DNA from: Candidatus Zixiibacteriota bacterium
GTDB lineage: Bacteria > RBG-13-66-14 > B26-G2 > WVWN01
DNA length: 61,119 bases
Assembly: GCA_030613505.1 (NCBI GenBank)
Contig: JAUWLW010000013.1
Coordinates: 1-61,119 of the forward strand
Direction of reading: 5' to 3'
Under the pieces are notes generated by a model, which was given only the letters and a program-made list of their open reading frames with translations, had not been told where the DNA came from and made no database searches. Both the position numbers and the translations under genes were made by a program. Of this stretch, positions 1-61,119 are shown in pieces (position 1 is the first letter of the stretch; each line of letters starts with the position of its first letter).

Positions 1-27
1 TTTATATTTTTATTTTAAAAAATTTAT

Positions 28-56
28 AAAAACCCCCCCCGGGGGGGGGGGTTTTT
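28..56 (-). terminator. C8/G11 palindromic hairpin downstream of hppA
   Basis: A5-C8 followed by G11-T5 forms a perfect palindrome, with T-runs on both strands, just past the stop of the pyrophosphatase gene. On the minus strand it would act as an intrinsic terminator for that gene. A stem made only of C and G homopolymers is unusual; being next to the window edge, a sequencing or assembly artefact is also possible. The flanking first 30 bases are AT-only. Confidence 0.4.
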
Positions 57-128
57 CTCTTTAACAAAAGTAGGGGGGGCTTAAACGGCGCCCGCTCCCG
101 TATATCGATAAGGGGCTTTAACGCCTCG

Positions 129-2306
129 TTATTTCTCCACCGCCGCCTCGGCCTCGCTCACGCCGGCGAAGGAACCCTTCTTCGTGCGCCAGACCGCCCA
201 GCCGACGAGCAGGGTCCCCACGACGACTATGGGCACCGTCACGTACCACGTGTCGCGGAACTTGATGATCAGCGGCGCGATGATCAGCGCGACCAGGTTC
301 ATCACTTTGATGAGCGGGTTGATGGCCGGGCCGGCGGTATCCTTGAACGGGTCGCCGACGGTGTCGCCCACTACGGCGGCCTTGTGCGCCGGCGAGCCCT
401 TGCCGCCGTACAGGCCGTCCTCGATGGACTTCTTGGCGTTGTCCCAGGCGCCGCCCGCGTTTGCCAGGAAGACCGCCATAAGCTGGCCCGTCACGATGAT
501 GCCGGCCAGGAAGCCGCCCAGCGCCGCGGCGTCGAGGAGGAAGCCGACGATTACCGGCGTCAACACCGCCAAGAGGCCCGGGCCGACGAGCTCTTTAAGG
601 GCGGCGCTGGTGCAGATGTCCACCGTCTTGGCGTAGTCGGGCTCGGCCTCGCCCGTCATCAAACCTTTGATCGTGCGGAATTGGCGCCGGACCTCGTTTA
701 TGACGAGGGCGGCCGCGCGGCCCACGGCCCGTATCAGCAACGAGGAGAAGAGGAAGGGTACGGCGCCGCCGACGAGCAAGCCGATGAGGATCATAGGGTT
801 GGCGACGTTGATGCCTGTGATCTCGGCGCCGGCGAGTTTCAGCTCCTCGAAGTACGAGCCGAAGAGCGAAGTCGCGGCCATGACCGCGGTCGCGATGGCG
901 AAGCCCTTCGTGATGGCCTTCGTCGTGTTGCCGACGGCGTCGAGGTCGGCGATGGTCTTGCGGGTCTTCTCGTCGCCCTCCTTCGACATCTCGATGATGC
1001 CGTTGGCGTTGTCGGCTACCGGCCCGAAGGTGTCCATCGAGACGACGACCCCCGTCGTGGTGAGCATGCCCATGCCGGCGAGCGCGATGGAGTAGAGGAT
1101 GTACGTGACGTTGCTCGGGTCGCCCACGATGAGGATGGAGGAGAAGATGGCGCCGCAGATGACGAGTAGGGCCCACACCGACGACTCGAGCCCCACCGCC
1201 ACCCCCATCAGTATGGTCGTGGCCTCGCCGGTGCGCGGCGCCTCGGCGATCTCCTTGACCGGGCGCCGCTTGATCGACGTGAAGTGTTCGGTCAACAACG
1301 AGATCAACACGGAGAGTATCAGGCCGAAGGCGGTGGCCCAGAAGACGCGTATATCGTCGACGTAGTAGTGGGCGAAGAAGTAGAAGCCGATCGCCGAGGC
1401 CACCGCGGAGAGAAGGTAACCGCGGTTGATGGCGCGCATCCCCGGCTCGGTCTCCGAGCGCGGCCGGACCGCCGCGGTCCCTATTATGGACGTGATGACG
1501 CCGACGCCGCGCACGATGAGCGGGAAGATGACGCCCTTAACGCCCATCACGCTCCAGCCGAGTATCATCGCCGCTACCAGCGTAACCTCGTACGACTCGA
1601 AGATGTCGGCGGCCATGCCGGCGCAGTCGCCGACGTTGTCTCCCACGTTATCGGCGATGACCGCGGCGTTGCGGGGGTCGTCCTCCGGGATCCCGGCCTC
1701 CACTTTGCCGACGAGGTCGGCGCCCACGTCCGCGGCTTTGGTGAAGATGCCGCCGCCCACCCGCATAAACAGCGCCAACAGCGAACCGCCGAAGCCGAAG
1801 CCGATGAGCACCTCGTACGCCTTGGAGCCGTAGAGGATGAAGATGGAGGTGGCGCCGAGGAGGCCCAGGCCCACGCAGAACATGCCGGCGACGGTGCCGG
1901 TCTGAAAGGCGATGGTGAGCGCCCGCTTGTAGGAGCTGCGGGCGGCGCTGGCGCAGCGGACGTTGCCGCGCACCGCCAGGCTCATCCCCACGAAGCCCAC
2001 GAGCCCCGAGAAGAAGGCGCCCAAGAGGAACGCGCCCGCCCGGCCGAACTGCATAGTCAGCGTCTCGCCGGTCGCGAACATCGCGACGGCGATGACGCCG
2101 GTTATCAGCAAGATGGTTTTGAATTGGCGGTTGAGGTACGCCCGGGCGCCCTGTTGGATGGCGCGCGCTATCTTTTGCATCGCCGGCGTGCCGGGGTCGA
2201 GCTTCAATATCCTGCCGGCGAGGATTAGGGCGTAGCCGATACCCACGAAGGCGCTGCCGAAGACCGTCCAAAGAGCGATTTTCTCGAATAGCGAATAAGA
2301 GTCCAT
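129..2306 (-). CDS. hppA: K+-independent membrane proton-pumping pyrophosphatase
   Basis: Integral membrane enzyme that hydrolyses pyrophosphate and pumps H+ out of the cytoplasm. At 725 residues with about 16 hydrophobic segments it is full length for the family. The pyrophosphate and Mg binding motifs are intact: DVGADLVGKVE at 193-203 and the DNVGDNVGDCAGMAADIFES block at 219-238. The diagnostic loop near residue 460 reads GNTTKAITKG. K and T at the two type-determining positions mark the K+-independent class; K+-dependent enzymes have A there. The gene stands alone, with a near-consensus promoter upstream and a hairpin downstream. Family assignment is firm; the coupling ion (H+ rather than Na+) follows from the K+-independent class. 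Confidence 0.97.
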   Translation of the reverse strand: MDSYSLFEKIALWTVFGSAFVGIGYALILAGRILKLDPGTPAMQKIARAIQQGARAYLNRQFKTILLITGVIAVAMFATGETLTMQFGRAGAFLLGAFFSGLVGFVGMSLAVRGNVRCASAARSSYKRALTIAFQTGTVAGMFCVGLGLLGATSIFILYGSKAYEVLIGFGFGGSLLALFMRVGGGIFTKAADVGADLVGKVEAGIPEDDPRNAAVIADNVGDNVGDCAGMAADIFESYEVTLVAAMILGWSVMGVKGVIFPLIVRGVGVITSIIGTAAVRPRSETEPGMRAINRGYLLSAVASAIGFYFFAHYYVDDIRVFWATAFGLILSVLISLLTEHFTSIKRRPVKEIAEAPRTGEATTILMGVAVGLESSVWALLVICGAIFSSILIVGDPSNVTYILYSIALAGMGMLTTTGVVVSMDTFGPVADNANGIIEMSKEGDEKTRKTIADLDAVGNTTKAITKGFAIATAVMAATSLFGSYFEELKLAGAEITGINVANPMILIGLLVGGAVPFLFSSLLIRAVGRAAALVINEVRRQFRTIKGLMTGEAEPDYAKTVDICTSAALKELVGPGLLAVLTPVIVGFLLDAAALGGFLAGIIVTGQLMAVFLANAGGAWDNAKKSIEDGLYGGKGSPAHKAAVVGDTVGDPFKDTAGPAINPLIKVMNLVALIIAPLIIKFRDTWYVTVPIVVVGTLLVGWAVWRTKKGSFAGVSEAEAAVEK

Positions 2307-2371
2307 AGAGGTCTTCCCAAAATTGAAAACGGCGGCCTGAGGCGAGCCGTCGAGGGTTTAATTGTCCGGAA

Positions 2372-2400
2372 ATAATACCACGGGAAGATTATTGTGTCAA
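2372..2400 (-). promoter_or_regulatory. sigma70-type promoter of hppA
   Basis: Reading the minus strand, TTGACA (2400-2395), a 17-bp spacer and TATTAT (2377-2372). This is nearly consensus and lies about 65 bp before the hppA start codon. Confidence 0.75.
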
Positions 2401-2410
2401 ACTTTTACTA

Positions 2411-2437
2411 AAAAGCCGGCCCGAACGGGCCGGCTTG
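2411..2437 (-). terminator. intrinsic terminator of the cytochrome lipoprotein gene
   Basis: An 11-bp perfect stem (AAGCCGGCCCG and its complement) with a 2-nt loop, followed on the minus strand by TTTTTAGT. It sits just after the stop at 2458 and just before the hppA -35 box. Confidence 0.8.
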
Positions 2438-2457
2438 CGGTTTGAAGAAAATACGGA

Positions 2458-2892
2458 CTATAGCGACTCGAGGTACGCGAGGAAGTCCTTCATCTCCTGG
2501 CTGTCCTCGGCCAAGGCCTCGCCGCCCAACGGGTTGGTGATGCAGAAGTTGATGACTTCGGCGAGGGTAACTTCTTTCTCCGGGTCGAGCATCATGAAGA
2601 CGCCGGGGTAGCGGTCCTTGACGCCGGTGAGGGGCTTGGTGGCCATGCCTTCCATCTCCATGCCCTCGGTGCCGCCGTTGGGGTGGCAGGTCTCGCAGCT
2701 TTTGCCGGTGGTGCCGAGGTCGACGTTCTTGAACAGCGCCAGGCCGTTCTCGACGTTACCTTCCATCGCGACTTCGGCCGTCTCGGCGGTCATGGCGGTC
2801 TCCGCCGTCGGGGCTTCCTCTTGCTTCTTGCACGCCACGAATAGGGCCGCCACGGCGGCAACTACCCCTAAACAGACTAAGAATTTACGCAT
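2458..2892 (-). CDS. small haem c lipoprotein (monohaem cytochrome c-like)
   Basis: A 144-residue exported lipoprotein: basic N-terminus, hydrophobic core and lipobox VAC with the lipidated Cys at 21, then an Ala/Thr/Glu-rich linker. One haem-binding motif CETCH lies at 66-70, followed by a Met-rich segment around 75-85 that could supply the distal ligand, as in small class I cytochromes. It probably carries electrons on the periplasmic side of a membrane. It is divergently transcribed from the membrane haem protein gene beginning at 3091, which suggests a linked role. A GGAGG site precedes the ATG. Specific partner unknown. Confidence 0.8.
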   Translation of the reverse strand: MRKFLVCLGVVAAVAALFVACKKQEEAPTAETAMTAETAEVAMEGNVENGLALFKNVDLGTTGKSCETCHPNGGTEGMEMEGMATKPLTGVKDRYPGVFMMLDPEKEVTLAEVINFCITNPLGGEALAEDSQEMKDFLAYLESL

Positions 2893-3090
2893 TGCCGTCC
2901 TCCTTGGTATTTAATTTATGGACGAAAACGAGTATATATTATCTTGCAAGTAATGTAATATATATAGTATGAGAAAGCAAGCTAAAATTGAACGCAAGTT
3001 ATAGTACTACGGAACGTAACGTTTGGCGCCGGCCGGTAGGCGCTGGTCCCTTGGGACGGTCTACGCCGCCTTTTCGGCGAGAGGTTGAAA

Positions 3091-3786
3091 ATGGTATTAA
3101 TATCGATCGTTTTAGCGTACGTCGCTTTGGCCGCGGCGTTGACGGCCGTCTTGGCCATGCTCGCCCGGTTGAGCGGGGCCGCCGCCGGGAAGGGCGGGGC
3201 CGCGCTGCTATGGGTTCACCGCGTCGCCGGGTACGTCTTCCTCGCCATAATGATTTTCCTTTTCGCGGGGATGCTGTTCAAGATAGCGGAGTACGGCAAG
3301 GCGATTCCGGCCCGGGTGGCGTGGCACGGCGCCGCGGGGTTCGCCGTCGTGGCGTTTCTGTTCCTCAAATGGGCCGTCGTCCGACCTTTCCGTGGCCTGA
3401 TGAAGTTCGGGCCGCCGTTGGGCATGGTGGTCTTCGGCCTCGCGTTTTTGGTCATAAATTTCGGCGCCACGATGGAACTCCTGGGGAGGTTACCCCGAGA
3501 AGCGGTCAAAGAAGAGGGGGCCGTGGCCGAACATCTTAAGGTGCCCCATATGCGACCCGGCGCCCCCGAGCGCGACCCGCTGCGCGCGGCGCGGTTCGTC
3601 TTCGCCGAAAAGTGTGGCAGATGCCACCATCTACGGCGCCCTCTGGCCAAGCCCCGGACCGAGACGGACTGGCCGCCTTTGCTCGAGCGGATGCGGAGCT
3701 ACGACCGGAGTTGGATAAGCGACGTCGACGCCGAAGAGATCGAAATTTACCTCGTTAACGATTACGGCCCGGGGAGTAACAAGTAA
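3091..3786 (+). CDS. four-helix membrane protein with C-terminal haem c motif
   Basis: A 231-residue protein; the ATG at 3091 is preferred over the TTG six bases earlier because GAGG lies six bases before it. Four hydrophobic helices are visible at about 2-24, 40-62, 77-98 and 106-130. Histidines in helices 2 (H43) and 3 (H79) could ligate haem b. A soluble tail carries CGRCH at 175-179, a covalent haem c site, so the protein probably spans quinone and periplasm. It is first in a same-strand run with the SHOCT protein and Frd/Sdh A and B, and no SdhC/D anchor is encoded there, so it is a candidate for that role (inference). I do not recognise a named family. Confidence 0.7.
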   Translation: MVLISIVLAYVALAAALTAVLAMLARLSGAAAGKGGAALLWVHRVAGYVFLAIMIFLFAGMLFKIAEYGKAIPARVAWHGAAGFAVVAFLFLKWAVVRPFRGLMKFGPPLGMVVFGLAFLVINFGATMELLGRLPREAVKEEGAVAEHLKVPHMRPGAPERDPLRAARFVFAEKCGRCHHLRRPLAKPRTETDWPPLLERMRSYDRSWISDVDAEEIEIYLVNDYGPGSNK

Positions 3787-3879
3787 AACGGTGGAACCGG
3801 TAAGGGCGCGACGCCCGAACGGAAACCGCGAGGGGCCGGCGAGTAAATAACACACACTTACCAGGAGGTGGAGGCAGAA

Positions 3880-4188
3880 ATGGGGAAAATAATTTCGGCG
3901 GGCGCGGCGCTGTCGCTTCTCGCCGGCGTCGCGTACGGCCACGGCAACGACGACTGGCACATGGGCGGCTGGCCCATGATGGGCGGCGGCATGTGGTGCC
4001 TCGTCTTTTGGATCGTCGTCGCGATCATAGTAGTGCTATTGATAGTCTTGGCGGTGAGATATTTGACGGCGAGAGGACCCGCGGGAAAGGCGGAGAAAAG
4101 CAGCTTGGAGATATTGAAAGAACGTTACGCGAAGGGAGAAATATCGAAGGCCGAGTTCGAGGAAATGAAAAAAGACTTAGAGGGGTAG
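3880..4188 (+). CDS. SHOCT-domain small membrane protein
   Basis: A 102-residue protein. AGGAGGTG at 3863-3870 fixes the ATG at 3880. It has a signal-like N-terminus, a His/Met/Gly-rich stretch at about 20-40 (possible metal contacts), one transmembrane helix at about 40-62, and a C-terminal SHOCT motif of about 30 residues (LEILKERYAKGEI..EFEEMK). SHOCT modules are short oligomerisation elements at the ends of membrane proteins. The gene lies between the haem membrane protein and the flavoprotein subunit gene and is probably co-transcribed with both. Its function is unknown. Confidence 0.75.
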   Translation: MGKIISAGAALSLLAGVAYGHGNDDWHMGGWPMMGGGMWCLVFWIVVAIIVVLLIVLAVRYLTARGPAGKAEKSSLEILKERYAKGEISKAEFEEMKKDLEG

Positions 4189-4223
4189 GTCAAGACATCC
4201 CTACGGATTAGGATTTAAGGAAA

Positions 4224-5960
<1,737 letters not shown>

Positions 5961-5961
5961 A

Positions 5962-6690
5962 ATGGCTGATACGGTCGAATTCAGAGTGATGAGGTTCGAC
6001 CCGGCGGCGGACGCCGAGCCCCGCGAGGTCTCGTACGAAGTGCGGGCCGGCGAGCGCGACCGCGTCCTCGACGGCCTCAACTACATAAAGTGGCATTTGG
6101 ACGGAACGCTGGCGTATCGCCGCTCGTGCGCCCACGGCGTCTGCGGCTCGGACGCGGTGGTCATCAACGGGACCGTGGGGCTGGCCTGTAAAAAGCTTAT
6201 TCGCGACCTGGAGCCGCCGATCGTCGTCGGCGCGTTGGCGACGTTCCCGGTGATTAAGGACCTCGTCGTCGACTTGGAACCTTTTTTCGCGGCCGTGCGG
6301 CGGGTGAGGCCTTGGCTCGAGGCCGGCGAGGCCATCCCGGAACGGGAGTTCCTCCAGCCGCCCGCCGAGCTCGAGGCTTTTATGGACGGAACCAAGTGCA
6401 TACTGTGCGCGTCGTGCGTGGCGGCGTGCCCGGTAGTGCGGCGGGGGACGCCTTACATAGGGCCGGCGGCGGTGGTGCAGGGGCACCGCTTTATTAACGA
6501 TTCCCGCGACGTCGACGGCGAGACCCGACTTCGGTTGTTGGCCGCGCCCGACGGCGCTAACGCTTGCGAAAACTTCTTCGAATGTACGAGGGTTTGCCCG
6601 CGCGGTATCCTCGTCACCAGGAGGATAAACGAAATCAAAAGCATGTTGGCGGCCGGCGGTTACGTGAAGGGGGAAGACGCCGATGGCTAA
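5962..6690 (+). CDS. fumarate reductase/succinate dehydrogenase iron-sulfur subunit
   Basis: A 242-residue electron-transfer subunit. The N-terminal plant-type ferredoxin domain has the cysteine set SCAHGVCGSD..AC near 53-74 for the 2Fe-2S cluster. The C-terminal domain has CILCASCVAACP near 147-158 (4Fe-4S) and CENFFECTRVCP near 198-209, the site of the 3Fe-4S cluster in relatives. It normally docks on a quinone-binding membrane anchor, but no SdhC/D-type gene follows. Instead the next ORF, the rubredoxin fusion, overlaps this one by 8 bases, indicating tight coupling. The family call is certain; the physiological electron partner is open. Confidence 0.95.
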   Translation: MADTVEFRVMRFDPAADAEPREVSYEVRAGERDRVLDGLNYIKWHLDGTLAYRRSCAHGVCGSDAVVINGTVGLACKKLIRDLEPPIVVGALATFPVIKDLVVDLEPFFAAVRRVRPWLEAGEAIPEREFLQPPAELEAFMDGTKCILCASCVAACPVVRRGTPYIGPAAVVQGHRFINDSRDVDGETRLRLLAAPDGANACENFFECTRVCPRGILVTRRINEIKSMLAAGGYVKGEDADG

Positions 6691-8497
6691 GTGGAAGTGC
6701 AGCGTTTGCGGTTACATTTACGACGAAGCGCGCGAGGAAGTCCCCTTCGCGGAATTGCCGGACGATTGGACCTGTCCCGTGTGCGGCGCGCCCAAGTCCG
6801 CCTTCAACCTTATCGAGGGGGCCGGGGAGCGCGAGGTCGCCGAGGGTGAGTTTGCGGGAACCGTCGCCGACCAGATCGTGGCCCAGCTTGCCGCGTACGG
6901 CGTGCGCTACGTCTACGGCATACCGGGCGACTCCAACCTGCCGCTGGTGGATGCCATGCGCCGTTCCAAGAACGTGGATTTCGTGCTGGTGCGGCATGAG
7001 GAGACCGCGGCCTTTATGGCCTCCGCGCGCTACAAAATTTTCAACGAGATAGGGGTGTGCCTTTCCATCGCCGGCCCGGGGACGACGAACTTGATAACGG
7101 GCCTTATGGACGCGGCGACCGACCGCTCGCCGGTGCTCGCGCTGTTGGGACAAGTAACCGAGGTTAGGTTGGGCAGCGAAGCATTTCAGGAGGTCGACCA
7201 ACTCGCGCTCTATCATCCTTTCACCGTATACGCGGAGACGATATCGGCGCCGGCGCGGGCCGCCAACGTCGTCAACACGGCCGTGAAGAAGGCCTACGCC
7301 GAACATGGCGTGGCCGCGCTGAGCCTCCCCACCGACGTGCTGGCCGCGGCCGCGGCGGGCGGTATATTGACCGGCGACCGCCATGTCTTCGGCGGCCGCG
7401 TCGCGCCGACGGAGGAATCGCTGCGTGCGGTGGCGGACGTTATCGCCCGCGCCAAAAGGCCGCTGGTCTTCGCCGGCTGGGGGGCCCGCTTCGCCGGCGC
7501 AGACGTCGTCGCCCTCGCCGAGCGCATCGGCGCTTTCGTCGCGACCACGTCCCGCGCCAAAGGCGTCGTGCCCGAAACCCACGAGTTGGCGGTGGGCGTA
7601 ATGGGCAGCATCGGCGCGCCGTGCGCGGCCCGGGCGGCGCAGGCGTCGGACCTGCTCATAATCCTCGGCTCGGGATTCCGCCAGCGGAACCTCGTCCCGG
7701 GCGTGCCCGCGGTCCAGGTGGATTGGAACGGCGCCCGCATCGGCAAGACCTTCGAGGTCGAGGCGGGCGCCGTGGGCGACGTGCGCGAGGCGCTGCCGCG
7801 ACTCCTGGACCTCGTGCCAGCGAAGGATATGGATGAGGATTTCCAAAAAGCGGTCCGCGGGTACCGCGACGAGCACATGCGCGACGTCGCCGCGCTGCGC
7901 GACGAGAAGACGAGGCCGGTGCATCCCGGCTTCGTCGTGAGTTGGCTGAACGAGCTAATTCCCAAGGACGCCGTCGTAACCGTCGACGTGGGCGACCACA
8001 CCTATTGGTTTTACAAGATGTTCGTCGCCGACGGCCAGCGGACGTACCTCTCCGCCAACATGGCCAGTATGGCCTTCGCGCTCCCGGCGGCGTTGGCGGC
8101 CTCGCTTCACGAGCGCTCGAGGCCGACGTTCTGCGTTACCGGCGACGGCGGCTTCGGCATGCTCATGGCCGACTTCACGACGGCCGTCCGCGAAAAGCTC
8201 CCCATAAAGGTAATACTCTTCAACGACCGTCGATTGAAGAACATCGTGAAGGAGCAGACCATCGCGGGCTTCCCGCGCTACGGCGTCGAGTTCCCCAACC
8301 CCGACTTCGCCGAATACGCCGCGTCGGCCGGCGGCCTCGGCGTGCGCGTCGACGACCCCGACGACTTCGCGCCCGCGGTAAAAAAAGCTCTGAAAGAAAA
8401 AAGCCGCCCGTCGTTAATCGAAGTTATCGTCGACCCGGCGGCGATGGCCGCGCCGGCGGGCGTCGCGCTGGCGGCGGAGAAGGGCTCCAAGAAGTGA
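6683..8497 (+). CDS. rubredoxin domain fused to TPP-dependent pyruvate oxidase/acetolactate synthase-type enzyme
   Basis: A 604-residue two-part protein. Residues 1-45 are a rubredoxin domain with CSVCGY at 6-11 and CPVCG at 31-35. The loop between the two Cys pairs is about 8 residues shorter than in free rubredoxins. From about 57 onward it is a complete three-domain TPP enzyme: PYR domain with the catalytic-glutamate region VRHEE near 103-107, a middle domain of the FAD-binding type, and a PP domain with TGDGGF..LFNDR, the TPP/Mg motif. The substrate could be pyruvate or another 2-oxo acid. The fusion suggests that electrons from decarboxylation pass to rubredoxin iron (inference). It is the last gene of the operon before a strong terminator. 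An ordinary acetolactate synthase would not carry rubredoxin. Confidence 0.88.
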   Translation: MAKWKCSVCGYIYDEAREEVPFAELPDDWTCPVCGAPKSAFNLIEGAGEREVAEGEFAGTVADQIVAQLAAYGVRYVYGIPGDSNLPLVDAMRRSKNVDFVLVRHEETAAFMASARYKIFNEIGVCLSIAGPGTTNLITGLMDAATDRSPVLALLGQVTEVRLGSEAFQEVDQLALYHPFTVYAETISAPARAANVVNTAVKKAYAEHGVAALSLPTDVLAAAAAGGILTGDRHVFGGRVAPTEESLRAVADVIARAKRPLVFAGWGARFAGADVVALAERIGAFVATTSRAKGVVPETHELAVGVMGSIGAPCAARAAQASDLLIILGSGFRQRNLVPGVPAVQVDWNGARIGKTFEVEAGAVGDVREALPRLLDLVPAKDMDEDFQKAVRGYRDEHMRDVAALRDEKTRPVHPGFVVSWLNELIPKDAVVTVDVGDHTYWFYKMFVADGQRTYLSANMASMAFALPAALAASLHERSRPTFCVTGDGGFGMLMADFTTAVREKLPIKVILFNDRRLKNIVKEQTIAGFPRYGVEFPNPDFAEYAASAGGLGVRVDDPDDFAPAVKKALKEKSRPSLIEVIVDPAAMAAPAGVALAAEKGSKK

Positions 8498-8520
8498 TAC
8501 GTATTCGGCGCGGATACTAG

Positions 8521-8550
8521 AAAGCCGGCCTCGCGGGGCCGGCTTTCCGT
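8521..8550. terminator. bidirectional intrinsic terminator
   Basis: A 10-bp stem AAAGCCGGCC (8521-8530) paired with 8537-8546, with short T-runs on both sides. It separates the convergent rubredoxin-TPP gene and the secreted-protein gene at 8570-9214. Confidence 0.8.
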
Positions 8551-8569
8551 ATTTTGCCTGGCGATAAAC

Positions 8570-9214
8570 TCAGTAATAAAGCGCCTTAACGCGCCCTAAG
8601 CTCGTCGGCGCGACGCCGATGTCGCCCTGCATCACGACGCGGAGCATCAAATTGGATTCGGACTCGAGCCGTTGCCAGGTGCCCAAATAATATGTCCATC
8701 CCCGCCGCTGCGGCGGCCCGGTGTCCAGGCAGTAAGGGTCGACGTTGGGATAATTGTAGCACTGCCCCACGGCGGCGACGAACTTGCGTATGCCCTTGGG
8801 TAACGACCAGTTCACGCCGAAGTCGCACCACGGGTACCCGCGGCCGCTCCCTTTGACGAATCTCGGGCCCCAAATCCGCGCCCCCGGAACGCCGCCCCGA
8901 AAGTCGAATACGCCGACGTTAAAGCCGTCCCACCGGCCGTTGGGCCACTCGCCGCTGGAGCGGACCCGAATGAGTTTTATGTTATGCGCGACTATCGTCG
9001 AACAGTCGAAGTCGTTGCCGATCCAGGCGCCGGCGACGAATTGGGCCAACACGTAACCCAACGTGCCGTTGTCCCACTTCAATTCTTGTTCGGTAATTTC
9101 GTTGGGTTCGAGGGACAAGGCGTCCAAGCCCGGGTCGTTACTCAGGTCTGCGCCCTCGGCCGTCGCGGCGGCCCACGTAAAAATTGCTAAAATAACGGCG
9201 GCCCTTTTTTCCAT
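8570..9214 (-). CDS. secreted protein of unknown function with KALY-type C-terminus
   Basis: A 214-residue protein with a clear signal peptide (about 1-21, ending AEG-A). The ATG is preceded by GGAAGGGG. The mature part is rich in Trp, Gly and Tyr, suggesting a beta-sandwich; it contains four Cys. I recognise no family. The last residues read VAPTSLGRVKALYY, which matches the end of the tandem-array proteins near 60 kb (VVPASIGKIKAIYR) although the rest of the sequence does not. This suggests a shared C-terminal sorting or processing signal. It is monocistronic and convergent with the preceding operon. Confidence 0.75.
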   Translation of the reverse strand: MEKRAAVILAIFTWAAATAEGADLSNDPGLDALSLEPNEITEQELKWDNGTLGYVLAQFVAGAWIGNDFDCSTIVAHNIKLIRVRSSGEWPNGRWDGFNVGVFDFRGGVPGARIWGPRFVKGSGRGYPWCDFGVNWSLPKGIRKFVAAVGQCYNYPNVDPYCLDTGPPQRRGWTYYLGTWQRLESESNLMLRVVMQGDIGVAPTSLGRVKALYY

Positions 9215-9429
9215 AATTAACCCCTTCCGTAATCCCTAAAAAACGGGCGACCCGTACGCCTGAATTATAAACCCAATCCGCGGTTCCGTCAATAGGCGAC
9301 CGTTCTTTCGGAAGCCGACGGCCGCTCGGAATTTGTAGTGCGCCTTCCGCTGTTTGCCTAACGTATATATCCTAAGCACCATATCTTGGGGTAAGGATTT
9401 TCTATACCACAGCATATTGCGTTTTTTCC

Positions 9430-9458
9430 TTGCCAAAATACGCCCATATTGTTAGAAT
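9430..9458 (+). promoter_or_regulatory. promoter of smc
   Basis: TTGCCA (9430-9435), 17 bp, TAGAAT (9453-9458), about 28 bp upstream of the smc ATG. The rest of 9215-9429 shows no convincing gene. Confidence 0.6.
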
Positions 9459-9485
9459 GGTAGTGGAAGCAGGGAAGGCCTTAAT

Positions 9486-12400
9486 ATGCGTTTACGCACT
9501 ATAGACATTTTCGGCTTTAAATCTTTCCCCCACCGGACCCGCGTCGAGTTCGGCCCGGGCGTCAGCGCCGTCGTGGGGCCGAACGGCTGCGGTAAATCCA
9601 ACGTCGCCGACGCCTTCCGATGGGCGCTGGGCGAGCAATCGGCCAAGGCGTTGCGCGGCGACGTCATGGAGGACCTGATCTTCAACGGCACCGCCGACAC
9701 GCCGCCTCTCTCCATGGCCGAGGTCTCGATCACTTTCGGCGACGTGAGCGGGTACCTTCCGGTCGACGGCGACGAGCTGGTCGTAACGCGCCGTATGTAC
9801 CGTTCCGGCGAGTCGCATTATTTCGTCAACAGACAGCCCGTTCGTTTGAAGGACGTGCGCGACTTGTTCGCGGACACGGGCCTGGGAAAGGCCTCGTACG
9901 CCGTCGTCGAGCAGGGGATGGTGGAGTCGATCGTAAAGGCGAAGGCCGACGAGCGACGGGCGTTTTTCGAGGAGGCCGCCGGTATTCGGGGGTACCGGGT
10001 CAAGCGCGCCGAAGCGATGCGGAAGCTGGAAGACGTCGAAGCCAATATGGAGCGCGTCGACGACTTGTACGCCGAGTACAAGCGGCGGGCGCGGGCGTTG
10101 AAACGTCAGGCCGGCGCCGCGCGGCGGTACCAGGGCCTGGTGGACCGGCTCCGCGAGCTCGACGTCGCTTTCGCCAAACGTGATTACGTCGCCAAAGCGG
10201 AGGAAAAGCGTACCGCCCTGGTCGGCCGCGACGAGTGCGCCGCGGCCAATCGCGAGGCCAAGGGCCGAGCGGCCGCCGCCGCGGCCGAGGTCTCGCGCCT
10301 CGACGCCCAAGTCGCCGCCGGCGAGCTCGAGCTGGAGCGCAAGGAAAAAGACCTTCTCGAACGCCAGCGGGGGTTGAACGAGGCCGAGGCGGCGAAGCAA
10401 CTCGCCGAGGAGAGGCGTCGCGGCGTAGGCCAGGAAGTAGAGCGCCTCGCCGAGGAGCGGGACCAACTCGTCGCGAAACTCCGCGGCGCGGGCGAGGAGG
10501 GCGAGCAGCTGGCCGCCGAGCTCGAGCGCGCTCAACGGCAAATAGCCGACGGCGAAGGGCGCAAAGCGCGCGCCGCGCAGGAGCTCGCGACCGCCCGGTC
10601 GCGGGAGGCCGAGCTCTCGGGCGTTTTGGAAGCGGCGCGCGGCGAGCAGTTGGCGCGGCTCCACGACCGGACCCAGCTCGCCAATCTGCACGCTACGGCC
10701 GCCGCCGCCCGCAAGAGCCTGTCCCAGGAGCTCCGCCGCCTTCGCGCCGAAGCCGGCCGCCAGGCGTCGCTCTTCGACGAGAATTACGCGTCGTTGAATA
10801 ATATTTCGGCCGAATTGGAATCGCTCGGGAGGGAATGGGCCGAGTGCCGGGACGCGGGCCGGGAGTTGGCGAATTCCGAGGAGCGGCTGGCGGGCGAGCA
10901 CGCCGCGGCCGAAGCGGCGGCGGCGGAGCTCGGCAGCGAGCGCGAGAAAGCTCAGTCGCGCCTCCAGTCGCTGGAGGAACTCGCGCGGGGGTTCGAGTCC
11001 TTCGGCGGGGGCGTGGCGGCGCTTTTGGAGGGGGGCGCTCCTTACGGAATAGCCGGCGTCCTGGCGGACGTCCTTGCGGTGCGGGAGGGGTACGAGGCCG
11101 CGGTGGAGCGGGCGCTGGGCTACGCCGCGGCGGCGGTCATGGCCGAAGACCTGGCTACCGCCGCGACCTACGGCCTTCGCCTTAAAGATTCGGGCGCCGG
11201 TCGCGCGGCCTTCGTCGTCCCCGGCGAGGGACGGGCCGCCGCCGCGGACCTGCCGGTGGTAGAGGGCGTGAAAGGCTGGGCGTCGGATTTCGTGGCGGCC
11301 GAAGGGCCGTACGCCGGCGCGGTAAAAGGGCTTTTGGCCGGCGTCGTCGTAGTCGACGACCTGGCGGCGCTCGAGGCGGTGTCCGAAGTTTCGCCCGGGA
11401 CGCCGGCGGTAACCGTCGCCGGCGATTGGTGGGACGGCCGCGCGACGTTGCTCGCCGGCGCGCCTGTGGAGGTCGGCGCGACCATTTTGGGTCGCCGCGC
11501 CGAAATCGAGAGGCTTGCCGCGGCCGTCGCCGACCTCGACTCGAGGCTGGAAGCGGCCCGCCGCGAGGCGGCGCGTTTGGGGGCGGCGCGCGAAGAGCTC
11601 GTCCGCCGCAAACAAGAGAACGCGGCGCGCCTGGCCCGATTGGACGCGGCGCGCGGAAACGTGGAGGGCGCGTTGGCGCGCGCCCGCGACGAGGGCCGCG
11701 TCCTGGAGGAGAACCGCGGCGTACTGGTTGCGGAAATAGGGCAGGTCGAAGCTCGCCTCGCGGAGGCCTTCGGCGACGAGGAGCGCCTGGGCGGCCAGCT
11801 CGACGCCACCGCCCGCGCCTGCGAGGAGGCCGGCGAGGCGGTAGAGAAGACGGAGGGACAGCTGCGGGCCGTCCGCGGCGGCGTCGCCGAGAACGAAAAG
11901 GAGGCGGCGGCGGCGCGCGAGGAAGTCGCGACGTTGCGGGAGAAATCGCGCGGGCTGGCGAGCGAGCGCGGACGCCTCGAGCAGTTGAAGGAGGAGGGCG
12001 GGGCCAGGCTGGAGGCGCTGGCCGCGGCGTCCGAGCGGAAGGCCGCGGAGGCGGCCGAGCTCGCCGCGGAGGTAGAAGAGTGCGACGCCGAGATAGTGGA
12101 ACGCGCGGCCGCTTTCAGCAACGTGGAGCGCGCCGTCGAGGAAGCCCGTCTAATCCGGACGGAACTCGTAGGCCGGCGGCGGGAGGCGGAGGAGGCGCGG
12201 GCTACCGGGGAGGCCGCGGCGGTGGAAGTGGCGGACGCCGTGAAGGAGAGGGAAATAGAAGTCGCCTCGCTGGTGGGCGAGTTGAGCGCGCTCGAGGAGG
12301 CGGTCGCGGCCAAGCATACCGTCCGGCTTAGCGCGCTGGCCGCGGACGAGTACGAGCTTGAGGGCGACGTCTCGGCGGCGGAGGTGGAGAGGGAAGAGCT

Positions 12401-13061
12401 GGCCAAACGGCTCGGCAAGATGGGCGAAATCAACTTCCTCGCGGCGCGCGAGTACGACGAGCTGGCCGCGACGCTGGCCGAGCTGGAGGAACAGCGGGCC
12501 GACCTCGCGCGCGCCCGCGCCGACCTCGACGAGGGCATAGCGAGGATCGACGCCCACAGCCGCGAGAAGTTCGTCGCCACCTTCGAGCTCGTCCGCGAGG
12601 AGTTCCAACGGATTTTCCGCGAGGCCTTCGGCGGCGGCCAGGCCGACCTTAAGCTGCAAGCGGGCGCGGACCCTCTCGACGCCGGTATATACGTCTACGC
12701 CCAGCCGCCGGGCAAGAAGATGGAACACCTCTCGCTGCTGTCGGGAGGCGAGAAAGCCCTCGCGGCCATCGCGCTTATATTCGCCCTCTTCAACGCGCGG
12801 CCCGCGCCGTTCGCCATCCTCGACGAGGTCGACGCGCCGCTCGACGAAAACAATATCGGCCGGTTCCTCAAGATATTGGCCCGGTACCGCGACGCCGTCC
12901 AATTCATGGTCATCACTCACGCCCGCCGCACGATGGAGGAATCCGACGCCATTTACGGCGTTACGATGGAACGGCGGGGTATATCGAAAGTGTTATCTTT
13001 GAAGATGCAAGAAGTACCTCTGGAATTTATGGAGGTCGCGGCGGCGACGCCGCCGGGTTAA
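9486..13061 (+). CDS. smc: chromosome segregation SMC ATPase
   Basis: A 1191-residue condensin core subunit that forms a homodimer and organises and segregates the chromosome. The N-terminal half-ATPase carries Walker A GPNGCGKS at 31-38. Two long Ala/Glu/Arg-rich coiled coils flank a glycine-rich hinge around 490-660. The C-terminal half carries the signature LSGGEK and Walker B with AILDEVDAPLDE. Length is typical. No ScpA or ScpB gene is in this window. The coiled-coil codons give very long open frames on the opposite strand, which are not genes. Start: ATG with GGGAAGG upstream. Confidence 0.98.
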   Translation: MRLRTIDIFGFKSFPHRTRVEFGPGVSAVVGPNGCGKSNVADAFRWALGEQSAKALRGDVMEDLIFNGTADTPPLSMAEVSITFGDVSGYLPVDGDELVVTRRMYRSGESHYFVNRQPVRLKDVRDLFADTGLGKASYAVVEQGMVESIVKAKADERRAFFEEAAGIRGYRVKRAEAMRKLEDVEANMERVDDLYAEYKRRARALKRQAGAARRYQGLVDRLRELDVAFAKRDYVAKAEEKRTALVGRDECAAANREAKGRAAAAAAEVSRLDAQVAAGELELERKEKDLLERQRGLNEAEAAKQLAEERRRGVGQEVERLAEERDQLVAKLRGAGEEGEQLAAELERAQRQIADGEGRKARAAQELATARSREAELSGVLEAARGEQLARLHDRTQLANLHATAAAARKSLSQELRRLRAEAGRQASLFDENYASLNNISAELESLGREWAECRDAGRELANSEERLAGEHAAAEAAAAELGSEREKAQSRLQSLEELARGFESFGGGVAALLEGGAPYGIAGVLADVLAVREGYEAAVERALGYAAAAVMAEDLATAATYGLRLKDSGAGRAAFVVPGEGRAAAADLPVVEGVKGWASDFVAAEGPYAGAVKGLLAGVVVVDDLAALEAVSEVSPGTPAVTVAGDWWDGRATLLAGAPVEVGATILGRRAEIERLAAAVADLDSRLEAARREAARLGAAREELVRRKQENAARLARLDAARGNVEGALARARDEGRVLEENRGVLVAEIGQVEARLAEAFGDEERLGGQLDATARACEEAGEAVEKTEGQLRAVRGGVAENEKEAAAAREEVATLREKSRGLASERGRLEQLKEEGGARLEALAAASERKAAEAAELAAEVEECDAEIVERAAAFSNVERAVEEARLIRTELVGRRREAEEARATGEAAAVEVADAVKEREIEVASLVGELSALEEAVAAKHTVRLSALAADEYELEGDVSAAEVEREELAKRLGKMGEINFLAAREYDELAATLAELEEQRADLARARADLDEGIARIDAHSREKFVATFELVREEFQRIFREAFGGGQADLKLQAGADPLDAGIYVYAQPPGKKMEHLSLLSGGEKALAAIALIFALFNARPAPFAILDEVDAPLDENNIGRFLKILARYRDAVQFMVITHARRTMEESDAIYGVTMERRGISKVLSLKMQEVPLEFMEVAAATPPG

Positions 13062-13062
13062 G

Positions 13063-13079
13063 ACCGGGGCTCCGGTTTT
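13063..13079 (+). terminator. short intrinsic terminator after smc
   Basis: ACCGG-GGCT-CCGGT stem-loop followed by TTT, immediately after the smc stop. A second GC-rich hairpin without a T-run follows near 13091-13112. Confidence 0.55.
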
Positions 13080-13134
13080 CCCTTAGGCGCGGGCGGCCTC
13101 GGCGAGGCCGCCTTCGCGTCGGACGTTCGCTTTA

Positions 13135-13163
13135 TTGACTCTATTACTCTTTATTGATATATT
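13135..13163 (+). promoter_or_regulatory. promoter placing the transcription start at the GTG start codon
   Basis: TTGACT (13135-13140), 17 bp, TATATT (13158-13163). Transcription would start about 7-9 bases later, at or just before the GTG at 13172. That gene would then have a leaderless or nearly leaderless mRNA. Confidence 0.6.
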
Positions 13164-13171
13164 CTTACGCT

Positions 13172-13945
13172 GTGCTGGCCGACGAGCGAAAAACCTACGG
13201 CGTTTGCCCCCGGCACGCCGGCCGGCCGGCCATAGCGGCTTGTCCCCGCTGCGGCCGGTATATGTGCGCGCTGTGCGTCAGCGGCGGCGCTGAGGTCTCG
13301 GGCCAACTCGTCTGCCGGGAGTGCGTGGAGGCGCTCTCGGCCAAGAACGGCTTGCGCCGGGAAGTGTCTTGGGAAAACCGCGGCGGGATGTCGTACGCGC
13401 GCGCATTTTTCGCCACCTGGCGAGACGTCATCTTCGCGCCGCGCGCGTTCTTCGCCGGCCTCGCGCCCGACGGCGGCCTATTCAAGCCGTTGATCTTCGC
13501 GGCGATTTGCTTGGCTATCGGCCTGGTGGGGAGTTTATGGGGAATAGGCGAGGCCGCGAGCGCGATCGTCGGGCCTTCCGGCGCGGCGCTGGTCGCGGCT
13601 ATGGCGCTGGTGCTGGCCCCGGCGACCTATATCCTGTCGTTCGTAGTAACGGTGGGGTTCCTCCACCTGCTGGCGCGGGGCTTGGGGGGTCGCGCGGCCG
13701 TACGCGGTACTACCCGGGCCGCGGCCTACGCTCAGGCCGCTACGGTGGCTGAGATTATCCCGGCCGTGGGCGGTATTCTCGCGTTCGTCTTGCGCCTTTC
13801 GCTCTACGGATGGGGCGTGTCGGCGGTGCACGGTTTTTCGCTCAAGAAGGCCATAGCGTTTTATGTTATCGTATTGGTTACTGCGGCGGGGTTCATTTAT
13901 TTCGGCGTAAGGCTGCTGACGCCGTTCCTACCGCCGGGCGTTTAA
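13172..13945 (+). CDS. Yip1-family membrane protein with N-terminal zinc-binding motif
   Basis: About 257 residues from the GTG at 13172. A TTG 18 bases earlier overlaps the -10 box region and is less likely. The N-terminus (residues about 12-55) holds paired Cys/His (CPRHAG, CPRC, CALC, CREC), as in B-box-like zinc ribbons. Residues about 80-257 hold five hydrophobic helices of Yip1 type, with the typical RAFF segment before the first helix. Bacterial Yip1 proteins have no settled function. No ribosome-binding site is visible, and the promoter position suggests leaderless translation. It is followed closely by the lipoprotein gene. Confidence 0.75.
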   Translation: MLADERKTYGVCPRHAGRPAIAACPRCGRYMCALCVSGGAEVSGQLVCRECVEALSAKNGLRREVSWENRGGMSYARAFFATWRDVIFAPRAFFAGLAPDGGLFKPLIFAAICLAIGLVGSLWGIGEAASAIVGPSGAALVAAMALVLAPATYILSFVVTVGFLHLLARGLGGRAAVRGTTRAAAYAQAATVAEIIPAVGGILAFVLRLSLYGWGVSAVHGFSLKKAIAFYVIVLVTAAGFIYFGVRLLTPFLPPGV

Positions 13946-13972
13946 ACTTTAATAGGCAGGCTGGTAGGCGAA

Positions 13973-14800
13973 GTGAAAAAGGCACCTCTGTTTATTATTA
14001 TGTCGGCGCTGGCTTTGGCGGGTTGCGCCGGCGACAAGAAAGAGGCCGAGGCCGAAGCGGGTACCGCCGCTGAGGGGTTGGCGGCCGGTTCGTTCGCGGT
14101 GGTGGGGCCGGAGGATAGGCTCTTGCCCGCCGGCGTAGCCGTCTACCGCGCGGGCGAACACGACGAGCCGCTGTGGGAAGGCCTGGCCGGCGAGGAGTAC
14201 GAGCTCGAGCCGGGCGAGTACGACGTCCTGGTCGAATATTTCGGCCAGGAGTATTGGCGGCGCGGCGTGGAGCTCGCGGGCGGCGAGGAGACCTTCAAAC
14301 TGCCGATGGGTACGCTCGCCGTCGAGGTGCGCTCGAGCCGCGGCGACCGGCTGGAGGGGGTCGTAGCGATATACCCCGCGGCCCGGGCGGAAGGGCCGCT
14401 GGTTATGGAGGGCGAGACCTTCGAGGACCTCGCCGTCTTGGCCGGTGCGTACGACGTGCGGGTCACGGTTCAGGGGAGGGAACGTTGGCTGCGCGGCGTG
14501 TCGGTGGAGGGGGGCGACTACGAAGAACGGACGTTGCTCGAGCCGGTGGGTTATCTCCGCGTGGAGGTCGTGGACCAGCGAGGCGAGCCGCTCGAGGCGG
14601 AGGTATGGGTTTACGGGCCGGCGTCGGCGCGGGTGCCGGTCGTCACCGGGAAAAGCGATAGGCCGTTGGCGTTGTTGCCCGGCCGTTACGGCGTAGCGGT
14701 CCGTTGGGCCGGCACGCGGGACTTTTCGGCCGGCGTGGCCGTAATCAAGAATCAGACGACGGTGGAGAGATTCACTTTCTGGAGAAGTGAGGCTTCGTGA
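13973..14800 (+). CDS. lipoprotein with repeated PEGA-like beta domains
   Basis: A 275-residue lipoprotein starting at GTG, with lipobox ALAGC. After a Glu/Ala linker come three or four similar segments of about 60-70 residues. Each combines a GEYDV-type strand with an RRGV or LRGV strand (for example GEYDVLVEYFG, GAYDVRVTVQG and GRYGVAVRWAG). These resemble PEGA or carboxypeptidase-regulatory-like beta sandwiches that present surfaces at the envelope. The stop codon overlaps the start of the TPR-CapA gene, so the two are co-translated. Exact function unknown. Confidence 0.7.
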   Translation: MKKAPLFIIMSALALAGCAGDKKEAEAEAGTAAEGLAAGSFAVVGPEDRLLPAGVAVYRAGEHDEPLWEGLAGEEYELEPGEYDVLVEYFGQEYWRRGVELAGGEETFKLPMGTLAVEVRSSRGDRLEGVVAIYPAARAEGPLVMEGETFEDLAVLAGAYDVRVTVQGRERWLRGVSVEGGDYEERTLLEPVGYLRVEVVDQRGEPLEAEVWVYGPASARVPVVTGKSDRPLALLPGRYGVAVRWAGTRDFSAGVAVIKNQTTVERFTFWRSEAS

Positions 14801-16422
14801 TGGTCAATAGGACGGCTCGGCGTGCTCTCGACAAGAGGATGCGCAACATAAAAGTTGGGGTCTACACCTTACTTCTGGTGGCGGCGCTGGTAGCGGCGCT
14901 CGTGGTCTCGACGGTTGCGTTACCGCCCCAGATCGCCGCTTGGCGTTCGCGGCGCTCGACGGACGAGGCCCGGGCGCTCGTGGCCAAGAACAAGGTCTTC
15001 GAGGCCATGGCCTTATTGGAATATGCCGTCGCGCTCGACCCGGGCAATGAGCTCGCCCATTTCAACCTCGGCGTTTTGGAGCTGGCGGTCAACGGCGACG
15101 CCGCCGCGGCCTCCGACCGGTTCAGGCGCGCGGCGGAAGCCGACCCCGATTTCGCCCGGGCGTACTATAACCTCGGCGTAGTCCAGTTGTTTTATCTCCA
15201 CAAGCCGCGCGTCGCCGCGGATAGCTTCAAGAGGGCGGTGGAGCTGGAGGGCGATTACGCGGCCGGATACGCCGGGTTGGGCCTGGCGTACGAGGCTTTG
15301 GGCGAATACGGCGCCGCCCGCGACGCGTACGAGCGCTACTTGGCGACGAGCCCGGACGGGCCGTGGGTCGACCTGGTCGAGCAGCACAAGCGCGCCATCG
15401 GCGGCCTCCCCGCCGTGGACGGCCTCGCCGCGAGGATGCGGGGCGAAGAGGACGTATTCGAGATAGTCGCGGTCGGCGACATGAGTCTGGCGCGGGGGGT
15501 CAACGTGGACTTCTATACCGGCCGGTCCGAGAGCCCGCTCCGGCACGTGGCGCCTCTTATAGGCCGCGCCCGGATAGCGTTCGGGAACCTCGAGTCGCCC
15601 CTCACCAAACGCGCCAAACGCATACCGACGAAGGGGCCCCGCGGCGGCTCGATATATCTGAAGGGCAATCCGGACTACGCATTTATTTTAACCGAAGCCG
15701 GCTTCGACGTGTTGTCGCTCGCCAACAATCACATCATGGACTACGGCGAGCAGGGTCTGTCGGACACCATATATTACCTCGAGCAGGAGGGGATAAAGCA
15801 CGCCGGCGCCGGGCCTAACCTCGCCGCAGCGCTCGAGCCCGCCGATATTGACGTCGACGGGTACGTCGTGCGGTTCTTGGCCTTCAGCGGCGTCGAGCCG
15901 CGAGAGTACTACGCCGGCGGCGCCAAGGCCGGAACTGCGCCGCTGGACGTGGGTATGATCGTGAGCGCCATAGGCCGTGCCAAGAGAGAGGCCAACCTGG
16001 TAGTGGTGTCGCTCCACTGGGGGGGCGAGTCCATGGCCTATCCCTCCTCGGAGCAGAGGAGGCTCGCCCATAAGTTCGTCGACGCCGGCGCCGACGTTAT
16101 CGTGGGCCACCACCCCCACGTTATCCAGGGCGTCGAGTCGTACGAGGGCGCCGTGATCGCGTATAGCCTGGGCAACTTCCTGTTCGATTCGCGATACCCG
16201 GAGCGGCACTACTCCACGTTATTGGCGATAGAGGTTTCGCGTTCGCGCGGCATACTGGGATTCCGGTTGATTCCCATATACATCGAGGGTGCCGAGCCGG
16301 TGGTTTCGGCCGAGAGGGACGTGGCGGAGTTCCTGGACTTCGCCCTCCTCAGCGGGGCGGGTGAGCAGGTTCGCGTCAAGCCGCCCGAGCCGGGGCGACG
16401 CGGCTCGCCGCCCAAGCCGTAG
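14800..16422 (+). CDS. TPR-CapA (PGA_cap metallophosphoesterase-like) membrane-anchored protein
   Basis: 540 residues from the ATG overlapping the previous stop (TGATG). There is one transmembrane helix at about 20-45, then about four TPR units at 60-200, then a CapA domain at 220-510. The CapA domain has the motifs GDMSLARG, GNLESPLT, LANNHIMDYG, LHWGGE, GHHPHVIQG and YSLGNFLFDS, which are the metal-binding loops of this calcineurin-like fold. CapA relatives act in poly-gamma-glutamate or other envelope polymer metabolism. TPRs at the N-terminus imply a protein partner, plausibly the lipoprotein encoded just upstream. The polymer substrate is unknown. Confidence 0.85.
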   Translation: MVNRTARRALDKRMRNIKVGVYTLLLVAALVAALVVSTVALPPQIAAWRSRRSTDEARALVAKNKVFEAMALLEYAVALDPGNELAHFNLGVLELAVNGDAAAASDRFRRAAEADPDFARAYYNLGVVQLFYLHKPRVAADSFKRAVELEGDYAAGYAGLGLAYEALGEYGAARDAYERYLATSPDGPWVDLVEQHKRAIGGLPAVDGLAARMRGEEDVFEIVAVGDMSLARGVNVDFYTGRSESPLRHVAPLIGRARIAFGNLESPLTKRAKRIPTKGPRGGSIYLKGNPDYAFILTEAGFDVLSLANNHIMDYGEQGLSDTIYYLEQEGIKHAGAGPNLAAALEPADIDVDGYVVRFLAFSGVEPREYYAGGAKAGTAPLDVGMIVSAIGRAKREANLVVVSLHWGGESMAYPSSEQRRLAHKFVDAGADVIVGHHPHVIQGVESYEGAVIAYSLGNFLFDSRYPERHYSTLLAIEVSRSRGILGFRLIPIYIEGAEPVVSAERDVAEFLDFALLSGAGEQVRVKPPEPGRRGSPPKP

Positions 16423-16434
16423 CTGCATTTGGCG

Positions 16435-17277
16435 ATGAAAGTCGAAGTCATAAGGGTAAAGTATTTCAACGAGAGCCGCGAATTCCACGTGCCGGCGGGC
16501 GGTATTCCGGTCGAGGCCGGCGACGTGGTTATCGTCGAGACCGAAGACGGCCTCGATTGCTGCGAGGTGAAGGCTCCCGCCCGCGGATGCCCCCGGCGCG
16601 TTCTCGAGGCGCCCCCGGCCACGGTGCTGCGCAAGGCGACGCCCAACGACTTGGAGTGGCTCGCCACCAAACAGGAGACGGAGGATGCCGCGGCGGACGC
16701 GTGTCGGGAGCTAGCGAACGAGCTCGGCCTCGAGATGAAGTTGGCGTTCGTCAAGATGACTTTCGACGGTGCGAAAGTAATATTCTTTTTTTCGGCCGAC
16801 AAGCGCGTGGATTTCCGGACGCTGGTCCGCGAGCTGGCCAAGAAGTACCGCACCCGCATCGAGATGCGCCAAATAGGCGTGCGCGACAAGGCGAAGCAGC
16901 TGGGAGGGTTGGGGGTTTGCGGCAGGCCGCTGTGCTGCACCGGCTTCCTCGAGAAGTTCGACCCGGTTACGATGAAGATGGCCAAGGAGCAGAACCTCAC
17001 GCTCAGCCCGTCGAAGATATCCGGTTACTGCGGCCGGCTTATGTGCTGCCTGGCGTACGAGAACGAATTTTACCGCAGCGTAAAGGAAGCCTTCCCCGGC
17101 GTGGGGAAGAGGGTATCGACGCCCCAGGGGGAAGGCGAGGTCAAGGCCGTCCTGGCGCTTACCGGCGCGGTAGTGGTCATGCTCGACTCGGGGGCGGCGG
17201 TCAAGGTGAGGTTGGCGGACGTGGGGCCGGCCGCGGCGGTGACGACCGGCGACGCGCCGCCCGGGGCCGAAGGTTAG
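16435..17277 (+). CDS. PSP1-domain protein, RicT/YaaT-like
   Basis: About 280 residues; ATG at 16435 or TTG two codons earlier. The N-terminal half contains the PSP1 domain (VKYFNESREF..VIVETEDG). The C-terminal half has the conserved cysteine clusters GVCGRPLCCTGFL and SGYCGRLMCCLAYE that in the Bacillus RicT family bind iron-sulfur clusters in the RicAFT complex. In Bacteroidota and other relatives the family is linked to gliding or to RNA processing. The gene starts 12 bases after the CapA stop, and AGGAGG for the next gene overlaps its end, so it sits in an operon. Confidence 0.88.
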   Translation: MKVEVIRVKYFNESREFHVPAGGIPVEAGDVVIVETEDGLDCCEVKAPARGCPRRVLEAPPATVLRKATPNDLEWLATKQETEDAAADACRELANELGLEMKLAFVKMTFDGAKVIFFFSADKRVDFRTLVRELAKKYRTRIEMRQIGVRDKAKQLGGLGVCGRPLCCTGFLEKFDPVTMKMAKEQNLTLSPSKISGYCGRLMCCLAYENEFYRSVKEAFPGVGKRVSTPQGEGEVKAVLALTGAVVVMLDSGAAVKVRLADVGPAAAVTTGDAPPGAEG

Positions 17278-17296
17278 TAGGAGGTTGAACGGCGCG

Positions 17297-17953
17297 GTGT
17301 TTCGACGACCGTACGGCTTGCTCGTCGCGGCCGCGTTTTTTTATGGAGCGGCGGCTGCGCCCGCGGCGGCGCCCGCGAAGCTCGCGGCGGCAGCGGGCGT
17401 CTTTCAATACTACGCGTACGACGCCCTACGCGTCAGCTCGCGAGCCGGCCTGGCCGCGGCGTTGGCGTACGCGTACGAGCGCGACGCGTTCGGCCTGGCG
17501 GCGGAAGTGCGTTACCGCCGGTACGAGGACGGCGATAAATACGAAGCGGGCGCCGAATTCCGGGCGCGTTGTTATTTCCACCCGGCACCGGCCAGGCCGT
17601 ACGTAGCGCCGACGGCGGGTTTTTGGCTCCCGGGGGACGGCGCGCAAACGTATAAGGTAGTCGGCGTAGGCGCCCGGGCGGGAGGCGTATTATCCCCCGA
17701 CGGCGTGCCGTTAACGTTGGACGTCTTCGCCGCCTACCGCGGCCGGTTCAACGTCGACCGCGACGAGCGGCGGCCTGCCTTCTCGTCGGAGCTGGTCGCG
17801 GGCGCCACGTGCGATTGGTTCGTGACGGCCCATTTCGGTTTGCACGCCGAGGGCAGCGTGCTGTGGCCCGGCTTCTTCGCCGAGAAGCACGAGCCGGCGT
17901 ACGGCCCGGGTGTGGCGCCCTTTGTCCTCCTCGGCCCGGCGTTCAGTTTTTAG
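17297..17953 (+). CDS. secreted outer-membrane beta-barrel-like protein
   Basis: About 218 residues from the GTG at 17297. AGGAGG at 17279-17284 lies 12 bases upstream; a TTG at 17285 abuts the ribosome site and is unlikely. It has an N-terminal signal peptide with an Ala-rich end. The body has alternating Tyr/Ala/Gly strands and the C-terminal residue is Phe (GPAFSF), typical of outer-membrane barrels. It is last in the run from 13973. No named family is recognised. Confidence 0.65.
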
Positions 17954-17964
17954 AGCTATTTGCC

Positions 17965-17994
17965 TTTACCGCGGCGTCGTTTTTGTATTATAAT
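17965..17994 (+). promoter_or_regulatory. promoter of the slipin gene
   Basis: TTTACC (17965-17970), 18 bp, TATAAT (17989-17994). The leader that follows contains C7-A-C5 (18011-18023) before the GGGAGG ribosome site. Confidence 0.6.
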
Positions 17995-18039
17995 CCACTC
18001 TCAAATATCGCCCCCCCACCCCCAACGGGAGGTTCAAAT

Positions 18040-18825
18040 ATGGAAATCTTAGGTTGTATCGGCACGCCCGTAATAATCGCTGCGATAATTATAATTTTCA
18101 TCCTCGCCAGCGCGATACGGATTCTGCGCGAGTACGAACGCGGCGTCATCTTCCGCTTGGGCCGGCTGGTCGGCGCCAAGGGGCCCGGCCTCATAATCCT
18201 CATCCCCATCGTGGACCGGATGGTGCGGGTCGACCTCCGGACCATAGCCCACGACGTGCCGCCGCAGGACATTATCACCAAGGACAACGTCTCGCTCAAG
18301 GTCAACGCCGTCGTCTATTTCCGCGTAATGGACCCCAACAACGCCGTCGTCGAGGTCGAGGATTACTACTTCGCGACCAGCCAGCTGGCGCAGACGACGC
18401 TGCGGTCCATCCTGGGCCAGTCCGAGCTGGACGATATCCTGATCCACCGCGAGAAGATAAACAAGAGCCTGCAGCTCATTCTGGACCAGGCCACCGACCC
18501 CTGGGGCATCAAGGTCTCCATGGTCGAGGTCAAACACGTCGACCTGCCCATCGAGATGCAGCGGGCGATGGCCCGCCAGGCGGAAGCGGAACGCGAGCGC
18601 CGCGCCAAAGTCATCAACGCCGAGGGCGAGTTCCAGGCGGCCGAGAGGCTTACCGAAGCCGCGACCATCATCCAGAAAGCGCCGGCCGCGCTGCAGCTGC
18701 GATTCTTGCAGACTTTGAAAGAAGTCGCCGCGGAGAACAACTCGACGACGCTGTTCCCGGTTCCCATCGACCTCTTCCGGCCTTTCATCGAAGCGTTCGA
18801 CAAGGGCAAGGGCTCGAAGAAGTAG
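18040..18825 (+). CDS. slipin/stomatin-like SPFH (band 7) membrane protein
   Basis: 261 residues starting at the ATG after GGGAGGTTCAAAT; the longer upstream open frame belongs to the preceding gene region. One N-terminal membrane helix (about 7-27) is followed by the SPFH domain with [12 protein letters not shown] and GPGLIILIP, then a helical Ala/Glu-rich tail ([18 protein letters not shown]). This is the p-stomatin pattern. Slipins oligomerise and organise membrane microdomains. They are often paired with NfeD, but no NfeD gene is adjacent here. Confidence 0.92.
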
Positions 18826-18888
18826 GCAAGGCGGGTACGTGTCCGTAGGCTCGAGGCCGCGCGGCGGTCTCGAGGCGTGACGATCGAA

Positions 18889-19359
18889 ATGCTGCGAACC
18901 GCGTTTTTACGATGCCGATGGCCGGCGGCCGTCGCGTTGGCGCTGGCGGTTGCCGGCTGCGGGACCGTCGCCAAACGCAAAGCGCTCAAGGATTGCGAGT
19001 TCGACCTGGTCGACGTCGAAGTCAAGGGCGTATCGCTCTCCGACGTCGACCTGCTGCTCGAGCTTTCGGTCTACAATCCCAACGACGTCGAAGTCATCGT
19101 CGACCGCTTTTCCTACGAGCTGTGGAGCGACAAGAACGCCGTCGCCGAGGGGTGGCATCGGCGCCAGGAAAAGGTCCCGCCGGGCGAGACCAGGGTAATA
19201 GCGTTCACCATGAAGACGCCGCTTAAGAACCTGGGCAAGGGCGTCTTAAACCAAATAATGAATAGGGGCGGCGTAACGTATACTCTCCAGGCGACCGTTT
19301 ACCTGGATACCTTCTTCGGCGAATTGAAGGTACCGGTAACGGTCCGCAAGAAATATTGA
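18889..19359 (+). CDS. LEA14/WHy-domain lipoprotein
   Basis: About 156 residues (ATG at 18889; an in-frame GTG lies at 18877). Signal peptide with lipobox AVAGC, then a single LEA type 2 (WHy) beta-sandwich with the family sequence LSVYNPNDVEVIVDRFSYEL and a C-terminal strand ending VPVTVRKKY. Such proteins are envelope or stress-linked, without a known ligand. It lies 9 bases before the M16 protease gene, implying co-expression. Confidence 0.8.
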   Translation: MLRTAFLRCRWPAAVALALAVAGCGTVAKRKALKDCEFDLVDVEVKGVSLSDVDLLLELSVYNPNDVEVIVDRFSYELWSDKNAVAEGWHRRQEKVPPGETRVIAFTMKTPLKNLGKGVLNQIMNRGGVTYTLQATVYLDTFFGELKVPVTVRKKY

Positions 19360-19368
19360 GGTAACTAA

Positions 19369-21999
19369 ATGAAAACGAGGATAATTTGCGTTTTGGCCGC
19401 GGCGCTCGCGGCCGCTTCGGCTTTGGGCGGTGAGGCCGTCCGCGAGGTATTGGACAACGGCCTGATAGCCATCGTCGCCGAGGACCACGCCAATCCCGTG
19501 GCCGCGGTGCGCGTTTACGTTAGAGCGGGTTCCATATACGAGGGGAAGTACTTGGGGGCGGGTATGTCGCACTTCCTCGAGCACACGCTCGGCGAACAGA
19601 CCGACAAGCATTCCAAGGCCGAGCTCGAGGCCGCGGTGTCCGAGATGGGCGGCGCCTACAACGCGTATACCTGGAAGGACCACGTCTGTTACCACATCGC
19701 CGTCCGCGCCGACAAGACCAGCCGGGCGCTCGAGCACCTCGAGGAGCGCGTCTTCCATACCGCGTTCCCGACGGAGCAGGTCGAGAACCAGCGCGAGATT
19801 ATAATAAACGAGATCCGCATGGGCCTCGACGAACCCAACCGCGTCCTCCAGAAGGCGTTTTACTATGCTATGTTCCGCGAGCACCCGGCGCGTTACCCCA
19901 TCATCGGCTTCGAGGACCTCTTCGTGGGGATTACGCGCGACGAGCTGGTCGATTACTACGAGCGTTTTTACGTCCCGGAGCGCGCGGTACTAGTGGTCGC
20001 GGGCGACGTCGACGCCGGGGAGACGTTGGCGAAGATACGGGAAACCTTCGGCGCGCTCCCGCGGGGGAAGGCCTTTCCGGAGGAGGTCTTCTACGAGCCG
20101 CCGCAGCTCGGGCGCCGCGACGTCGTCGTCCCGATGGACATCGGCGCCGCCTATATGTGGCTCGGCTTCCGCGGGCCGCTGCTGGGCTCGAAGGACGCGT
20201 ACGCGTTGGAGGTTGCCACCGCTATAGCCGGTTACGGCCGCTCGAGCCGACTCTACCGGCGCGTGCTGGAGGAGGGCGGCTACGTCACCGACATCTCGGC
20301 GTGGCTCAGTACGCCGCCCACCGGCTTCGGCTATCTGGGCGTCTACGCCGAGGGCGAGGCCATCGAGCTCAACTACGCCGAGGACGCCATCGTCGCCGAG
20401 ATGGTGGCGTTCGCCGAGAAGCGCGTTTCCCGCGAGGAGTTGGCGCGCGCCAAGAAGCTGCTCGAGGCGCAGTATATACTGGGCCTGGATACCGTCGAGG
20501 ACGTGGCTGCCGACCTGGGCGAGAACGAGCTCTATACCGGCAACATGAACTTCAGCGACGAATACCTTGCCCGCATCGAAGAGATCACCGCGGACGACGT
20601 CAGGGAGGCGGCCGGCCGTTACATTCGCGAGTCCAATATGACGGTGGCCAGGGTCGTCCCGCGGGATTGGGCCGGCGCCGCGGAGGAGGTGGCCGTGGCG
20701 GCCGAGGCGGAGCCGATGGAGAAGGTCACGCTCGACAACGGCCTGCGCCTCCTCGTCCGTCGCAACCCGGCCGTCCCGGCGGTCACGGTCCGCGCCGTTA
20801 TCGCCGGCGGCTCCCGGGTGGCAGCCCCCGGCAAGGAGGGCGTCGCCGAGCTCGTCGCCGAGTTGCTGGTGAAGGGTACGAAGAAGCGCAAGGCCGACCG
20901 CATAGCCCGCGAGATCGAGGAGTTGGGCGGCACCATAAGCTCGACGGCCGCGCTCGACTACCTGGGCCTTTCCGTGTCGTGCCTGGCGGCCGATTTCGAG
21001 AAGACGTTCGACGTTTTCGCCGACTGCCGCGCCAATTCCACTATCCCGGCGGTGGAGTTCGTCCGCGAGCAGGACCGACTGCTGGCCCAGGTCCAGAGCG
21101 AGGACGACGACTGGGAGCTGGAGGCCGAGAAGATGATGCGGGCCCGCCTCTACCCCAAGCACCCGTACCGCTACCGCACCACCGGCACCGTTGACTCGGT
21201 GGCGCGGCTCGCCGACGGGGACGCGCTGGCGTATTATAAGAAGTACGTAACGCCGGCCAACGTCGTCGTGGCGGTGGTGGGAGACGTGGACCCGGCTGAA
21301 GTGGCGCGCGTCGTCGAGAAGAAGCTCGGCCGGTGGCGGCCGCTCGAGTCGCCGCCGCCGGTAGTCCCGGCCGACCCGCCGCCGGCGGACCGGGAGTTAT
21401 TCTTCGAGAGGACCGGCAAAGAGCAGGCCGTAATATACATAGGGTATCGCGGCGTTACGTACGGCGACGGCGACGAGTTCCCGCTTCGCCTTCTCGACGC
21501 GGCCATTTCGGGGGTGTACCTGCCGGGCGGCCGGCTGCACGAGCGGCTGCGCGGCGCCGGCTACGTCTACGTCGTTCACGCCTACAACGTCTCCGCGCAG
21601 GACCCGGGGTTCTTCGCCATATTCGCGGCCACGTCGCCGGAGCGCGCCGAGGAGGTGCTGGCGGCCGTCGAGGAGGAGGTCGCCAAGATGAAGGCGGAGC
21701 CGATAACGGCCGAGGAGCTCGGGCTCGCCCAGGAGAACTGGCTAACCATGAACGCCCTCTACAACAACCAGTCCAACGGCGACGTCGCGCGCCTAGCCGC
21801 GCGCTACGAGCTCGTGGGGTTGGGGTACGATTGGCCCGAGGATTTCGACGAGCGCATCCTGGCGGTGACGGCGGACGACGTTACCGCCGCGGCCCGCAAG
21901 TACCTCGTCAACCCTGTAATAGTAGTAACGACGCCCACGCCGCCGGGAGAGGCCCTACCTTCGACGCCCGAAGCGCCCGTCGGCGAGGCGGGGGAGTAG
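19369..21999 (+). CDS. secreted M16-family zinc protease, two-domain (pitrilysin type)
   Basis: 876 residues with a signal peptide (about 1-20) and two tandem M16 halves. The active N-terminal half (about 22-440) has the inverted zinc motif HFLEH at 68-72 and the downstream Glu in the ENQREIIINEIRMG segment near 147. The C-terminal half (from about 450) repeats the fold (LDNGLRLLVRRN) but lacks HxxEH, as usual for the second half of a clamshell pitrilysin. It is probably periplasmic, degrading peptides. GAGGTAACTAAATG gives a good start. A bidirectional terminator follows. Confidence 0.93.
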   Translation: MKTRIICVLAAALAAASALGGEAVREVLDNGLIAIVAEDHANPVAAVRVYVRAGSIYEGKYLGAGMSHFLEHTLGEQTDKHSKAELEAAVSEMGGAYNAYTWKDHVCYHIAVRADKTSRALEHLEERVFHTAFPTEQVENQREIIINEIRMGLDEPNRVLQKAFYYAMFREHPARYPIIGFEDLFVGITRDELVDYYERFYVPERAVLVVAGDVDAGETLAKIRETFGALPRGKAFPEEVFYEPPQLGRRDVVVPMDIGAAYMWLGFRGPLLGSKDAYALEVATAIAGYGRSSRLYRRVLEEGGYVTDISAWLSTPPTGFGYLGVYAEGEAIELNYAEDAIVAEMVAFAEKRVSREELARAKKLLEAQYILGLDTVEDVAADLGENELYTGNMNFSDEYLARIEEITADDVREAAGRYIRESNMTVARVVPRDWAGAAEEVAVAAEAEPMEKVTLDNGLRLLVRRNPAVPAVTVRAVIAGGSRVAAPGKEGVAELVAELLVKGTKKRKADRIAREIEELGGTISSTAALDYLGLSVSCLAADFEKTFDVFADCRANSTIPAVEFVREQDRLLAQVQSEDDDWELEAEKMMRARLYPKHPYRYRTTGTVDSVARLADGDALAYYKKYVTPANVVVAVVGDVDPAEVARVVEKKLGRWRPLESPPPVVPADPPPADRELFFERTGKEQAVIYIGYRGVTYGDGDEFPLRLLDAAISGVYLPGGRLHERLRGAGYVYVVHAYNVSAQDPGFFAIFAATSPERAEEVLAAVEEEVAKMKAEPITAEELGLAQENWLTMNALYNNQSNGDVARLAARYELVGLGYDWPEDFDERILAVTADDVTAAARKYLVNPVIVVTTPTPPGEALPSTPEAPVGEAGE

Positions 22000-22018
22000 T
22001 TCGGTAGTTTCGGAATGT

Positions 22019-22046
22019 AAAGGCGGCCCGCCCGGGCCGCCTTTTT
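22019..22046. terminator. bidirectional terminator between convergent genes
   Basis: A 12-bp stem AAAGGCGGCCCG paired with its complement across a 2-nt centre, with T-runs on both sides. Its right edge touches the stop codon of the minus-strand gene ending at 22046. Confidence 0.85.
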
Positions 22047-22672
22047 CATTCTGCGCCGCTCAGCGTAAGCGTAACGCGCGGCCAGTCCGTGAACTTGAAC
22101 GAGAGCTTGAGGATCTTACCGGCCAGCTCGCCCTCCGTGCCCACGTACGCGTATAAAGTCGTCTTTTTATCGTCGCCCCAGCCGGTGATAAGGCCGTCGA
22201 CGCGGCTGCAGAGGAGCGCCTTTTCCGGCCAGGATGGTAGCGTCAACTTGCCGCGGCTCGCGACGGCGGCCTCGATTCTGTACGACTTCCCCCGCAGCGG
22301 ATAGTCGACGGCGATCTCGTCGCCCTTGGCGGGCGGCCTTTGGATAAACGCCGTTAACGCGAGCACCTTGTCCGCCCGCTCTTTCTCGACGGGAACGAAC
22401 TTCCTTTCGAACAACGAGAAGAAGAATACCTGGTTGGCCGGTGCGTCGACCTTCATAAGGCACTTGCCGGCGTTTTCGACGGCGACGCGGCCGGCGTCGT
22501 CCTCGCGCCACGTCAGCTCGTCGTCGGCGACGAAGAAGAGCGCGAGGACCAAAGCGCCCAGGAACTCGCGCGCATTTTGAGGGGACAGCGTTACTTTGTA
22601 TTCGAGCGTAGCGGCGCCGGCGACGGCGGCCGCCAGGAGGGATAGCGCGACGATAAGGCGTACGCGTTTGAC
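22046..22672 (-). CDS. secreted protein of unknown function; apparent non-canonical GTC start
   Basis: The open frame runs from a stop at 22708-22706 to the stop at 22046. From codon GTC (22672-22670) it reads (M)KRVRLIVALSLLAAAVAGA, a textbook signal peptide. GGAGG (22686-22682) lies nine bases before GTC. There is no ATG, GTG or TTG in frame until a TTG at 22552, which is inside the mature domain and lacks a ribosome site. The start is therefore GTC, or a GTG altered by mutation or sequence error. The 208-residue product has a mixed alpha/beta mature part with no family I recognise. It follows the radical SAM gene on the same strand. Confidence 0.6.
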   Translation of the reverse strand, partial: VKRVRLIVALSLLAAAVAGAATLEYKVTLSPQNAREFLGALVLALFFVADDELTWREDDAGRVAVENAGKCLMKVDAPANQVFFFSLFERKFVPVEKERADKVLALTAFIQRPPAKGDEIAVDYPLRGKSYRIEAAVASRGKLTLPSWPEKALLCSRVDGLITGWGDDKKTTLYAYVGTEGELAGKILKLSFKFTDWPRVTLTLSGAE

Positions 22673-22741
22673 GTTCGGGGTCCTCCGACGTTGCGCTTCT
22701 CTATATTAAAAACGGCTCGCGGGTGCGCCGCCGGTAGCGCC

Positions 22742-24181
22742 TTACACCTGCGCGCCGTGGGGCGTAAACTCCTTGTGGAAGAGCATGGTCAGAAGGAACG
22801 CGAGGCCGCCGGCAAGCAGTACTTTAATATCGGTCCAGCTCCGAATACTTTTTAGGCGCTTCCAGACGTACCGCGGCCGGCGGTAGAAGCGGCGGAACGC
22901 CAGCGCCCGGAGCTGCTGGATCTCTTCCCGCTTCATCGTGTAGGGCACGAAGGCGCACCCCTCGAAGGTGTAGTCGAGAACGTTGTCGGTCGCGACCGCG
23001 CCGTATTTCTCGACGTTCTCGTAGAGCTCCGCGCCGGGGAAGGGCGACATGGCGTGGAAGTTTACGACGTCGGTGTCTATATCGACGGCGAACTGTATCG
23101 ACTTCAGGCCGTCCTCGAAGGTCTCGCCCGGGATGCCGAAGATGAACGGCGTTACGGTCTTGAGGCCGGCCTGGTGGGCCCACTTCACCGCGCGCCGGTT
23201 TTGCTCCACCGTTACGCCCTTGTTCAAGGCGTCGAGGCATTTTTGCACGCCGGATTCGATGCCGAAGAGGATTCCCCAAAAATTGGCCCTCTTCATCTTT
23301 TGGAGGATTTCGACGTCGACGTCGTCGACGCGGGCGGAGGCGTAGAAGGTGAGGTCGTAGTCGCGTTCGATGATGCCGTCGAGGATGCCGTGTATGCGTT
23401 CCTTATTGTAGACGAGGTTGTCGTCGAAGAAGCGGATCTCTTTTACCTTGTACGTCCGGTAGCAGTGGTCGATTTCGGCCAGGACTTTCTCGGCGCTCCG
23501 CGCGCGCCACGTGCCCTCGGCGTTGAGCTGCCAACAGAAGATGCACTTGCCGTTGCAGCCGCGCGAACTGTAGATATAGAGCGCCGGCAGCCGCTGGTAC
23601 GTCCCGAGGGGCGGCGTATAGCGCTCGAGGTCTATAAGGTCGCGGGCCGGGAAGGGGAGGACGTTTATGTCGGGAATGTGACGGCGGGGCGGGTTGAGGT
23701 GGATTCCGCCGTCGTCGCGGTAAGCGATGCCCTTCACCGCGGCCAGCTCGCCGCCGGCCTCGAGCGTCCGTGCGAGAACGTCCGCCGTTACCTCGCCCTC
23801 GCCGACGGTAACGCTGTCCGGGTGGGGCGACTCGCGGAGGACGCGGTCCTTCCAACCGCTGGCCAGCGGCCCGCCCACGGCGACGTGGACGCCGGGCATC
23901 TCGCGATGTATGCGCGCGGCGAGCGAGTTCATGGCTTCCCATGAGAACGTCGTCAGGTACATCCCCACCATGCCCGGGCCGAAGGCCTTCAGGCGCGGCA
24001 TCATTTCGTCTTCGGTCATCAGGCCGCCGTCGAAGACGCGGACGTCGTGCCCCGCCTCGCGCAGCGCCGCGGCCACGGAAAGGATCCCGAGCGGGTGCCA
24101 ACGGCCGCCGACGAAGAGGCCGAAGTTGCCGGTGAAGACCTCCTTCGGCGTCCAGGGGGGAAATACCATCGCGACTTTCAT
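22742..24181 (-). CDS. B12-binding-domain radical SAM protein with C-terminal membrane helix
   Basis: 479 residues. The N-terminal Rossmann-like cobalamin-binding domain (about 1-150) contains the VGGPLAS and VGEGE segments typical of this class. The radical SAM core starts at about 190 with RGCNGKCIFCW, supplying the CxxxCxxC iron-sulfur site, and continues through GIESG and IPGET. The C-terminus (about 450-470) is a single hydrophobic helix. Members modify lipids, antibiotics or hopanoid-like substrates. The product here is unknown. A paralogue of the same architecture lies upstream at 25524-26960. An extended -10 promoter precedes the gene. Confidence 0.88.
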   Translation of the reverse strand: MKVAMVFPPWTPKEVFTGNFGLFVGGRWHPLGILSVAAALREAGHDVRVFDGGLMTEDEMMPRLKAFGPGMVGMYLTTFSWEAMNSLAARIHREMPGVHVAVGGPLASGWKDRVLRESPHPDSVTVGEGEVTADVLARTLEAGGELAAVKGIAYRDDGGIHLNPPRRHIPDINVLPFPARDLIDLERYTPPLGTYQRLPALYIYSSRGCNGKCIFCWQLNAEGTWRARSAEKVLAEIDHCYRTYKVKEIRFFDDNLVYNKERIHGILDGIIERDYDLTFYASARVDDVDVEILQKMKRANFWGILFGIESGVQKCLDALNKGVTVEQNRRAVKWAHQAGLKTVTPFIFGIPGETFEDGLKSIQFAVDIDTDVVNFHAMSPFPGAELYENVEKYGAVATDNVLDYTFEGCAFVPYTMKREEIQQLRALAFRRFYRRPRYVWKRLKSIRSWTDIKVLLAGGLAFLLTMLFHKEFTPHGAQV

Positions 24182-24202
24182 TTTATTATCGACTTACCAA
24201 CA

Positions 24203-24211
24203 ATTATAACA
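24203..24211 (-). promoter_or_regulatory. extended -10 promoter of the radical SAM gene
   Basis: Minus-strand TGTTATAAT, an extended -10 with a perfect TATAAT; no good -35 is visible at 17 bp. It is 22 bases before the ATG. Confidence 0.5.
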
Positions 24212-24267
24212 CAAGGCGACGCTTTCTACGGCCTTGGCCGGGGCGGCCCGCGTGCGTCGCCGCGGCG

Positions 24268-25524
24268 CTACCGCCAAATCTTTCTTGCGATAGTGACGAG
24301 CAACACCGGGTATGAGACGATGGCGAAGGAGCTCTCCAGGCCCGCGGCCACCTTCGCCCACCCGTACGGCTCGTAGGCCGTGAAACCCAGCTTGGTCAGC
24401 GTCAAGAATGAGAAGTAAAGGCATCGTTGGAAGCTGTGCCAGCTGAGGTCTACCAACGGTCCCACGCCGCCGCCGGCGTCGATGTAGCTCGTCAGGCCGA
24501 AGCCTATGCCGCCGAAATACGGCAACAGGTAATAGTAAACCGAGAAGCCGAGCCAACTCAACACGAGCGCGGATGCGATGCGCCAAGGTTTCGTCCCGTA
24601 GCCGGTGTAGAGGTCCAAGAAGACGTATTCCAGCGCGTTGCGTAGCAGCGCGAAAGGCCGCCACGTTTTTCGGCCCTCGAGACGCGCCAGACGCCCGGCA
24701 ACCATTTCGCGGTAGAGCGCGGTTTCGGCCAGGCCGAACCGGCCGAAGTGGCGAAAGTTAAGTTTGAGCTCGGCGTAAACTTCGGCGGCTTCGCCGTGCT
24801 TTCCGCGGCGGTCGTTCTCGGTTTTGAGCTTGTCGGGCAGGACGGCGCGACCCAGGTCGGTATCGGGGAAGAGGGCGCCGTAGAGGTCGGCGCGGCGCAG
24901 GTCCGCGGCGGCGAAGTCGCAATTGTCGAAGCGAGTTCCGGCGAACGCCGCGCCGGAGAAGTCCGCCCGCACGAAGGTGACGCGCCGGAAACTCGCGCCC
25001 TGCAGGTCGGCGGTGCTGAGGGTGGTGCCGGTGAGGTCCGCCTCGTCGAAGCGCGCCCGCGCGAGTTTCGCCCCCGAGAGGTCGCCGTGGGTGAACGTCG
25101 CGTAGTGGAATTCGGCGTGGGTAAGGTCCGCGCCGCGCAGGTTGGCGAAGGAGAGGTCCGCGTTCGTGAAGCGGGCGTGGGTTAGCGTCGCGCCGCGGAA
25201 CGACGCCCCCTCCAGCTCCGCGTCCGCGAAGTCGGCGTTCGCGAAGTCGCCGCCGGCGAAGTCGCCGCCCTTCAAATTGGCGCCCGCGAAGTTAGTGCGC
25301 GGCCCGGCGATGTCTTTTAACTTCACCGATTCCAAGTTAAGGCCCGCGAAGCCGTGCAGCGACGAGGCCCGGCGCCGTATCTCCTCCAGGTACGCCGCCT
25401 CATCCGGTAAATGCTTCCAGCAATGACGCGCGAAGCTTAGCGCCGGCGCCGTGCAATCCGCCTGGGCGCACGCCGGCCTCTCGCACCAATGTTGTTCGCC
25501 GAGTTCGTCGTTGGCGTTGGCCAT
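24268..25524 (-). CDS. pentapeptide-repeat protein with Cys-rich N-terminus and 2-TM channel-like domain
   Basis: 418 residues; the ATG overlaps the stop of the radical SAM gene (TGATG). Residues 14-35 hold Cys/His (CERPACAQADC..HCWKH) that could bind a metal. Residues about 60-230 are roughly 30 pentapeptide repeats of A(D/N)LxG/F type, a right-handed beta helix. Residues 295-418 have two transmembrane helices flanking a pore-loop-like segment TLTKLGFTA (about 375-383), which sits where K+ channels carry TVGYG. This architecture (pentapeptide plus ion-channel-2 domain) occurs in bacteria, but the filter is substituted. Ion selectivity cannot be inferred. A much longer open frame upstream in the same phase is an antisense/frame shadow. 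Confidence 0.82.
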   Translation of the reverse strand: MANANDELGEQHWCERPACAQADCTAPALSFARHCWKHLPDEAAYLEEIRRRASSLHGFAGLNLESVKLKDIAGPRTNFAGANLKGGDFAGGDFANADFADAELEGASFRGATLTHARFTNADLSFANLRGADLTHAEFHYATFTHGDLSGAKLARARFDEADLTGTTLSTADLQGASFRRVTFVRADFSGAAFAGTRFDNCDFAAADLRRADLYGALFPDTDLGRAVLPDKLKTENDRRGKHGEAAEVYAELKLNFRHFGRFGLAETALYREMVAGRLARLEGRKTWRPFALLRNALEYVFLDLYTGYGTKPWRIASALVLSWLGFSVYYYLLPYFGGIGFGLTSYIDAGGGVGPLVDLSWHSFQRCLYFSFLTLTKLGFTAYEPYGWAKVAAGLESSFAIVSYPVLLVTIARKIWR

Positions 25525-26960
25525 CAGCTTCTCCCCAAAACGTAGCGCCCCAGTACGTCCAGGCCGGCCTTGGCGGCCCGGTCGAAATCCCTCCAGGAGC
25601 GTACGCGGCGCAGACGCCGCCACACGTACCCGGGACGCAGGTAAAATTCGCGGTAAGCTTTTTTTATGTAACGTTCCAGCAGCGCCTCGTCGCCGTATAC
25701 CGAGCGCCGGGCGTCGTAGCGGTCGAAGTCGTCGCCCAACTCGTCCTTGACCTGCTCGTAGAACAGCGTGCCCGGATACGGCGTCGCGACGTTGAACGAG
25801 GCGAAAGAGGCGTCCAGTTCCTTGGCCAGGCGGATCGTCGCCCGCATGTCCTCTTCGCGCTCGCCCAGGTTGCCGAACATGAAGAAGGCCGCGGCCTCCA
25901 GGCCGGCGCGCGTCGTGGCCTCGAAGGCCCGCCGGGCCTGCTCCACCGTCGTCTTCTTTCCCATGCGCTCGAGCACGCGTTGCGACCCGGATTCTACGCC
26001 GTAGATGACGAGGTAGCACCCCGCCCGCTTGAGCGCCGCCAGCATCTCGTCGTCTACCGTGTCCACGCGCGACATGCACATCCACGAGAACCCGAGGCCC
26101 GAGTCCTCGATGAGCTCGCACAGCTCCAGGACCCGCCGCTTGCCGATAGTGAAGGTATCGTCCCAAAACCCCACCTGGCGGACGCCCTCCTCTTCCACCA
26201 TCTCGCGCAGTTCCGCCAGCACGTCGGCGCTGGAGCGGAACCGTATCTTGCGGCCGTAGTACGCGCCGGTGGAACAATAGTTGCACGGGTAGGGGCACCC
26301 GCGCGACGTGATGACGATGTCGAAGCGGCCGTAGCGCATGAACGGCGGCTCGTAACTATACGGCCGGAAGAAACGCCGCGCGGGGTGGGGCAGCTCGTCG
26401 AGGTCGGGGATAAGGTCCCTGCTCGCGTTGTGGACCACGCGGCCGTCTTCGCGCCAGCTCAAACCCGCGACCCCGTCGTACGGCACTTCGCCCCGGACGG
26501 CGCGCGCGAGCTCCGCGCACGTCGCCTCCGGTTCGCCCCGCACGACGAAGTCCGCTCCCGGCGCGGCGAAGCCGTCGTCGCGTCGGGCGCTGACGTGCGT
26601 TCCCATTACCGCGGCCTTCGTCGTCGGCGAGGCTTCCTTCGCCCGGGCCAAGAAGGCCAGATCGCGCCCCAGCGTCGACGTGCCCGCGGCGACGTAGATC
26701 AGGTCCGGCCTTTCGTCGGCTACGAGTTTTATAATTTCGTCGACGCCCCTTTTTCCCGCCACCGCGTCGACGAGGTCGACGTCGGCGCCGGCCCACTTCT
26801 CAACCGCGGCGGCGCAGTACGCCAGGCCCAGCGGCGGGATGACGTAGTCCGTCTTGGTGAATATCCCGGCGCATCGCGCCAGCACGGCGTCGGTCTGCGT
26901 CGCGAAGTCGCCCGCCGCCAGCGGCGGCACCAGGAAGAGCGCTTTAACTCGGCCGGTCAT
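25524..26960 (-). CDS. B12-binding-domain radical SAM protein
   Basis: 478 residues from the ATG that overlaps the methyltransferase stop by four bases (ATGA). The N-terminal cobalamin-binding fold has AVMGTHVS and VRGEPE segments. The radical SAM core has RGCPYPCNYCS near 232, then GVESGSQ and a GEREED segment. It is the paralogue of the 22742-24181 product but lacks that protein's C-terminal membrane helix. It sits in a coupled operon after a class I methyltransferase and before the pentapeptide channel-like gene, suggesting modification of a membrane-associated metabolite (inference). Confidence 0.88.
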   Translation of the reverse strand: MTGRVKALFLVPPLAAGDFATQTDAVLARCAGIFTKTDYVIPPLGLAYCAAAVEKWAGADVDLVDAVAGKRGVDEIIKLVADERPDLIYVAAGTSTLGRDLAFLARAKEASPTTKAAVMGTHVSARRDDGFAAPGADFVVRGEPEATCAELARAVRGEVPYDGVAGLSWREDGRVVHNASRDLIPDLDELPHPARRFFRPYSYEPPFMRYGRFDIVITSRGCPYPCNYCSTGAYYGRKIRFRSSADVLAELREMVEEEGVRQVGFWDDTFTIGKRRVLELCELIEDSGLGFSWMCMSRVDTVDDEMLAALKRAGCYLVIYGVESGSQRVLERMGKKTTVEQARRAFEATTRAGLEAAAFFMFGNLGEREEDMRATIRLAKELDASFASFNVATPYPGTLFYEQVKDELGDDFDRYDARRSVYGDEALLERYIKKAYREFYLRPGYVWRRLRRVRSWRDFDRAAKAGLDVLGRYVLGRS

Positions 26961-27649
26961 TTTTCCAGTTTGTATATTACCGCGCCGCCCGGGATCCACC
27001 CGAAGAACAACGCATCCCAACCGGCGACGAAGATGCGGACGGCGTTCAGCGCTCGGCCGAGGCCGTCGGCGAGCGTTTTCTCTTTCGCCGTTTCGCCGTC
27101 GCCGCCGACCAGGGCCCGCACTGGCAGCGCCGTGAGCGGTTGGAATAAATGTTTGAGATACAACCGCTTTTTTATTTTAAGGCCCGCGGCTTTGATCGCC
27201 GCTTCCAGCTCGAGCCGCGTCAACCGGCTCAAGTGGCCGTCTTTGACGTCGTCCAGGTCGAGGCGCCGTCCCCCCGGCGCGCGCCGAAGCCAGCGCCGGA
27301 GGTACAGGCCGTAGCACGACGTATTCACCAACAACGCGCCACCGGCTTTCATCACTCGCGCCGCTTCTTGGAGGACTACGCCGACGTCGGACGGCGGGAC
27401 GTGCTCGAGCACGTCCGATAGAAACATCAGATCGCATCCGCCGTTTACCAGCGGGGTGCGTCGCACGTCTCCCTGTACGACGGCGAGGCCCCGGCTTTTC
27501 GCGACCGCCAGCGCCGGCGCGACGGCGTCCACGACCACCTTGTATCGCGCGCGACCGAATAGCGCCGCGAAGTACCCCTCGCCGCCGCCCAGGTCGACCA
27601 GCCGTTGGTACTCGCGGCGGCCGGCGAAGCGGCGGAAAGTACACCACAC
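26957..27649 (-). CDS. class I SAM-dependent methyltransferase
   Basis: About 230 residues from the GTG at 27649. The methyltransferase motifs are VDLGGGEGYF (motif I), VVQGDVRRTP and LSDVLEHVPPSDV, then a C-terminal region with hydrophobic segments near GWDALFFGWIPGG. No ribosome site precedes this GTG. The frame is open for about 43 more codons upstream (to about 27777) without an ATG, GTG or TTG, and those codons look protein-like (ERLYAAGRWRTDDALPP). The true N-terminus is therefore uncertain. It is first in the operon with the radical SAM and pentapeptide genes. The substrate is unknown. Confidence 0.75.
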   Translation of the reverse strand: MWCTFRRFAGRREYQRLVDLGGGEGYFAALFGRARYKVVVDAVAPALAVAKSRGLAVVQGDVRRTPLVNGGCDLMFLSDVLEHVPPSDVGVVLQEAARVMKAGGALLVNTSCYGLYLRRWLRRAPGGRRLDLDDVKDGHLSRLTRLELEAAIKAAGLKIKKRLYLKHLFQPLTALPVRALVGGDGETAKEKTLADGLGRALNAVRIFVAGWDALFFGWIPGGAVIYKLEK

Positions 27650-27828
27650 CAGCCAGCCCAGCGGCCCGAGGGCGTGCTTGGGCGGCAGCGCGTCGTCCGT
27701 GCGCCAACGCCCCGCGGCGTACAGCCGCTCGCTCTCGCGCCGCGGTTCCGGTTCGAATTCGTTTGGCGTGTCTATATCATAATATTATAATAAAAAACGG
27801 CTCGCGCCGCAAATGCGCGCGGCACATT

Positions 27829-29850
27829 ATGACTTTAATATTTGAGCCTTTACCGTATTGGTGGCTGGCGAGCGCGGCCGCGGTACTCGCCGTCGCCGCG
27901 GCGTTCGTAGGCCTGTGGCGCGTATATCGCGTCGCGGGAAAGGCCCGCGCGGCCGTTTTTTTTCTGCTCCGACTGGGCGCGATATTGGCTCTTTTGCTAT
28001 TCGTGCTCGGGCCGCGCCGAACGGCGGTCTTTACGGAATCCGCGGCGCCGCCGGTGGCGATACTTGTAGATTCGTCGGCGTCGATGGACTTCGACGCGGG
28101 CCGCGGAACGAGGTTGGAGGGGGCGGCGGCCTCGGCTCGAGCCGTGGCGCGGGCCGTCGACGAGGCCGGCGGCCGGTACGAAGTGTACGACTTCGCGACC
28201 CGCCGGCGGCCCGGGGGTAACGTCATTCCCGGGGACGACGAGTTGGGGACGGGAAACCGCGGCCGGACCGACGCCGCCCGGGCGCTGCGCGAGTTGGCCG
28301 CGCGTTACGGCGAGGAGGGGTTGACCGCGGCGGTGGTATTGAGCGACGGCGTCTGGGACGCGGCGCCGGCGACGGGAGTTTTACCGCCTTGCTTCACGAC
28401 GTCTCCGGCCGACGAGCCGCCGGCGAACTCGTTACTCGTCGCGGACGTCGAGGCGCCGCCGGCCGTATTGCCCGGGACCGCTTTCGACGTGCGCGTACGG
28501 TATTATTCGACGCTCGAGGCGGGCGAGACGGCGTCGGTGACCGTGGCGGAAGCGGGCGGGGGAGAAGCGGTTTTTAAATTCAAACCCACGCCGGGCGCCG
28601 GCGAGGCCGTCGTGCGCGCCGCGGTGCGGGAGCCGGGCGACCGCTTTTTCAAACTGGCGGCCGCGCCCGGGCGAGGGGAGACGTGGTTCCACGTAAACGC
28701 TCTGGCGCGGCCGCCGTCGGTGTGGTATTGGGAGATGGCGGGCGACGCCGACTTCGCTTTTTTAAAGCGCGCGCTCGCGACGCACGCCGGCCTGGCGTTG
28801 ACGTATCGCCTGGACGCCGGCGACGTCGTCGTAGGCTCGAGCGGCGGGCCGCCGGAAGGGACCGACGTCGTCGTTCTCGGCAATCCCCGCGCGGCCAAAA
28901 TGACGCCGGCGGCCGCGGAGACGTTGGAGCGTCACGTCGCGCGAGGGGGCGGCCTACTGGTGGTCGTCAGCGCGCGGCCGGTGGACGCCGCGGCCCTTTC
29001 GACGGGCGCGTTGGCCGGACTGCTGCCCGTTTGGGTTCGGCCGGACGTCGCCGAAGTTAGCGGCGGGCCGCTTTCGGCGTCGTCGTATCCCGGGGGGCCG
29101 CGGGTGGCGGCGGCGCCGCCGCCCGTAACGCACGTCTGGCGGCTCGGGCCCCTCAAGGTGAGCGCGACGCCGGTGTGGGAGGCGGCCGACGGCACCCCCG
29201 CGCTCGTCGTGATGCCGTACGGCCTGGGTCGCGTCGCGCTTTTGGCCGCGGGGGGCCTTTATAGATGGCGGCTCGCCTCCGGCGACGACCTCGCCGCGGT
29301 CGCGGCCGCGCTCGTCCTCGCCCTATACGACGAGCAAGGGGGACCTTTGGCCGTAAGCCGCCACGTCGCCGCGCCGGGCGACGTAGTGGAGGTGAGCTCT
29401 CGCGCGGCCGTCGAGCCGACGGTGGTATACGCCGACCCGGCGGGCGCCGTCAAACGGGTCGCGCTGGCTCGGGTCGGGGACGAGTATTGGGCGGGCGAGT
29501 TCGAGGTCCCCGCCGAGGGGCGGTACGAGTTGACGGCCAGGTCGCCCGCGGCGGGCGCGACGGAGGTTACCAAGACGGCCGTCCTGGTTAGGCCGGCGGC
29601 GTCGGAGTACCGGGCTTTTATCCCGCGGCTCGAGCCGCTGAAGGCTTTGGCGGCGGCCACCGGCGGGGAATATTTCGACCCCGGGGACGTGGACGGCCTG
29701 GCCCGGGCGGTGGCGGCCCGGGTGGAGGCGGCGCCTCGCGTGGTGGCGACGGCGCGCCGAGACCTGTGGCCGGCGTGGCTCGCTTTCCCCGTGGCGTTGG
29801 CGTTTTTGGTTGTGGATTGGATACTAAGGCGAAGGACCGGTTTGCCTTAA
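27829..29850 (+). CDS. large membrane protein with VWA-like domain (BatA-like architecture)
   Basis: 673 residues from the ATG at 27829. Two N-terminal helices (about 10-32 and 42-62) are followed by a VWA-type domain starting with the metal-site motif VDSSASMDF near 86-94 and LSDGVWD near 175. Then come beta-rich domains including a glutamine-amidotransferase-like stretch. A final transmembrane helix near 645-665 ends in RRRTG. This layout is seen in uncharacterised membrane proteins near Bat/MoxR loci, but no MoxR ATPase is nearby. The next gene follows after 18 bases. It is divergent from the methyltransferase operon across an AT-rich promoter region. Confidence 0.75.
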   Translation: MTLIFEPLPYWWLASAAAVLAVAAAFVGLWRVYRVAGKARAAVFFLLRLGAILALLLFVLGPRRTAVFTESAAPPVAILVDSSASMDFDAGRGTRLEGAAASARAVARAVDEAGGRYEVYDFATRRRPGGNVIPGDDELGTGNRGRTDAARALRELAARYGEEGLTAAVVLSDGVWDAAPATGVLPPCFTTSPADEPPANSLLVADVEAPPAVLPGTAFDVRVRYYSTLEAGETASVTVAEAGGGEAVFKFKPTPGAGEAVVRAAVREPGDRFFKLAAAPGRGETWFHVNALARPPSVWYWEMAGDADFAFLKRALATHAGLALTYRLDAGDVVVGSSGGPPEGTDVVVLGNPRAAKMTPAAAETLERHVARGGGLLVVVSARPVDAAALSTGALAGLLPVWVRPDVAEVSGGPLSASSYPGGPRVAAAPPPVTHVWRLGPLKVSATPVWEAADGTPALVVMPYGLGRVALLAAGGLYRWRLASGDDLAAVAAALVLALYDEQGGPLAVSRHVAAPGDVVEVSSRAAVEPTVVYADPAGAVKRVALARVGDEYWAGEFEVPAEGRYELTARSPAAGATEVTKTAVLVRPAASEYRAFIPRLEPLKALAAATGGEYFDPGDVDGLARAVAARVEAAPRVVATARRDLWPAWLAFPVALAFLVVDWILRRRTGLP

Positions 29851-29868
29851 AAATATGTGAGGTGGACT

Positions 29869-31296
29869 ATGGCCGGCAAGGAATATCTGGTCGCGGGTGC
29901 CTGGCGCCGCTCGGAGGAAGAGCTGGCGGTGCGGTGTCCGTACGACGGCGACGTCGTCGGGTCGACGTGGAACGCCGCCGCGGCCGACGTCGAGGAGGCG
30001 GTAGCTACGGCGCACGAATTCTTCCGCGCGGGGGAAGGCGTCCCGCCGTACGAACGCGTCGACGTTTTACACAAACTGTCGCGGCTTTTGGAAGAGAACG
30101 CGGAGGATTTGGCGAGGACGCTCGCGCTCGAGGCCGGCAAGAACATAAAGGAGGCCAGGGGCGAGGTGGGCCGGTGCGCGTTCACGTGCGAGGTCGCGGC
30201 GGCGGAGGTGAGCCGGCTGGATGGCGAGGTGGTGCCGCTGGACCTGCACCCGGCGGGGCGGGGCCGCTTCGGCATCGTCCGGCGTTTCGTGCGGGGCCCG
30301 GTGCTCGCTATAACGCCGTTCAATTTCCCGTTGAATTTGGTGGCCCACAAGCTGGCGCCTGCCATAGCCTGCGGCGCGCCCATAGTTATCAAACCGGCGT
30401 CCGCGACGCCCTTGTCGGCACTTGGGCTGGCGGCGCTGGCGCTCGAGGCCGGCGCGCCGGCGCGGCAAATCTCGGTCCTCCCCATGCCCGGCTCGAGGGC
30501 GGAGGGTCTCGTCGCCGACGAGCGGTTCGCGGTGTTGACCTTTACCGGCTCCCAGGAAGTCGGTTGGGGTTTGAAGGGGAAGGCGGGGCGCAAGCAGGTG
30601 TGCCTCGAGCTGGGCGGCAACGCCGCGGCCATAGTACATTCCGACGCCGACCCGGCGTACGCCGTGAAGCGGGTGGTGGCCGGCGGCTTCGGCCTCGCGG
30701 GCCAGTCGTGCATCTCGGTCCAGCGTGTTTACGTCCATCAACCGATCTACGACGACTTCGCCGCGGCTTTAGTGGATGCGGTGCAAGCGCTGCGCGTCGG
30801 CCATCCGCTGGACGAGGAAGCCGACCTCGGCAGCTTGATAGACGAGGACGCCGCGGCGCGCGTCGAGGGCTGGCTCGAGGAGGCGAAAGCCGCCGGCGCG
30901 CGCGTGCTGTGCGGCGGCAAACGCGACGGAACTCGCCTCGAGCCCGCGGTGGTGGAGGGCTGTCCGGCGGAGCAGTCGCTGAGCTGCCGGGAGGCTTTCG
31001 CGCCGGTAGTGTTGCTCGAGCGGTACGACGATTTCGCCGCCGCCGTAGCCGCCGCTGACGATTCCCGCTACGGCCTTCAGGCGGGCGTTTTCACGCGGGA
31101 CCTGGGTCGGGTTCGCTACGCTTACGAGAATATGAAAGTGGGCGCGGTGGTCGCGGGCGACGTGCCGACGTTCCGCGTGGACCACATGCCGTACGGCGGC
31201 GCCAAGGAGTCGGGCATAGGCCGCGAGGGGCCGCGCTACGCCATCGAAGAGTACACCGAGCCGCGTATGTTGATAGTTAGCGAGTTCGGCCTATAG
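29869..31296 (+). CDS. NAD(P)-dependent aldehyde dehydrogenase
   Basis: 475 residues starting at the ATG after GTGAGGTGG. All family signatures are present: ITPFNFPLNL near 146-155, the cofactor-site KPASATP, FTGSQEVG near 223, catalytic Glu in LELGGNAA near 244-251, catalytic Cys in GQSCISVQRV near 278-287, and the C-terminal PYGGAKESGIGREG. It oxidises an aldehyde to its acid. The sequence pattern resembles the lactaldehyde/non-phosphorylating glyceraldehyde-3-phosphate group. Substrate unproven. It converges with mreD across only 6 bases, with no terminator between. Confidence 0.93.
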   Translation: MAGKEYLVAGAWRRSEEELAVRCPYDGDVVGSTWNAAAADVEEAVATAHEFFRAGEGVPPYERVDVLHKLSRLLEENAEDLARTLALEAGKNIKEARGEVGRCAFTCEVAAAEVSRLDGEVVPLDLHPAGRGRFGIVRRFVRGPVLAITPFNFPLNLVAHKLAPAIACGAPIVIKPASATPLSALGLAALALEAGAPARQISVLPMPGSRAEGLVADERFAVLTFTGSQEVGWGLKGKAGRKQVCLELGGNAAAIVHSDADPAYAVKRVVAGGFGLAGQSCISVQRVYVHQPIYDDFAAALVDAVQALRVGHPLDEEADLGSLIDEDAAARVEGWLEEAKAAGARVLCGGKRDGTRLEPAVVEGCPAEQSLSCREAFAPVVLLERYDDFAAAVAAADDSRYGLQAGVFTRDLGRVRYAYENMKVGAVVAGDVPTFRVDHMPYGGAKESGIGREGPRYAIEEYTEPRMLIVSEFGL

Positions 31297-31302
31297 CGCG
31301 CC

Positions 31303-31815
31303 CTACGTGCGGTGCGGCGGTAAGAAGCGCCAATAAACGAATAGCAGCGGGAAAGAGAAGACGGCCGTAACGGCGGCCGCCAACGCGACCTTGCCGACGA
31401 CGAGCCAACCGAACGAGGCCGGCCCGGCGGGAGCCGCGACTAGTACAAAAGCAAGGGTTTGTTTTACTATGACGGCGGCCGCGGCGAAGACCGCCGGGAC
31501 GAGCAGGCTTCCCTCGTAAATTCGGCCGCGGAAGTGGGAGAAGACCGCCGCCGAGACCGTGCCTATCAACGCGCCCAAGCCGACGGGCCCCCATCCCAAC
31601 AGGTCGGACGCCAACCCCAGGACAAAGCCGCAGACTACCGCCGGGACGCCGCCCACGGCGAGCGCGACGTACACCACGGTCGCCAACGTGATGTCCGGGA
31701 CCGCGGCGTCCGGCAGGAGACGCGGCGCCACGGCGTGGTGTACGTAGACGGCCGCGGCCAGTACGACGACGTATCGTAGGAATATGCGCAACGGGGCCTT
31801 CGCTATGGTTCGCAA
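31303..31815 (-). CDS. mreD: rod shape-determining protein MreD
   Basis: A 170-residue, five-helix inner-membrane protein with the MreD features: a short N-terminus, the PDITLATVVYVAL segment and a conserved FGLASDLLGWGPVGLGAL-like turn. It works in the elongasome with MreB, MreC, PBP2 and RodA. None of those genes is adjacent, which is unusual because mreBCD normally cluster. The start is TTG at 31815, with no ribosome-binding site and only about 15 bases after a -10 box, so the leader is very short. Confidence 0.8.
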   Translation of the reverse strand: MRTIAKAPLRIFLRYVVVLAAAVYVHHAVAPRLLPDAAVPDITLATVVYVALAVGGVPAVVCGFVLGLASDLLGWGPVGLGALIGTVSAAVFSHFRGRIYEGSLLVPAVFAAAAVIVKQTLAFVLVAAPAGPASFGWLVVGKVALAAAVTAVFSFPLLFVYWRFLPPHRT

Positions 31816-31830
31816 CGTGGCGTTGGCACC

Positions 31831-31859
31831 ATATTATCAATACGGAGCCTTTTACGCAA
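31831..31859 (-). promoter_or_regulatory. promoter of mreD
   Basis: Minus strand TTGCGT (31859-31854), 17 bp, TAATAT (31836-31831), leaving about 8 bases of leader before the TTG start. Confidence 0.5.
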
Positions 31860-31869
31860 TAGATAGAAA

Positions 31870-31900
31870 AATAGGGAGCGCGTTCGAGCGCTCCCTTTTT
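31870..31900. terminator. intrinsic terminator after the coiled-coil secreted protein gene
   Basis: GGGAGCGC (31874-31881) pairs with 31888-31895 around a 6-nt loop. T-rich runs lie on both strands, so it can serve the minus-strand gene ending at 31922. Confidence 0.75.
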
Positions 31901-31921
31901 GCGGCTCGTTTGGATAAGGTA

Positions 31922-32482
31922 TTACAAAAGGCCCATAATCGTCGCAGTCAGGTTGGTGGCCGAATCCATCAACGCCGGCGCGTCGGTTGCCAATCGCTCG
32001 AGTGCCGTTTGGCCCTCTTCCAGTTGGGCCTGTTTGTCCGTGAGGTCTTTGGCGGCCATCGGATTCGCCGCAATTTGGCTGGCGAGGTCGGTCAGCGCGT
32101 CCGGGATCTTGCCCATTATCTCGGTGGCTTTCTCCGTGACGGCGCTTAGGTCGCCGGGAACCGTTTTAATGACGTCGACCGTGGCTTGGAGCTTGGCCTT
32201 GTCGTCGTCGGTGACGGCGTCCTTGAGCTCGGTGATTTTCGCCGGGTCGCCCAGGACGTCGGCGATGCCGTGCCCCTCGGCGATCGCGGCGAGGGTGGTG
32301 TTGGACTCGTCGATTTTGCCCTTCGCTTCGTCGAGCTCGGCCGACACTTCGTCCATGGAAGTAATGAGCTCGTCGAGCTTTTTAGTATCGACCTCGCCGC
32401 CGCCGGCGCCGGGTATGTCGAAGGCGCCCGCGACTGCCGCCGCTAAAAGGATGGAGCACGCTACTGCCAGACTCTTCTTCAT
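31922..32482 (-). CDS. secreted helical coiled-coil protein, unknown function
   Basis: A 186-residue protein with signal peptide (cleavage likely after AGA near 19). The mature part is Ala/Asp/Glu/Leu-rich and mostly helical, with heptad character (ELITSMDEVSAELDEAKGKI and similar) and no Cys. No family recognised. Expression is probably high: a consensus TTGACA/TAAAAT promoter, an AAGGAGG ribosome site and a clean terminator. An abundant periplasmic or outer-membrane-associated protein is plausible (inference). Confidence 0.75.
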   Translation of the reverse strand: MKKSLAVACSILLAAAVAGAFDIPGAGGGEVDTKKLDELITSMDEVSAELDEAKGKIDESNTTLAAIAEGHGIADVLGDPAKITELKDAVTDDDKAKLQATVDVIKTVPGDLSAVTEKATEIMGKIPDALTDLASQIAANPMAAKDLTDKQAQLEEGQTALERLATDAPALMDSATNLTATIMGLL

Positions 32483-32523
32483 GATACCTCCTTAAATCGT
32501 TTAAGGTTATGAATACCGGCCGC

Positions 32524-32552
32524 ATTTTAATTCGTGCGGGGCCGGATGTCAA
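32524..32552 (-). promoter_or_regulatory. strong promoter of the coiled-coil secreted protein
   Basis: Minus strand TTGACA (32552-32547), 17 bp, TAAAAT (32529-32524). Confidence 0.75.
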
Positions 32553-32555
32553 GGG

Positions 32556-33581
32556 TTACTTGCCCTCGGGGCCGCCGCCCACGCGCCAGCTTTCGGCGTC
32601 CGCGGCGTCGCCGGCCCGGGCGGTTATCGTTTCCGCTTCGCCTCGCGCCGTCCGGACCCGCGTCGGCGCCTCGGCGCGGTCGCGCGCGTCGGAGTAACGC
32701 AACGTCAGCGCCGCCGCCCGCGGCCAGTCCTCCCGTCGCGCCGGCCGTAAAAGCGTCACCGGGCTCCCCACGCCCTCGACCTCGAAGGCCGCGGCGTCTT
32801 CGTCGAGGTATCCCAGGAGTCGCTCATTTTCGCCCTCGTCGCGGCCGACTACGGCCTTGGCGCCGGAGGGGAGACGGAATTGGCGCCCGAGCTTCAGGAG
32901 GTTTATATCGGCCAAACGGTCCTCGCCGTGGGCGAAGGCGTCCGCGAGCCGGGCCGCGAAATTTTTGTCGGTTAACAGGCATCCGCCGGCCGGGCACGGG
33001 TAGTCGGTAACGCCCAGTGCCGCGGCGAGAGCGATTTGCTTCTTCCGGGAACGTCCGCGAATACCGAGGAGCCTTGAGCGGTCCACGAGGTTTTCGTTCT
33101 CCGCTTCCGTTGGTTTGAAGAGATGCGCGGAGAGCGGCCGGAGGATTTTGCCTTCCAGGCCGGCCTCCCTTTCGATGAGCGCGAGCGAGCGGCGGTGCTG
33201 TGACATCGGCCTTTGGCCCAGGACCTCGCCGGTGAAGCAGAAAGCCGCCCCCCTGTTTTGCATTAATTCCTTGGCCCGCCTTAGAATGAAAATTCTGCAA
33301 TCTTTGCAGGGGTTCATGGCGCTGCCGCGGCCGTGGCGGGGGTTCTTCACCAGCTCGATGTATTCGTCGCCGGCAAATTCGGTTACGATCTCGACGCCGA
33401 TGCGAGCCGCGGCCGCCGGCGCGCCACAGCCGCCTTTACTCTCGCAAGTACAGAACGGGGTGCGCAGGTTGTAAGCGATGACTTCAATGCCCTGATCGAC
33501 GAGGAGCTTTACGGCGAGCGTGCTGTCGAGGCCGCCCGAGAGCAAACCGACGGCTTTGATTTTTTTGGGGGGGGTTGTCAC
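32556..33581 (-). CDS. PP-loop ATPase, tRNA 4-thiouridine/2-thiouridine-synthase-like
   Basis: A 341-residue protein. The PP-loop SGGLDS lies near 14-19. The Cys-containing segments NPCKDCR near 92-98 and CPAGGC near 197-202 fit a tRNA-thiolation enzyme related to MnmA/ThiI; the C-terminal NFACT-R-like region starts about 205. It probably activates a tRNA uridine for sulfur insertion. The start is GTG overlapping the ftsB-like stop (GTGA). Codons 3-8 contain C8 directly followed by A7, a double homopolymer prone to slippage. Exact modification unknown. Confidence 0.8.
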   Translation of the reverse strand: MTTPPKKIKAVGLLSGGLDSTLAVKLLVDQGIEVIAYNLRTPFCTCESKGGCGAPAAAARIGVEIVTEFAGDEYIELVKNPRHGRGSAMNPCKDCRIFILRRAKELMQNRGAAFCFTGEVLGQRPMSQHRRSLALIEREAGLEGKILRPLSAHLFKPTEAENENLVDRSRLLGIRGRSRKKQIALAAALGVTDYPCPAGGCLLTDKNFAARLADAFAHGEDRLADINLLKLGRQFRLPSGAKAVVGRDEGENERLLGYLDEDAAAFEVEGVGSPVTLLRPARREDWPRAAALTLRYSDARDRAEAPTRVRTARGEAETITARAGDAADAESWRVGGGPEGK

Positions 33582-33945
33582 GGCTCGAGCGGCGCGTTCT
33601 TCTCTTCGGCGTTCTCGCGTTTTTTATCTTTTTCGACGAAGCGGTAGACCTTCTCGCCCTCTTTAACCAGGCCTAGTTTCTCGCGGGCCAGTTTCTCGAT
33701 CACCTCCGGGTCGTCGAGGCGGCTAAGCTCCTCGCGGAGGCGTACGTTTTCGGCGCGTAATTCCTGTAGTTCGAGCTGGAGGCGCTCGTTCTCGCCCGCG
33801 AGCTCGTGGCGGCGCAAGTACCCGTGGCGGCTGAAGACGAAGACGTACGCGAGCAGGGCGGCCAAAGCCAAAGCGCCGACGACGCCGAATATGAGACGCC
33901 GTCGCCGCGTCTGAGCGGCGTGTACCGTTTCGCTGGGTCGGGGCA

Positions 33946-33946
<1 letters not shown>
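33578..33946 (-). CDS. FtsB/DivIC-type septum formation initiator
   Basis: A 122-residue bitopic protein: basic N-terminus, one transmembrane helix (about 18-39), a periplasmic leucine-zipper-like coiled coil (about 45-80), then the conserved LDDPEVIEKLAREKLGLVKEGE stretch of FtsB/DivIC. It forms the divisome FtsQLB-type subcomplex. It is sandwiched between enolase (1-base overlap) and the PP-loop gene (4-base overlap). The eno-ftsB linkage is a widely conserved arrangement and supports the call. Confidence 0.88.
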
Positions 33947-35343
<1,397 letters not shown>

Positions 35344-35538
35344 GGTGCGGTGTTAAACGGAATCCTCCGACAAACTCCCTTGAGGACTTATGCCCTGCGG
35401 TTAGGGATTCGGGGGGAGCGTTTGCGCCGGCCTTAAACTGAACCGTGGGCACGAAATGCTGCGGGGGATATTTAAAAAGTAGACATTCTCATATTTAGAG
35501 TTATTATTAGAATAAGGATATAAACAGGAGGTTTTACT

Positions 35539-36879
35539 TTGCCGATGACTAAAGATATCAAACCCCATCAGCTGAGGAAGTTCGAGAAAGCTTTTCGCTC
35601 GGACCCTCGTAATAAACTGGCCCTCAATGCGGCGACCGTTAATCCCCTCAACAAGATCGTGCAAAACCGCGAAAGCGTTATAGCTTCAGAGCACACCTTC
35701 TCCCATTTAATTGAAGGTCTTCCCATAACTAACCAGAAGAAATCCGGCCGCTGCTGGGTGTTTGCGGGCCTCAATCTATTCCGCCTCGAAGCGGCCAAAA
35801 AACTCAAACTTGAAGAATTCGAGCTCTCGCAATCTTACCACATGTTCTGGGACAAGCTGGAGAAGGCGAATTACTTCTTGGAAAACACCATAGGAATCAT
35901 CGACGAGGCTGTGGGCAGCAGGTTGTTCATGCATCTTATGAACTCTCCCATCCCGGACGGAGGACAATGGGACATGTTAGTAAACCTGGTTCGGAAGTAC
36001 GGCGTAGTCCCCAAAAAAGTGATGCCTGAAACCGAATCGAGCTCGGCTACCAAGGCCATGAACGAGGTCCTTGCCGCGAAGCTCCGCGAGTATGCAGCCG
36101 AACTCAGAAAGATGCACGAAAAAGGTTCTCCGAATAAAGACCTCCGTGCCCGCAAGGCCGAAATGCTCACGGTCATCTACAGGATACTCGCCATCCACAT
36201 GGCGGAACCGCCCGCGACGTTCAACTGGCAGTGGCGGGACAAGGACAAGGAGTTCCATCGGGATGGAGTAATCACGCCGCACGAATTCTTTGAAAAGTAC
36301 GTCGGGTTCGAATTGGATTCAATGGTTTGCCTGATAAACTGCCCTACCCGGGACAAGCCCTTCAATAAATTGTACACCGTCGAGTACCTGGGCAACGTGG
36401 TCGGAGGCGACATCATTCGCTACCTGAACGTGGATATGGACGTCTTTAAGAAAGCGGCCGTGGACATGATAGCCGACGGTAAGGCGGTGTGGTTCGGGTG
36501 CGACGTGCGCAAGATGATCGACCGGGACGCGGGAATACTCAATACCGACCTATACGACTATGAGCTTCTCTACAATACGCAGTTCAAGGCGGACAAGGCC
36601 GAGCGCGTTGACTACGGCCACAGCGTGATGACCCATGCCATGGTCCTGACCGGCGTTGACCTCGACGAGGACAACAGGCCCGTAAAATGGCGGGTTGAGA
36701 ACAGCTGGGGCGAAAAGGTCGGCGACGAAGGGTACTTCGTGATGAGCGATACGTGGTTTGAGGAGTACACCTACGAGCTTGCGGTGGATAAGAAGTACCT
36801 GCCGAAAGAGCTGTGGGAGGTACTGGAGACCGAACCGATACGCCTGCCTCCTTGGGACCCGATGGGAGCCCTGGCTTAA
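35539..36879 (+). CDS. bleomycin hydrolase/aminopeptidase C-type C1 cysteine peptidase
   Basis: A 446-residue cytosolic papain-fold aminopeptidase of the PepC/BLMH family. The catalytic Cys is in SGRCWVFAG (C72), His in YGHSVMTHAMVLTG near 360-375, and Asn in WRVENSWGEKVGDEG near 395. AGGAGG at 35526-35531 favours the TTG at 35539 (7 bases) over the ATG two codons on. Its base composition is clearly lower in GC than neighbouring genes and it lies within the repeat-bounded segment at 35.3-38.3 kb. Both features suggest acquisition by transfer. Confidence 0.93.
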   Translation: MPMTKDIKPHQLRKFEKAFRSDPRNKLALNAATVNPLNKIVQNRESVIASEHTFSHLIEGLPITNQKKSGRCWVFAGLNLFRLEAAKKLKLEEFELSQSYHMFWDKLEKANYFLENTIGIIDEAVGSRLFMHLMNSPIPDGGQWDMLVNLVRKYGVVPKKVMPETESSSATKAMNEVLAAKLREYAAELRKMHEKGSPNKDLRARKAEMLTVIYRILAIHMAEPPATFNWQWRDKDKEFHRDGVITPHEFFEKYVGFELDSMVCLINCPTRDKPFNKLYTVEYLGNVVGGDIIRYLNVDMDVFKKAAVDMIADGKAVWFGCDVRKMIDRDAGILNTDLYDYELLYNTQFKADKAERVDYGHSVMTHAMVLTGVDLDEDNRPVKWRVENSWGEKVGDEGYFVMSDTWFEEYTYELAVDKKYLPKELWEVLETEPIRLPPWDPMGALA

Positions 36880-37018
36880 AGCCCACGGCTTGGCGCGACG
36901 GGGGGAAGAGCGCTCCCGGCGGCTGACCAGCGGGCAATGGCCGAAGGTTTCAGCTTGCGCGATCTGCGGGTCGAGGAATACGGGGAGCGTTTTTAGTAAT
37001 CGTGGGGAATACCCTTAA

Positions 37019-37101
37019 TGTGCAAAAGGAGACGTTGAGGCATCGTAATGCCTCGCGGTGAAGCCGTGGAGTTCAACCTTTGACTCCGGGTAATAGGCAC
37101 A
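37019..37101. ncRNA. candidate structured RNA, three hairpins closed by an outer stem
   Basis: An outer TGTGC (37019-37023) pairs with GCACA (37097-37101). Inside are a perfect 7-bp hairpin GAGGCAT-CGTA-ATGCCTC (37037-37054), CGG-tgaag-CCG (37056-37066) and GGAGT..ACTCC (37068-37087). The segment is non-coding and lies between the convergent PepC-like and reductase-like genes. I recognise no known RNA family and the strand is undetermined. The preceding 36880-37018 shows nothing convincing. Confidence 0.25.
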
Positions 37102-37130
37102 CATTATCCTTCTGAGCTTTACGGTTTTTT

Positions 37131-38129
37131 TTACCCCTCCTTAAGTATCTGCAAATACTCGTCTGCGTATTTGCCGTTTATAGCGCCCTTAAACATCTCT
37201 CCTTTCTTTACCTTTTCGAGCGCCAAATACTCGCTGACGGCCATACCGGTCGTAGCACCATCGGAAGCGCATGAAACGAGGTGGTTATCACAGCCTGTAA
37301 TCTCCCCACAGGCGAATATCCCTTGTTTACTGGTCATCATGGAATCGTCCACCTTCACAAAAGATTCATCGACGGCAAGGCCGGATTCCTCCGCCAACTT
37401 GGTATTGGGCTCTGTCCCCACGCAGATTATTATCCAATCGAGAGGGACTTCCTTCTCCTCGTTAGTTTTATTATCGAAAAGAACGGCCCGCTTAACGGTA
37501 CCGTCCCCTTTTATCTCCTTTAACTCGGTATTGTACCGGATGTCGACGTTCGCCTTCTGTAATCTTCTAACCATGGTAGGGTAGGCGCGCATAGAATCAC
37601 GACGGTGTATAAGAAAAACCTCCTCGGCCTTGGTTTTGGCCAGGAGCGCGCTTTTGGCGGTGGTATTCCCGCCACCTACTACCAGGACCTTTTTACCTGA
37701 AAATTTCTCGTAGTCCCGCTTGGCATAATAGGATACCCCTTTGCCTACGAATTGTCCCTCCCCAGGGACGCCCAGTTTTTGCATCGTACTCCCGGTGGCT
37801 ATGATAACCGCCTTCGCCTCGTATTGGTTCTCATCCGTAATTACGGTTTTCTTCTCGGTGTCTATTTTTATCGCCTTCTCTTGCCTTATCTCAGCTCCTA
37901 CGCCTTTCGGCGGGGGGGATGTAACCTGTTCTTGGAGGTTCTCTATCAGGAATGCCCCGTCATTTGGAGGAAAACCCGGGTAATTCATTACGGTATACGC
38001 AATAGCGGCCTGACCGCCTACCCATTCGCCCTCCAAAAGCAGGGTATCCCATCCATCAAGGCTTGTAAATATGGCTGCCGACAGCCCGGCAGGACCTGCT
38101 CCAACTATAACTACGTCTTTAATCTCCAC
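37131..38129 (-). CDS. thioredoxin-reductase-like flavoprotein lacking the redox CxxC
   Basis: A 332-residue FAD/NAD(P)H two-domain protein of TrxR shape: GAGPAG at 10-15, ATGS near 111, the NAD(P) motif GGGNTTAKSA at 152-161, HRRD, and GEITG followed by SDGATTG at the end. The family redox motif CATC is replaced by Y135-A-K-R138, so it cannot reduce thioredoxin in the usual way. Ferredoxin/flavodoxin-NADP reductases and some divergent TrxRs of this fold also lack it. The start is GTG, six bases after AGGAGG. GC is visibly lower than the surroundings. It lies inside the repeat-bounded segment, with the right-hand module as its apparent promoter. Confidence 0.85.
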   Translation of the reverse strand: MEIKDVVIVGAGPAGLSAAIFTSLDGWDTLLLEGEWVGGQAAIAYTVMNYPGFPPNDGAFLIENLQEQVTSPPPKGVGAEIRQEKAIKIDTEKKTVITDENQYEAKAVIIATGSTMQKLGVPGEGQFVGKGVSYYAKRDYEKFSGKKVLVVGGGNTTAKSALLAKTKAEEVFLIHRRDSMRAYPTMVRRLQKANVDIRYNTELKEIKGDGTVKRAVLFDNKTNEEKEVPLDWIIICVGTEPNTKLAEESGLAVDESFVKVDDSMMTSKQGIFACGEITGCDNHLVSCASDGATTGMAVSEYLALEKVKKGEMFKGAINGKYADEYLQILKEG

Positions 38130-38245
38130 GAGATTCCTCCTATCTGGCTACAATTTGCCTTCCGGTTTGCACTCTCTCCCCAACTTCATACCTCACCACA
38201 TGGACGCCTGTTGAGAGGTCGGCGATAATAGTACCCTCCACCTCT

Positions 38246-38338
38246 CTTTTTCGATGTTAACACCCGCGAGGAGAAAAATCCACGTTTTAAGCGGGCGCTC
38301 CGGCTACGTTAAAAAAGGCGGCCTCGCGGCCGCCCGTT
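38246..38338 (-). repeat. terminator-promoter module, right copy
   Basis: On the minus strand: GGCGGCC-GCGA-GGCCGCC then TTTTTT (38334-38311), which terminates the gene ending at 38361. It is followed by TGGATT (38282-38277), 17 bp and TAACAT (38259-38254), which points at the reductase-like gene. Same order and spacing as the left copy upstream of eno. Confidence 0.65.
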
Positions 38339-38360
38339 ATTCCGTATTCTCGAGCCCTTA

Positions 38361-38729
38361 CTACTTGACGTGTTTCATCAACTCGCCGGCGACCTCGCCC
38401 GGGTCGACGAACTTGATGGTTGGGCCGCAGTCGCCCATTATCTTTTGGGCGTTGGCCTGGTCTTCTTTGGCGACGATTATGTATACCGGTATATTGTGGA
38501 TCTGGCACGGCTTCAGAAGGTCCGCGGCGCAGACGTTCGAATCGTTCAACGGTATGAACTTGTGGAAGTAACCCACGACGGCGTCGATGCCGTCCGCCGG
38601 GTTGATGTAGCCGACGTACCGGCCGGCGTTGTCGTAGCCGTTCCCCAGCGGCACCGTCTCCACGCCGACGGCGGCGAGCTTGCTGAGCAGAAGCGGGTCC
38701 GTTCCGTCCATATATCCTATCTTTTTCAT
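38361..38729 (-). CDS. small cytosolic protein linked to gdhA, unknown function
   Basis: A 122-residue protein without signal or membrane segments and with an alpha/beta pattern. It has conserved-looking turns GYMDGTDP, GNGYDNAG, NPADGIDA and VDPGEVAGEL, and three Cys (near 67, 74 and 101). It starts 37 bases after the glutamate dehydrogenase stop, on the same strand and before a common terminator, so it is probably co-transcribed. That context suggests a role around glutamate or ammonia metabolism (inference). No family recognised. Confidence 0.7.
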   Translation of the reverse strand: MKKIGYMDGTDPLLLSKLAAVGVETVPLGNGYDNAGRYVGYINPADGIDAVVGYFHKFIPLNDSNVCAADLLKPCQIHNIPVYIIVAKEDQANAQKIMGDCGPTIKFVDPGEVAGELMKHVK

Positions 38730-38766
38730 TCAAGGGCTCCCTTCGTGTATATAAGTGCGTTGCCGG

Positions 38767-40122
38767 TTAGACTAAACCCTGGTCCAACATCGCGTCGGCC
38801 ACCTTCTTGAAGCCGCCGACGTTGGCGCCTTTGACGTAGTCGCAATACTTGTCCTTCTCGTCGTACCCGTATATCATGCATTGCTCGTGTATGGCGGCCA
38901 TGATGCCGCGGAGGCGTTCGTCCACTTCCTCCCGCGACCACGACAGGCGGAGGCTGTTCTGCGACATCTCGAGGCCGGAGACGGAGACGCCGCCGGCGTT
39001 GGCCGCTTTGCCCGGGCCGTAGAGGACCTTGGCCTTCAGGAATACGTTGGCGCCCTCGGGCGCGGTCGGCATGTTGGCGCCCTCGGATATGACGAAGACG
39101 CCGCCTTTGACGAGGTTTTGGGCGTCCACCTCGTTGATCTCGTTCTGCGTCGCGCTCGGGAAGGCGCAGTCGGCCTCGACGGCCCAAAGCGGGTTGTGGT
39201 CGAGCTTCGGGTCCGCGGCCGCGTATTGGACCTTGAACTTTTCCGCGTATTCCTTGATGCGGCCCCGTCGTACGTTCTTCAGCTCCATGACGAACGCGAG
39301 CTTTTCCTCGTCGATGCCGTCGGGGTCGTGAATGAAGCCCGAGGAGTCGGAGAGCGTTATGGCTTTGGCGCCGAGCTGGCTGAGTTTTTCGACGGTGAAC
39401 TGGGCGACGTTGCCCGAGCCGGAGACGAGGCACACCTTCCCGTCGAGGGAGTCGCCGCGCGTCTTCAACATCTCGTCGGCGAAGTACACCGCGCCGTAGC
39501 CCGTAGCCTCCGGCCTGATGAGCGAACCGCCCCAGTTCAGGCCCTTGCCGGTGAAGACGCCCGTGAACTCGTTCTTGAGGCGTTTGTACTGGCCGAACAT
39601 GAAACCTATTTCGCGGGCGCCCACGCCGATGTCTCCCGCGGGGACGTCGGTATTGGGGCCGAGGTATTTATAGAGTTCGTTCATGAAGCTCTGGCAGAAG
39701 CGCATGACTTCGGCGTCGTTCTTGCCCTTGGGGTCGAAGTCGGAGCCGCCTTTGCCGCCGCCCAGGGGGAGCGTGGTGAGCGCGTTCTTGAAGACCTGTT
39801 CGAAGCCGAGGAACTTGATGATGCCGAGGTTGACGGAGGGGTGGAACCGCAGGCCGCCCTTGTAGGGCCCGATGGCGTTGTTGAACTCCACGCGCATGCC
39901 GCGGTTTACCATCACTTCGCCGTCGTTGGTCTCCCAAGGTACGCGGAATATAAACATACGGTCCGGCTCGACGACGCGTTCGAGAATGTTCGCTTTCTTG
40001 TATTGGGGATTTTCCTCGATGAATTCGCCGAGCGACGTGAATACTTCCTCCACCGCTTGGAGGAATTCCGGTTGGTCGGGGTCGCGGGCTTTTACTTTCT
40101 CAAAGACCTCGTCGACGTACAT
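38767..40122 (-). CDS. gdhA: NADP-type hexameric glutamate dehydrogenase
   Basis: A 451-residue enzyme joining ammonia and 2-oxoglutarate to glutamate. Substrate-binding block YKGGLRFHPSVN near 87-98, catalytic lysine region PLGGGKGGSDFDP near 118-130, PAGDIGVGAREIG near 160, a Rossmann GSGNVAQ near 232 and the C-terminal helix with GANMPT. The length and GGKGGSDFDPKGKSD-like pattern fit the small bacterial GDH50 class, usually NADP-linked. GGAGG seven bases before the ATG. It is co-transcribed with the small gene at 38361-38729. Confidence 0.96.
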   Translation of the reverse strand: MYVDEVFEKVKARDPDQPEFLQAVEEVFTSLGEFIEENPQYKKANILERVVEPDRMFIFRVPWETNDGEVMVNRGMRVEFNNAIGPYKGGLRFHPSVNLGIIKFLGFEQVFKNALTTLPLGGGKGGSDFDPKGKNDAEVMRFCQSFMNELYKYLGPNTDVPAGDIGVGAREIGFMFGQYKRLKNEFTGVFTGKGLNWGGSLIRPEATGYGAVYFADEMLKTRGDSLDGKVCLVSGSGNVAQFTVEKLSQLGAKAITLSDSSGFIHDPDGIDEEKLAFVMELKNVRRGRIKEYAEKFKVQYAAADPKLDHNPLWAVEADCAFPSATQNEINEVDAQNLVKGGVFVISEGANMPTAPEGANVFLKAKVLYGPGKAANAGGVSVSGLEMSQNSLRLSWSREEVDERLRGIMAAIHEQCMIYGYDEKDKYCDYVKGANVGGFKKVADAMLDQGLV

Positions 40123-40387
40123 TAAAGGAACCTCCTTGACGTTGCGAAGCGGTTTTAAGTTACCACCGCGCCCGTTTTTATTCTACGCATTGTGGTTTTA
40201 TTTGAACGGCCTAAGGCCGGGTAACGGCGAGAACAAGGGAACGAAATGTTACGAAGGGCGGCGGCCAAAGTCAAGGATTTTTTGGCCAAAATGGGGATTT
40301 TTGACGCGCCGCGGCGTCGCCCGCGGGGCGGTTGGTATCGGTATTGTCGCCTCGAGCGGGGAAGGGCTGAACCGATAGACGGCCGGC

Positions 40388-41284
40388 CTATCGCCCCGGG
40401 CCGCGGCACGCCCGTATCTTGCGCCGGGCCATCTCGCGCACCGCGTCGCGGGCCGCGCCGAGTATCTTTTTGGGGTCTAAGGCCGCGGCGTCTTTTTTTA
40501 AGTATTTTCGTATCGCGGCGACGAAGGCCAGCCTGAGGTCGGTGTCGACGTTGACCTTGGCGACGCCGCGCGCGACCGCCTGACGTAGGAGTTCGTCCGA
40601 AAGGCCCCGCGCCTTCGGGAGGTGTCCTCCCGCATCCTCCACCGCGCGGACGGTGTCCTCGTATACCGCGGACGCGCCGTGCAGCACGAGCGGAACCGGC
40701 GCCGCCGCGGCGATTAGCTCCAGCCGTTCGACGTCTATGGTCGGCTCGCCCTCGAACTTGTACGCGCCGTGGCTGGTGCCGACGGCGACGGCCAGCGAGT
40801 GGACGCCGGTGGCCTCCACGAAGGACGCGGCCTCGTCCGGCTCCGTGAAGGCGCCGCGGTCGTGGCCCTTGGCGACGTGGCCCAGCTCGCCCTCGACGGC
40901 GACGCCGCGGGGAGCGAACTCGCCGACGGCCGCGGCCACCAGCGCGACGTTCTCGTCGTACGGCAGCGTCGAGCCGTCGACCATAATCGAGTTGAAGCCC
41001 AGCGCGATGGCCTTGCGCGCGGCCTCGAGGGATTTACCGTGGTCCAAGTGTAGGACCAGCGGAACCGAGGCGCCGTCGATAATATCCAAGGCGAGGCGGG
41101 CCAGCGCGTCGCCGCCGTAGGCCAGCGCGGACTCGGTTACGGCTACGAAGGTGGGCGCGCCCTCCTCCTCCGCCGCGGCAACGACGGCCTGAACGAACTC
41201 GAGGTCGTTGACGTTGAACGCGGCTACGGCGTGGCCGCCGGCCCGGGCGGCTTGCAGGATTTCTTTGGCGTCGGCGAGGGGCAT
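40388..41284 (-). CDS. fba: class II fructose-bisphosphate aldolase
   Basis: A 298-residue zinc-dependent aldolase cleaving fructose-1,6-bisphosphate. AFNVNDLEF near 23-31; zinc and substrate residues in LHLDHGKS near 77-84, EGELGHVAKG near 131-140, GTSHGAYKFEG near 170 and LHGAS near 201; NVDTDLRLAF near 250. Start ATG with GGAGG upstream and a TTGATT/TAAATA promoter. It is near eno on the same strand but separately transcribed. The 3' side (40123-40387) shows no terminator and no convincing gene. Confidence 0.95.
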   Translation of the reverse strand: MPLADAKEILQAARAGGHAVAAFNVNDLEFVQAVVAAAEEEGAPTFVAVTESALAYGGDALARLALDIIDGASVPLVLHLDHGKSLEAARKAIALGFNSIMVDGSTLPYDENVALVAAAVGEFAPRGVAVEGELGHVAKGHDRGAFTEPDEAASFVEATGVHSLAVAVGTSHGAYKFEGEPTIDVERLELIAAAAPVPLVLHGASAVYEDTVRAVEDAGGHLPKARGLSDELLRQAVARGVAKVNVDTDLRLAFVAAIRKYLKKDAAALDPKKILGAARDAVREMARRKIRACRGPGR

Positions 41285-41319
41285 TTAATCCTCCGTCGTT
41301 TAATTGGCGTGGGAGCTAA

Positions 41320-41348
41320 TATTTAGCATAGCGGCGGGGCGGAATCAA
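41320..41348 (-). promoter_or_regulatory. promoter of fba
   Basis: Minus strand TTGATT (41348-41343), 17 bp, TAAATA (41325-41320), about 36 bases before the start codon. Confidence 0.65.
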
Positions 41349-41516
41349 GGGTTCGTTCCCCTCTACGTTAACCACCCAAAATAATCGCCGGTCGTAAAGT
41401 CGGACCGGCGAAATACGGGGGGATGCGCGCGGTTTCCGTTGAACGCTCGTAGTAAAGAAGCGGCCCGGGCGGGCGGCTTTTTTAAGGGGAATTCTTTCGT
41501 TATAAACCGCGCCGGC

Positions 41517-42539
41517 TTAGCGACGGTAATATAGGCCGACGGGGTCACTGGCTAAGCCCCAAAAACCTCCCGCGGCGTCGGCGCAGACGAGTTTGAATTG
41601 GACGTCGATGGTTTCCTCGACGTAAACGCCGCCGGTAGAAAGTACGACCGTAGTATCGTCGCCCACGGCCACGCCGGCGCCAAGGTCGTTGAAAGCCATG
41701 TCTTTCACGCTACGGAAATGGGGTCCCAAGGGGCTGCGAAAGATTATTTCGTAGTCGCCGCGAGCGGCGCCGCCGGTCCTTTCTACTATTAAGTAGGACG
41801 ACCCCGCGCCGGCAGCGGACGACGGCGACGCCGCAAAATAGAGCGCTCCGTCGGCCGCGGCCCAACTCCAAATTTGACTCAGGGAGAACCCGTTTAAAGT
41901 GGCCGGGATTTTTTCTAACGTCCAAGACTTGCCGCCGTCCGCGGTGATCAACAATTCCCACTCGTACTGGGATTTAGGCCGGTACATATATAATACGTCA
42001 GTACTTCGGTCGTAACAGCCCCCCGTTACCGGCGCCCCGCCCGCCATTAATTTTAAACGGGCGCCGTCCCAGAAAAATAAACTGTTCGGCCCCGGCGCGA
42101 CGAGCCAACACCTACCCCCGCCGACGGGTATAACTTGGACAAAACAAGTTAATCCCTGTTCGTAAATTTTTAATTCTTCCCAACCGCCGCCGCCGGCGTT
42201 ACGGACGATGAAGGGTTTCTCGGCAGCTGCGTCATAACCTACCGCCCACCCGACGTTACCTGAAAAACCGATGTCATAGAATCGGACGCCTTCCCGGGCT
42301 ACGTAATCTCCGTTAAACGCGTTGCCGTCGAACTTAACTATTCTATTTTGTTTTACTAAGAAGACCGCGTTTGCATGGCACGCCATCGCCGGGCAACCGC
42401 CGGGCGGTATTGCTCTCTTTTGCCATACCGACGTGGGGAAATAGTACGGCTCGCCGCAGTTAAAAAAGATAAAGGTTAACGCGGCGCATACCGAAAAATA
42501 AGACCAGCGGGTTATTATTTTGACGTTGTGGTTCGTCAT
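41517..42539 (-). CDS. secreted/lipoprotein beta-propeller-like protein (BNR/photosystem stability factor-type repeats)
   Basis: About 340 residues from the ATG at 42539; the in-frame ATG at 42572 lies inside the upstream terminator. The N-terminus has a hydrophobic export segment ending FFNCGE, which could be a lipobox. The body has repeated blades with Trp/Gly motifs, including ITADGGKSWTLEK, the Asp-box-like element of BNR repeats, plus MAFNDLGAGVAVGDD and GGFWGLASDP. The fold is probably a six- or seven-bladed propeller. Neither ligand nor enzymatic role is indicated. No ribosome site is visible. Codon use is a little less GC-biased than the core genes. Confidence 0.65.
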   Translation of the reverse strand: MTNHNVKIITRWSYFSVCAALTFIFFNCGEPYYFPTSVWQKRAIPPGGCPAMACHANAVFLVKQNRIVKFDGNAFNGDYVAREGVRFYDIGFSGNVGWAVGYDAAAEKPFIVRNAGGGGWEELKIYEQGLTCFVQVIPVGGGRCWLVAPGPNSLFFWDGARLKLMAGGAPVTGGCYDRSTDVLYMYRPKSQYEWELLITADGGKSWTLEKIPATLNGFSLSQIWSWAAADGALYFAASPSSAAGAGSSYLIVERTGGAARGDYEIIFRSPLGPHFRSVKDMAFNDLGAGVAVGDDTTVVLSTGGVYVEETIDVQFKLVCADAAGGFWGLASDPVGLYYRR

Positions 42540-42544
42540 AGGGG

Positions 42545-42590
42545 GAAAACCGCAGGCGCCTTTGCGTTTCAAAGGCGCCCGCGGGTTTTA
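42545..42590 (-). terminator. intrinsic terminator of the 42601-43143 gene
   Basis: A perfect 10-bp stem GGCGCCTTTG (42555-42564) paired with 42570-42579 around a 5-nt loop. On the minus strand it is followed by TGCGGTTTTCC. Confidence 0.75.
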
Positions 42591-42600
42591 TGATGACTCG

Positions 42601-43143
42601 TTAATATTGTACGTTGCAAATGTCCGCTATTATGTTATGGGTCGTAAGGCCCTCGGCGACGGTCGCCATTATATGCAGGAAGTATACGCCGTCGTCGTAG
42701 ACGTTGAACCAACTGGCCGGTATCGACTCGTACGTTTGGAGCGGTATATTGACGCCGGAATACGAATCCAGCCAAACCCATTCTTCTTCAGAATTGTCCC
42801 AGTACCAGATGTCGACCGTCAGGCCGCTATTACCCCATATCCGCCAACGTAGCGTCCCGCTTTCGTAACCGTCTGGCTTATTAAATTGGAACACCTGGTA
42901 AAGGTATTCCTGGGTGGGGTCGTTCGGGTCCGCGTAATTCCAGCAATTATCGTCGTTGGCCCAAACCCACGATATAGTCGGGCACGCGTCGCCTATGCCC
43001 CAAAGCGTCTTTAAGTGTAAATTCCAAGGGTAAACGCCCAGGTTACCCATAGCTTGCGCGCGCCCGGCGCCCGGGTTTAAATCGGCGGCCGTCGCGATGC
43101 CGCACGCCGCCGCTAAACCCAGTACTATTATTATTTTCCTCAT
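42601..43143 (-). CDS. secreted Trp/Tyr-rich protein, unknown function, behind a repeat-containing promoter
   Basis: A 180-residue protein with signal peptide MRKIIIVLGLAAACGIATA. The mature part is rich in Trp, Tyr, Asn and Asp (IWYWDNSEEEWVWLDSYSG), with a predicted beta-sandwich similar in feel to carbohydrate-binding modules, and has three Cys. GAGGAGG sits before the ATG. Its only promoter candidate has a (CT)10 tract between -35 and -10 (43234-43268), so expression may be phase variable. No family recognised. Confidence 0.72.
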   Translation of the reverse strand: MRKIIIVLGLAAACGIATAADLNPGAGRAQAMGNLGVYPWNLHLKTLWGIGDACPTISWVWANDDNCWNYADPNDPTQEYLYQVFQFNKPDGYESGTLRWRIWGNSGLTVDIWYWDNSEEEWVWLDSYSGVNIPLQTYESIPASWFNVYDDGVYFLHIMATVAEGLTTHNIIADICNVQY

Positions 43144-43233
43144 CTCCCGACCTCCTCGCCAATGCTATAACTATTTAACGGTGGCGGCCGGGCCCACCCC
43201 TTAGCCGCTGGCTAATATCTGGAGCCGACATCC

Positions 43234-43268
43234 ATATTAAGTACTCTCTCTCTCTCTCTCTCTGTCAA
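43234..43268 (-). promoter_or_regulatory. promoter with (CT)10 microsatellite in the -35/-10 spacer
   Basis: Minus strand TTGACA (43268-43263), a 23-bp spacer mostly of GA repeats, and TAATAT (43239-43234). The (CT)10 tract occupies 43244-43263. Both hexamers are good but 23 bp is six too many; loss of three dinucleotides would give exactly 17. The tract would therefore tune or switch the gene by slippage. Confidence 0.6.
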
Positions 43269-43352
43269 GAAAATAATTCAACCGGTAAACGGTTTTTTCT
43301 TTTATACCGGGGCGTTAAGTTATCTCCTTGCCGCGGCAAGCGTGAGTTTATT

Positions 43353-46300
43353 TTATTCAAATTCGGATTGCATCACTTCTTCGGGTTGTCGCCTGCGGCG
43401 ATGCCGCCACCCTTCGACGATGGAGAAGACAACCGGTACGACGACCAGCGTGAGGATGGTGGAGGTGAGGAGGCCGCCGATGACGGCCACGGCCATACCC
43501 TGGCGGAACTCGCCGCCCTCGCCCAGGCCCAGCGCGGTGGGCAGCATGCCCATAATCATGGCCGCGGTGGTCATGAGGATGGGCCGCATCCGGATGGGAC
43601 CGGCGACGAGCAACGCCTCCTTAATGGATTTGCCCTTGTCGAGCTGCTGCAGCGTGTAGTCCACGAGCAGGATGGCGTTCTTGTTGACGAGGCCCATGAG
43701 CAAGATGATGCCGACCATCGTCATGATGTCGAAGGTCGTCCCCAGGATGAAGATGGCGACGATGGCGCCCACGACGGCCAGCGGCAGCGCCAGCATGATG
43801 GTGAAGGGGTGGGTAAAGGAGTTGAACTGGGCCGCGAGGACGATGTAGATGAAGACGACGGCGATGGCGAGCGCCGTGAACATGTTGGTGAACATCGTCT
43901 GCTGCATCTCGGTTGAGTAGCCCACGGAATATTCATAACCGGGAGGAGGCGGGTTTTCCTCGGTATATTTATTCATTTCCCGCTGGACGTCGCTGTCGGC
44001 CGCGCCCAGCGCTAAACCTGACCAGATCGAGATGGTGCGCTGGCGGTCGATATGCTGGATCTCGGTGGGGCCGACGTCGCGCTCGACGTCGACCAGCATC
44101 GCCAGCGGTACGACGTCGTCGTCGTGGTTTTTAAGGTAGAGGCCCTCTACGTCGGCGAGGTCCCGGATTTCGCGCCGCGGGATCATAACGCGTACGTCGT
44201 ACTCCTCGCCTCCCTCGGCATATTTCGTCGCGACCGTCCCCTCCACCAGGCCGCGGACCGTCATCGCGACGGAGGCCACCGATATTCCCATCTCGGTGCA
44301 CATCGCCCGGTCCGGGACGAGGCGGGTCTCGGGCCGGCCCCGCTCGAAGCTCATGCCGGCATCGCGCGTCGCGCCCAGCGTCTTCAAATAGGCGACCATC
44401 TTTTCGGCTTCCGCCTCTAATTCCTGCAGGTCCGGGCCGGAGAGGTTGACGGCAATCGGCTGTTGGCCGAAGGTCCCGCCGCCGGCCCCCATCCCCGGGA
44501 CGCCGAACGTTACCTCGGCCCGGGGGTAGTCGGCGAAGTAGTCGCGGAATTCGTCCTGGAGCTCGAAATTGCTCTTCTCCCGTTCGCGCACGGGTTTGAG
44601 CTTGGCGGTAATCGAGGCGCGGTTGGGAATCTCGCCGACGCCGATGTCGGCGAAGGTAACCTCGACCGCCTCGTGGGAGGCCAGGCGCCGCTCGACGTCG
44701 TCGGCGACGCTCTCGGTATAGGCCAGCGAGGAATCGAGCGGCGTCGTCACGTAGGCGTAGAGGTAGCCCTGGTCCCACGCCGGCATGAATTGGGCGCTGA
44801 TGAAGCGGATTAAAAACAAACTGCCGACGAAGACGACGACGGCGACGATTATCGTTATGAACCGGCGCTCGAGCGCTCGCCTGAGGAAGCCCCGGTATCC
44901 CTCCGCCAACCGCTCGAACTGGCGGTTGACGGGCGCGAAGAGCCGCTCGAACCAGTTCTTCTTGGCGGGGTCCGGGCTGCCGATCATGAGCTTCGCCGAG
45001 AGCATGGGGGCCATAGTGAGCGCGTCCCACAGCGAGTACATGACGGCGAAGACGACCACCAGGCCGAACTCGCGGAAGATCCGGCCCACGATGTCTCCCA
45101 TGTACGCCACCGGCACGAAGACGGCGCAGATGGTGAACGTCGTGGCCATAATGGCCAGGCCCACTTCCGCCGTACCGATGGAGGCCGACTTCTCCAGCGA
45201 CATCCCCTCTTCCCAGTGGCGGAAGATGTTCTCGCGCACGACGATGGCGTCGTCGATGAGGATGCCGACGGCGAGGGCGAGCGCCATGAGCGTGAGCATG
45301 TTGATGGTGAAGCCCACGGCGTACATTATGATGAAGGTGAAGAGGATGGAGGTGGGGATGGCCAGCGCCGATATGACCGTGGTGCGGAGGTTGCCGAGGA
45401 AAATGAGGATGACCAGCACGGCGAAGATCGCGCCCAGGTACAGCGCCTCGCTGGTGTCGGCTATGGCCCCTTTGATGAAGTCGGCGTCGTTGTAGGCCAC
45501 GTCGAGCTCGACGCTCGGGGGGAGTGTTTCCCTGATTCTTTCGAGCCGCTCAATCGTCTCGTCGCACACGGCGACGGTGTTCGCGCCCGAGGCTTTCCCG
45601 ACGGTAACGGTAACGGCGTCTTTGCCGTTGAGCTTGGGGATGGTCTTTATCTCTTTGTAGCCGTTGACGTCGACGGAAGCGACGTCGCGCAGGAAGATGG
45701 GCGCGCCCTCTATGCGGGCGACGACGACATTCTCGATATCTTCCTGGGAACGGAACCTGCCGGCGACGCGGAGCCTTTCCTCTCGCGGCCCGGCTCGCAT
45801 CGGGCCGGCGGGTACCTCCAGGTTGGCGGCCGCGAGCGCCCCCGTCACCTCGTCCAGCGAAATCCCGTAGCCGGCCAGCGCCGCCGGCTCGAGATCCACT
45901 TTCACTTCGCGCTCCAGGCCGCCTTCGACGTTCACCTCGGCTATGCCCGAGATCTTTTCGATCTGCGGTTTGATGACGTCGTCGGCCAGGCGGCGCAGCT
46001 CCTCGGGCGTCTCTTTACCGCCCACCGCGAACGTAATTACCGGCTCGGCCCCCCAATCTATACGCGCCACGACCGGTTTCTCGATGTCGAACGGCATGTC
46101 GGGGAGGGCCTTCTCCACCTCCGTGCGCACGTCGGCCTCGGCCTCGCGCGGGTCCGCCTCCAGCTCGAACTCCAGTACGACGACGGCGTATCCCTCGTTG
46201 GAGTAGGAGTAAAGGTTCTGCAGGCTGCTGACGCCGCTCAGGCGGTCCTCCAGCTTGTCGGTGATGTCGATCTCTACTTCGCGCGCGCTCGCGCCGGGCC

Positions 46301-46451
46301 AGGCCACCGTAACGACGACGAAGGGGAAGTCCACCTCCGGCATGATGTCCACGCCGAGCCGGGTGAAGGAAACTACGCCCAGTACCAGGACCGCGAGGAC
46401 CTGCATCGTAATAAAGACGGGCCGGCGAATTGAAAAATCGGCGAGCTTCAT
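43353..46451 (-). CDS. RND-family efflux permease (AcrB/HAE1 type)
   Basis: A 1032-residue inner-membrane antiporter with about 12 helices and two large periplasmic loops. N-terminal MKLADFSIRRPVFITMQVLAV and the TM4 motif VGILIDDAIVVRENIFRHWEEG with the paired aspartates of proton-coupled hydrophobe/drug exporters; heavy-metal exporters differ here. TM10-12 ends with the GLVNKNAILLVDYTLQ segment. It works with the adaptor encoded just upstream (46489-47409). No TolC-like outer-membrane gene is adjacent. Substrate not inferable. Confidence 0.95.
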   Translation of the reverse strand: MKLADFSIRRPVFITMQVLAVLVLGVVSFTRLGVDIMPEVDFPFVVVTVAWPGASAREVEIDITDKLEDRLSGVSSLQNLYSYSNEGYAVVVLEFELEADPREAEADVRTEVEKALPDMPFDIEKPVVARIDWGAEPVITFAVGGKETPEELRRLADDVIKPQIEKISGIAEVNVEGGLEREVKVDLEPAALAGYGISLDEVTGALAAANLEVPAGPMRAGPREERLRVAGRFRSQEDIENVVVARIEGAPIFLRDVASVDVNGYKEIKTIPKLNGKDAVTVTVGKASGANTVAVCDETIERLERIRETLPPSVELDVAYNDADFIKGAIADTSEALYLGAIFAVLVILIFLGNLRTTVISALAIPTSILFTFIIMYAVGFTINMLTLMALALAVGILIDDAIVVRENIFRHWEEGMSLEKSASIGTAEVGLAIMATTFTICAVFVPVAYMGDIVGRIFREFGLVVVFAVMYSLWDALTMAPMLSAKLMIGSPDPAKKNWFERLFAPVNRQFERLAEGYRGFLRRALERRFITIIVAVVVFVGSLFLIRFISAQFMPAWDQGYLYAYVTTPLDSSLAYTESVADDVERRLASHEAVEVTFADIGVGEIPNRASITAKLKPVREREKSNFELQDEFRDYFADYPRAEVTFGVPGMGAGGGTFGQQPIAVNLSGPDLQELEAEAEKMVAYLKTLGATRDAGMSFERGRPETRLVPDRAMCTEMGISVASVAMTVRGLVEGTVATKYAEGGEEYDVRVMIPRREIRDLADVEGLYLKNHDDDVVPLAMLVDVERDVGPTEIQHIDRQRTISIWSGLALGAADSDVQREMNKYTEENPPPPGYEYSVGYSTEMQQTMFTNMFTALAIAVVFIYIVLAAQFNSFTHPFTIMLALPLAVVGAIVAIFILGTTFDIMTMVGIILLMGLVNKNAILLVDYTLQQLDKGKSIKEALLVAGPIRMRPILMTTAAMIMGMLPTALGLGEGGEFRQGMAVAVIGGLLTSTILTLVVVPVVFSIVEGWRHRRRRQPEEVMQSEFE

Positions 46452-46488
46452 GGGGTGAAGCGGCCTTACGAGGCCGCGTCGGGAACTC

Positions 46489-47409
46489 CTACTCGTGAGG
46501 TTGGTACGGTACTTTCTTGGCTATCTTTATGCCGTCGTCGAGGTCGCCGTTGGCGTAGACGATGACCTCGTCGTCGGCCTCCAGGCCGGAAACGATTTCG
46601 ACGGCGTCGGCGCGGGACAAACCGGTCTCGACGAGGCGCCGCCGGACGGTGTCCCCTTCCGCCACGTACGCCGTCAGGCCGTCCACTTCGCGGTGAATGG
46701 CTTGCGGCGGGACGAGCAGCGCCTCCTCGCTCCGGGCGACGGGCACCTCCACCTCGGTGAACATCCCGGCGCGTAAATTCGACAGGCCGGCCGTCGGTTC
46801 GATCTCGATAATCGCGAGGTGGGAATCGGGCGAAAGCGAGCGGGGCAAGTTCACGATCTCGCCCTCGACGTAGCCTCCCTCGCACCCTTTGGCGTGGATT
46901 TTTACGGGGTGGTTCCGGCTCAGCAGCGCCAGCGTCTCCGCCGGGACGGAGGTCTCGATCTTGACCGACTCCGGTTTGACCACCGTCGCCAGCGGCGTGC
47001 TGGGCGTCACCATGTCGCCGACGTCCACTATGACTTCCGTTATTTCGCCCGAGATGGGCGAGTAGGCGTTGTAGTAGCGGAATTTCATCCCCGGCTGGTC
47101 GTAGTCGATGACCGCCACCGTCGTGCCGGGGCTTACGCGCTTGCCGACCTCCGCCGGCAACGAGACCACCTTGCCCGGTATCTTGGAAAAGACCGTCGCC
47201 TCGACCGTCGAGACCACCGTTCCCAAGAATACCTTCGTCTCCTCGATGGGGCCGATCCGGGGCTCGGCGACTTCCACCGCGACCGCGACTTCCCGCCGTT
47301 CCGCGAATTCTTTGGCCTGTTCGCGCTTGTTAGCGGCGCGCATCAAGGCCAAAACGACGACCACGGCCAGCACCAGCGCGACCACGCCAATTACTATCCA
47401 TTTCCTCAT
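46489..47409 (-). CDS. RND periplasmic adaptor (membrane fusion protein)
   Basis: A 306-residue protein with an N-terminal anchor helix (about 5-24). A lipoyl/barrel-sandwich half (VVSTVEATVFSKIPGKVVSLP) and its second half (YNAYSPISGEITEVIVDVGD) directly adjoin, with almost no alpha-hairpin between. The beta-barrel domain and the membrane-proximal domain (LVPPQAIHREVDG..VYVAEGD-like) follow. It links the RND pump to an outer-membrane channel. The missing coiled-coil hairpin makes it shorter than typical adaptors (about 370 residues). It is first gene of the two-gene operon. Confidence 0.9.
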   Translation of the reverse strand: MRKWIVIGVVALVLAVVVVLALMRAANKREQAKEFAERREVAVAVEVAEPRIGPIEETKVFLGTVVSTVEATVFSKIPGKVVSLPAEVGKRVSPGTTVAVIDYDQPGMKFRYYNAYSPISGEITEVIVDVGDMVTPSTPLATVVKPESVKIETSVPAETLALLSRNHPVKIHAKGCEGGYVEGEIVNLPRSLSPDSHLAIIEIEPTAGLSNLRAGMFTEVEVPVARSEEALLVPPQAIHREVDGLTAYVAEGDTVRRRLVETGLSRADAVEIVSGLEADDEVIVYANGDLDDGIKIAKKVPYQPHE

Positions 47410-47461
47410 ATTTATTCGCCCGTTCTTGAACTCTTGAGTTCAATTTTTGACCAAGTAGTTT

Positions 47462-47490
47462 ATTTTAGCAAAAATCCCCCCGGTGGTCAA
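47462..47490 (-). promoter_or_regulatory. promoter of the RND operon
   Basis: Minus strand TTGACC (47490-47485), 17 bp containing G6 and T5, TAAAAT (47467-47462). Confidence 0.65.
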
Positions 47491-47574
47491 GGAGAATCGG
47501 GGAAATATACGTTTTCGCTTTTTTCGGCGCGGCCCTTATGTTATAAAGGCGCCATTGACGCAGGGGAGGCAGAT

Positions 47575-48102
47575 ATGGATTCCACCGTTTTCAGCTTATA
47601 TTTCGCCGAATATCCGACCTCGTGGGGCGTTTTTCGGGCCGCGGCGAGCGCCGGCGGCGTAACGGCGGTAGGCTTGCCCGGCGAAGACGGCCGCCGGTTC
47701 TTCTCCTATATCCAAAAGAAATACCCGGCGTTCTTGCTCGTCGAGCGGACCACGGCCGAGTTGGAGCAAGCTCGCGCCGAGATCGGCGAGTACTTGGCGG
47801 GCGAGCGGCGCGAATTCGCCGTGCCGTTCCACATCCGCGCGACGCCCTTCCAGTTCAAGGTTTTGGAGGCCGTAAGCGCGATTCCGTACGGCTCGACGGC
47901 GACGTACGGCGAGATCGCCGAGCGCGTCGGCTCGCCGAGCGCGGCCCGGGCGGTGGGCGCGGCCTGCGGCGCCAACCCCATCCCGCTGATAGTCCCCTGC
48001 CACCGCGTCGTCGCCGCCGCGGGCCTTGGCGGTTACGGCGGCGGCCCGGCGCTCAAGCGCAAGTTGCTCGAGCTCGAGGGCGTCCTTTTAAATAATACGT
48101 AG
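47575..48102 (+). CDS. ogt: methylated-DNA--protein-cysteine methyltransferase
   Basis: A 175-residue suicide repair protein that moves alkyl groups from O6-alkylguanine to its own Cys. ATG at 47575 after GGGAGG. Active site PCHRVV with the acceptor C142; helix-turn-helix region YGSTATYGEIAERVGSPSAARAVG at 105-128; C-terminal GGYGGGPALKRKLLELEG. It has an Ogt/MGMT-like N-terminal domain and no Ada regulatory domain. An extended -10 (TGTTATAAA near 47538-47546) lies upstream. Confidence 0.96.
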   Translation: MDSTVFSLYFAEYPTSWGVFRAAASAGGVTAVGLPGEDGRRFFSYIQKKYPAFLLVERTTAELEQARAEIGEYLAGERREFAVPFHIRATPFQFKVLEAVSAIPYGSTATYGEIAERVGSPSAARAVGAACGANPIPLIVPCHRVVAAAGLGGYGGGPALKRKLLELEGVLLNNT

Positions 48103-48146
48103 CAAAGGCCGGAAAAGTTACGTTAACGACGAGAGGGTGAGGTCGA

Positions 48147-49892
48147 ATGAAACGTTTCATGTTTGTCGTTTCGTTGGTTTCAATCGTCGCGGCCGCGGCG
48201 TACGGCGCGGGCGAGGATTTCGATTTCGTAATTTTGGGCGACCGGACCGGCGGCCACGTACCCGGCGTGTACGGCGAGATCGTCGACGAGGTGAACCTGC
48301 TGCGGCCCGACGTCGTCGTAACCGTCGGCGACCAGATCGAGGGTTACACCGAGGACCGGGAGCGGCTTAACGCCGAATGGGACGAGTACTGGGAGATCGC
48401 GGATAAGGTCGAGGCGCCGTTCTACGTCTGCCCGGGCAACCACGACATATACAACGACGTGATGCTGGAAGTTTGGAAGAAGCGCGCGTACGTCGACCCC
48501 TGCTACTCCTTCGACTACGAGGGCGTGCACTTCGTGATACTCGATACCGGCCGGTGGGAATCGAGCGAGGAGTGGCTTGAGGAGAGCGGCTACCGCGGGT
48601 GGCTGGAGGCCGACCTGGCCAGGCACAAGAAGGACCGCATGACGATAGTCATCTACCACATACCGTTCTGGTACGATACGCTGGCCGACGGCGAGCCCGA
48701 CCCGCTGCACGAGATATTCAAAGAGAACGGCGTCGACGCCGTCTTCAACGGCCACTACCACCTCTACGCCAACGCCGAATACGACGGCATTCCGTACACC
48801 ATCGTGGGCTCGAGCGGCGGCGGCATAGAGGAAGAGGCCGAATACCTCGGCGTCTACTTCCAGTACGTATGGTGCACGGTGCGCGACGACGAGCTCGCGT
48901 GGACCGTCGTGAAGAAGGGCTCGGCCAGGCCGCCCGACGCGGTCCTCGTCGCCGACCTCAAAACCATCGACGGAATCGAGGCCGAGTTGGTGCGGGTCCC
49001 GGCGTTCCCCTTCGCGGCCGACCAGGCCGAAGCCTCGTGTACGGTGTTCATCGAGAACGCGACCGCCGAAGAGTTCACGACCGCGGCGACGTGGGAGGTC
49101 CCCGACAACTGGACGCTCGAGCCGGCGAGCCGTGACGTGACGCTCGCGCCCGGCGATTCCGCCGAACTCGAATTCGCCGCGACGCTGGCGGGCGAGCTCT
49201 ACCCGCTGCCCGAGGTGACGGTGGCTTATCCCTACCGCGGCGAGCTGGTCCACGAATTTAAAACCGGCCTGCCGGCGTGCCGGGTTCAGCCCGTCAAGGC
49301 GGTGGCGGCGGCGCCGACGGTAGACGGCGACCTGGGCGACGCCTGCTGGCGCGAGGCGGGGACGGCCGACTACTTCTGCGCCCCCGACGGCGGCCCCTGC
49401 ACCATAAGCCCGACGACGTTCTACTTCGGCTACGACGACGAGTACCTCTACGTCGCCGCGCGGTGCGAGCAGGAGGACATGGAGGCGCTGGTTGTCACCG
49501 GCGCCGAGCGCGACGACTTCGTCCACGCCGACGATTGCGTCGGCTTCTTCTTCCTGCCGGACCCGGCCGAGAACGTCTTCTACCAGCTCTACGCCAACGC
49601 CGACGGCGTGATATACGACATCGCGTATACGTTCGAGGAACCGATGGAGCTGGACACCGAGGGCGTGGAGGCGTGGAACGCGGATTGCGAGGTGGCCACG
49701 GCTCGAGGCGACGGCTACTGGACATTCGAGGCCGCGATTCCCGTCGCGACGCTGGGCGTAGACCGCGTCGTCGCCGGCGACCAGTGGCGGGCGAACTTCC
49801 GCCGCAAGGAGCAGGCCAAGAAAAGCTCGGCGGACTGGCAGTACCCCATTGGCTTCGACCCCCGGCGCTTCGGCTATATGGCGTTCGAGTAA
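48147..49892 (+). CDS. secreted metallophosphatase with C-terminal CBM9/DOMON-like domain
   Basis: A 581-residue exported protein (signal peptide about 1-21). Calcineurin-like domain at about 25-260 with the metal motifs GDRTGG, VGDQIEG, GNHDIY, IYHIPFW and NGHYHLYAN. A beta-sandwich at about 300-375 (NPCBM/Ig-like) follows. A C-terminal domain at about 380-575 starts APTVDGDLGDACWREAG, the characteristic opening of CBM9-like sugar-binding domains. It probably hydrolyses phosphoesters on surface or extracellular polysaccharide or nucleotides (inference). Strong terminator downstream. Confidence 0.88.
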   Translation: MKRFMFVVSLVSIVAAAAYGAGEDFDFVILGDRTGGHVPGVYGEIVDEVNLLRPDVVVTVGDQIEGYTEDRERLNAEWDEYWEIADKVEAPFYVCPGNHDIYNDVMLEVWKKRAYVDPCYSFDYEGVHFVILDTGRWESSEEWLEESGYRGWLEADLARHKKDRMTIVIYHIPFWYDTLADGEPDPLHEIFKENGVDAVFNGHYHLYANAEYDGIPYTIVGSSGGGIEEEAEYLGVYFQYVWCTVRDDELAWTVVKKGSARPPDAVLVADLKTIDGIEAELVRVPAFPFAADQAEASCTVFIENATAEEFTTAATWEVPDNWTLEPASRDVTLAPGDSAELEFAATLAGELYPLPEVTVAYPYRGELVHEFKTGLPACRVQPVKAVAAAPTVDGDLGDACWREAGTADYFCAPDGGPCTISPTTFYFGYDDEYLYVAARCEQEDMEALVVTGAERDDFVHADDCVGFFFLPDPAENVFYQLYANADGVIYDIAYTFEEPMELDTEGVEAWNADCEVATARGDGYWTFEAAIPVATLGVDRVVAGDQWRANFRRKEQAKKSSADWQYPIGFDPRRFGYMAFE

Positions 49893-49910
49893 AGCAAGCG
49901 TAATTTATGT

Positions 49911-49939
49911 AAAAGCGGCTCAGCTGAGCCGCTTTTTTT
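49911..49939 (+). terminator. intrinsic terminator after the metallophosphatase gene
   Basis: A 26-base perfect palindrome AAAAGCGGCTCAG and complement (49911-49936), then a T-run. Confidence 0.85.
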
Positions 49940-49987
49940 CGTAGCTGCCAATTTACATACCTAAATAAGTAATATACAAAAAAAGAC

Positions 49988-50017
49988 TTGACAAACAGAA
50001 CGGGGGGGGGGTAGACT
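49988..50017 (+). promoter_or_regulatory. promoter with G10 tract in the spacer, upstream of the subtilase gene
   Basis: TTGACA (49988-49993), 18-bp spacer ending in G10 (50002-50011), TAGACT (50012-50017). One G fewer would give 17 bp. A homopolymer of this length in a promoter spacer is a classical phase-variation site. Confidence 0.65.
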
Positions 50018-50082
50018 ATAAGCGCAAAGAAGAGGGTTCGGTTTATAAAACGGGGCTTTAATTATTGACAAGGAGGTCGGAG

Positions 50083-51918
50083 ATGCGTATTTTAATAGTA
50101 ACCGTTGGGGTCGTAGCGTTAATAATGGCTACGGCCTCGACCGTTTACGCGCGTACGAGTTACGAACCGGGCGTGATATTGGTTAAGTTCAAGGACGTAT
50201 TGGAAGGCGGGGGCCGAAACCCGCTAGAAACCCAATACCCAACGGTAAATAAGCTGAATGAGAGATACGGCGTTACGAAGATCTACCAGATATACGATTT
50301 CCTTCCGACCGAGCCTACCCGCCACCCGCACGGTAAATGGGAATGGCGCCATTGGCTCGAGGTAATGGAGAAGTTCCGTTACGACACTTATTACCATGTC
50401 GAGTTCGACAAACGTTACGACCCAAAGGTAGTAGCCGCGCAATACAAAAAGGACCCGAACGTCGACTTGGCCGAACCTAATTACTATGGCTACGTTTGCG
50501 GCCTTTATCCCGACGACCCTTATATGTTCCCGCCCTACGGCTATTTTTTTAAACAATGGAACTTGGACAACGACTACGGCGAATACGGTTACGCGGGCGT
50601 GGACATAGACGCGCCCCAGGCGTGGGAAGAATATTGGGACCCGTACTTCCCGCCCGTAGGGTTTTGGCCTAAGGTCGTGATATTCGATACCGGTTGCGTA
50701 GACCATTGGGACGGCACCTCCGAGTACTACCATCCGGACCTTGTGAATTGGATAGACTACGATTTGTCCTGGGATTTGGTTGAAGGCGACGAAGCGCCCC
50801 AAGACGAATGTGGCCACGGAACGATGGTAGCGGGTATAATAGGTGGGCACACGGACAACCATTTCGGTATCGCCGGCCTTTCGTGGAACGTAACGCGGAT
50901 AGGGATAATAAGGGTAACCGAGTGCCACGAGGAGCCTTTCGAAGACGAGGCCGTAGGAGTTGGTATAGTGTGGGCGGCTTTAAACGGCGCCGACGTCATC
51001 AATTTCTCGCTCGGCCAGCCGATGTATTCCGAGTTTCTACATAAAGCTTGCGAGGGCGCGTACGAGATGGGCGTAGTAATGGTAGCGGCACGCGGAAACC
51101 GCGGGACCGAAGAGCTTTTCTACCCGGCGTCGTTTCCGCAGTGTATAGCCGTAACCGGCCTAACTCCTTGGAATAACAAGGCACCTATGTCCAGTTGGGG
51201 CTGGGATACCGAGTGTACCGCGCCCGGGCTCCATATATTTAGCACTACCCGGACCCCCCCGTGTTTTTGTTTTAAGGGTGCGCTGCCGATCCAAAGATAT
51301 TTTAATTGGACCGACGGAGAGAACCCCGACGAAGGCGGTACTTCGTTCGCCGCGGCCCACGTTTCGGCGACTTGTGGTATTATCGCAGCCGCGTGCCCCT
51401 GGGCGTTCGACCCGCCCGGCGGCCTTATTGAACAGTGGGTGCGTCCTATCTTGCACGCGTCGTGCGTGGATATAGGGCCCCCCGGCGTGGACGAATATTT
51501 CGGGCACGGACGCTTGAACCTAAAAAACGCGTGCGACCTGGCGTTCGCTTACGCAGGCGACGAAACCGGGGCCGGCCCGGTGGCTGCCGCCGGCCCCGAC
51601 GGTGCGGCGTCCGCGGCGGCTTGTACGCCGGCTGAAGAACGGCCGTATTTTCGCTGTTATCCCAACCCCGCGGACGGGCCTATAAAGCTAACCGGCTTTT
51701 TAGGTTTTGATAAGCCCGCGGCCTCCGTCGACGTAAAAGTCTATGATTTAAGCGGGCGTTGCGTTAACGCGTTTACCGTCCCGACGTTAGGCAGTAGTTA
51801 CTCGCTTAGTTGGGATTTGACGGCCCGAGACGGTTCAAGGGTTCCGCCGGGTGTTTACGTTATTACGGCGTCCGCCGGCAGCGAGAGGTACGCGAGAAAA
51901 GTCGTCGTCGCTCGTTAG
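50083..51918 (+). CDS. secreted subtilisin-family (S8) serine protease with C-terminal sorting domain
   Basis: 611 residues; ATG at 50083 after AAGGAGG. Signal peptide (about 1-23), an N-terminal prodomain-like region (about 27-135), then the S8 catalytic domain with D202 (VIFDTGC), H245 (CGHGTMVAG), oxyanion N339 (ARGN) and S421 (GGTSFAAAHVS). The C-terminus (about 525-611) is an Ig-like type A sorting domain (YPNPADG..VKVYDLSGR..PPGVYVITA..KVVVAR), as exported through type IX-like systems. Its promoter carries a G10 tract. It is followed seven bases later by a lipoprotein gene. Confidence 0.92.
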   Translation: MRILIVTVGVVALIMATASTVYARTSYEPGVILVKFKDVLEGGGRNPLETQYPTVNKLNERYGVTKIYQIYDFLPTEPTRHPHGKWEWRHWLEVMEKFRYDTYYHVEFDKRYDPKVVAAQYKKDPNVDLAEPNYYGYVCGLYPDDPYMFPPYGYFFKQWNLDNDYGEYGYAGVDIDAPQAWEEYWDPYFPPVGFWPKVVIFDTGCVDHWDGTSEYYHPDLVNWIDYDLSWDLVEGDEAPQDECGHGTMVAGIIGGHTDNHFGIAGLSWNVTRIGIIRVTECHEEPFEDEAVGVGIVWAALNGADVINFSLGQPMYSEFLHKACEGAYEMGVVMVAARGNRGTEELFYPASFPQCIAVTGLTPWNNKAPMSSWGWDTECTAPGLHIFSTTRTPPCFCFKGALPIQRYFNWTDGENPDEGGTSFAAAHVSATCGIIAAACPWAFDPPGGLIEQWVRPILHASCVDIGPPGVDEYFGHGRLNLKNACDLAFAYAGDETGAGPVAAAGPDGAASAAACTPAEERPYFRCYPNPADGPIKLTGFLGFDKPAASVDVKVYDLSGRCVNAFTVPTLGSSYSLSWDLTARDGSRVPPGVYVITASAGSERYARKVVVAR

Positions 51919-51924
51919 GGACTT

Positions 51925-52869
51925 ATGGCCGTGTTTACGGTAATACGTATGAGAATAGTTAAGAGCGCGGCCGCGGCCGTCGCGGCCGCGCTCCTTCTTT
52001 CTTGCGGCGACGAGGGCCCGCGGTATATGTTTATCCCGGAGCCGGGGGCGGACGGCCGGGTACGTATATTCGATTTTCGCAGTTGGTTCGATATATCGCC
52101 CGACGGGAAGGAACTCGCGTACGTTAGCGAGTCGGGCCCTGAATTGTACGTATACAATTTCGATACGGGCCGGGAGCGTATAATAACCCCGAGGGCGGGG
52201 GTGCCGTTATGGTCGCCGGACGGCCGGTGGATTACGTACGCCATGGAAGGCAACGGCGGCGTGTGGGTGGTCCGCCGCGACGGCGCCAGGAACCGTCTTT
52301 TACATTGGGACCCTTACGGTTGCGCCCCTTACGATTGGTCGCCCGACGGTACTAAGATATTATTCGGCGCCTTCCGGGCCCAGGGAGGCATTTTCGATAT
52401 TTATTACTACGACTTAGTAAAGGAAAAAGCGGTTTTCGTTACTACTACGGAATTTAGTAGGACGGCCGCTTTCGCGAACTGGTTGCCATCGGGGGACCGC
52501 TTGTTAATCAACCGGGCCGTCGGCGCGGAAGAAGTCGTTTCGATTGTAGACTTAGAAGGCCGTTTAGTTAGAGATATTTATAGGTTCAATAAATATGTTT
52601 ACCCGGCTCATCAACGCGGTATTTCGCCTTCCGGCGAACGTCTGTTGTTCGACATAGAGGTTGAGTCCGAAGGCGGGAGGCCCCGTATAACGGGAAATTG
52701 GCTTTTAGATTTAAAAACCGGCCGTTGGGAACAAGCCCTTTATAATCCGGATCCGGCGAATATACGCGACGACATAGTTAGGTGGTTACCAGACGGCCGA
52801 GTTGTATTTAATTCTTGGGACCTACTAGCCGTTAAGGGTTTGGGTGTTTACACCGTAGATATTCCTTAA
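51925..52869 (+). CDS. lipoprotein with TolB/PD40-type beta-propeller
   Basis: About 314 residues (ATG 51925; a second in-frame ATG at 51949 gives a tighter lipoprotein signal). Lipobox LLLSC. The body has repeated WD40-like PD40 blades: FDISPDGKELAYVSE, PLWSPDGRWITYAME, YDWSPDGTKILFGAF and ISPSGERLLFD. These are the signatures of TolB-like propellers that bind peptides or envelope proteins. It lies directly behind the subtilase gene and probably shares its transcript, hence possibly its phase-variable promoter. Partner unknown. Confidence 0.8.
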   Translation: MAVFTVIRMRIVKSAAAAVAAALLLSCGDEGPRYMFIPEPGADGRVRIFDFRSWFDISPDGKELAYVSESGPELYVYNFDTGRERIITPRAGVPLWSPDGRWITYAMEGNGGVWVVRRDGARNRLLHWDPYGCAPYDWSPDGTKILFGAFRAQGGIFDIYYYDLVKEKAVFVTTTEFSRTAAFANWLPSGDRLLINRAVGAEEVVSIVDLEGRLVRDIYRFNKYVYPAHQRGISPSGERLLFDIEVESEGGRPRITGNWLLDLKTGRWEQALYNPDPANIRDDIVRWLPDGRVVFNSWDLLAVKGLGVYTVDIP

Positions 52870-52888
52870 ATTTTAAGTAGATTAAAGG

Positions 52889-52915
52889 AAAGCGGCCCTT
52901 GCGGGCCGCTTTTTC
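52889..52915. terminator. bidirectional intrinsic terminator
   Basis: AAAGCGGCCC-TTGC-GGGCCGCTTT with TTTTTC on the plus side. It lies between the convergent propeller gene and the small membrane-protein operon. Confidence 0.85.
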
Positions 52916-52960
52916 TTTGGCGGTATTCTAAATTGCCGGCGAGCTATGGCGGCGCGGCGG

Positions 52961-53269
52961 TTATAAGCCGCCGCCGGCGGCGACGCCGATGAGGCCGATG
53001 ATGAAGGCGATATAGCCGAGGAAGAACGAGATGTAGAACGCGACGACGCAACATACCACCGAAAAGCCGATCGCGAAGTTTACCAGCGCGGCGACGAGGC
53101 AGTACTTGCCGAACTCCTTGTTGGCCGCGTCCGGTTTGCTCAGGTACAGCGCCCCCAGGACGATGCCCGCTATCGGTACGACGAAAGACACGCCGTAAAA
53201 CAGCCATCGCGGCTCGGGCGGCACTTCCGCCGCCGTCTCCGCTTCGACAGGTTTATTCGTGTTTGCCAC
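52961..53269 (-). CDS. small membrane protein, two to three helices
   Basis: A 102-residue protein with a hydrophilic Glu-rich N-terminus (about 20 residues) then helices at about 24-45 and 55-97 (the last long and Gly/Phe/Ile-rich). The layout FVVPIAGIVLGALYLSKPDAANKEFGKYCLVAAL matches small TM2/DUF-type membrane proteins. It resembles the product of the next gene upstream (53288-53524: FVFPFFGVAYGALEI..RRGKVCIVLGVAAL), so the two are probably paralogues. Last in a four-gene operon. Function unknown. Confidence 0.65.
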   Translation of the reverse strand: MANTNKPVEAETAAEVPPEPRWLFYGVSFVVPIAGIVLGALYLSKPDAANKEFGKYCLVAALVNFAIGFSVVCCVVAFYISFFLGYIAFIIGLIGVAAGGGL

Positions 53270-53287
53270 CGCTCGTCCTCTCGTTTG

Positions 53288-53524
53288 TTATTCCGGCAAA
53301 AGGAAGCCGAAGCCGGCCTTAAGCCCCAGCGCCATCCACACCGCGCCGCCGACGCACGCCAAGACCAGCGCCGCGACCCCTAATACGATGCAGACCTTGC
53401 CGCGGCGCCGCTCGGCTTCCTCGCCTTTGCATATCTCGAGCGCGCCGTACGCGACGCCGAAGAAGGGAAAGACGAACGACGCGGCGTACGTCAGCGCGTT
53501 CCGCCATTTGGATTTTCGTGCCAA
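53288..53524 (-). CDS. small membrane protein, paralogue of its downstream neighbour
   Basis: 78 residues. The start is TTG at 53524, set by GGAGG five bases upstream, just after the preceding gene's stop; the longer open frame upstream overlaps that gene and is not used. Two helices at about 10-28 and 40-64, with the shared pattern FPFFGVAYGALEICKG..GKVCIVLGVAALVLACVG. Function unknown; probably a partner of the other operon members. Confidence 0.65.
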   Translation of the reverse strand: MARKSKWRNALTYAASFVFPFFGVAYGALEICKGEEAERRRGKVCIVLGVAALVLACVGGAVWMALGLKAGFGFLLPE

Positions 53525-53538
53525 CGGGTCCTCCGGTG

Positions 53539-53997
53539 TTAGCCGCTCGAGCCGCGGCGGAGTCTCTTCTCCGCGGCCGGCAACCTGGCGGCGACGAACG
53601 CCACGACGTCGTCGCGGTTGCCGCGGGCGAAGCGCAGGTTCACGCCCCGGAAGGAGTCGAGCCGCGACGGGTACGTGAACGTCGAGAGCATGACGCCCAA
53701 CCGGTCGGCGTAATATGAGTGGAAGTAGTCCCAAGGCCGGCGTTTTTTAATCTTTATCGCCGAGACCGAGACGCCGTCGTCGTCGAGGCGGTAGCGCCGC
53801 GGCAGGAGGTGGCCGTGCAGCGACAGCGCCAACACGACGGCGCCCAGGACCGCGAAGAGCGCGCTGTCCCAAACGAAGTATATGGCCGCGGCGGTGCCGG
53901 AGACCATGACCGCCGCCAGCGCCGAACGCGCCGGGTATTCCACCAGCGGCCAGGCGCGCCAACTAAGCGAGGGCGGCGTTTTCTGTCGGGCGGTCAT
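53539..53997 (-). CDS. two-helix membrane protein with PH-like domain, unknown function
   Basis: A 152-residue protein. Two hydrophobic helices at about 22-42 and 45-64, then a soluble beta-rich domain (YRLDDDGVSVSAIKIKKRRPWDYFHSYY..) that looks like a bacterial PH-type domain, and a basic C-terminus. Its ATG directly abuts the TAG of the XPB-N-like gene, so translation is coupled. No named family. Confidence 0.6.
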   Translation of the reverse strand: MTARQKTPPSLSWRAWPLVEYPARSALAAVMVSGTAAAIYFVWDSALFAVLGAVVLALSLHGHLLPRRYRLDDDGVSVSAIKIKKRRPWDYFHSYYADRLGVMLSTFTYPSRLDSFRGVNLRFARGNRDDVVAFVAARLPAAEKRLRRGSSG

Positions 53998-55779
53998 CTA
54001 TTTAAACGTCGCCCGGGCGATGTCGGCGAGCGGTATGCGCGCGCGGCCGCCGTCGCCGGTGACGTGGAGGTACGCCCGGCCGCGGTATACCGTTATCTTG
54101 CGCGGTTCGACCTCGAGCGGTTCGTCCTCGCCCTCGAGCCAAAGCTTCAGCGGCCTGCCGTGCGCGACGGCGAATTCGACGACGGCGGCCGCGTTCTCGC
54201 TCTCCGGCTCCGGCGCCCCGGCCTTACCTCCTCGGCGCGAGCCGGCGTCGAACAGCGCCCGCGGCGAGACCGCAGCCTCGGCGTCGCCCTCCAGCGACCG
54301 CGGCAGGTACCCGGCCGAGGTCAGGGCGTCGCGGACGGCGCCGTAGTCTTCGCGCGCGATCTCGACGCCGTGCAGTTCGCGCCGCCCCTTGACCAACGGC
54401 GCGACCGTGGGCAGATTGGCGATTTCGTCCGCCGTTTCGGGCGTCTCCGCGGCGACGACCATGCGGTCGAAGAACGATATCTTGCCGTATTGCTCGGCCC
54501 AGCCGCGGAGCGAGAACGCGACGTTTTGCGGCACCGGTTTCGAGACGTGGCTTTCTATAAAAGACAGCACGTCGTCGACGCCGACGCCCGCGTCCAGCGC
54601 CCGGTAGAAGGTCGACTTGGAGATAAGGTACGAGAGAAAGCGGCCGCCCCCCGTCTGCTCGGCGAAGGCCTCGAGCTTGAGCCTCGTCTCGGTCGGCAGG
54701 TCGTAGGGTACTTTGAGCTCGAAGTTTCCGCCCAGTAAAAATTGGGGCTCGGCGGCTTTCGCCGGCGGCCGTCTCAATTCGCCCAGGTCCGCGGCGCGGG
54801 CGAAGAGGAGTGAGCCGTCGTCGGCGACGCCGGCCGCGACGACGCCGCTCACGAACAACGCGAAGAGGGCTTTGCGCGTCGAGGCCTCGTCGGCGTCTTC
54901 GGCGATATTCAAAATGTTTTCGACGACGGCCGGGACCGTTAGCCACCGGCTCGGCGGCGACAGCGAACACGAATACGCGGCGAGAAGCGCGCCGGCCGTT
55001 CCGTCCTCTTCCACAACGGCCCGGGCGAGTTCGGCGTTAAAAGCGGCGGCGGCGTCGTCGAGGTCACCCGACAGCCAACCGGCGGCGCGGAGCTCGCTGT
55101 CGTCCCGCGCCAACGCGCCCCGGCGCTCGAGGTCTTCCGCCAACAGCTCCAGCCGGCTATAGCCGAAACCCTCGAGCACGGCCGCCAGCGGCGCATCCTC
55201 CTCGGCCACTTCCAGCAGCGGCGCCAGTTTGGCGAGCGCCCGTTTGGGGGTGGCGCCGCTCTGCGTGAGCGTTATGGGGTTTTTGATTACGTAGCACCAG
55301 GTCGCGACCGCGTCCCGGAAGGCGGAGGGGGGCTCGAGGGTCACGGCCGACGGCGGCGGCTCGGCGCCCGGCGCGGCGAATAGTTTAGCGGCTTCGTAGT
55401 GAACGTGCGGTAGTATTTCCGCGGCCGGCCGGTACAAACCGATGGATGGGTCGGGCAGCAGCAGGCCGCGCGCGACGGCGTCGCGAGGCGGCGCCGTGGT
55501 CCCGAAGCGGAAGAGGGTGGAGGGGCCGAAGACGGCCAGGAATTTTTCGCAGGCCGCGGCGACGAGGAGGGCCTTGGCCGCATCCCCTTCGAGCTTGCGG
55601 ACCGAGCGCCGGACGGCGTTGCTGTCGGCGAGGCGCTCGGGGATGTTCGCGAGAAGGCGCGCCTTGGAGGTTAGCTCTTCCTGGACGCCCACGCGTTCGG
55701 CGATGGCGGCGAGGTCTTCCAGCTTGAGCGCGGCGAGGCCGCTTGGGAGGGAGAGCGGTTCGGGAGGGCCGTGCAACAT
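53998..55779 (-). CDS. helicase XPB/Ssl2 N-terminal-domain-like protein without ATPase
   Basis: A 593-residue soluble protein. The middle region (about 330-470) has the pattern FELKVPYDLPTETRLKLEAFAEQ..RFLSYLISKSTFYRAL..GVGVDDVLSFIESHV. This is the helicase-C_3/XPB-N domain found in bacterial helicase-associated proteins. No Walker A or DEAH motif is present. The N-terminal part is helical (winged-helix-like), and the C-terminal part (about 540-590) resembles a WYL-like regulatory domain (LWLEGEDEPLEVEPRKITVYRGRAYLHV). It may be a DNA-binding regulator. The ATG coincides with the predicted transcription start, making it leaderless. It heads an operon with three membrane-protein genes. Confidence 0.7.
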   Translation of the reverse strand: MLHGPPEPLSLPSGLAALKLEDLAAIAERVGVQEELTSKARLLANIPERLADSNAVRRSVRKLEGDAAKALLVAAACEKFLAVFGPSTLFRFGTTAPPRDAVARGLLLPDPSIGLYRPAAEILPHVHYEAAKLFAAPGAEPPPSAVTLEPPSAFRDAVATWCYVIKNPITLTQSGATPKRALAKLAPLLEVAEEDAPLAAVLEGFGYSRLELLAEDLERRGALARDDSELRAAGWLSGDLDDAAAAFNAELARAVVEEDGTAGALLAAYSCSLSPPSRWLTVPAVVENILNIAEDADEASTRKALFALFVSGVVAAGVADDGSLLFARAADLGELRRPPAKAAEPQFLLGGNFELKVPYDLPTETRLKLEAFAEQTGGGRFLSYLISKSTFYRALDAGVGVDDVLSFIESHVSKPVPQNVAFSLRGWAEQYGKISFFDRMVVAAETPETADEIANLPTVAPLVKGRRELHGVEIAREDYGAVRDALTSAGYLPRSLEGDAEAAVSPRALFDAGSRRGGKAGAPEPESENAAAVVEFAVAHGRPLKLWLEGEDEPLEVEPRKITVYRGRAYLHVTGDGGRARIPLADIARATFK

Positions 55780-55785
55780 TTGGGG

Positions 55786-55814
55786 ATATTAACACGCGCG
55801 GCGCCGGGGGTCAA
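55786..55814 (-). promoter_or_regulatory. promoter giving a leaderless mRNA
   Basis: Minus strand TTGACC (55814-55809), 17 bp, TAATAT (55791-55786), then CCCCAA and ATG. The A of the start codon is seven bases past the -10, the expected transcription start. No ribosome site exists. The 17 bases at 55780-55796 also occur exactly at the enolase promoter (35253-35269). Confidence 0.75.
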
Positions 55815-55843
55815 GGCCGGCGCGAGTACGGCCATCATTTAGG

Positions 55844-55872
55844 TTGACGCGGGCCCGGCCTGAGGTTATAGG
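55844..55872 (+). promoter_or_regulatory. promoter of the 55919 methyltransferase gene
   Basis: TTGACG (55844-55849), 17 bp, TATAGG (55867-55872); divergent from the leaderless promoter. Confidence 0.5.
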
Positions 55873-55918
55873 TATAGAGTGGCGGACGCGCGATAGCCCG
55901 CCGCGCCCGCGTTGACGT

Positions 55919-56584
55919 ATGTTGTCGAAGGCCGAGAAGGAATATATAGACGCGCGCGGCTACTGGACGCCCTTCAAGCCGCTGGCGCTCTTCTACCGCC
56001 ACCAGCTCGAGCGGGCGCTGACGCGCGTGCTGCGGCGGGAGGGCGTGGCGCTGGAGGACAAGCGGCTGTTGGAGGACGGCTGCGAGCGCGGCAACCTGCT
56101 CCGGCAGCTCCTCGAGCTGGGCGCGCCGCCCGGGCGGTGCGTGGGCCTCGACCGGGACGAGGGGGCCTTGCGCGATGGCCGCGCCAAGACCGCGGCGGCG
56201 GTGCGCTTCGTCTGCGGCGACGCCGCGGCGCTGCCGTTCCGCGCCGGCGCCTTCGACGTCGTCGTCCAGTCGCTGTTGTTCTCGTCGCTGCCGCCGGGGG
56301 AGGCGCGGGAGCTCGCGGCCGCGGAAGTTGAGCGCGTCCTGGCCGACGACGGCGTCTTCGTCTGGTACGACTTCGTCGAGCGCGCGAAGAAGGGCCTACC
56401 GCGGGGGCTCGAGCTGGACGAAGTCCGGGAGCTCTTCGGCGGGTGGCGCCTCGCCGCCTACAAATTCGGCCTGCGCTTCAAGTGGGTGCACTTCCTCGTC
56501 AACAAGTGGCTTTGGCTCGCGCAGACGCTGGCCTCGCTCGGCGTCGGCCGCTCCCATTACGTAATAATAATGCGCCGCCCCTGA
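55919..56584 (+). CDS. class I SAM-dependent methyltransferase
   Basis: A 221-residue Rossmann-type methyltransferase. Motif I LLEDGCERGNLLRQLLELG near 49-67, acidic GLDRDEGAL near 76, VCGDAAALPFRAGAFDVVVQSLLF near 98-121 and ERVLADDGVFVWYDF near 138-152. A hydrophobic segment near 190-215 (VHFLVNKWLWLAQTLASLG) may touch membranes. Motif I has D-G-C rather than D-V-G, a mild deviation. Substrate unknown. It stands alone between a divergent promoter and the tRNA. Confidence 0.82.
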   Translation: MLSKAEKEYIDARGYWTPFKPLALFYRHQLERALTRVLRREGVALEDKRLLEDGCERGNLLRQLLELGAPPGRCVGLDRDEGALRDGRAKTAAAVRFVCGDAAALPFRAGAFDVVVQSLLFSSLPPGEARELAAAEVERVLADDGVFVWYDFVERAKKGLPRGLELDEVRELFGGWRLAAYKFGLRFKWVHFLVNKWLWLAQTLASLGVGRSHYVIIMRRP

Positions 56585-56594
56585 GGGGCGGCGC
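56572..56594. terminator. perfect 10-bp GC hairpin with the stop codon as loop
   Basis: GCGCCGCCCC (56572-56581) pairs perfectly with 56585-56594. The 3-nt loop is exactly the TGA stop of the methyltransferase. There is no T-run, so termination efficiency is uncertain. It may also stop transcription of the convergent tRNA gene. Confidence 0.45.
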
Positions 56595-56598
56595 GGTG

Positions 56599-56680
56599 CG
56601 GAGGGCGAGGGAATCGAACCCCCAAGGCCGTTAGGCCGGCGGATTTCAAATCCGCTGCCATACCGTTAGGCGAGCCCTCC
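56599..56680 (-). tRNA. tRNA-Ser (UGA)
   Basis: Read on the minus strand: 7-bp acceptor GGAGGGC/GCCCTCC, D-arm GCC-loop-GGC with GG, anticodon stem GCGGA/TCCGC around TTTGAAA (anticodon TGA, plus-strand 56646-56648), a long class II variable arm with the CGGCC/GGCC stem, and T-arm GGGGG-TTCGATT-CCCTC. The CCA end is not encoded. The long variable arm and UGA anticodon fit serine. Confidence 0.95.
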
Positions 56681-56735
56681 GGGACGATTAATGATAAAGG
56701 AAACGCGCGCCGGCGTCAAGGCGTTTAGAGAATTG

Positions 56736-56764
56736 TTTACTTGGGCGGCGTTTAATCGTATAAT
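56736..56764 (+). promoter_or_regulatory. promoter of the ABC exporter operon
   Basis: TTTACT (56736-56741), 17 bp, TATAAT (56759-56764), 21 bases before the ATG. Confidence 0.6.
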
Positions 56765-56785
56765 GCCGCCGATTTTTTATTCGAG

Positions 56786-57709
56786 ATGGAAACCGCCTTC
56801 GAAGTATTGAATCTAACCAAACGGTTCGGCGGCGTAACGGCCGTCGACGACTTGTCGTTCGCCGTAGCCGCGGGCGAGGTCTTCGGCTTCCTGGGCCGCA
56901 ACGGCGCCGGCAAGACGACGACCATCAAGGTCGCGCTGGACCTGGTGAAGCCGACGGGAGGCGAAGTCCGCCTCTTCGGCGACGACTGGCGGGAGCCGGA
57001 GCTGAGGCGCCGCGTCGGCTACTTGCCCGAGTTCCCGGTCCGGTACCCGCACCTCACGCCGCGGCGGTACCTCCGCTTCGCGGCGCGGCTCTTCGGCGTG
57101 TCTCGAGCGGACGCGGCGCGGCGGGCCGACGAGCTAATCGCACAGGTCGAGCTGGAAGACGCCGCCGACCGCCGGATGGGCGGCTTCTCCAAGGGGATGC
57201 TCCAGCGCGTGGGCCTGGCGCAGGCGCTGGTCAACGAACCGGACCTCCTCTTCCTGGACGAGCCCACCGCCGGCCTCGACCCGCTGGGCCACCACCTCGT
57301 CAAGGCGTTGGTGCGCGACTACGCCGCGCGCGGGAAGGCCGTGGTCGTGAGCTCCCACATCCTGGCCGAAATAGAGGCCCAGTGTTCGCGCGTCGCCATA
57401 ATAGACGAGGGCCGGCTGGTGGCCGAGGGCGACCTGGCGGAACTGCTCAGGCCCACTAACGTCGTAGAGGTCGAGCTGGAGGGGCCCGCCGCGGCGGCGC
57501 GCGAGGCGTTCGAGAAGATCGCGAGCGCCGTCGACGTAGCCGGCAATCGCTTTGTCCTCACGCTCTTGCCCGGCAAGGAGGCGTCCGACGTCTCGAAGGC
57601 CGCGGCCGCGGCGGCCTGCGTCGTCACGGCGTTGACGACGCGGCGCCAGAGCCTGGAGGACCTGTTCGTTTCCGTGGTCAAGAGGCCCGGGGAGGAGGCG
57701 CCGGCGTGA
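56786..57709 (+). CDS. ABC transporter ATP-binding protein
   Basis: 307 residues. Walker A GRNGAGKTT near 38-46, signature FSKGMLQRVGLAQAL near 133-147, Walker B LLFLDEPTAGLDP near 153-165, and H-loop VVSSHIL. The signature SKGM (instead of SGGQ) and the C-terminal extension (about 225-300) are typical of ABC-2 type exporters of the CcmA/NatA group. It pairs with the permease that overlaps its stop by four bases. The cargo is unknown. Confidence 0.95.
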   Translation: METAFEVLNLTKRFGGVTAVDDLSFAVAAGEVFGFLGRNGAGKTTTIKVALDLVKPTGGEVRLFGDDWREPELRRRVGYLPEFPVRYPHLTPRRYLRFAARLFGVSRADAARRADELIAQVELEDAADRRMGGFSKGMLQRVGLAQALVNEPDLLFLDEPTAGLDPLGHHLVKALVRDYAARGKAVVVSSHILAEIEAQCSRVAIIDEGRLVAEGDLAELLRPTNVVEVELEGPAAAAREAFEKIASAVDVAGNRFVLTLLPGKEASDVSKAAAAAACVVTALTTRRQSLEDLFVSVVKRPGEEAPA

Positions 57710-58521
57710 CGGTCTGGCTCGTGGCGTGGGAGTACTTCAAACGCGCGTTCGCGTCGCGCACGCTCGTCGTCTTCGGCGTCGTCGGCGTGCTGTTCCTCAT
57801 AGTGGTGGGGTGTCTCTTCGGCGCCCAGCTCCAAAGCGGCGGCCGCGTCTACGGCGCCGAGGAGCAGCTAGGCATCGCGCGCGCCGCCTCCTACCACATC
57901 GCCGTCGGCTGGGGCATATTGTACGCCGTAATGCTCGCTATGGGCGCGGCGTCGCGGCCGCTGGACGACGGCCGGGCGCAGTTCCTGTTGTCCAAGCCGG
58001 TCCGCCGCTCGCACGTCCTGCTGGGCCAACTCCTCGGCGTCTTCCTGACGGCGCTCGCCGCGGCGGCGGCGCTCGCGGCGTTGGCGTCGGCGGTGTCGCT
58101 CTTGCGCGCGCACGTCTTCCCGGGGACGCTCTGGCTCGCCGTGGCCGTCGCGTCGCTTTCGCTCGCGCTCGCCGTCGCGCTGGTGGCCTTCTTCAGCATG
58201 TTCTTGCCGCGCGTCGTCGCCGGCATGTTGGGGATAATTATTTACCTGGCGAGCTTCCCGGCCGCTATCGGCGCGCTGCGCGACTTCATGACCGGCGGCT
58301 ACAAAGAGGCCGGCCTGCAGTTCCCGTGGTACGTGCGGTGGGGTGCCGAGGTTTACTTCGCCGCGGCGCCGCCCATCGCGGGGGTGCAGCTGCGCGCCGC
58401 CGAGCTGTTGAAGGCGCAACGCTGGGACGTCGACGGATGGCTGACGGTCGCCACGGCTGCGGTCTACGTCGTCCTCTTCTTCGTCGCGACGTGGGCGCTC
58501 TACGCCCGGCGGGACGTTTGA
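57706..58521 (+). CDS. ABC-2 type membrane permease
   Basis: A 271-residue protein starting at a GTG that overlaps the ATPase stop (GTGA). Six helices: about 13-33, 60-85, 100-130, 135-160, 165-185 and 240-265. The N-terminus WLVAWEYFKRAFASRTLVVFG is characteristic of ABC-2 subunits of the NosY/NatB group. It forms an exporter with the preceding ATPase. Confidence 0.9.
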   Translation: MTVWLVAWEYFKRAFASRTLVVFGVVGVLFLIVVGCLFGAQLQSGGRVYGAEEQLGIARAASYHIAVGWGILYAVMLAMGAASRPLDDGRAQFLLSKPVRRSHVLLGQLLGVFLTALAAAAALAALASAVSLLRAHVFPGTLWLAVAVASLSLALAVALVAFFSMFLPRVVAGMLGIIIYLASFPAAIGALRDFMTGGYKEAGLQFPWYVRWGAEVYFAAAPPIAGVQLRAAELLKAQRWDVDGWLTVATAAVYVVLFFVATWALYARRDV

Positions 58522-58541
58522 CGGGTTTAATTTAGAAAAAT

Positions 58542-58570
58542 ATAGGGCGGCGTTTGGCGCCGCCCTTTTG
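58542..58570 (+). terminator. intrinsic terminator of the ABC operon
   Basis: GGGCGGCG (58545-58552) pairs with 58558-58565 around a 5-nt loop, followed by TTTTG. Confidence 0.8.
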
Positions 58571-58585
58571 TTTTAGCCGCGAGTT

Positions 58586-58780
58586 CTATTTTACGACCGC
58601 CACTTTCGCCGTCGCCGCGGCGTCGCCGGCCGCAAGACGCAATATATAAATCCCCGGCGACAGGTCCGCCGTGCCGAGCTCCCACGCGCCCGGGCCCGGG
58701 CGAGGGGTGTTTTTTACCGGCGGGGGAGAAAATGGTTGACCATTTATGACTATTTTGATAATAATTAACGACGGTAACAT
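58586..58780 (-). pseudogene. remnant: C-terminal sorting-domain tail of a lost secreted protein
   Basis: A 64-codon minus-strand frame whose last 33 residues (WELGTADLSPGIYILRL..AATAKVAVVK) match the end of an Ig-like type A sorting domain: the SPG(I/V)Y.LRL strand followed by the KVAVVK end strand. The upstream part (to 58780) is not recognisable as protein and has no signal peptide. The gene therefore looks truncated, with only its 3' end left. It lies in a 363-base stretch (58522-58884) that otherwise holds only the ABC terminator and an AT-rich leader region. Confidence 0.55.
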
Positions 58781-58884
58781 GGTTAGCCTAATATAGCGGG
58801 TGGTGGACGCCGATAAGTTATCGACGTCCTAAAACGTAATCTTCGATAAATCCTTTACTATCAAAGAGAATGAAGGAGGACTGA

Positions 58885-59511
58885 GTGACGATGCGAAATC
58901 CTTACACAACGTTCGTGAATACGGCCGCGGCGTTTTTATTCGTCTTCTTCGGGTTCGCCGGCACGGTCGCGGCGTACCCGCCGGCCGTAGGGATAGCCGG
59001 CAAGGCCACCTCATGTCTCGCCTGCCACGCCGACAACGGCCCCTGGCTGGGGGAGGAGAAGGTCGTCATCGACGTTATAGACAAAGGTACGATGACCTCC
59101 CTGCGGCAAACGGACGGTACGTTCTTGCTCGAGGCCGAGCGAGGCGCGCGACGAACCGTTATTACGGTCATCGGGTGGATGAAGGACGGGGACGTAGCGC
59201 CCCCCGAGAAAAACGCGTGGCTCTACGTGGACCCGGCCCGTATCGATACGGACTCCCTTTCGAAATTCGCGCCCGGGTGGGGGGTAAACTTGCCGATGGC
59301 CTGTCGTCTGATCGGCGATAAGCTGGAAGGTTTCGAGGGCGCATATATTACGGCGCTCCCGATGAAGGTCCAGGCCTTTGACGGCGCCGGTACTACCGAG
59401 CTGGTCCTACAAGTGATGTTGACCAGGGGCCAGGGCGCCAAGGGGAACCCGAACGATGGCCTGGTCGCGAACTACTTCGAGCGTAAGGTGGTCCTCAAGG
59501 TGCGCGATTGA
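58885..59511 (+). CDS. secreted monohaem c-type cytochrome-like protein
   Basis: 206-208 residues (GTG at 58885, five bases after GGAGG, or ATG two codons later). N-terminal export helix to about 30. Directly after it is a single haem site SCLACHADNGPWLGEE near 44-58. The remaining 150 residues are beta-rich without further CxxCH motifs (VIDVIDKGTM..LLEAERGARRTVITVIGW), like the Ig-like haem-domain combinations seen in some cytochromes of respiratory or sulfur enzymes. Not assignable to a named family. It has a good ribosome site but no strong promoter. The tandem array begins about 35 bases after it. Confidence 0.7.
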   Translation: MTMRNPYTTFVNTAAAFLFVFFGFAGTVAAYPPAVGIAGKATSCLACHADNGPWLGEEKVVIDVIDKGTMTSLRQTDGTFLLEAERGARRTVITVIGWMKDGDVAPPEKNAWLYVDPARIDTDSLSKFAPGWGVNLPMACRLIGDKLEGFEGAYITALPMKVQAFDGAGTTELVLQVMLTRGQGAKGNPNDGLVANYFERKVVLKVRD

Positions 59512-59547
59512 AATTATGGCCGGCGGTTGACGGGCCCCAATGCGTTG

Positions 59548-59616
59548 GCGTACGCCCGCGGCGCGACCTCGGTCCTCCCGGCGAGCGTCGGGAAGATAAA
59601 GGCGATTTACCGGTAA
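59548..59616 (+). pseudogene. array copy 0: 3'-end remnant of a tandem secreted-protein gene
   Basis: About 22 codons encoding ARGATSVLPASVGKIKAIYR and stop, almost the same as the end of copy 1 (60558-60626) at an offset of exactly 1010 bases. No start codon, signal peptide or body precedes it, so the copy is a remnant left by deletion at the array edge. Confidence 0.8.
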
Positions 59617-59786
59617 ATACGGCCGCCTTGTTACGGGGGCGGAATATAGGGTTTCAATAACTTATACGGCGCCTTCGACGTAGGCGGCAATGGCGCGGAA
59701 ACGGGGGGGCTTGACATAGGCGTCAAATACTGTTATAAATTATTTTGACGGAGGCATTAGCCATATAGCGTTGGAGGTGTAAACCG
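59617..59786 (+). repeat. array intergenic unit 1 (97% identical to 60627-60796)
   Basis: The 170-base spacer after copy 0 repeats after copy 1 with only about five mismatches. It contains G7 (59703-59709), the promoter, an AT-rich leader and GGAGGTG. It defines a direct repeat of period 1010 bases. Confidence 0.9.
59711..59739 (+). promoter_or_regulatory. array promoter 1 with overlapping dyad
   Basis: TTGACA (59711-59716), 17 bp, TATAAA (59734-59739). TTGAC-ATAGGC-GTCAA (59711-59726) is an inverted repeat covering the -35. Another TTTGACG half-site lies at about 59744. G7 sits directly upstream of the -35. Confidence 0.7.
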
Positions 59787-60626
59787 ATGAGAAAAATAAT
59801 TGCCGTAGTCTGCATGGCGGCGTTGGCGACTTGCGCTTACGCGGAGGTTGGGTCCGTTATCAGCTCGTTCTATATTGGGAAGACGGTCGAACCCACGAGT
59901 TATTTCGCCGCGATATACCGCGACCCGGCGTACGTTTATTCTTTCTGGAATTACATCGACACGGCTTACCTGCGTACGTACACCCCATCGGGTTCCCAGG
60001 TTAATAACGTATACCTGGCGTCATCTACCTATCCGGGCGACATGACCGGTTGCCACCTGGGCGCCCCGTATTTCGCGTTCTCCGGTACCGAGTCGGACAA
60101 AATATATTTCGCGAGAACTGATAACGCGTCAGTACTCCAGTCCTTCCCGGCCAAGGGCCCGGGAGGACGGGACCCGTACGACATAATGTGGGACGGCCGG
60201 TACTACCACGTCCATTCCGCGACCGGCGTCTACAATTTATACACGCCGGCCGGGGCGCTGGCCGGGCAGTGGACCGTGGCCGGGTGGCCGGCCGGGATGA
60301 GAGCCGGGGGTTCGGCCTTTTCCAAGTCTTTCAACAACGCCGGCGGCCGGTACCTTTTCGTAGTTTCCAGCCGCGACGATTTACATTACGTTTTCAATAT
60401 GGGAAGTGGTTCTCTACTGGCCTCGTGGGGTATGGTTACTGAGTATTCGCGCGGCCAAAATTACGGCGACGCGTACCCGGCGTCGTACGGCGGCGCCCTC
60501 TGGTACCACGGTTACTTAACCCAACCCCCCCACGAACATTGGGCTTACCAGATCGACGTCAACGCCCGCGGCGCCGCCTCGGTCGTCCCCGCGAGTATCG
60601 GGAAGATAAAAGCTATTTACCGGTAA
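59787..60626 (+). CDS. array copy 1: secreted beta-propeller-like protein, unknown function
   Basis: A 279-residue protein with signal peptide MRKIIAVVCMAALATCAYA. The mature part is Tyr/Gly/Ser-rich with repeated blade-like segments (YVYSFWNYID.., YDIMWDGRYYHVHSATGVYNLYTPAG, YLFVVSSRDDLHYVFN). It ends ASVVPASIGKIKAIYR, the candidate C-terminal tag. GGAGGTG precedes the ATG. It is the only complete member of the array in this window. The family is unknown to me; a propeller fold is inference from the repeat pattern. Confidence 0.8.
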   Translation: MRKIIAVVCMAALATCAYAEVGSVISSFYIGKTVEPTSYFAAIYRDPAYVYSFWNYIDTAYLRTYTPSGSQVNNVYLASSTYPGDMTGCHLGAPYFAFSGTESDKIYFARTDNASVLQSFPAKGPGGRDPYDIMWDGRYYHVHSATGVYNLYTPAGALAGQWTVAGWPAGMRAGGSAFSKSFNNAGGRYLFVVSSRDDLHYVFNMGSGSLLASWGMVTEYSRGQNYGDAYPASYGGALWYHGYLTQPPHEHWAYQIDVNARGAASVVPASIGKIKAIYR

Positions 60627-60796
60627 ATACGGCCGCCTTGTTACGGGCGCGGAATATAGGGTTTCAATAACTTATACGGCGCCTTCGACGTAGGCGGCAA
60701 TGGCGCGGAAACGGGGGGGCTTGACATAGGCGTCAAATACTGTTATAAATTATTTTGACGGAGGCATTAACCCTATAGCGTTGGAGGTGTAAAAAG
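60627..60796 (+). repeat. array intergenic unit 2
   Basis: Second copy of the array spacer, offset exactly 1010 bases from the first, with G7 at 60713-60719. Confidence 0.9.
60721..60749 (+). promoter_or_regulatory. array promoter 2
   Basis: TTGACA (60721-60726), 17 bp, TATAAA (60744-60749); identical to array promoter 1, including the TTGAC/GTCAA dyad. Confidence 0.7.
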
Positions 60797-61119
60797 ATGA
60801 GAAAAATAATTACCGTAGTCTGCGTGGCGGCGTTCGCGACGTGCGCTTACGCGGAGGTTGGGTCCGTTATTAGTTCTTTTTATTTAGGGACCTCGGGCAT
60901 ATACGATTGGTGGTGGTTCGGGATTTACCGGGACCCTTCTTACGTGTATTGCATCCATCATCAGCTTAGCGGCGTTAACCTGTATTTTTATACGCCTGGG
61001 GGATCGCGTCAGGGGTATGTCCCTATTTATTCCGGGACAATCTCTTATTACGGCGACTCGGACCGCTGTCACTTGGGGGCGGGTTATATCGCGTGGATGG
61101 CAGACGGTCTTCTCATTTT
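60797..61119 (+). CDS. array copy 2: secreted protein, 3' end beyond the window
   Basis: 107 codons are present, open to the window edge. The signal peptide and first mature residues (MRKIITVVCVAAFATCAYA, then EVGSVISSFY) nearly equal copy 1. Afterwards the sequence diverges strongly (GTSGIYDWWWFGIYRDPSYVYCIHH), keeping only spaced motifs such as IYRDP.YVY, YTP.GS and CHLGA. This pattern fits duplicated genes whose mature part has diversified while the regulatory and export parts stayed conserved. Confidence 0.8.
   Translation, partial: MRKIITVVCVAAFATCAYAEVGSVISSFYLGTSGIYDWWWFGIYRDPSYVYCIHHQLSGVNLYFYTPGGSRQGYVPIYSGTISYYGDSDRCHLGAGYIAWMADGLLI

Follow-up and report, generated by a model that had tools for sequence, protein, structure and literature searches.

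The type IX secretion (T9SS) signals described previously belong to types A, B and C and are about 100 residues or more in length. Types B and C are alternatives to type A, and more than one class of signal therefore exists (PMC10202324, PMC12618676). For export of GFP in P. gingivalis, the final 22 residues of a type A C-terminal domain (CTD) have been shown to be enough (PMC4804311). A second relevant group of systems comprises the recombining tandem families of surface proteins, whose common features are homogenised ends, a divergent middle and tandem copies. The locus described here appears to bring both together: judged from sequence, it is on balance probable that it represents a recombining young tandem of a surface-propeller family whose members carry a short C-terminal sorting signal, likely of type IX.

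The window that was analysed is the entire contig C96 (61,119 bases) of a Candidatus Coatesbacteria MAG (G000; 2.86 Mb in 100 contigs), and its right edge therefore coincides with the end of the contig (Table 1). The tandem is seen at this end of the assembled contig, where an assembly error is possible. No Pfam or NCBIfam family was found for the window proteins.

Table 1. Features of the locus, and identity between the two repeat copies at an offset of 1010 bases, by position in the window.
Feature	Positions	Strand	Remarks
617-aa ORF with type A-like T9SS C-terminal domain end	50065–51918	+	ends in VPPGVYVITASAGSERYARKVVVAR, then stop
C-terminal remnant of type A T9SS-CTD protein gene, truncated	58586–58702	-	ends in LSPGIYILRLAAGDAAATAKVAVVK, then stop; left border of synteny break
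Unrelated secreted protein P0003	58885–59511	+	one CxxCH motif; in replaced interval
Copy 0, 3' remnant	59551–59616	+	21 codons and stop, tag included; ends in SVLPASVGKIKAIYR, then stop
Spacer 1	59617–59786	+	stem-loop, promoter, RBS; 165/170 identical to spacer 2
RNA hairpin at start of spacer 1	59617–59710		predicted stable, fold z -2.85
Sigma-70-like promoter in spacer 1	59711–59716, 59734–59739		TTGACA, 17 nt, TATAAA
RBS in spacer 1	59773–59777		GGAGG
Copy 1 (P0001), complete gene	59787–60626	+	279 aa; signal peptide about 1–19, five-bladed beta-propeller about 20–262, C-terminal tag
C-terminal tag of copy 1	60579–60626	+	SVVPASIGKIKAIYR, then stop; pLDDT <50 in propeller model
Spacer 2	60627–60796	+	copy of spacer 1
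Copy 2 (P0002), 5' part	60797–61119	+	107 aa, cut by contig end; near-identical signal peptide, diverged mature part
Identity, offset 1010	59501–59550		18%
Identity, offset 1010, gene tail	59551–59616		57/66 (86%)
Identity, offset 1010	59617–59636		100%
Identity, offset 1010	59637–59757		120/121
Identity, offset 1010	59758–59786		86%
Identity, offset 1010, gene head	59787–59861		70/75 (93%)
Identity, offset 1010	59862–59961		55%
Identity, offset 1010	59962–60108		32%

The repeat is a segment of about 310 bases, composed of a gene tail, a spacer and a signal-peptide head, which is present in two copies 1010 bases apart. Over 59552–59851, 283 of 300 positions match at an offset of 1010, compared with 64–99 at neighbouring offsets. 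The offset in the "exact 1010-base period" of the preliminary description is thus real, but it measures the distance between two copies of about 310 bases and is not a repeated unit. Computed along the unit, identity drops sharply on both sides of the segment (to 18–55% at fixed offset, and then to chance level). The longest identical run between the two spacers is 121 nt, and the earlier statements that the spacers are about 97% identical over 170 bases, and that promoters, ribosome sites and signal peptides are nearly the same, were both borne out by the identities in Table 1.

The promoter of spacer 1 was not listed by a generic promoter scanner, which applies its own rules, and the hairpin at the spacer start, for which a search of Rfam returned no family, is possibly a terminator or processing element. 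The presence of a promoter, an RBS and a stable stem-loop inside the spacer is what purifying selection on a regulatory element, rather than recent copying, would draw upon to explain the identity of the spacers. That explanation is very improbable, given that about 100 paralogues in the genome do without this spacer, that the 121-nt identical run spans the sequence between the motifs, and that Rfam offers no match. The spacer is also absent from every other contig of the genome, which argues against a common regulatory constraint.

The mature parts are strongly diverged, as had been described: that of copy 2 is 42.7% identical to copy 1, compared with 40.8–42.9% for its next-best paralogues elsewhere, which include the single gene at the syntenic locus of a related genome, G003. 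A spacer difference of 3% cannot date the same event as this mature divergence, suggesting that the ends were homogenised or the middle was replaced. Equal rates of divergence in mature domains and spacers, which the preliminary description had proposed as evidence against its reading, were not seen (43% versus 97% identity). Two other arrays of the family, G000:C10 and G003:C70, show mosaic identity, with bodies that are 36–98% identical in 45-base windows and last stretches of about 90–130 bases that are mostly 84–100% identical. Where copies compared within these arrays encode the same residue, the codons are identical in about 76% of cases in the last 36 codons versus about 57% mid-gene (arrays pooled; the pairs are not independent). 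Surface proteins often evolve fast, and a tandem duplication whose mature domains then diverged very fast under selection, with no recombination, would also leave a tandem arrangement. It is nonetheless a highly unlikely account of a noncoding spacer that differs by 3% beside mature parts that are as different as unrelated paralogues, indels included, and it fits neither the sharp fall of identity on both flanks nor the mosaic patches in the other arrays.

Local recombination or conversion of the ends thus appears to be the best reading of the tail–spacer–head repeat, and a well-supported one. Unequal crossing-over or gene conversion would be anchored in the tail–spacer–head segments, and the ends would be homogenised by recombination while the divergent mature domains are shuffled or retained. 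Most tandem arrays of the family in the genus have random spacers and lack conserved ones, suggesting that the pair in the window is a local and recent event and not the rule. The proposal of recombination-driven amplification and diversification is therefore partly supported: recombination is well backed for this pair, where a noncoding spacer at 97% lies beside mature parts at 43%, and by the mosaics elsewhere, but conserved spacers are missing from most arrays. Its corollary, that the conserved ends result from recombination, is also supported but has to share the explanation with a second cause, namely what these ends encode: a signal peptide at the 5' end and, at the 3' end, a C-terminal tag that is conserved as protein and shared by unrelated proteins. 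A tandem array alone would be ordinary. Here the ends appear to be homogenised and the centres diverged by recombination, as in a recombining repertoire.

The left border of the array was compared with the syntenic locus in G003, which holds a single gene copy. The alignment with G003:C59 is unbroken to 58702, inside the gene with a type A T9SS C terminus, whose remnant corresponds to a 701-aa ORF that is intact in G003:C59 and ends similarly. It resumes at 59572–59619, on the tail of the single tagged gene of G003, and between 58702 and 59572 the source genome carries P0003, which has no counterpart in the other three genomes of the genus. Of the remaining relatives, neither G001, where the contig is short, nor G002 showed a copy adjoining the ABC genes. 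Copy 0 looks like a truncated descendant of the ancestral gene. Its earlier interpretation as a deletion by the same recombination agrees with the synteny as far as truncation is concerned, but the breakpoint lies in coding sequence and not in the spacer.

The tandem genes belong to a lineage-specific family of Sec-exported five-bladed beta-propellers. A profile of 38 members gave 103, 91, 92 and 95 matches in G000, G001, G002 and G003, respectively, in a search run without an outside control, in which some matches may be generic propellers. Paralogues are spread throughout the source genome and are also present in G001, G002 and G003, many of them in tandem and several at contig edges. P0001 and P0002 both have an N-terminal Sec signal peptide, as predicted from sequence and as is found in T9SS substrates. 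The AlphaFold2 model of P0001, built on a 38-sequence alignment, is a propeller of 20 strands (pLDDT 87.8) that ends at about residue 262, and the last 15 residues are modelled at pLDDT <50 with no secondary structure. The closest solved folds are the five-bladed glutaminyl cyclases and the C-terminal domain of YjiK (Z 19–21 over about 212 residues), which have the same fold at only 7–11% identity, a likeness that is a statement about fold alone and not about function or enzyme activity.

When all full-length family members are aligned, the same motif is found at the stop codon, and its Coatesbacteria form, AVxP[AT]S[LVIF]G[RK]VKAL[FY]R-stop, comprises about 15 residues. A search with a degenerate DNA pattern that covers the final eight residues and the stop returned 85, 74, 67 and 84 tag sites in G000, G001, G002 and G003, respectively, and 0–1 per genome with the reversed control. 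At the 194 non-redundant sites, residues -15 to -9, which lie outside the search pattern, are conserved as well (V in 166, P in 186 and S in 190), codon positions 1 and 2 are more informative than position 3, and the 60 bases 3' of the stop hold almost no information. The stop directly follows the core motif in 198 of 200 cases. Third codon positions and the bases after the stop vary freely, and a DNA element or the end of a mobile element was rejected as an identity for the tag on these grounds. The carriers of the tag form 17 body clusters, which include A1-type propellers, NHL propellers, cupredoxins and several unnamed folds, and the tag is common to more than ten unrelated body types. By a lenient heuristic, signal-peptide-like N-termini occur in 143 of 155 long tagged ORFs versus 136 of 285 control ORFs. 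Conservation that is bound to the stop and acts at the protein level, together with the unrelated exported bodies, shows the tag to be a C-terminal signal that exported proteins carry at the protein level.

In propeller members, the tag comes directly after the last strand, and the motif might be taken for a closing propeller strand conserved for folding. This has a probability close to nil: the poorly modelled tag lies outside the fold, and it is also carried by cupredoxins, beta-helices, choice-of-anchor J and FnIII-like bodies, a presence on unrelated folds by which the closing-strand reading is refuted in general. P0001 has no NCBIfam match at E ≤ 1, and thus none to the 72-position TIGR04183 model; in ten further tagged proteins, no CTD model gave a match at E ≤ 5. 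The tag is without a matching model in Pfam (2025) or NCBIfam (June 2026), and a literature search found no paper with the motif strings of the tag and nothing relevant on Coatesbacteria secretion. The tag is probably a new form of C-terminal sorting signal, the secretion route of which is unproven.

Outside Coatesbacteria, a broader tag pattern matches 53 of 386 genomes. Other phyla have a Trp form, [ST]WGx[IV]K[AS][LM][YF]R-stop, with as many as 44 copies in one genome, and sampled regions of these genomes encode diverse secreted proteins, including ones with a choice-of-anchor J domain or a beta-helix. A Phe form, which lies between the Leu and Trp forms, was observed on a secreted protein of an unclassified MAG (L123:5640–6455, + strand; end PTSFGNVKALFR) and on one of a Krumholzibacteriia MAG (L106 near 5635–5673, - strand; end PASFGRVKALFR). 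A single-copy secreted protein of about 140–150 aa, with an FnIII-like body and the fixed end TWG[SA]IKA[MLI]FR-stop, was also observed in many SprA-positive phyla (L244–L252, L254 and L255; for example, L247:2922–3335, + strand). No confident Pfam or NCBIfam model was found for this protein, which could be a component linked to the tag pathway; a single-sequence structure model of a tagged FnIII-like protein is poor (pLDDT 50).

The N-terminal SprA domain SprA_N (PF14349) occurs in 107 of the 386 genomes; of the 53 genomes with a match to the broad tag, 47 have it. The six others consist of two incomplete Coatesbacteria and four genomes with a single chance-like match, of which one ends in TGG, one has stop codons and none has the Trp or Leu form. 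The nominal Fisher p for the co-occurrence is 5e-24, with related genomes that are not independent, and the association is confounded by phylogeny. In the source genome, SprA is located at C76:39639–40121 (34 bits against a cut-off of 27) within a 1958-codon frame. Searches for SprA_N found none in G002 (78% complete) or in G004 (89% complete). Type A CTDs are abundant in the same genomes, with 29–48 per genome in the genus, and the tag is thus at most a second signal. In a small sample of 21 regex-selected ORFs, no body family was found in which the tag and a type A CTD occur as alternative ends.

It is possible, though rather unlikely, that the tag is a sorting or processing signal outside the type IX route, which would be read by a factor for anchoring, proteolysis or insertion into the outer membrane that is widespread in these phyla. 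Such a reader would suit a tag that is far shorter than, and matches no model of, type A, B or C CTDs, in genomes that already use many type A CTDs, and it would also suit the 60 SprA-positive genomes in which the broad pattern has no match. These points are opposed by the strong co-occurrence with SprA, by the sufficiency of a 22-residue C-terminal piece as a T9SS signal (PMC4804311), and by the basic residue, hydrophobics and C-terminal Arg of the tag, which resemble the last strand of the type A CTDs of these genomes (ending AKRMVVVR-stop).

In the type IX reading preferred here, the locus would be a tandem of local and recent origin within a large lineage-specific family of surface proteins, whose members have a Sec signal peptide for export and a predicted five-bladed propeller fold and end in the 15-residue tag. 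The tag would direct these proteins either through the outer membrane or onto it, with the type IX machinery (SprA) of the genome as the most likely route, standing in place of the CTDs of about 70–100 residues as a stand-alone minimal version of the type A CTD end that would be read by SprA or by a shuttle. The evidence tips slightly towards [ST]-[LVIFW]-G-x-[VIL]-K-[AS]-[LIM]-[FY]-R-COOH being an undescribed and very short class of sorting signal (about 15 residues). Coatesbacteria (67–85 proteins per genome) and several other SprA-bearing phyla would use it as a minimal signal, their second, for type IX secretion or anchoring, and in Coatesbacteria it would serve a recombining family of about 100 surface propellers. 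Should the tag prove to be a minimal export signal, it would mark out, in little-known phyla, a secretome that present annotation leaves unflagged and that amounts to dozens of proteins per genome, and would show how short a signal of type IX kind can be. With one peptide on many cargos, the tag provides a ready test bench, and the tandem would be an example of recombination that holds the export ends constant while the exposed domain varies.

Compared with antigenic and binding repertoires, to which the array had been likened, the resemblance is one of sequence alone, and a binding repertoire is unproven. The PEP-CTERM, MYXO-CTERM and GlyGly-CTERM signals are, like the tag, short, lineage-specific and found at the C-terminus of dozens of unrelated exported proteins. 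However, in them a motif is accompanied by a transmembrane helix and a basic tail, whereas the tag lacks any transmembrane stretch and its last residues are [FY]R; no hydrophobic helix was found in the last 24 residues at the 194 tag sites, where the proteins end at the motif. Type B (TIGR04131) and type C (ChiA-like) CTDs are about 100–235 residues long and have no NCBIfam match here. The type A CTD (TIGR04183/PF18962) shares with the tag a C-terminal position on many unrelated Sec-exported proteins in SprA-positive genomes. It forms an Ig-like beta-sandwich of about 70–100 residues, in contrast to a tag of about 15 residues that directly follows the body and matches no model, but the two have similar ends, in which hydrophobics follow a basic residue and precede a final basic one.
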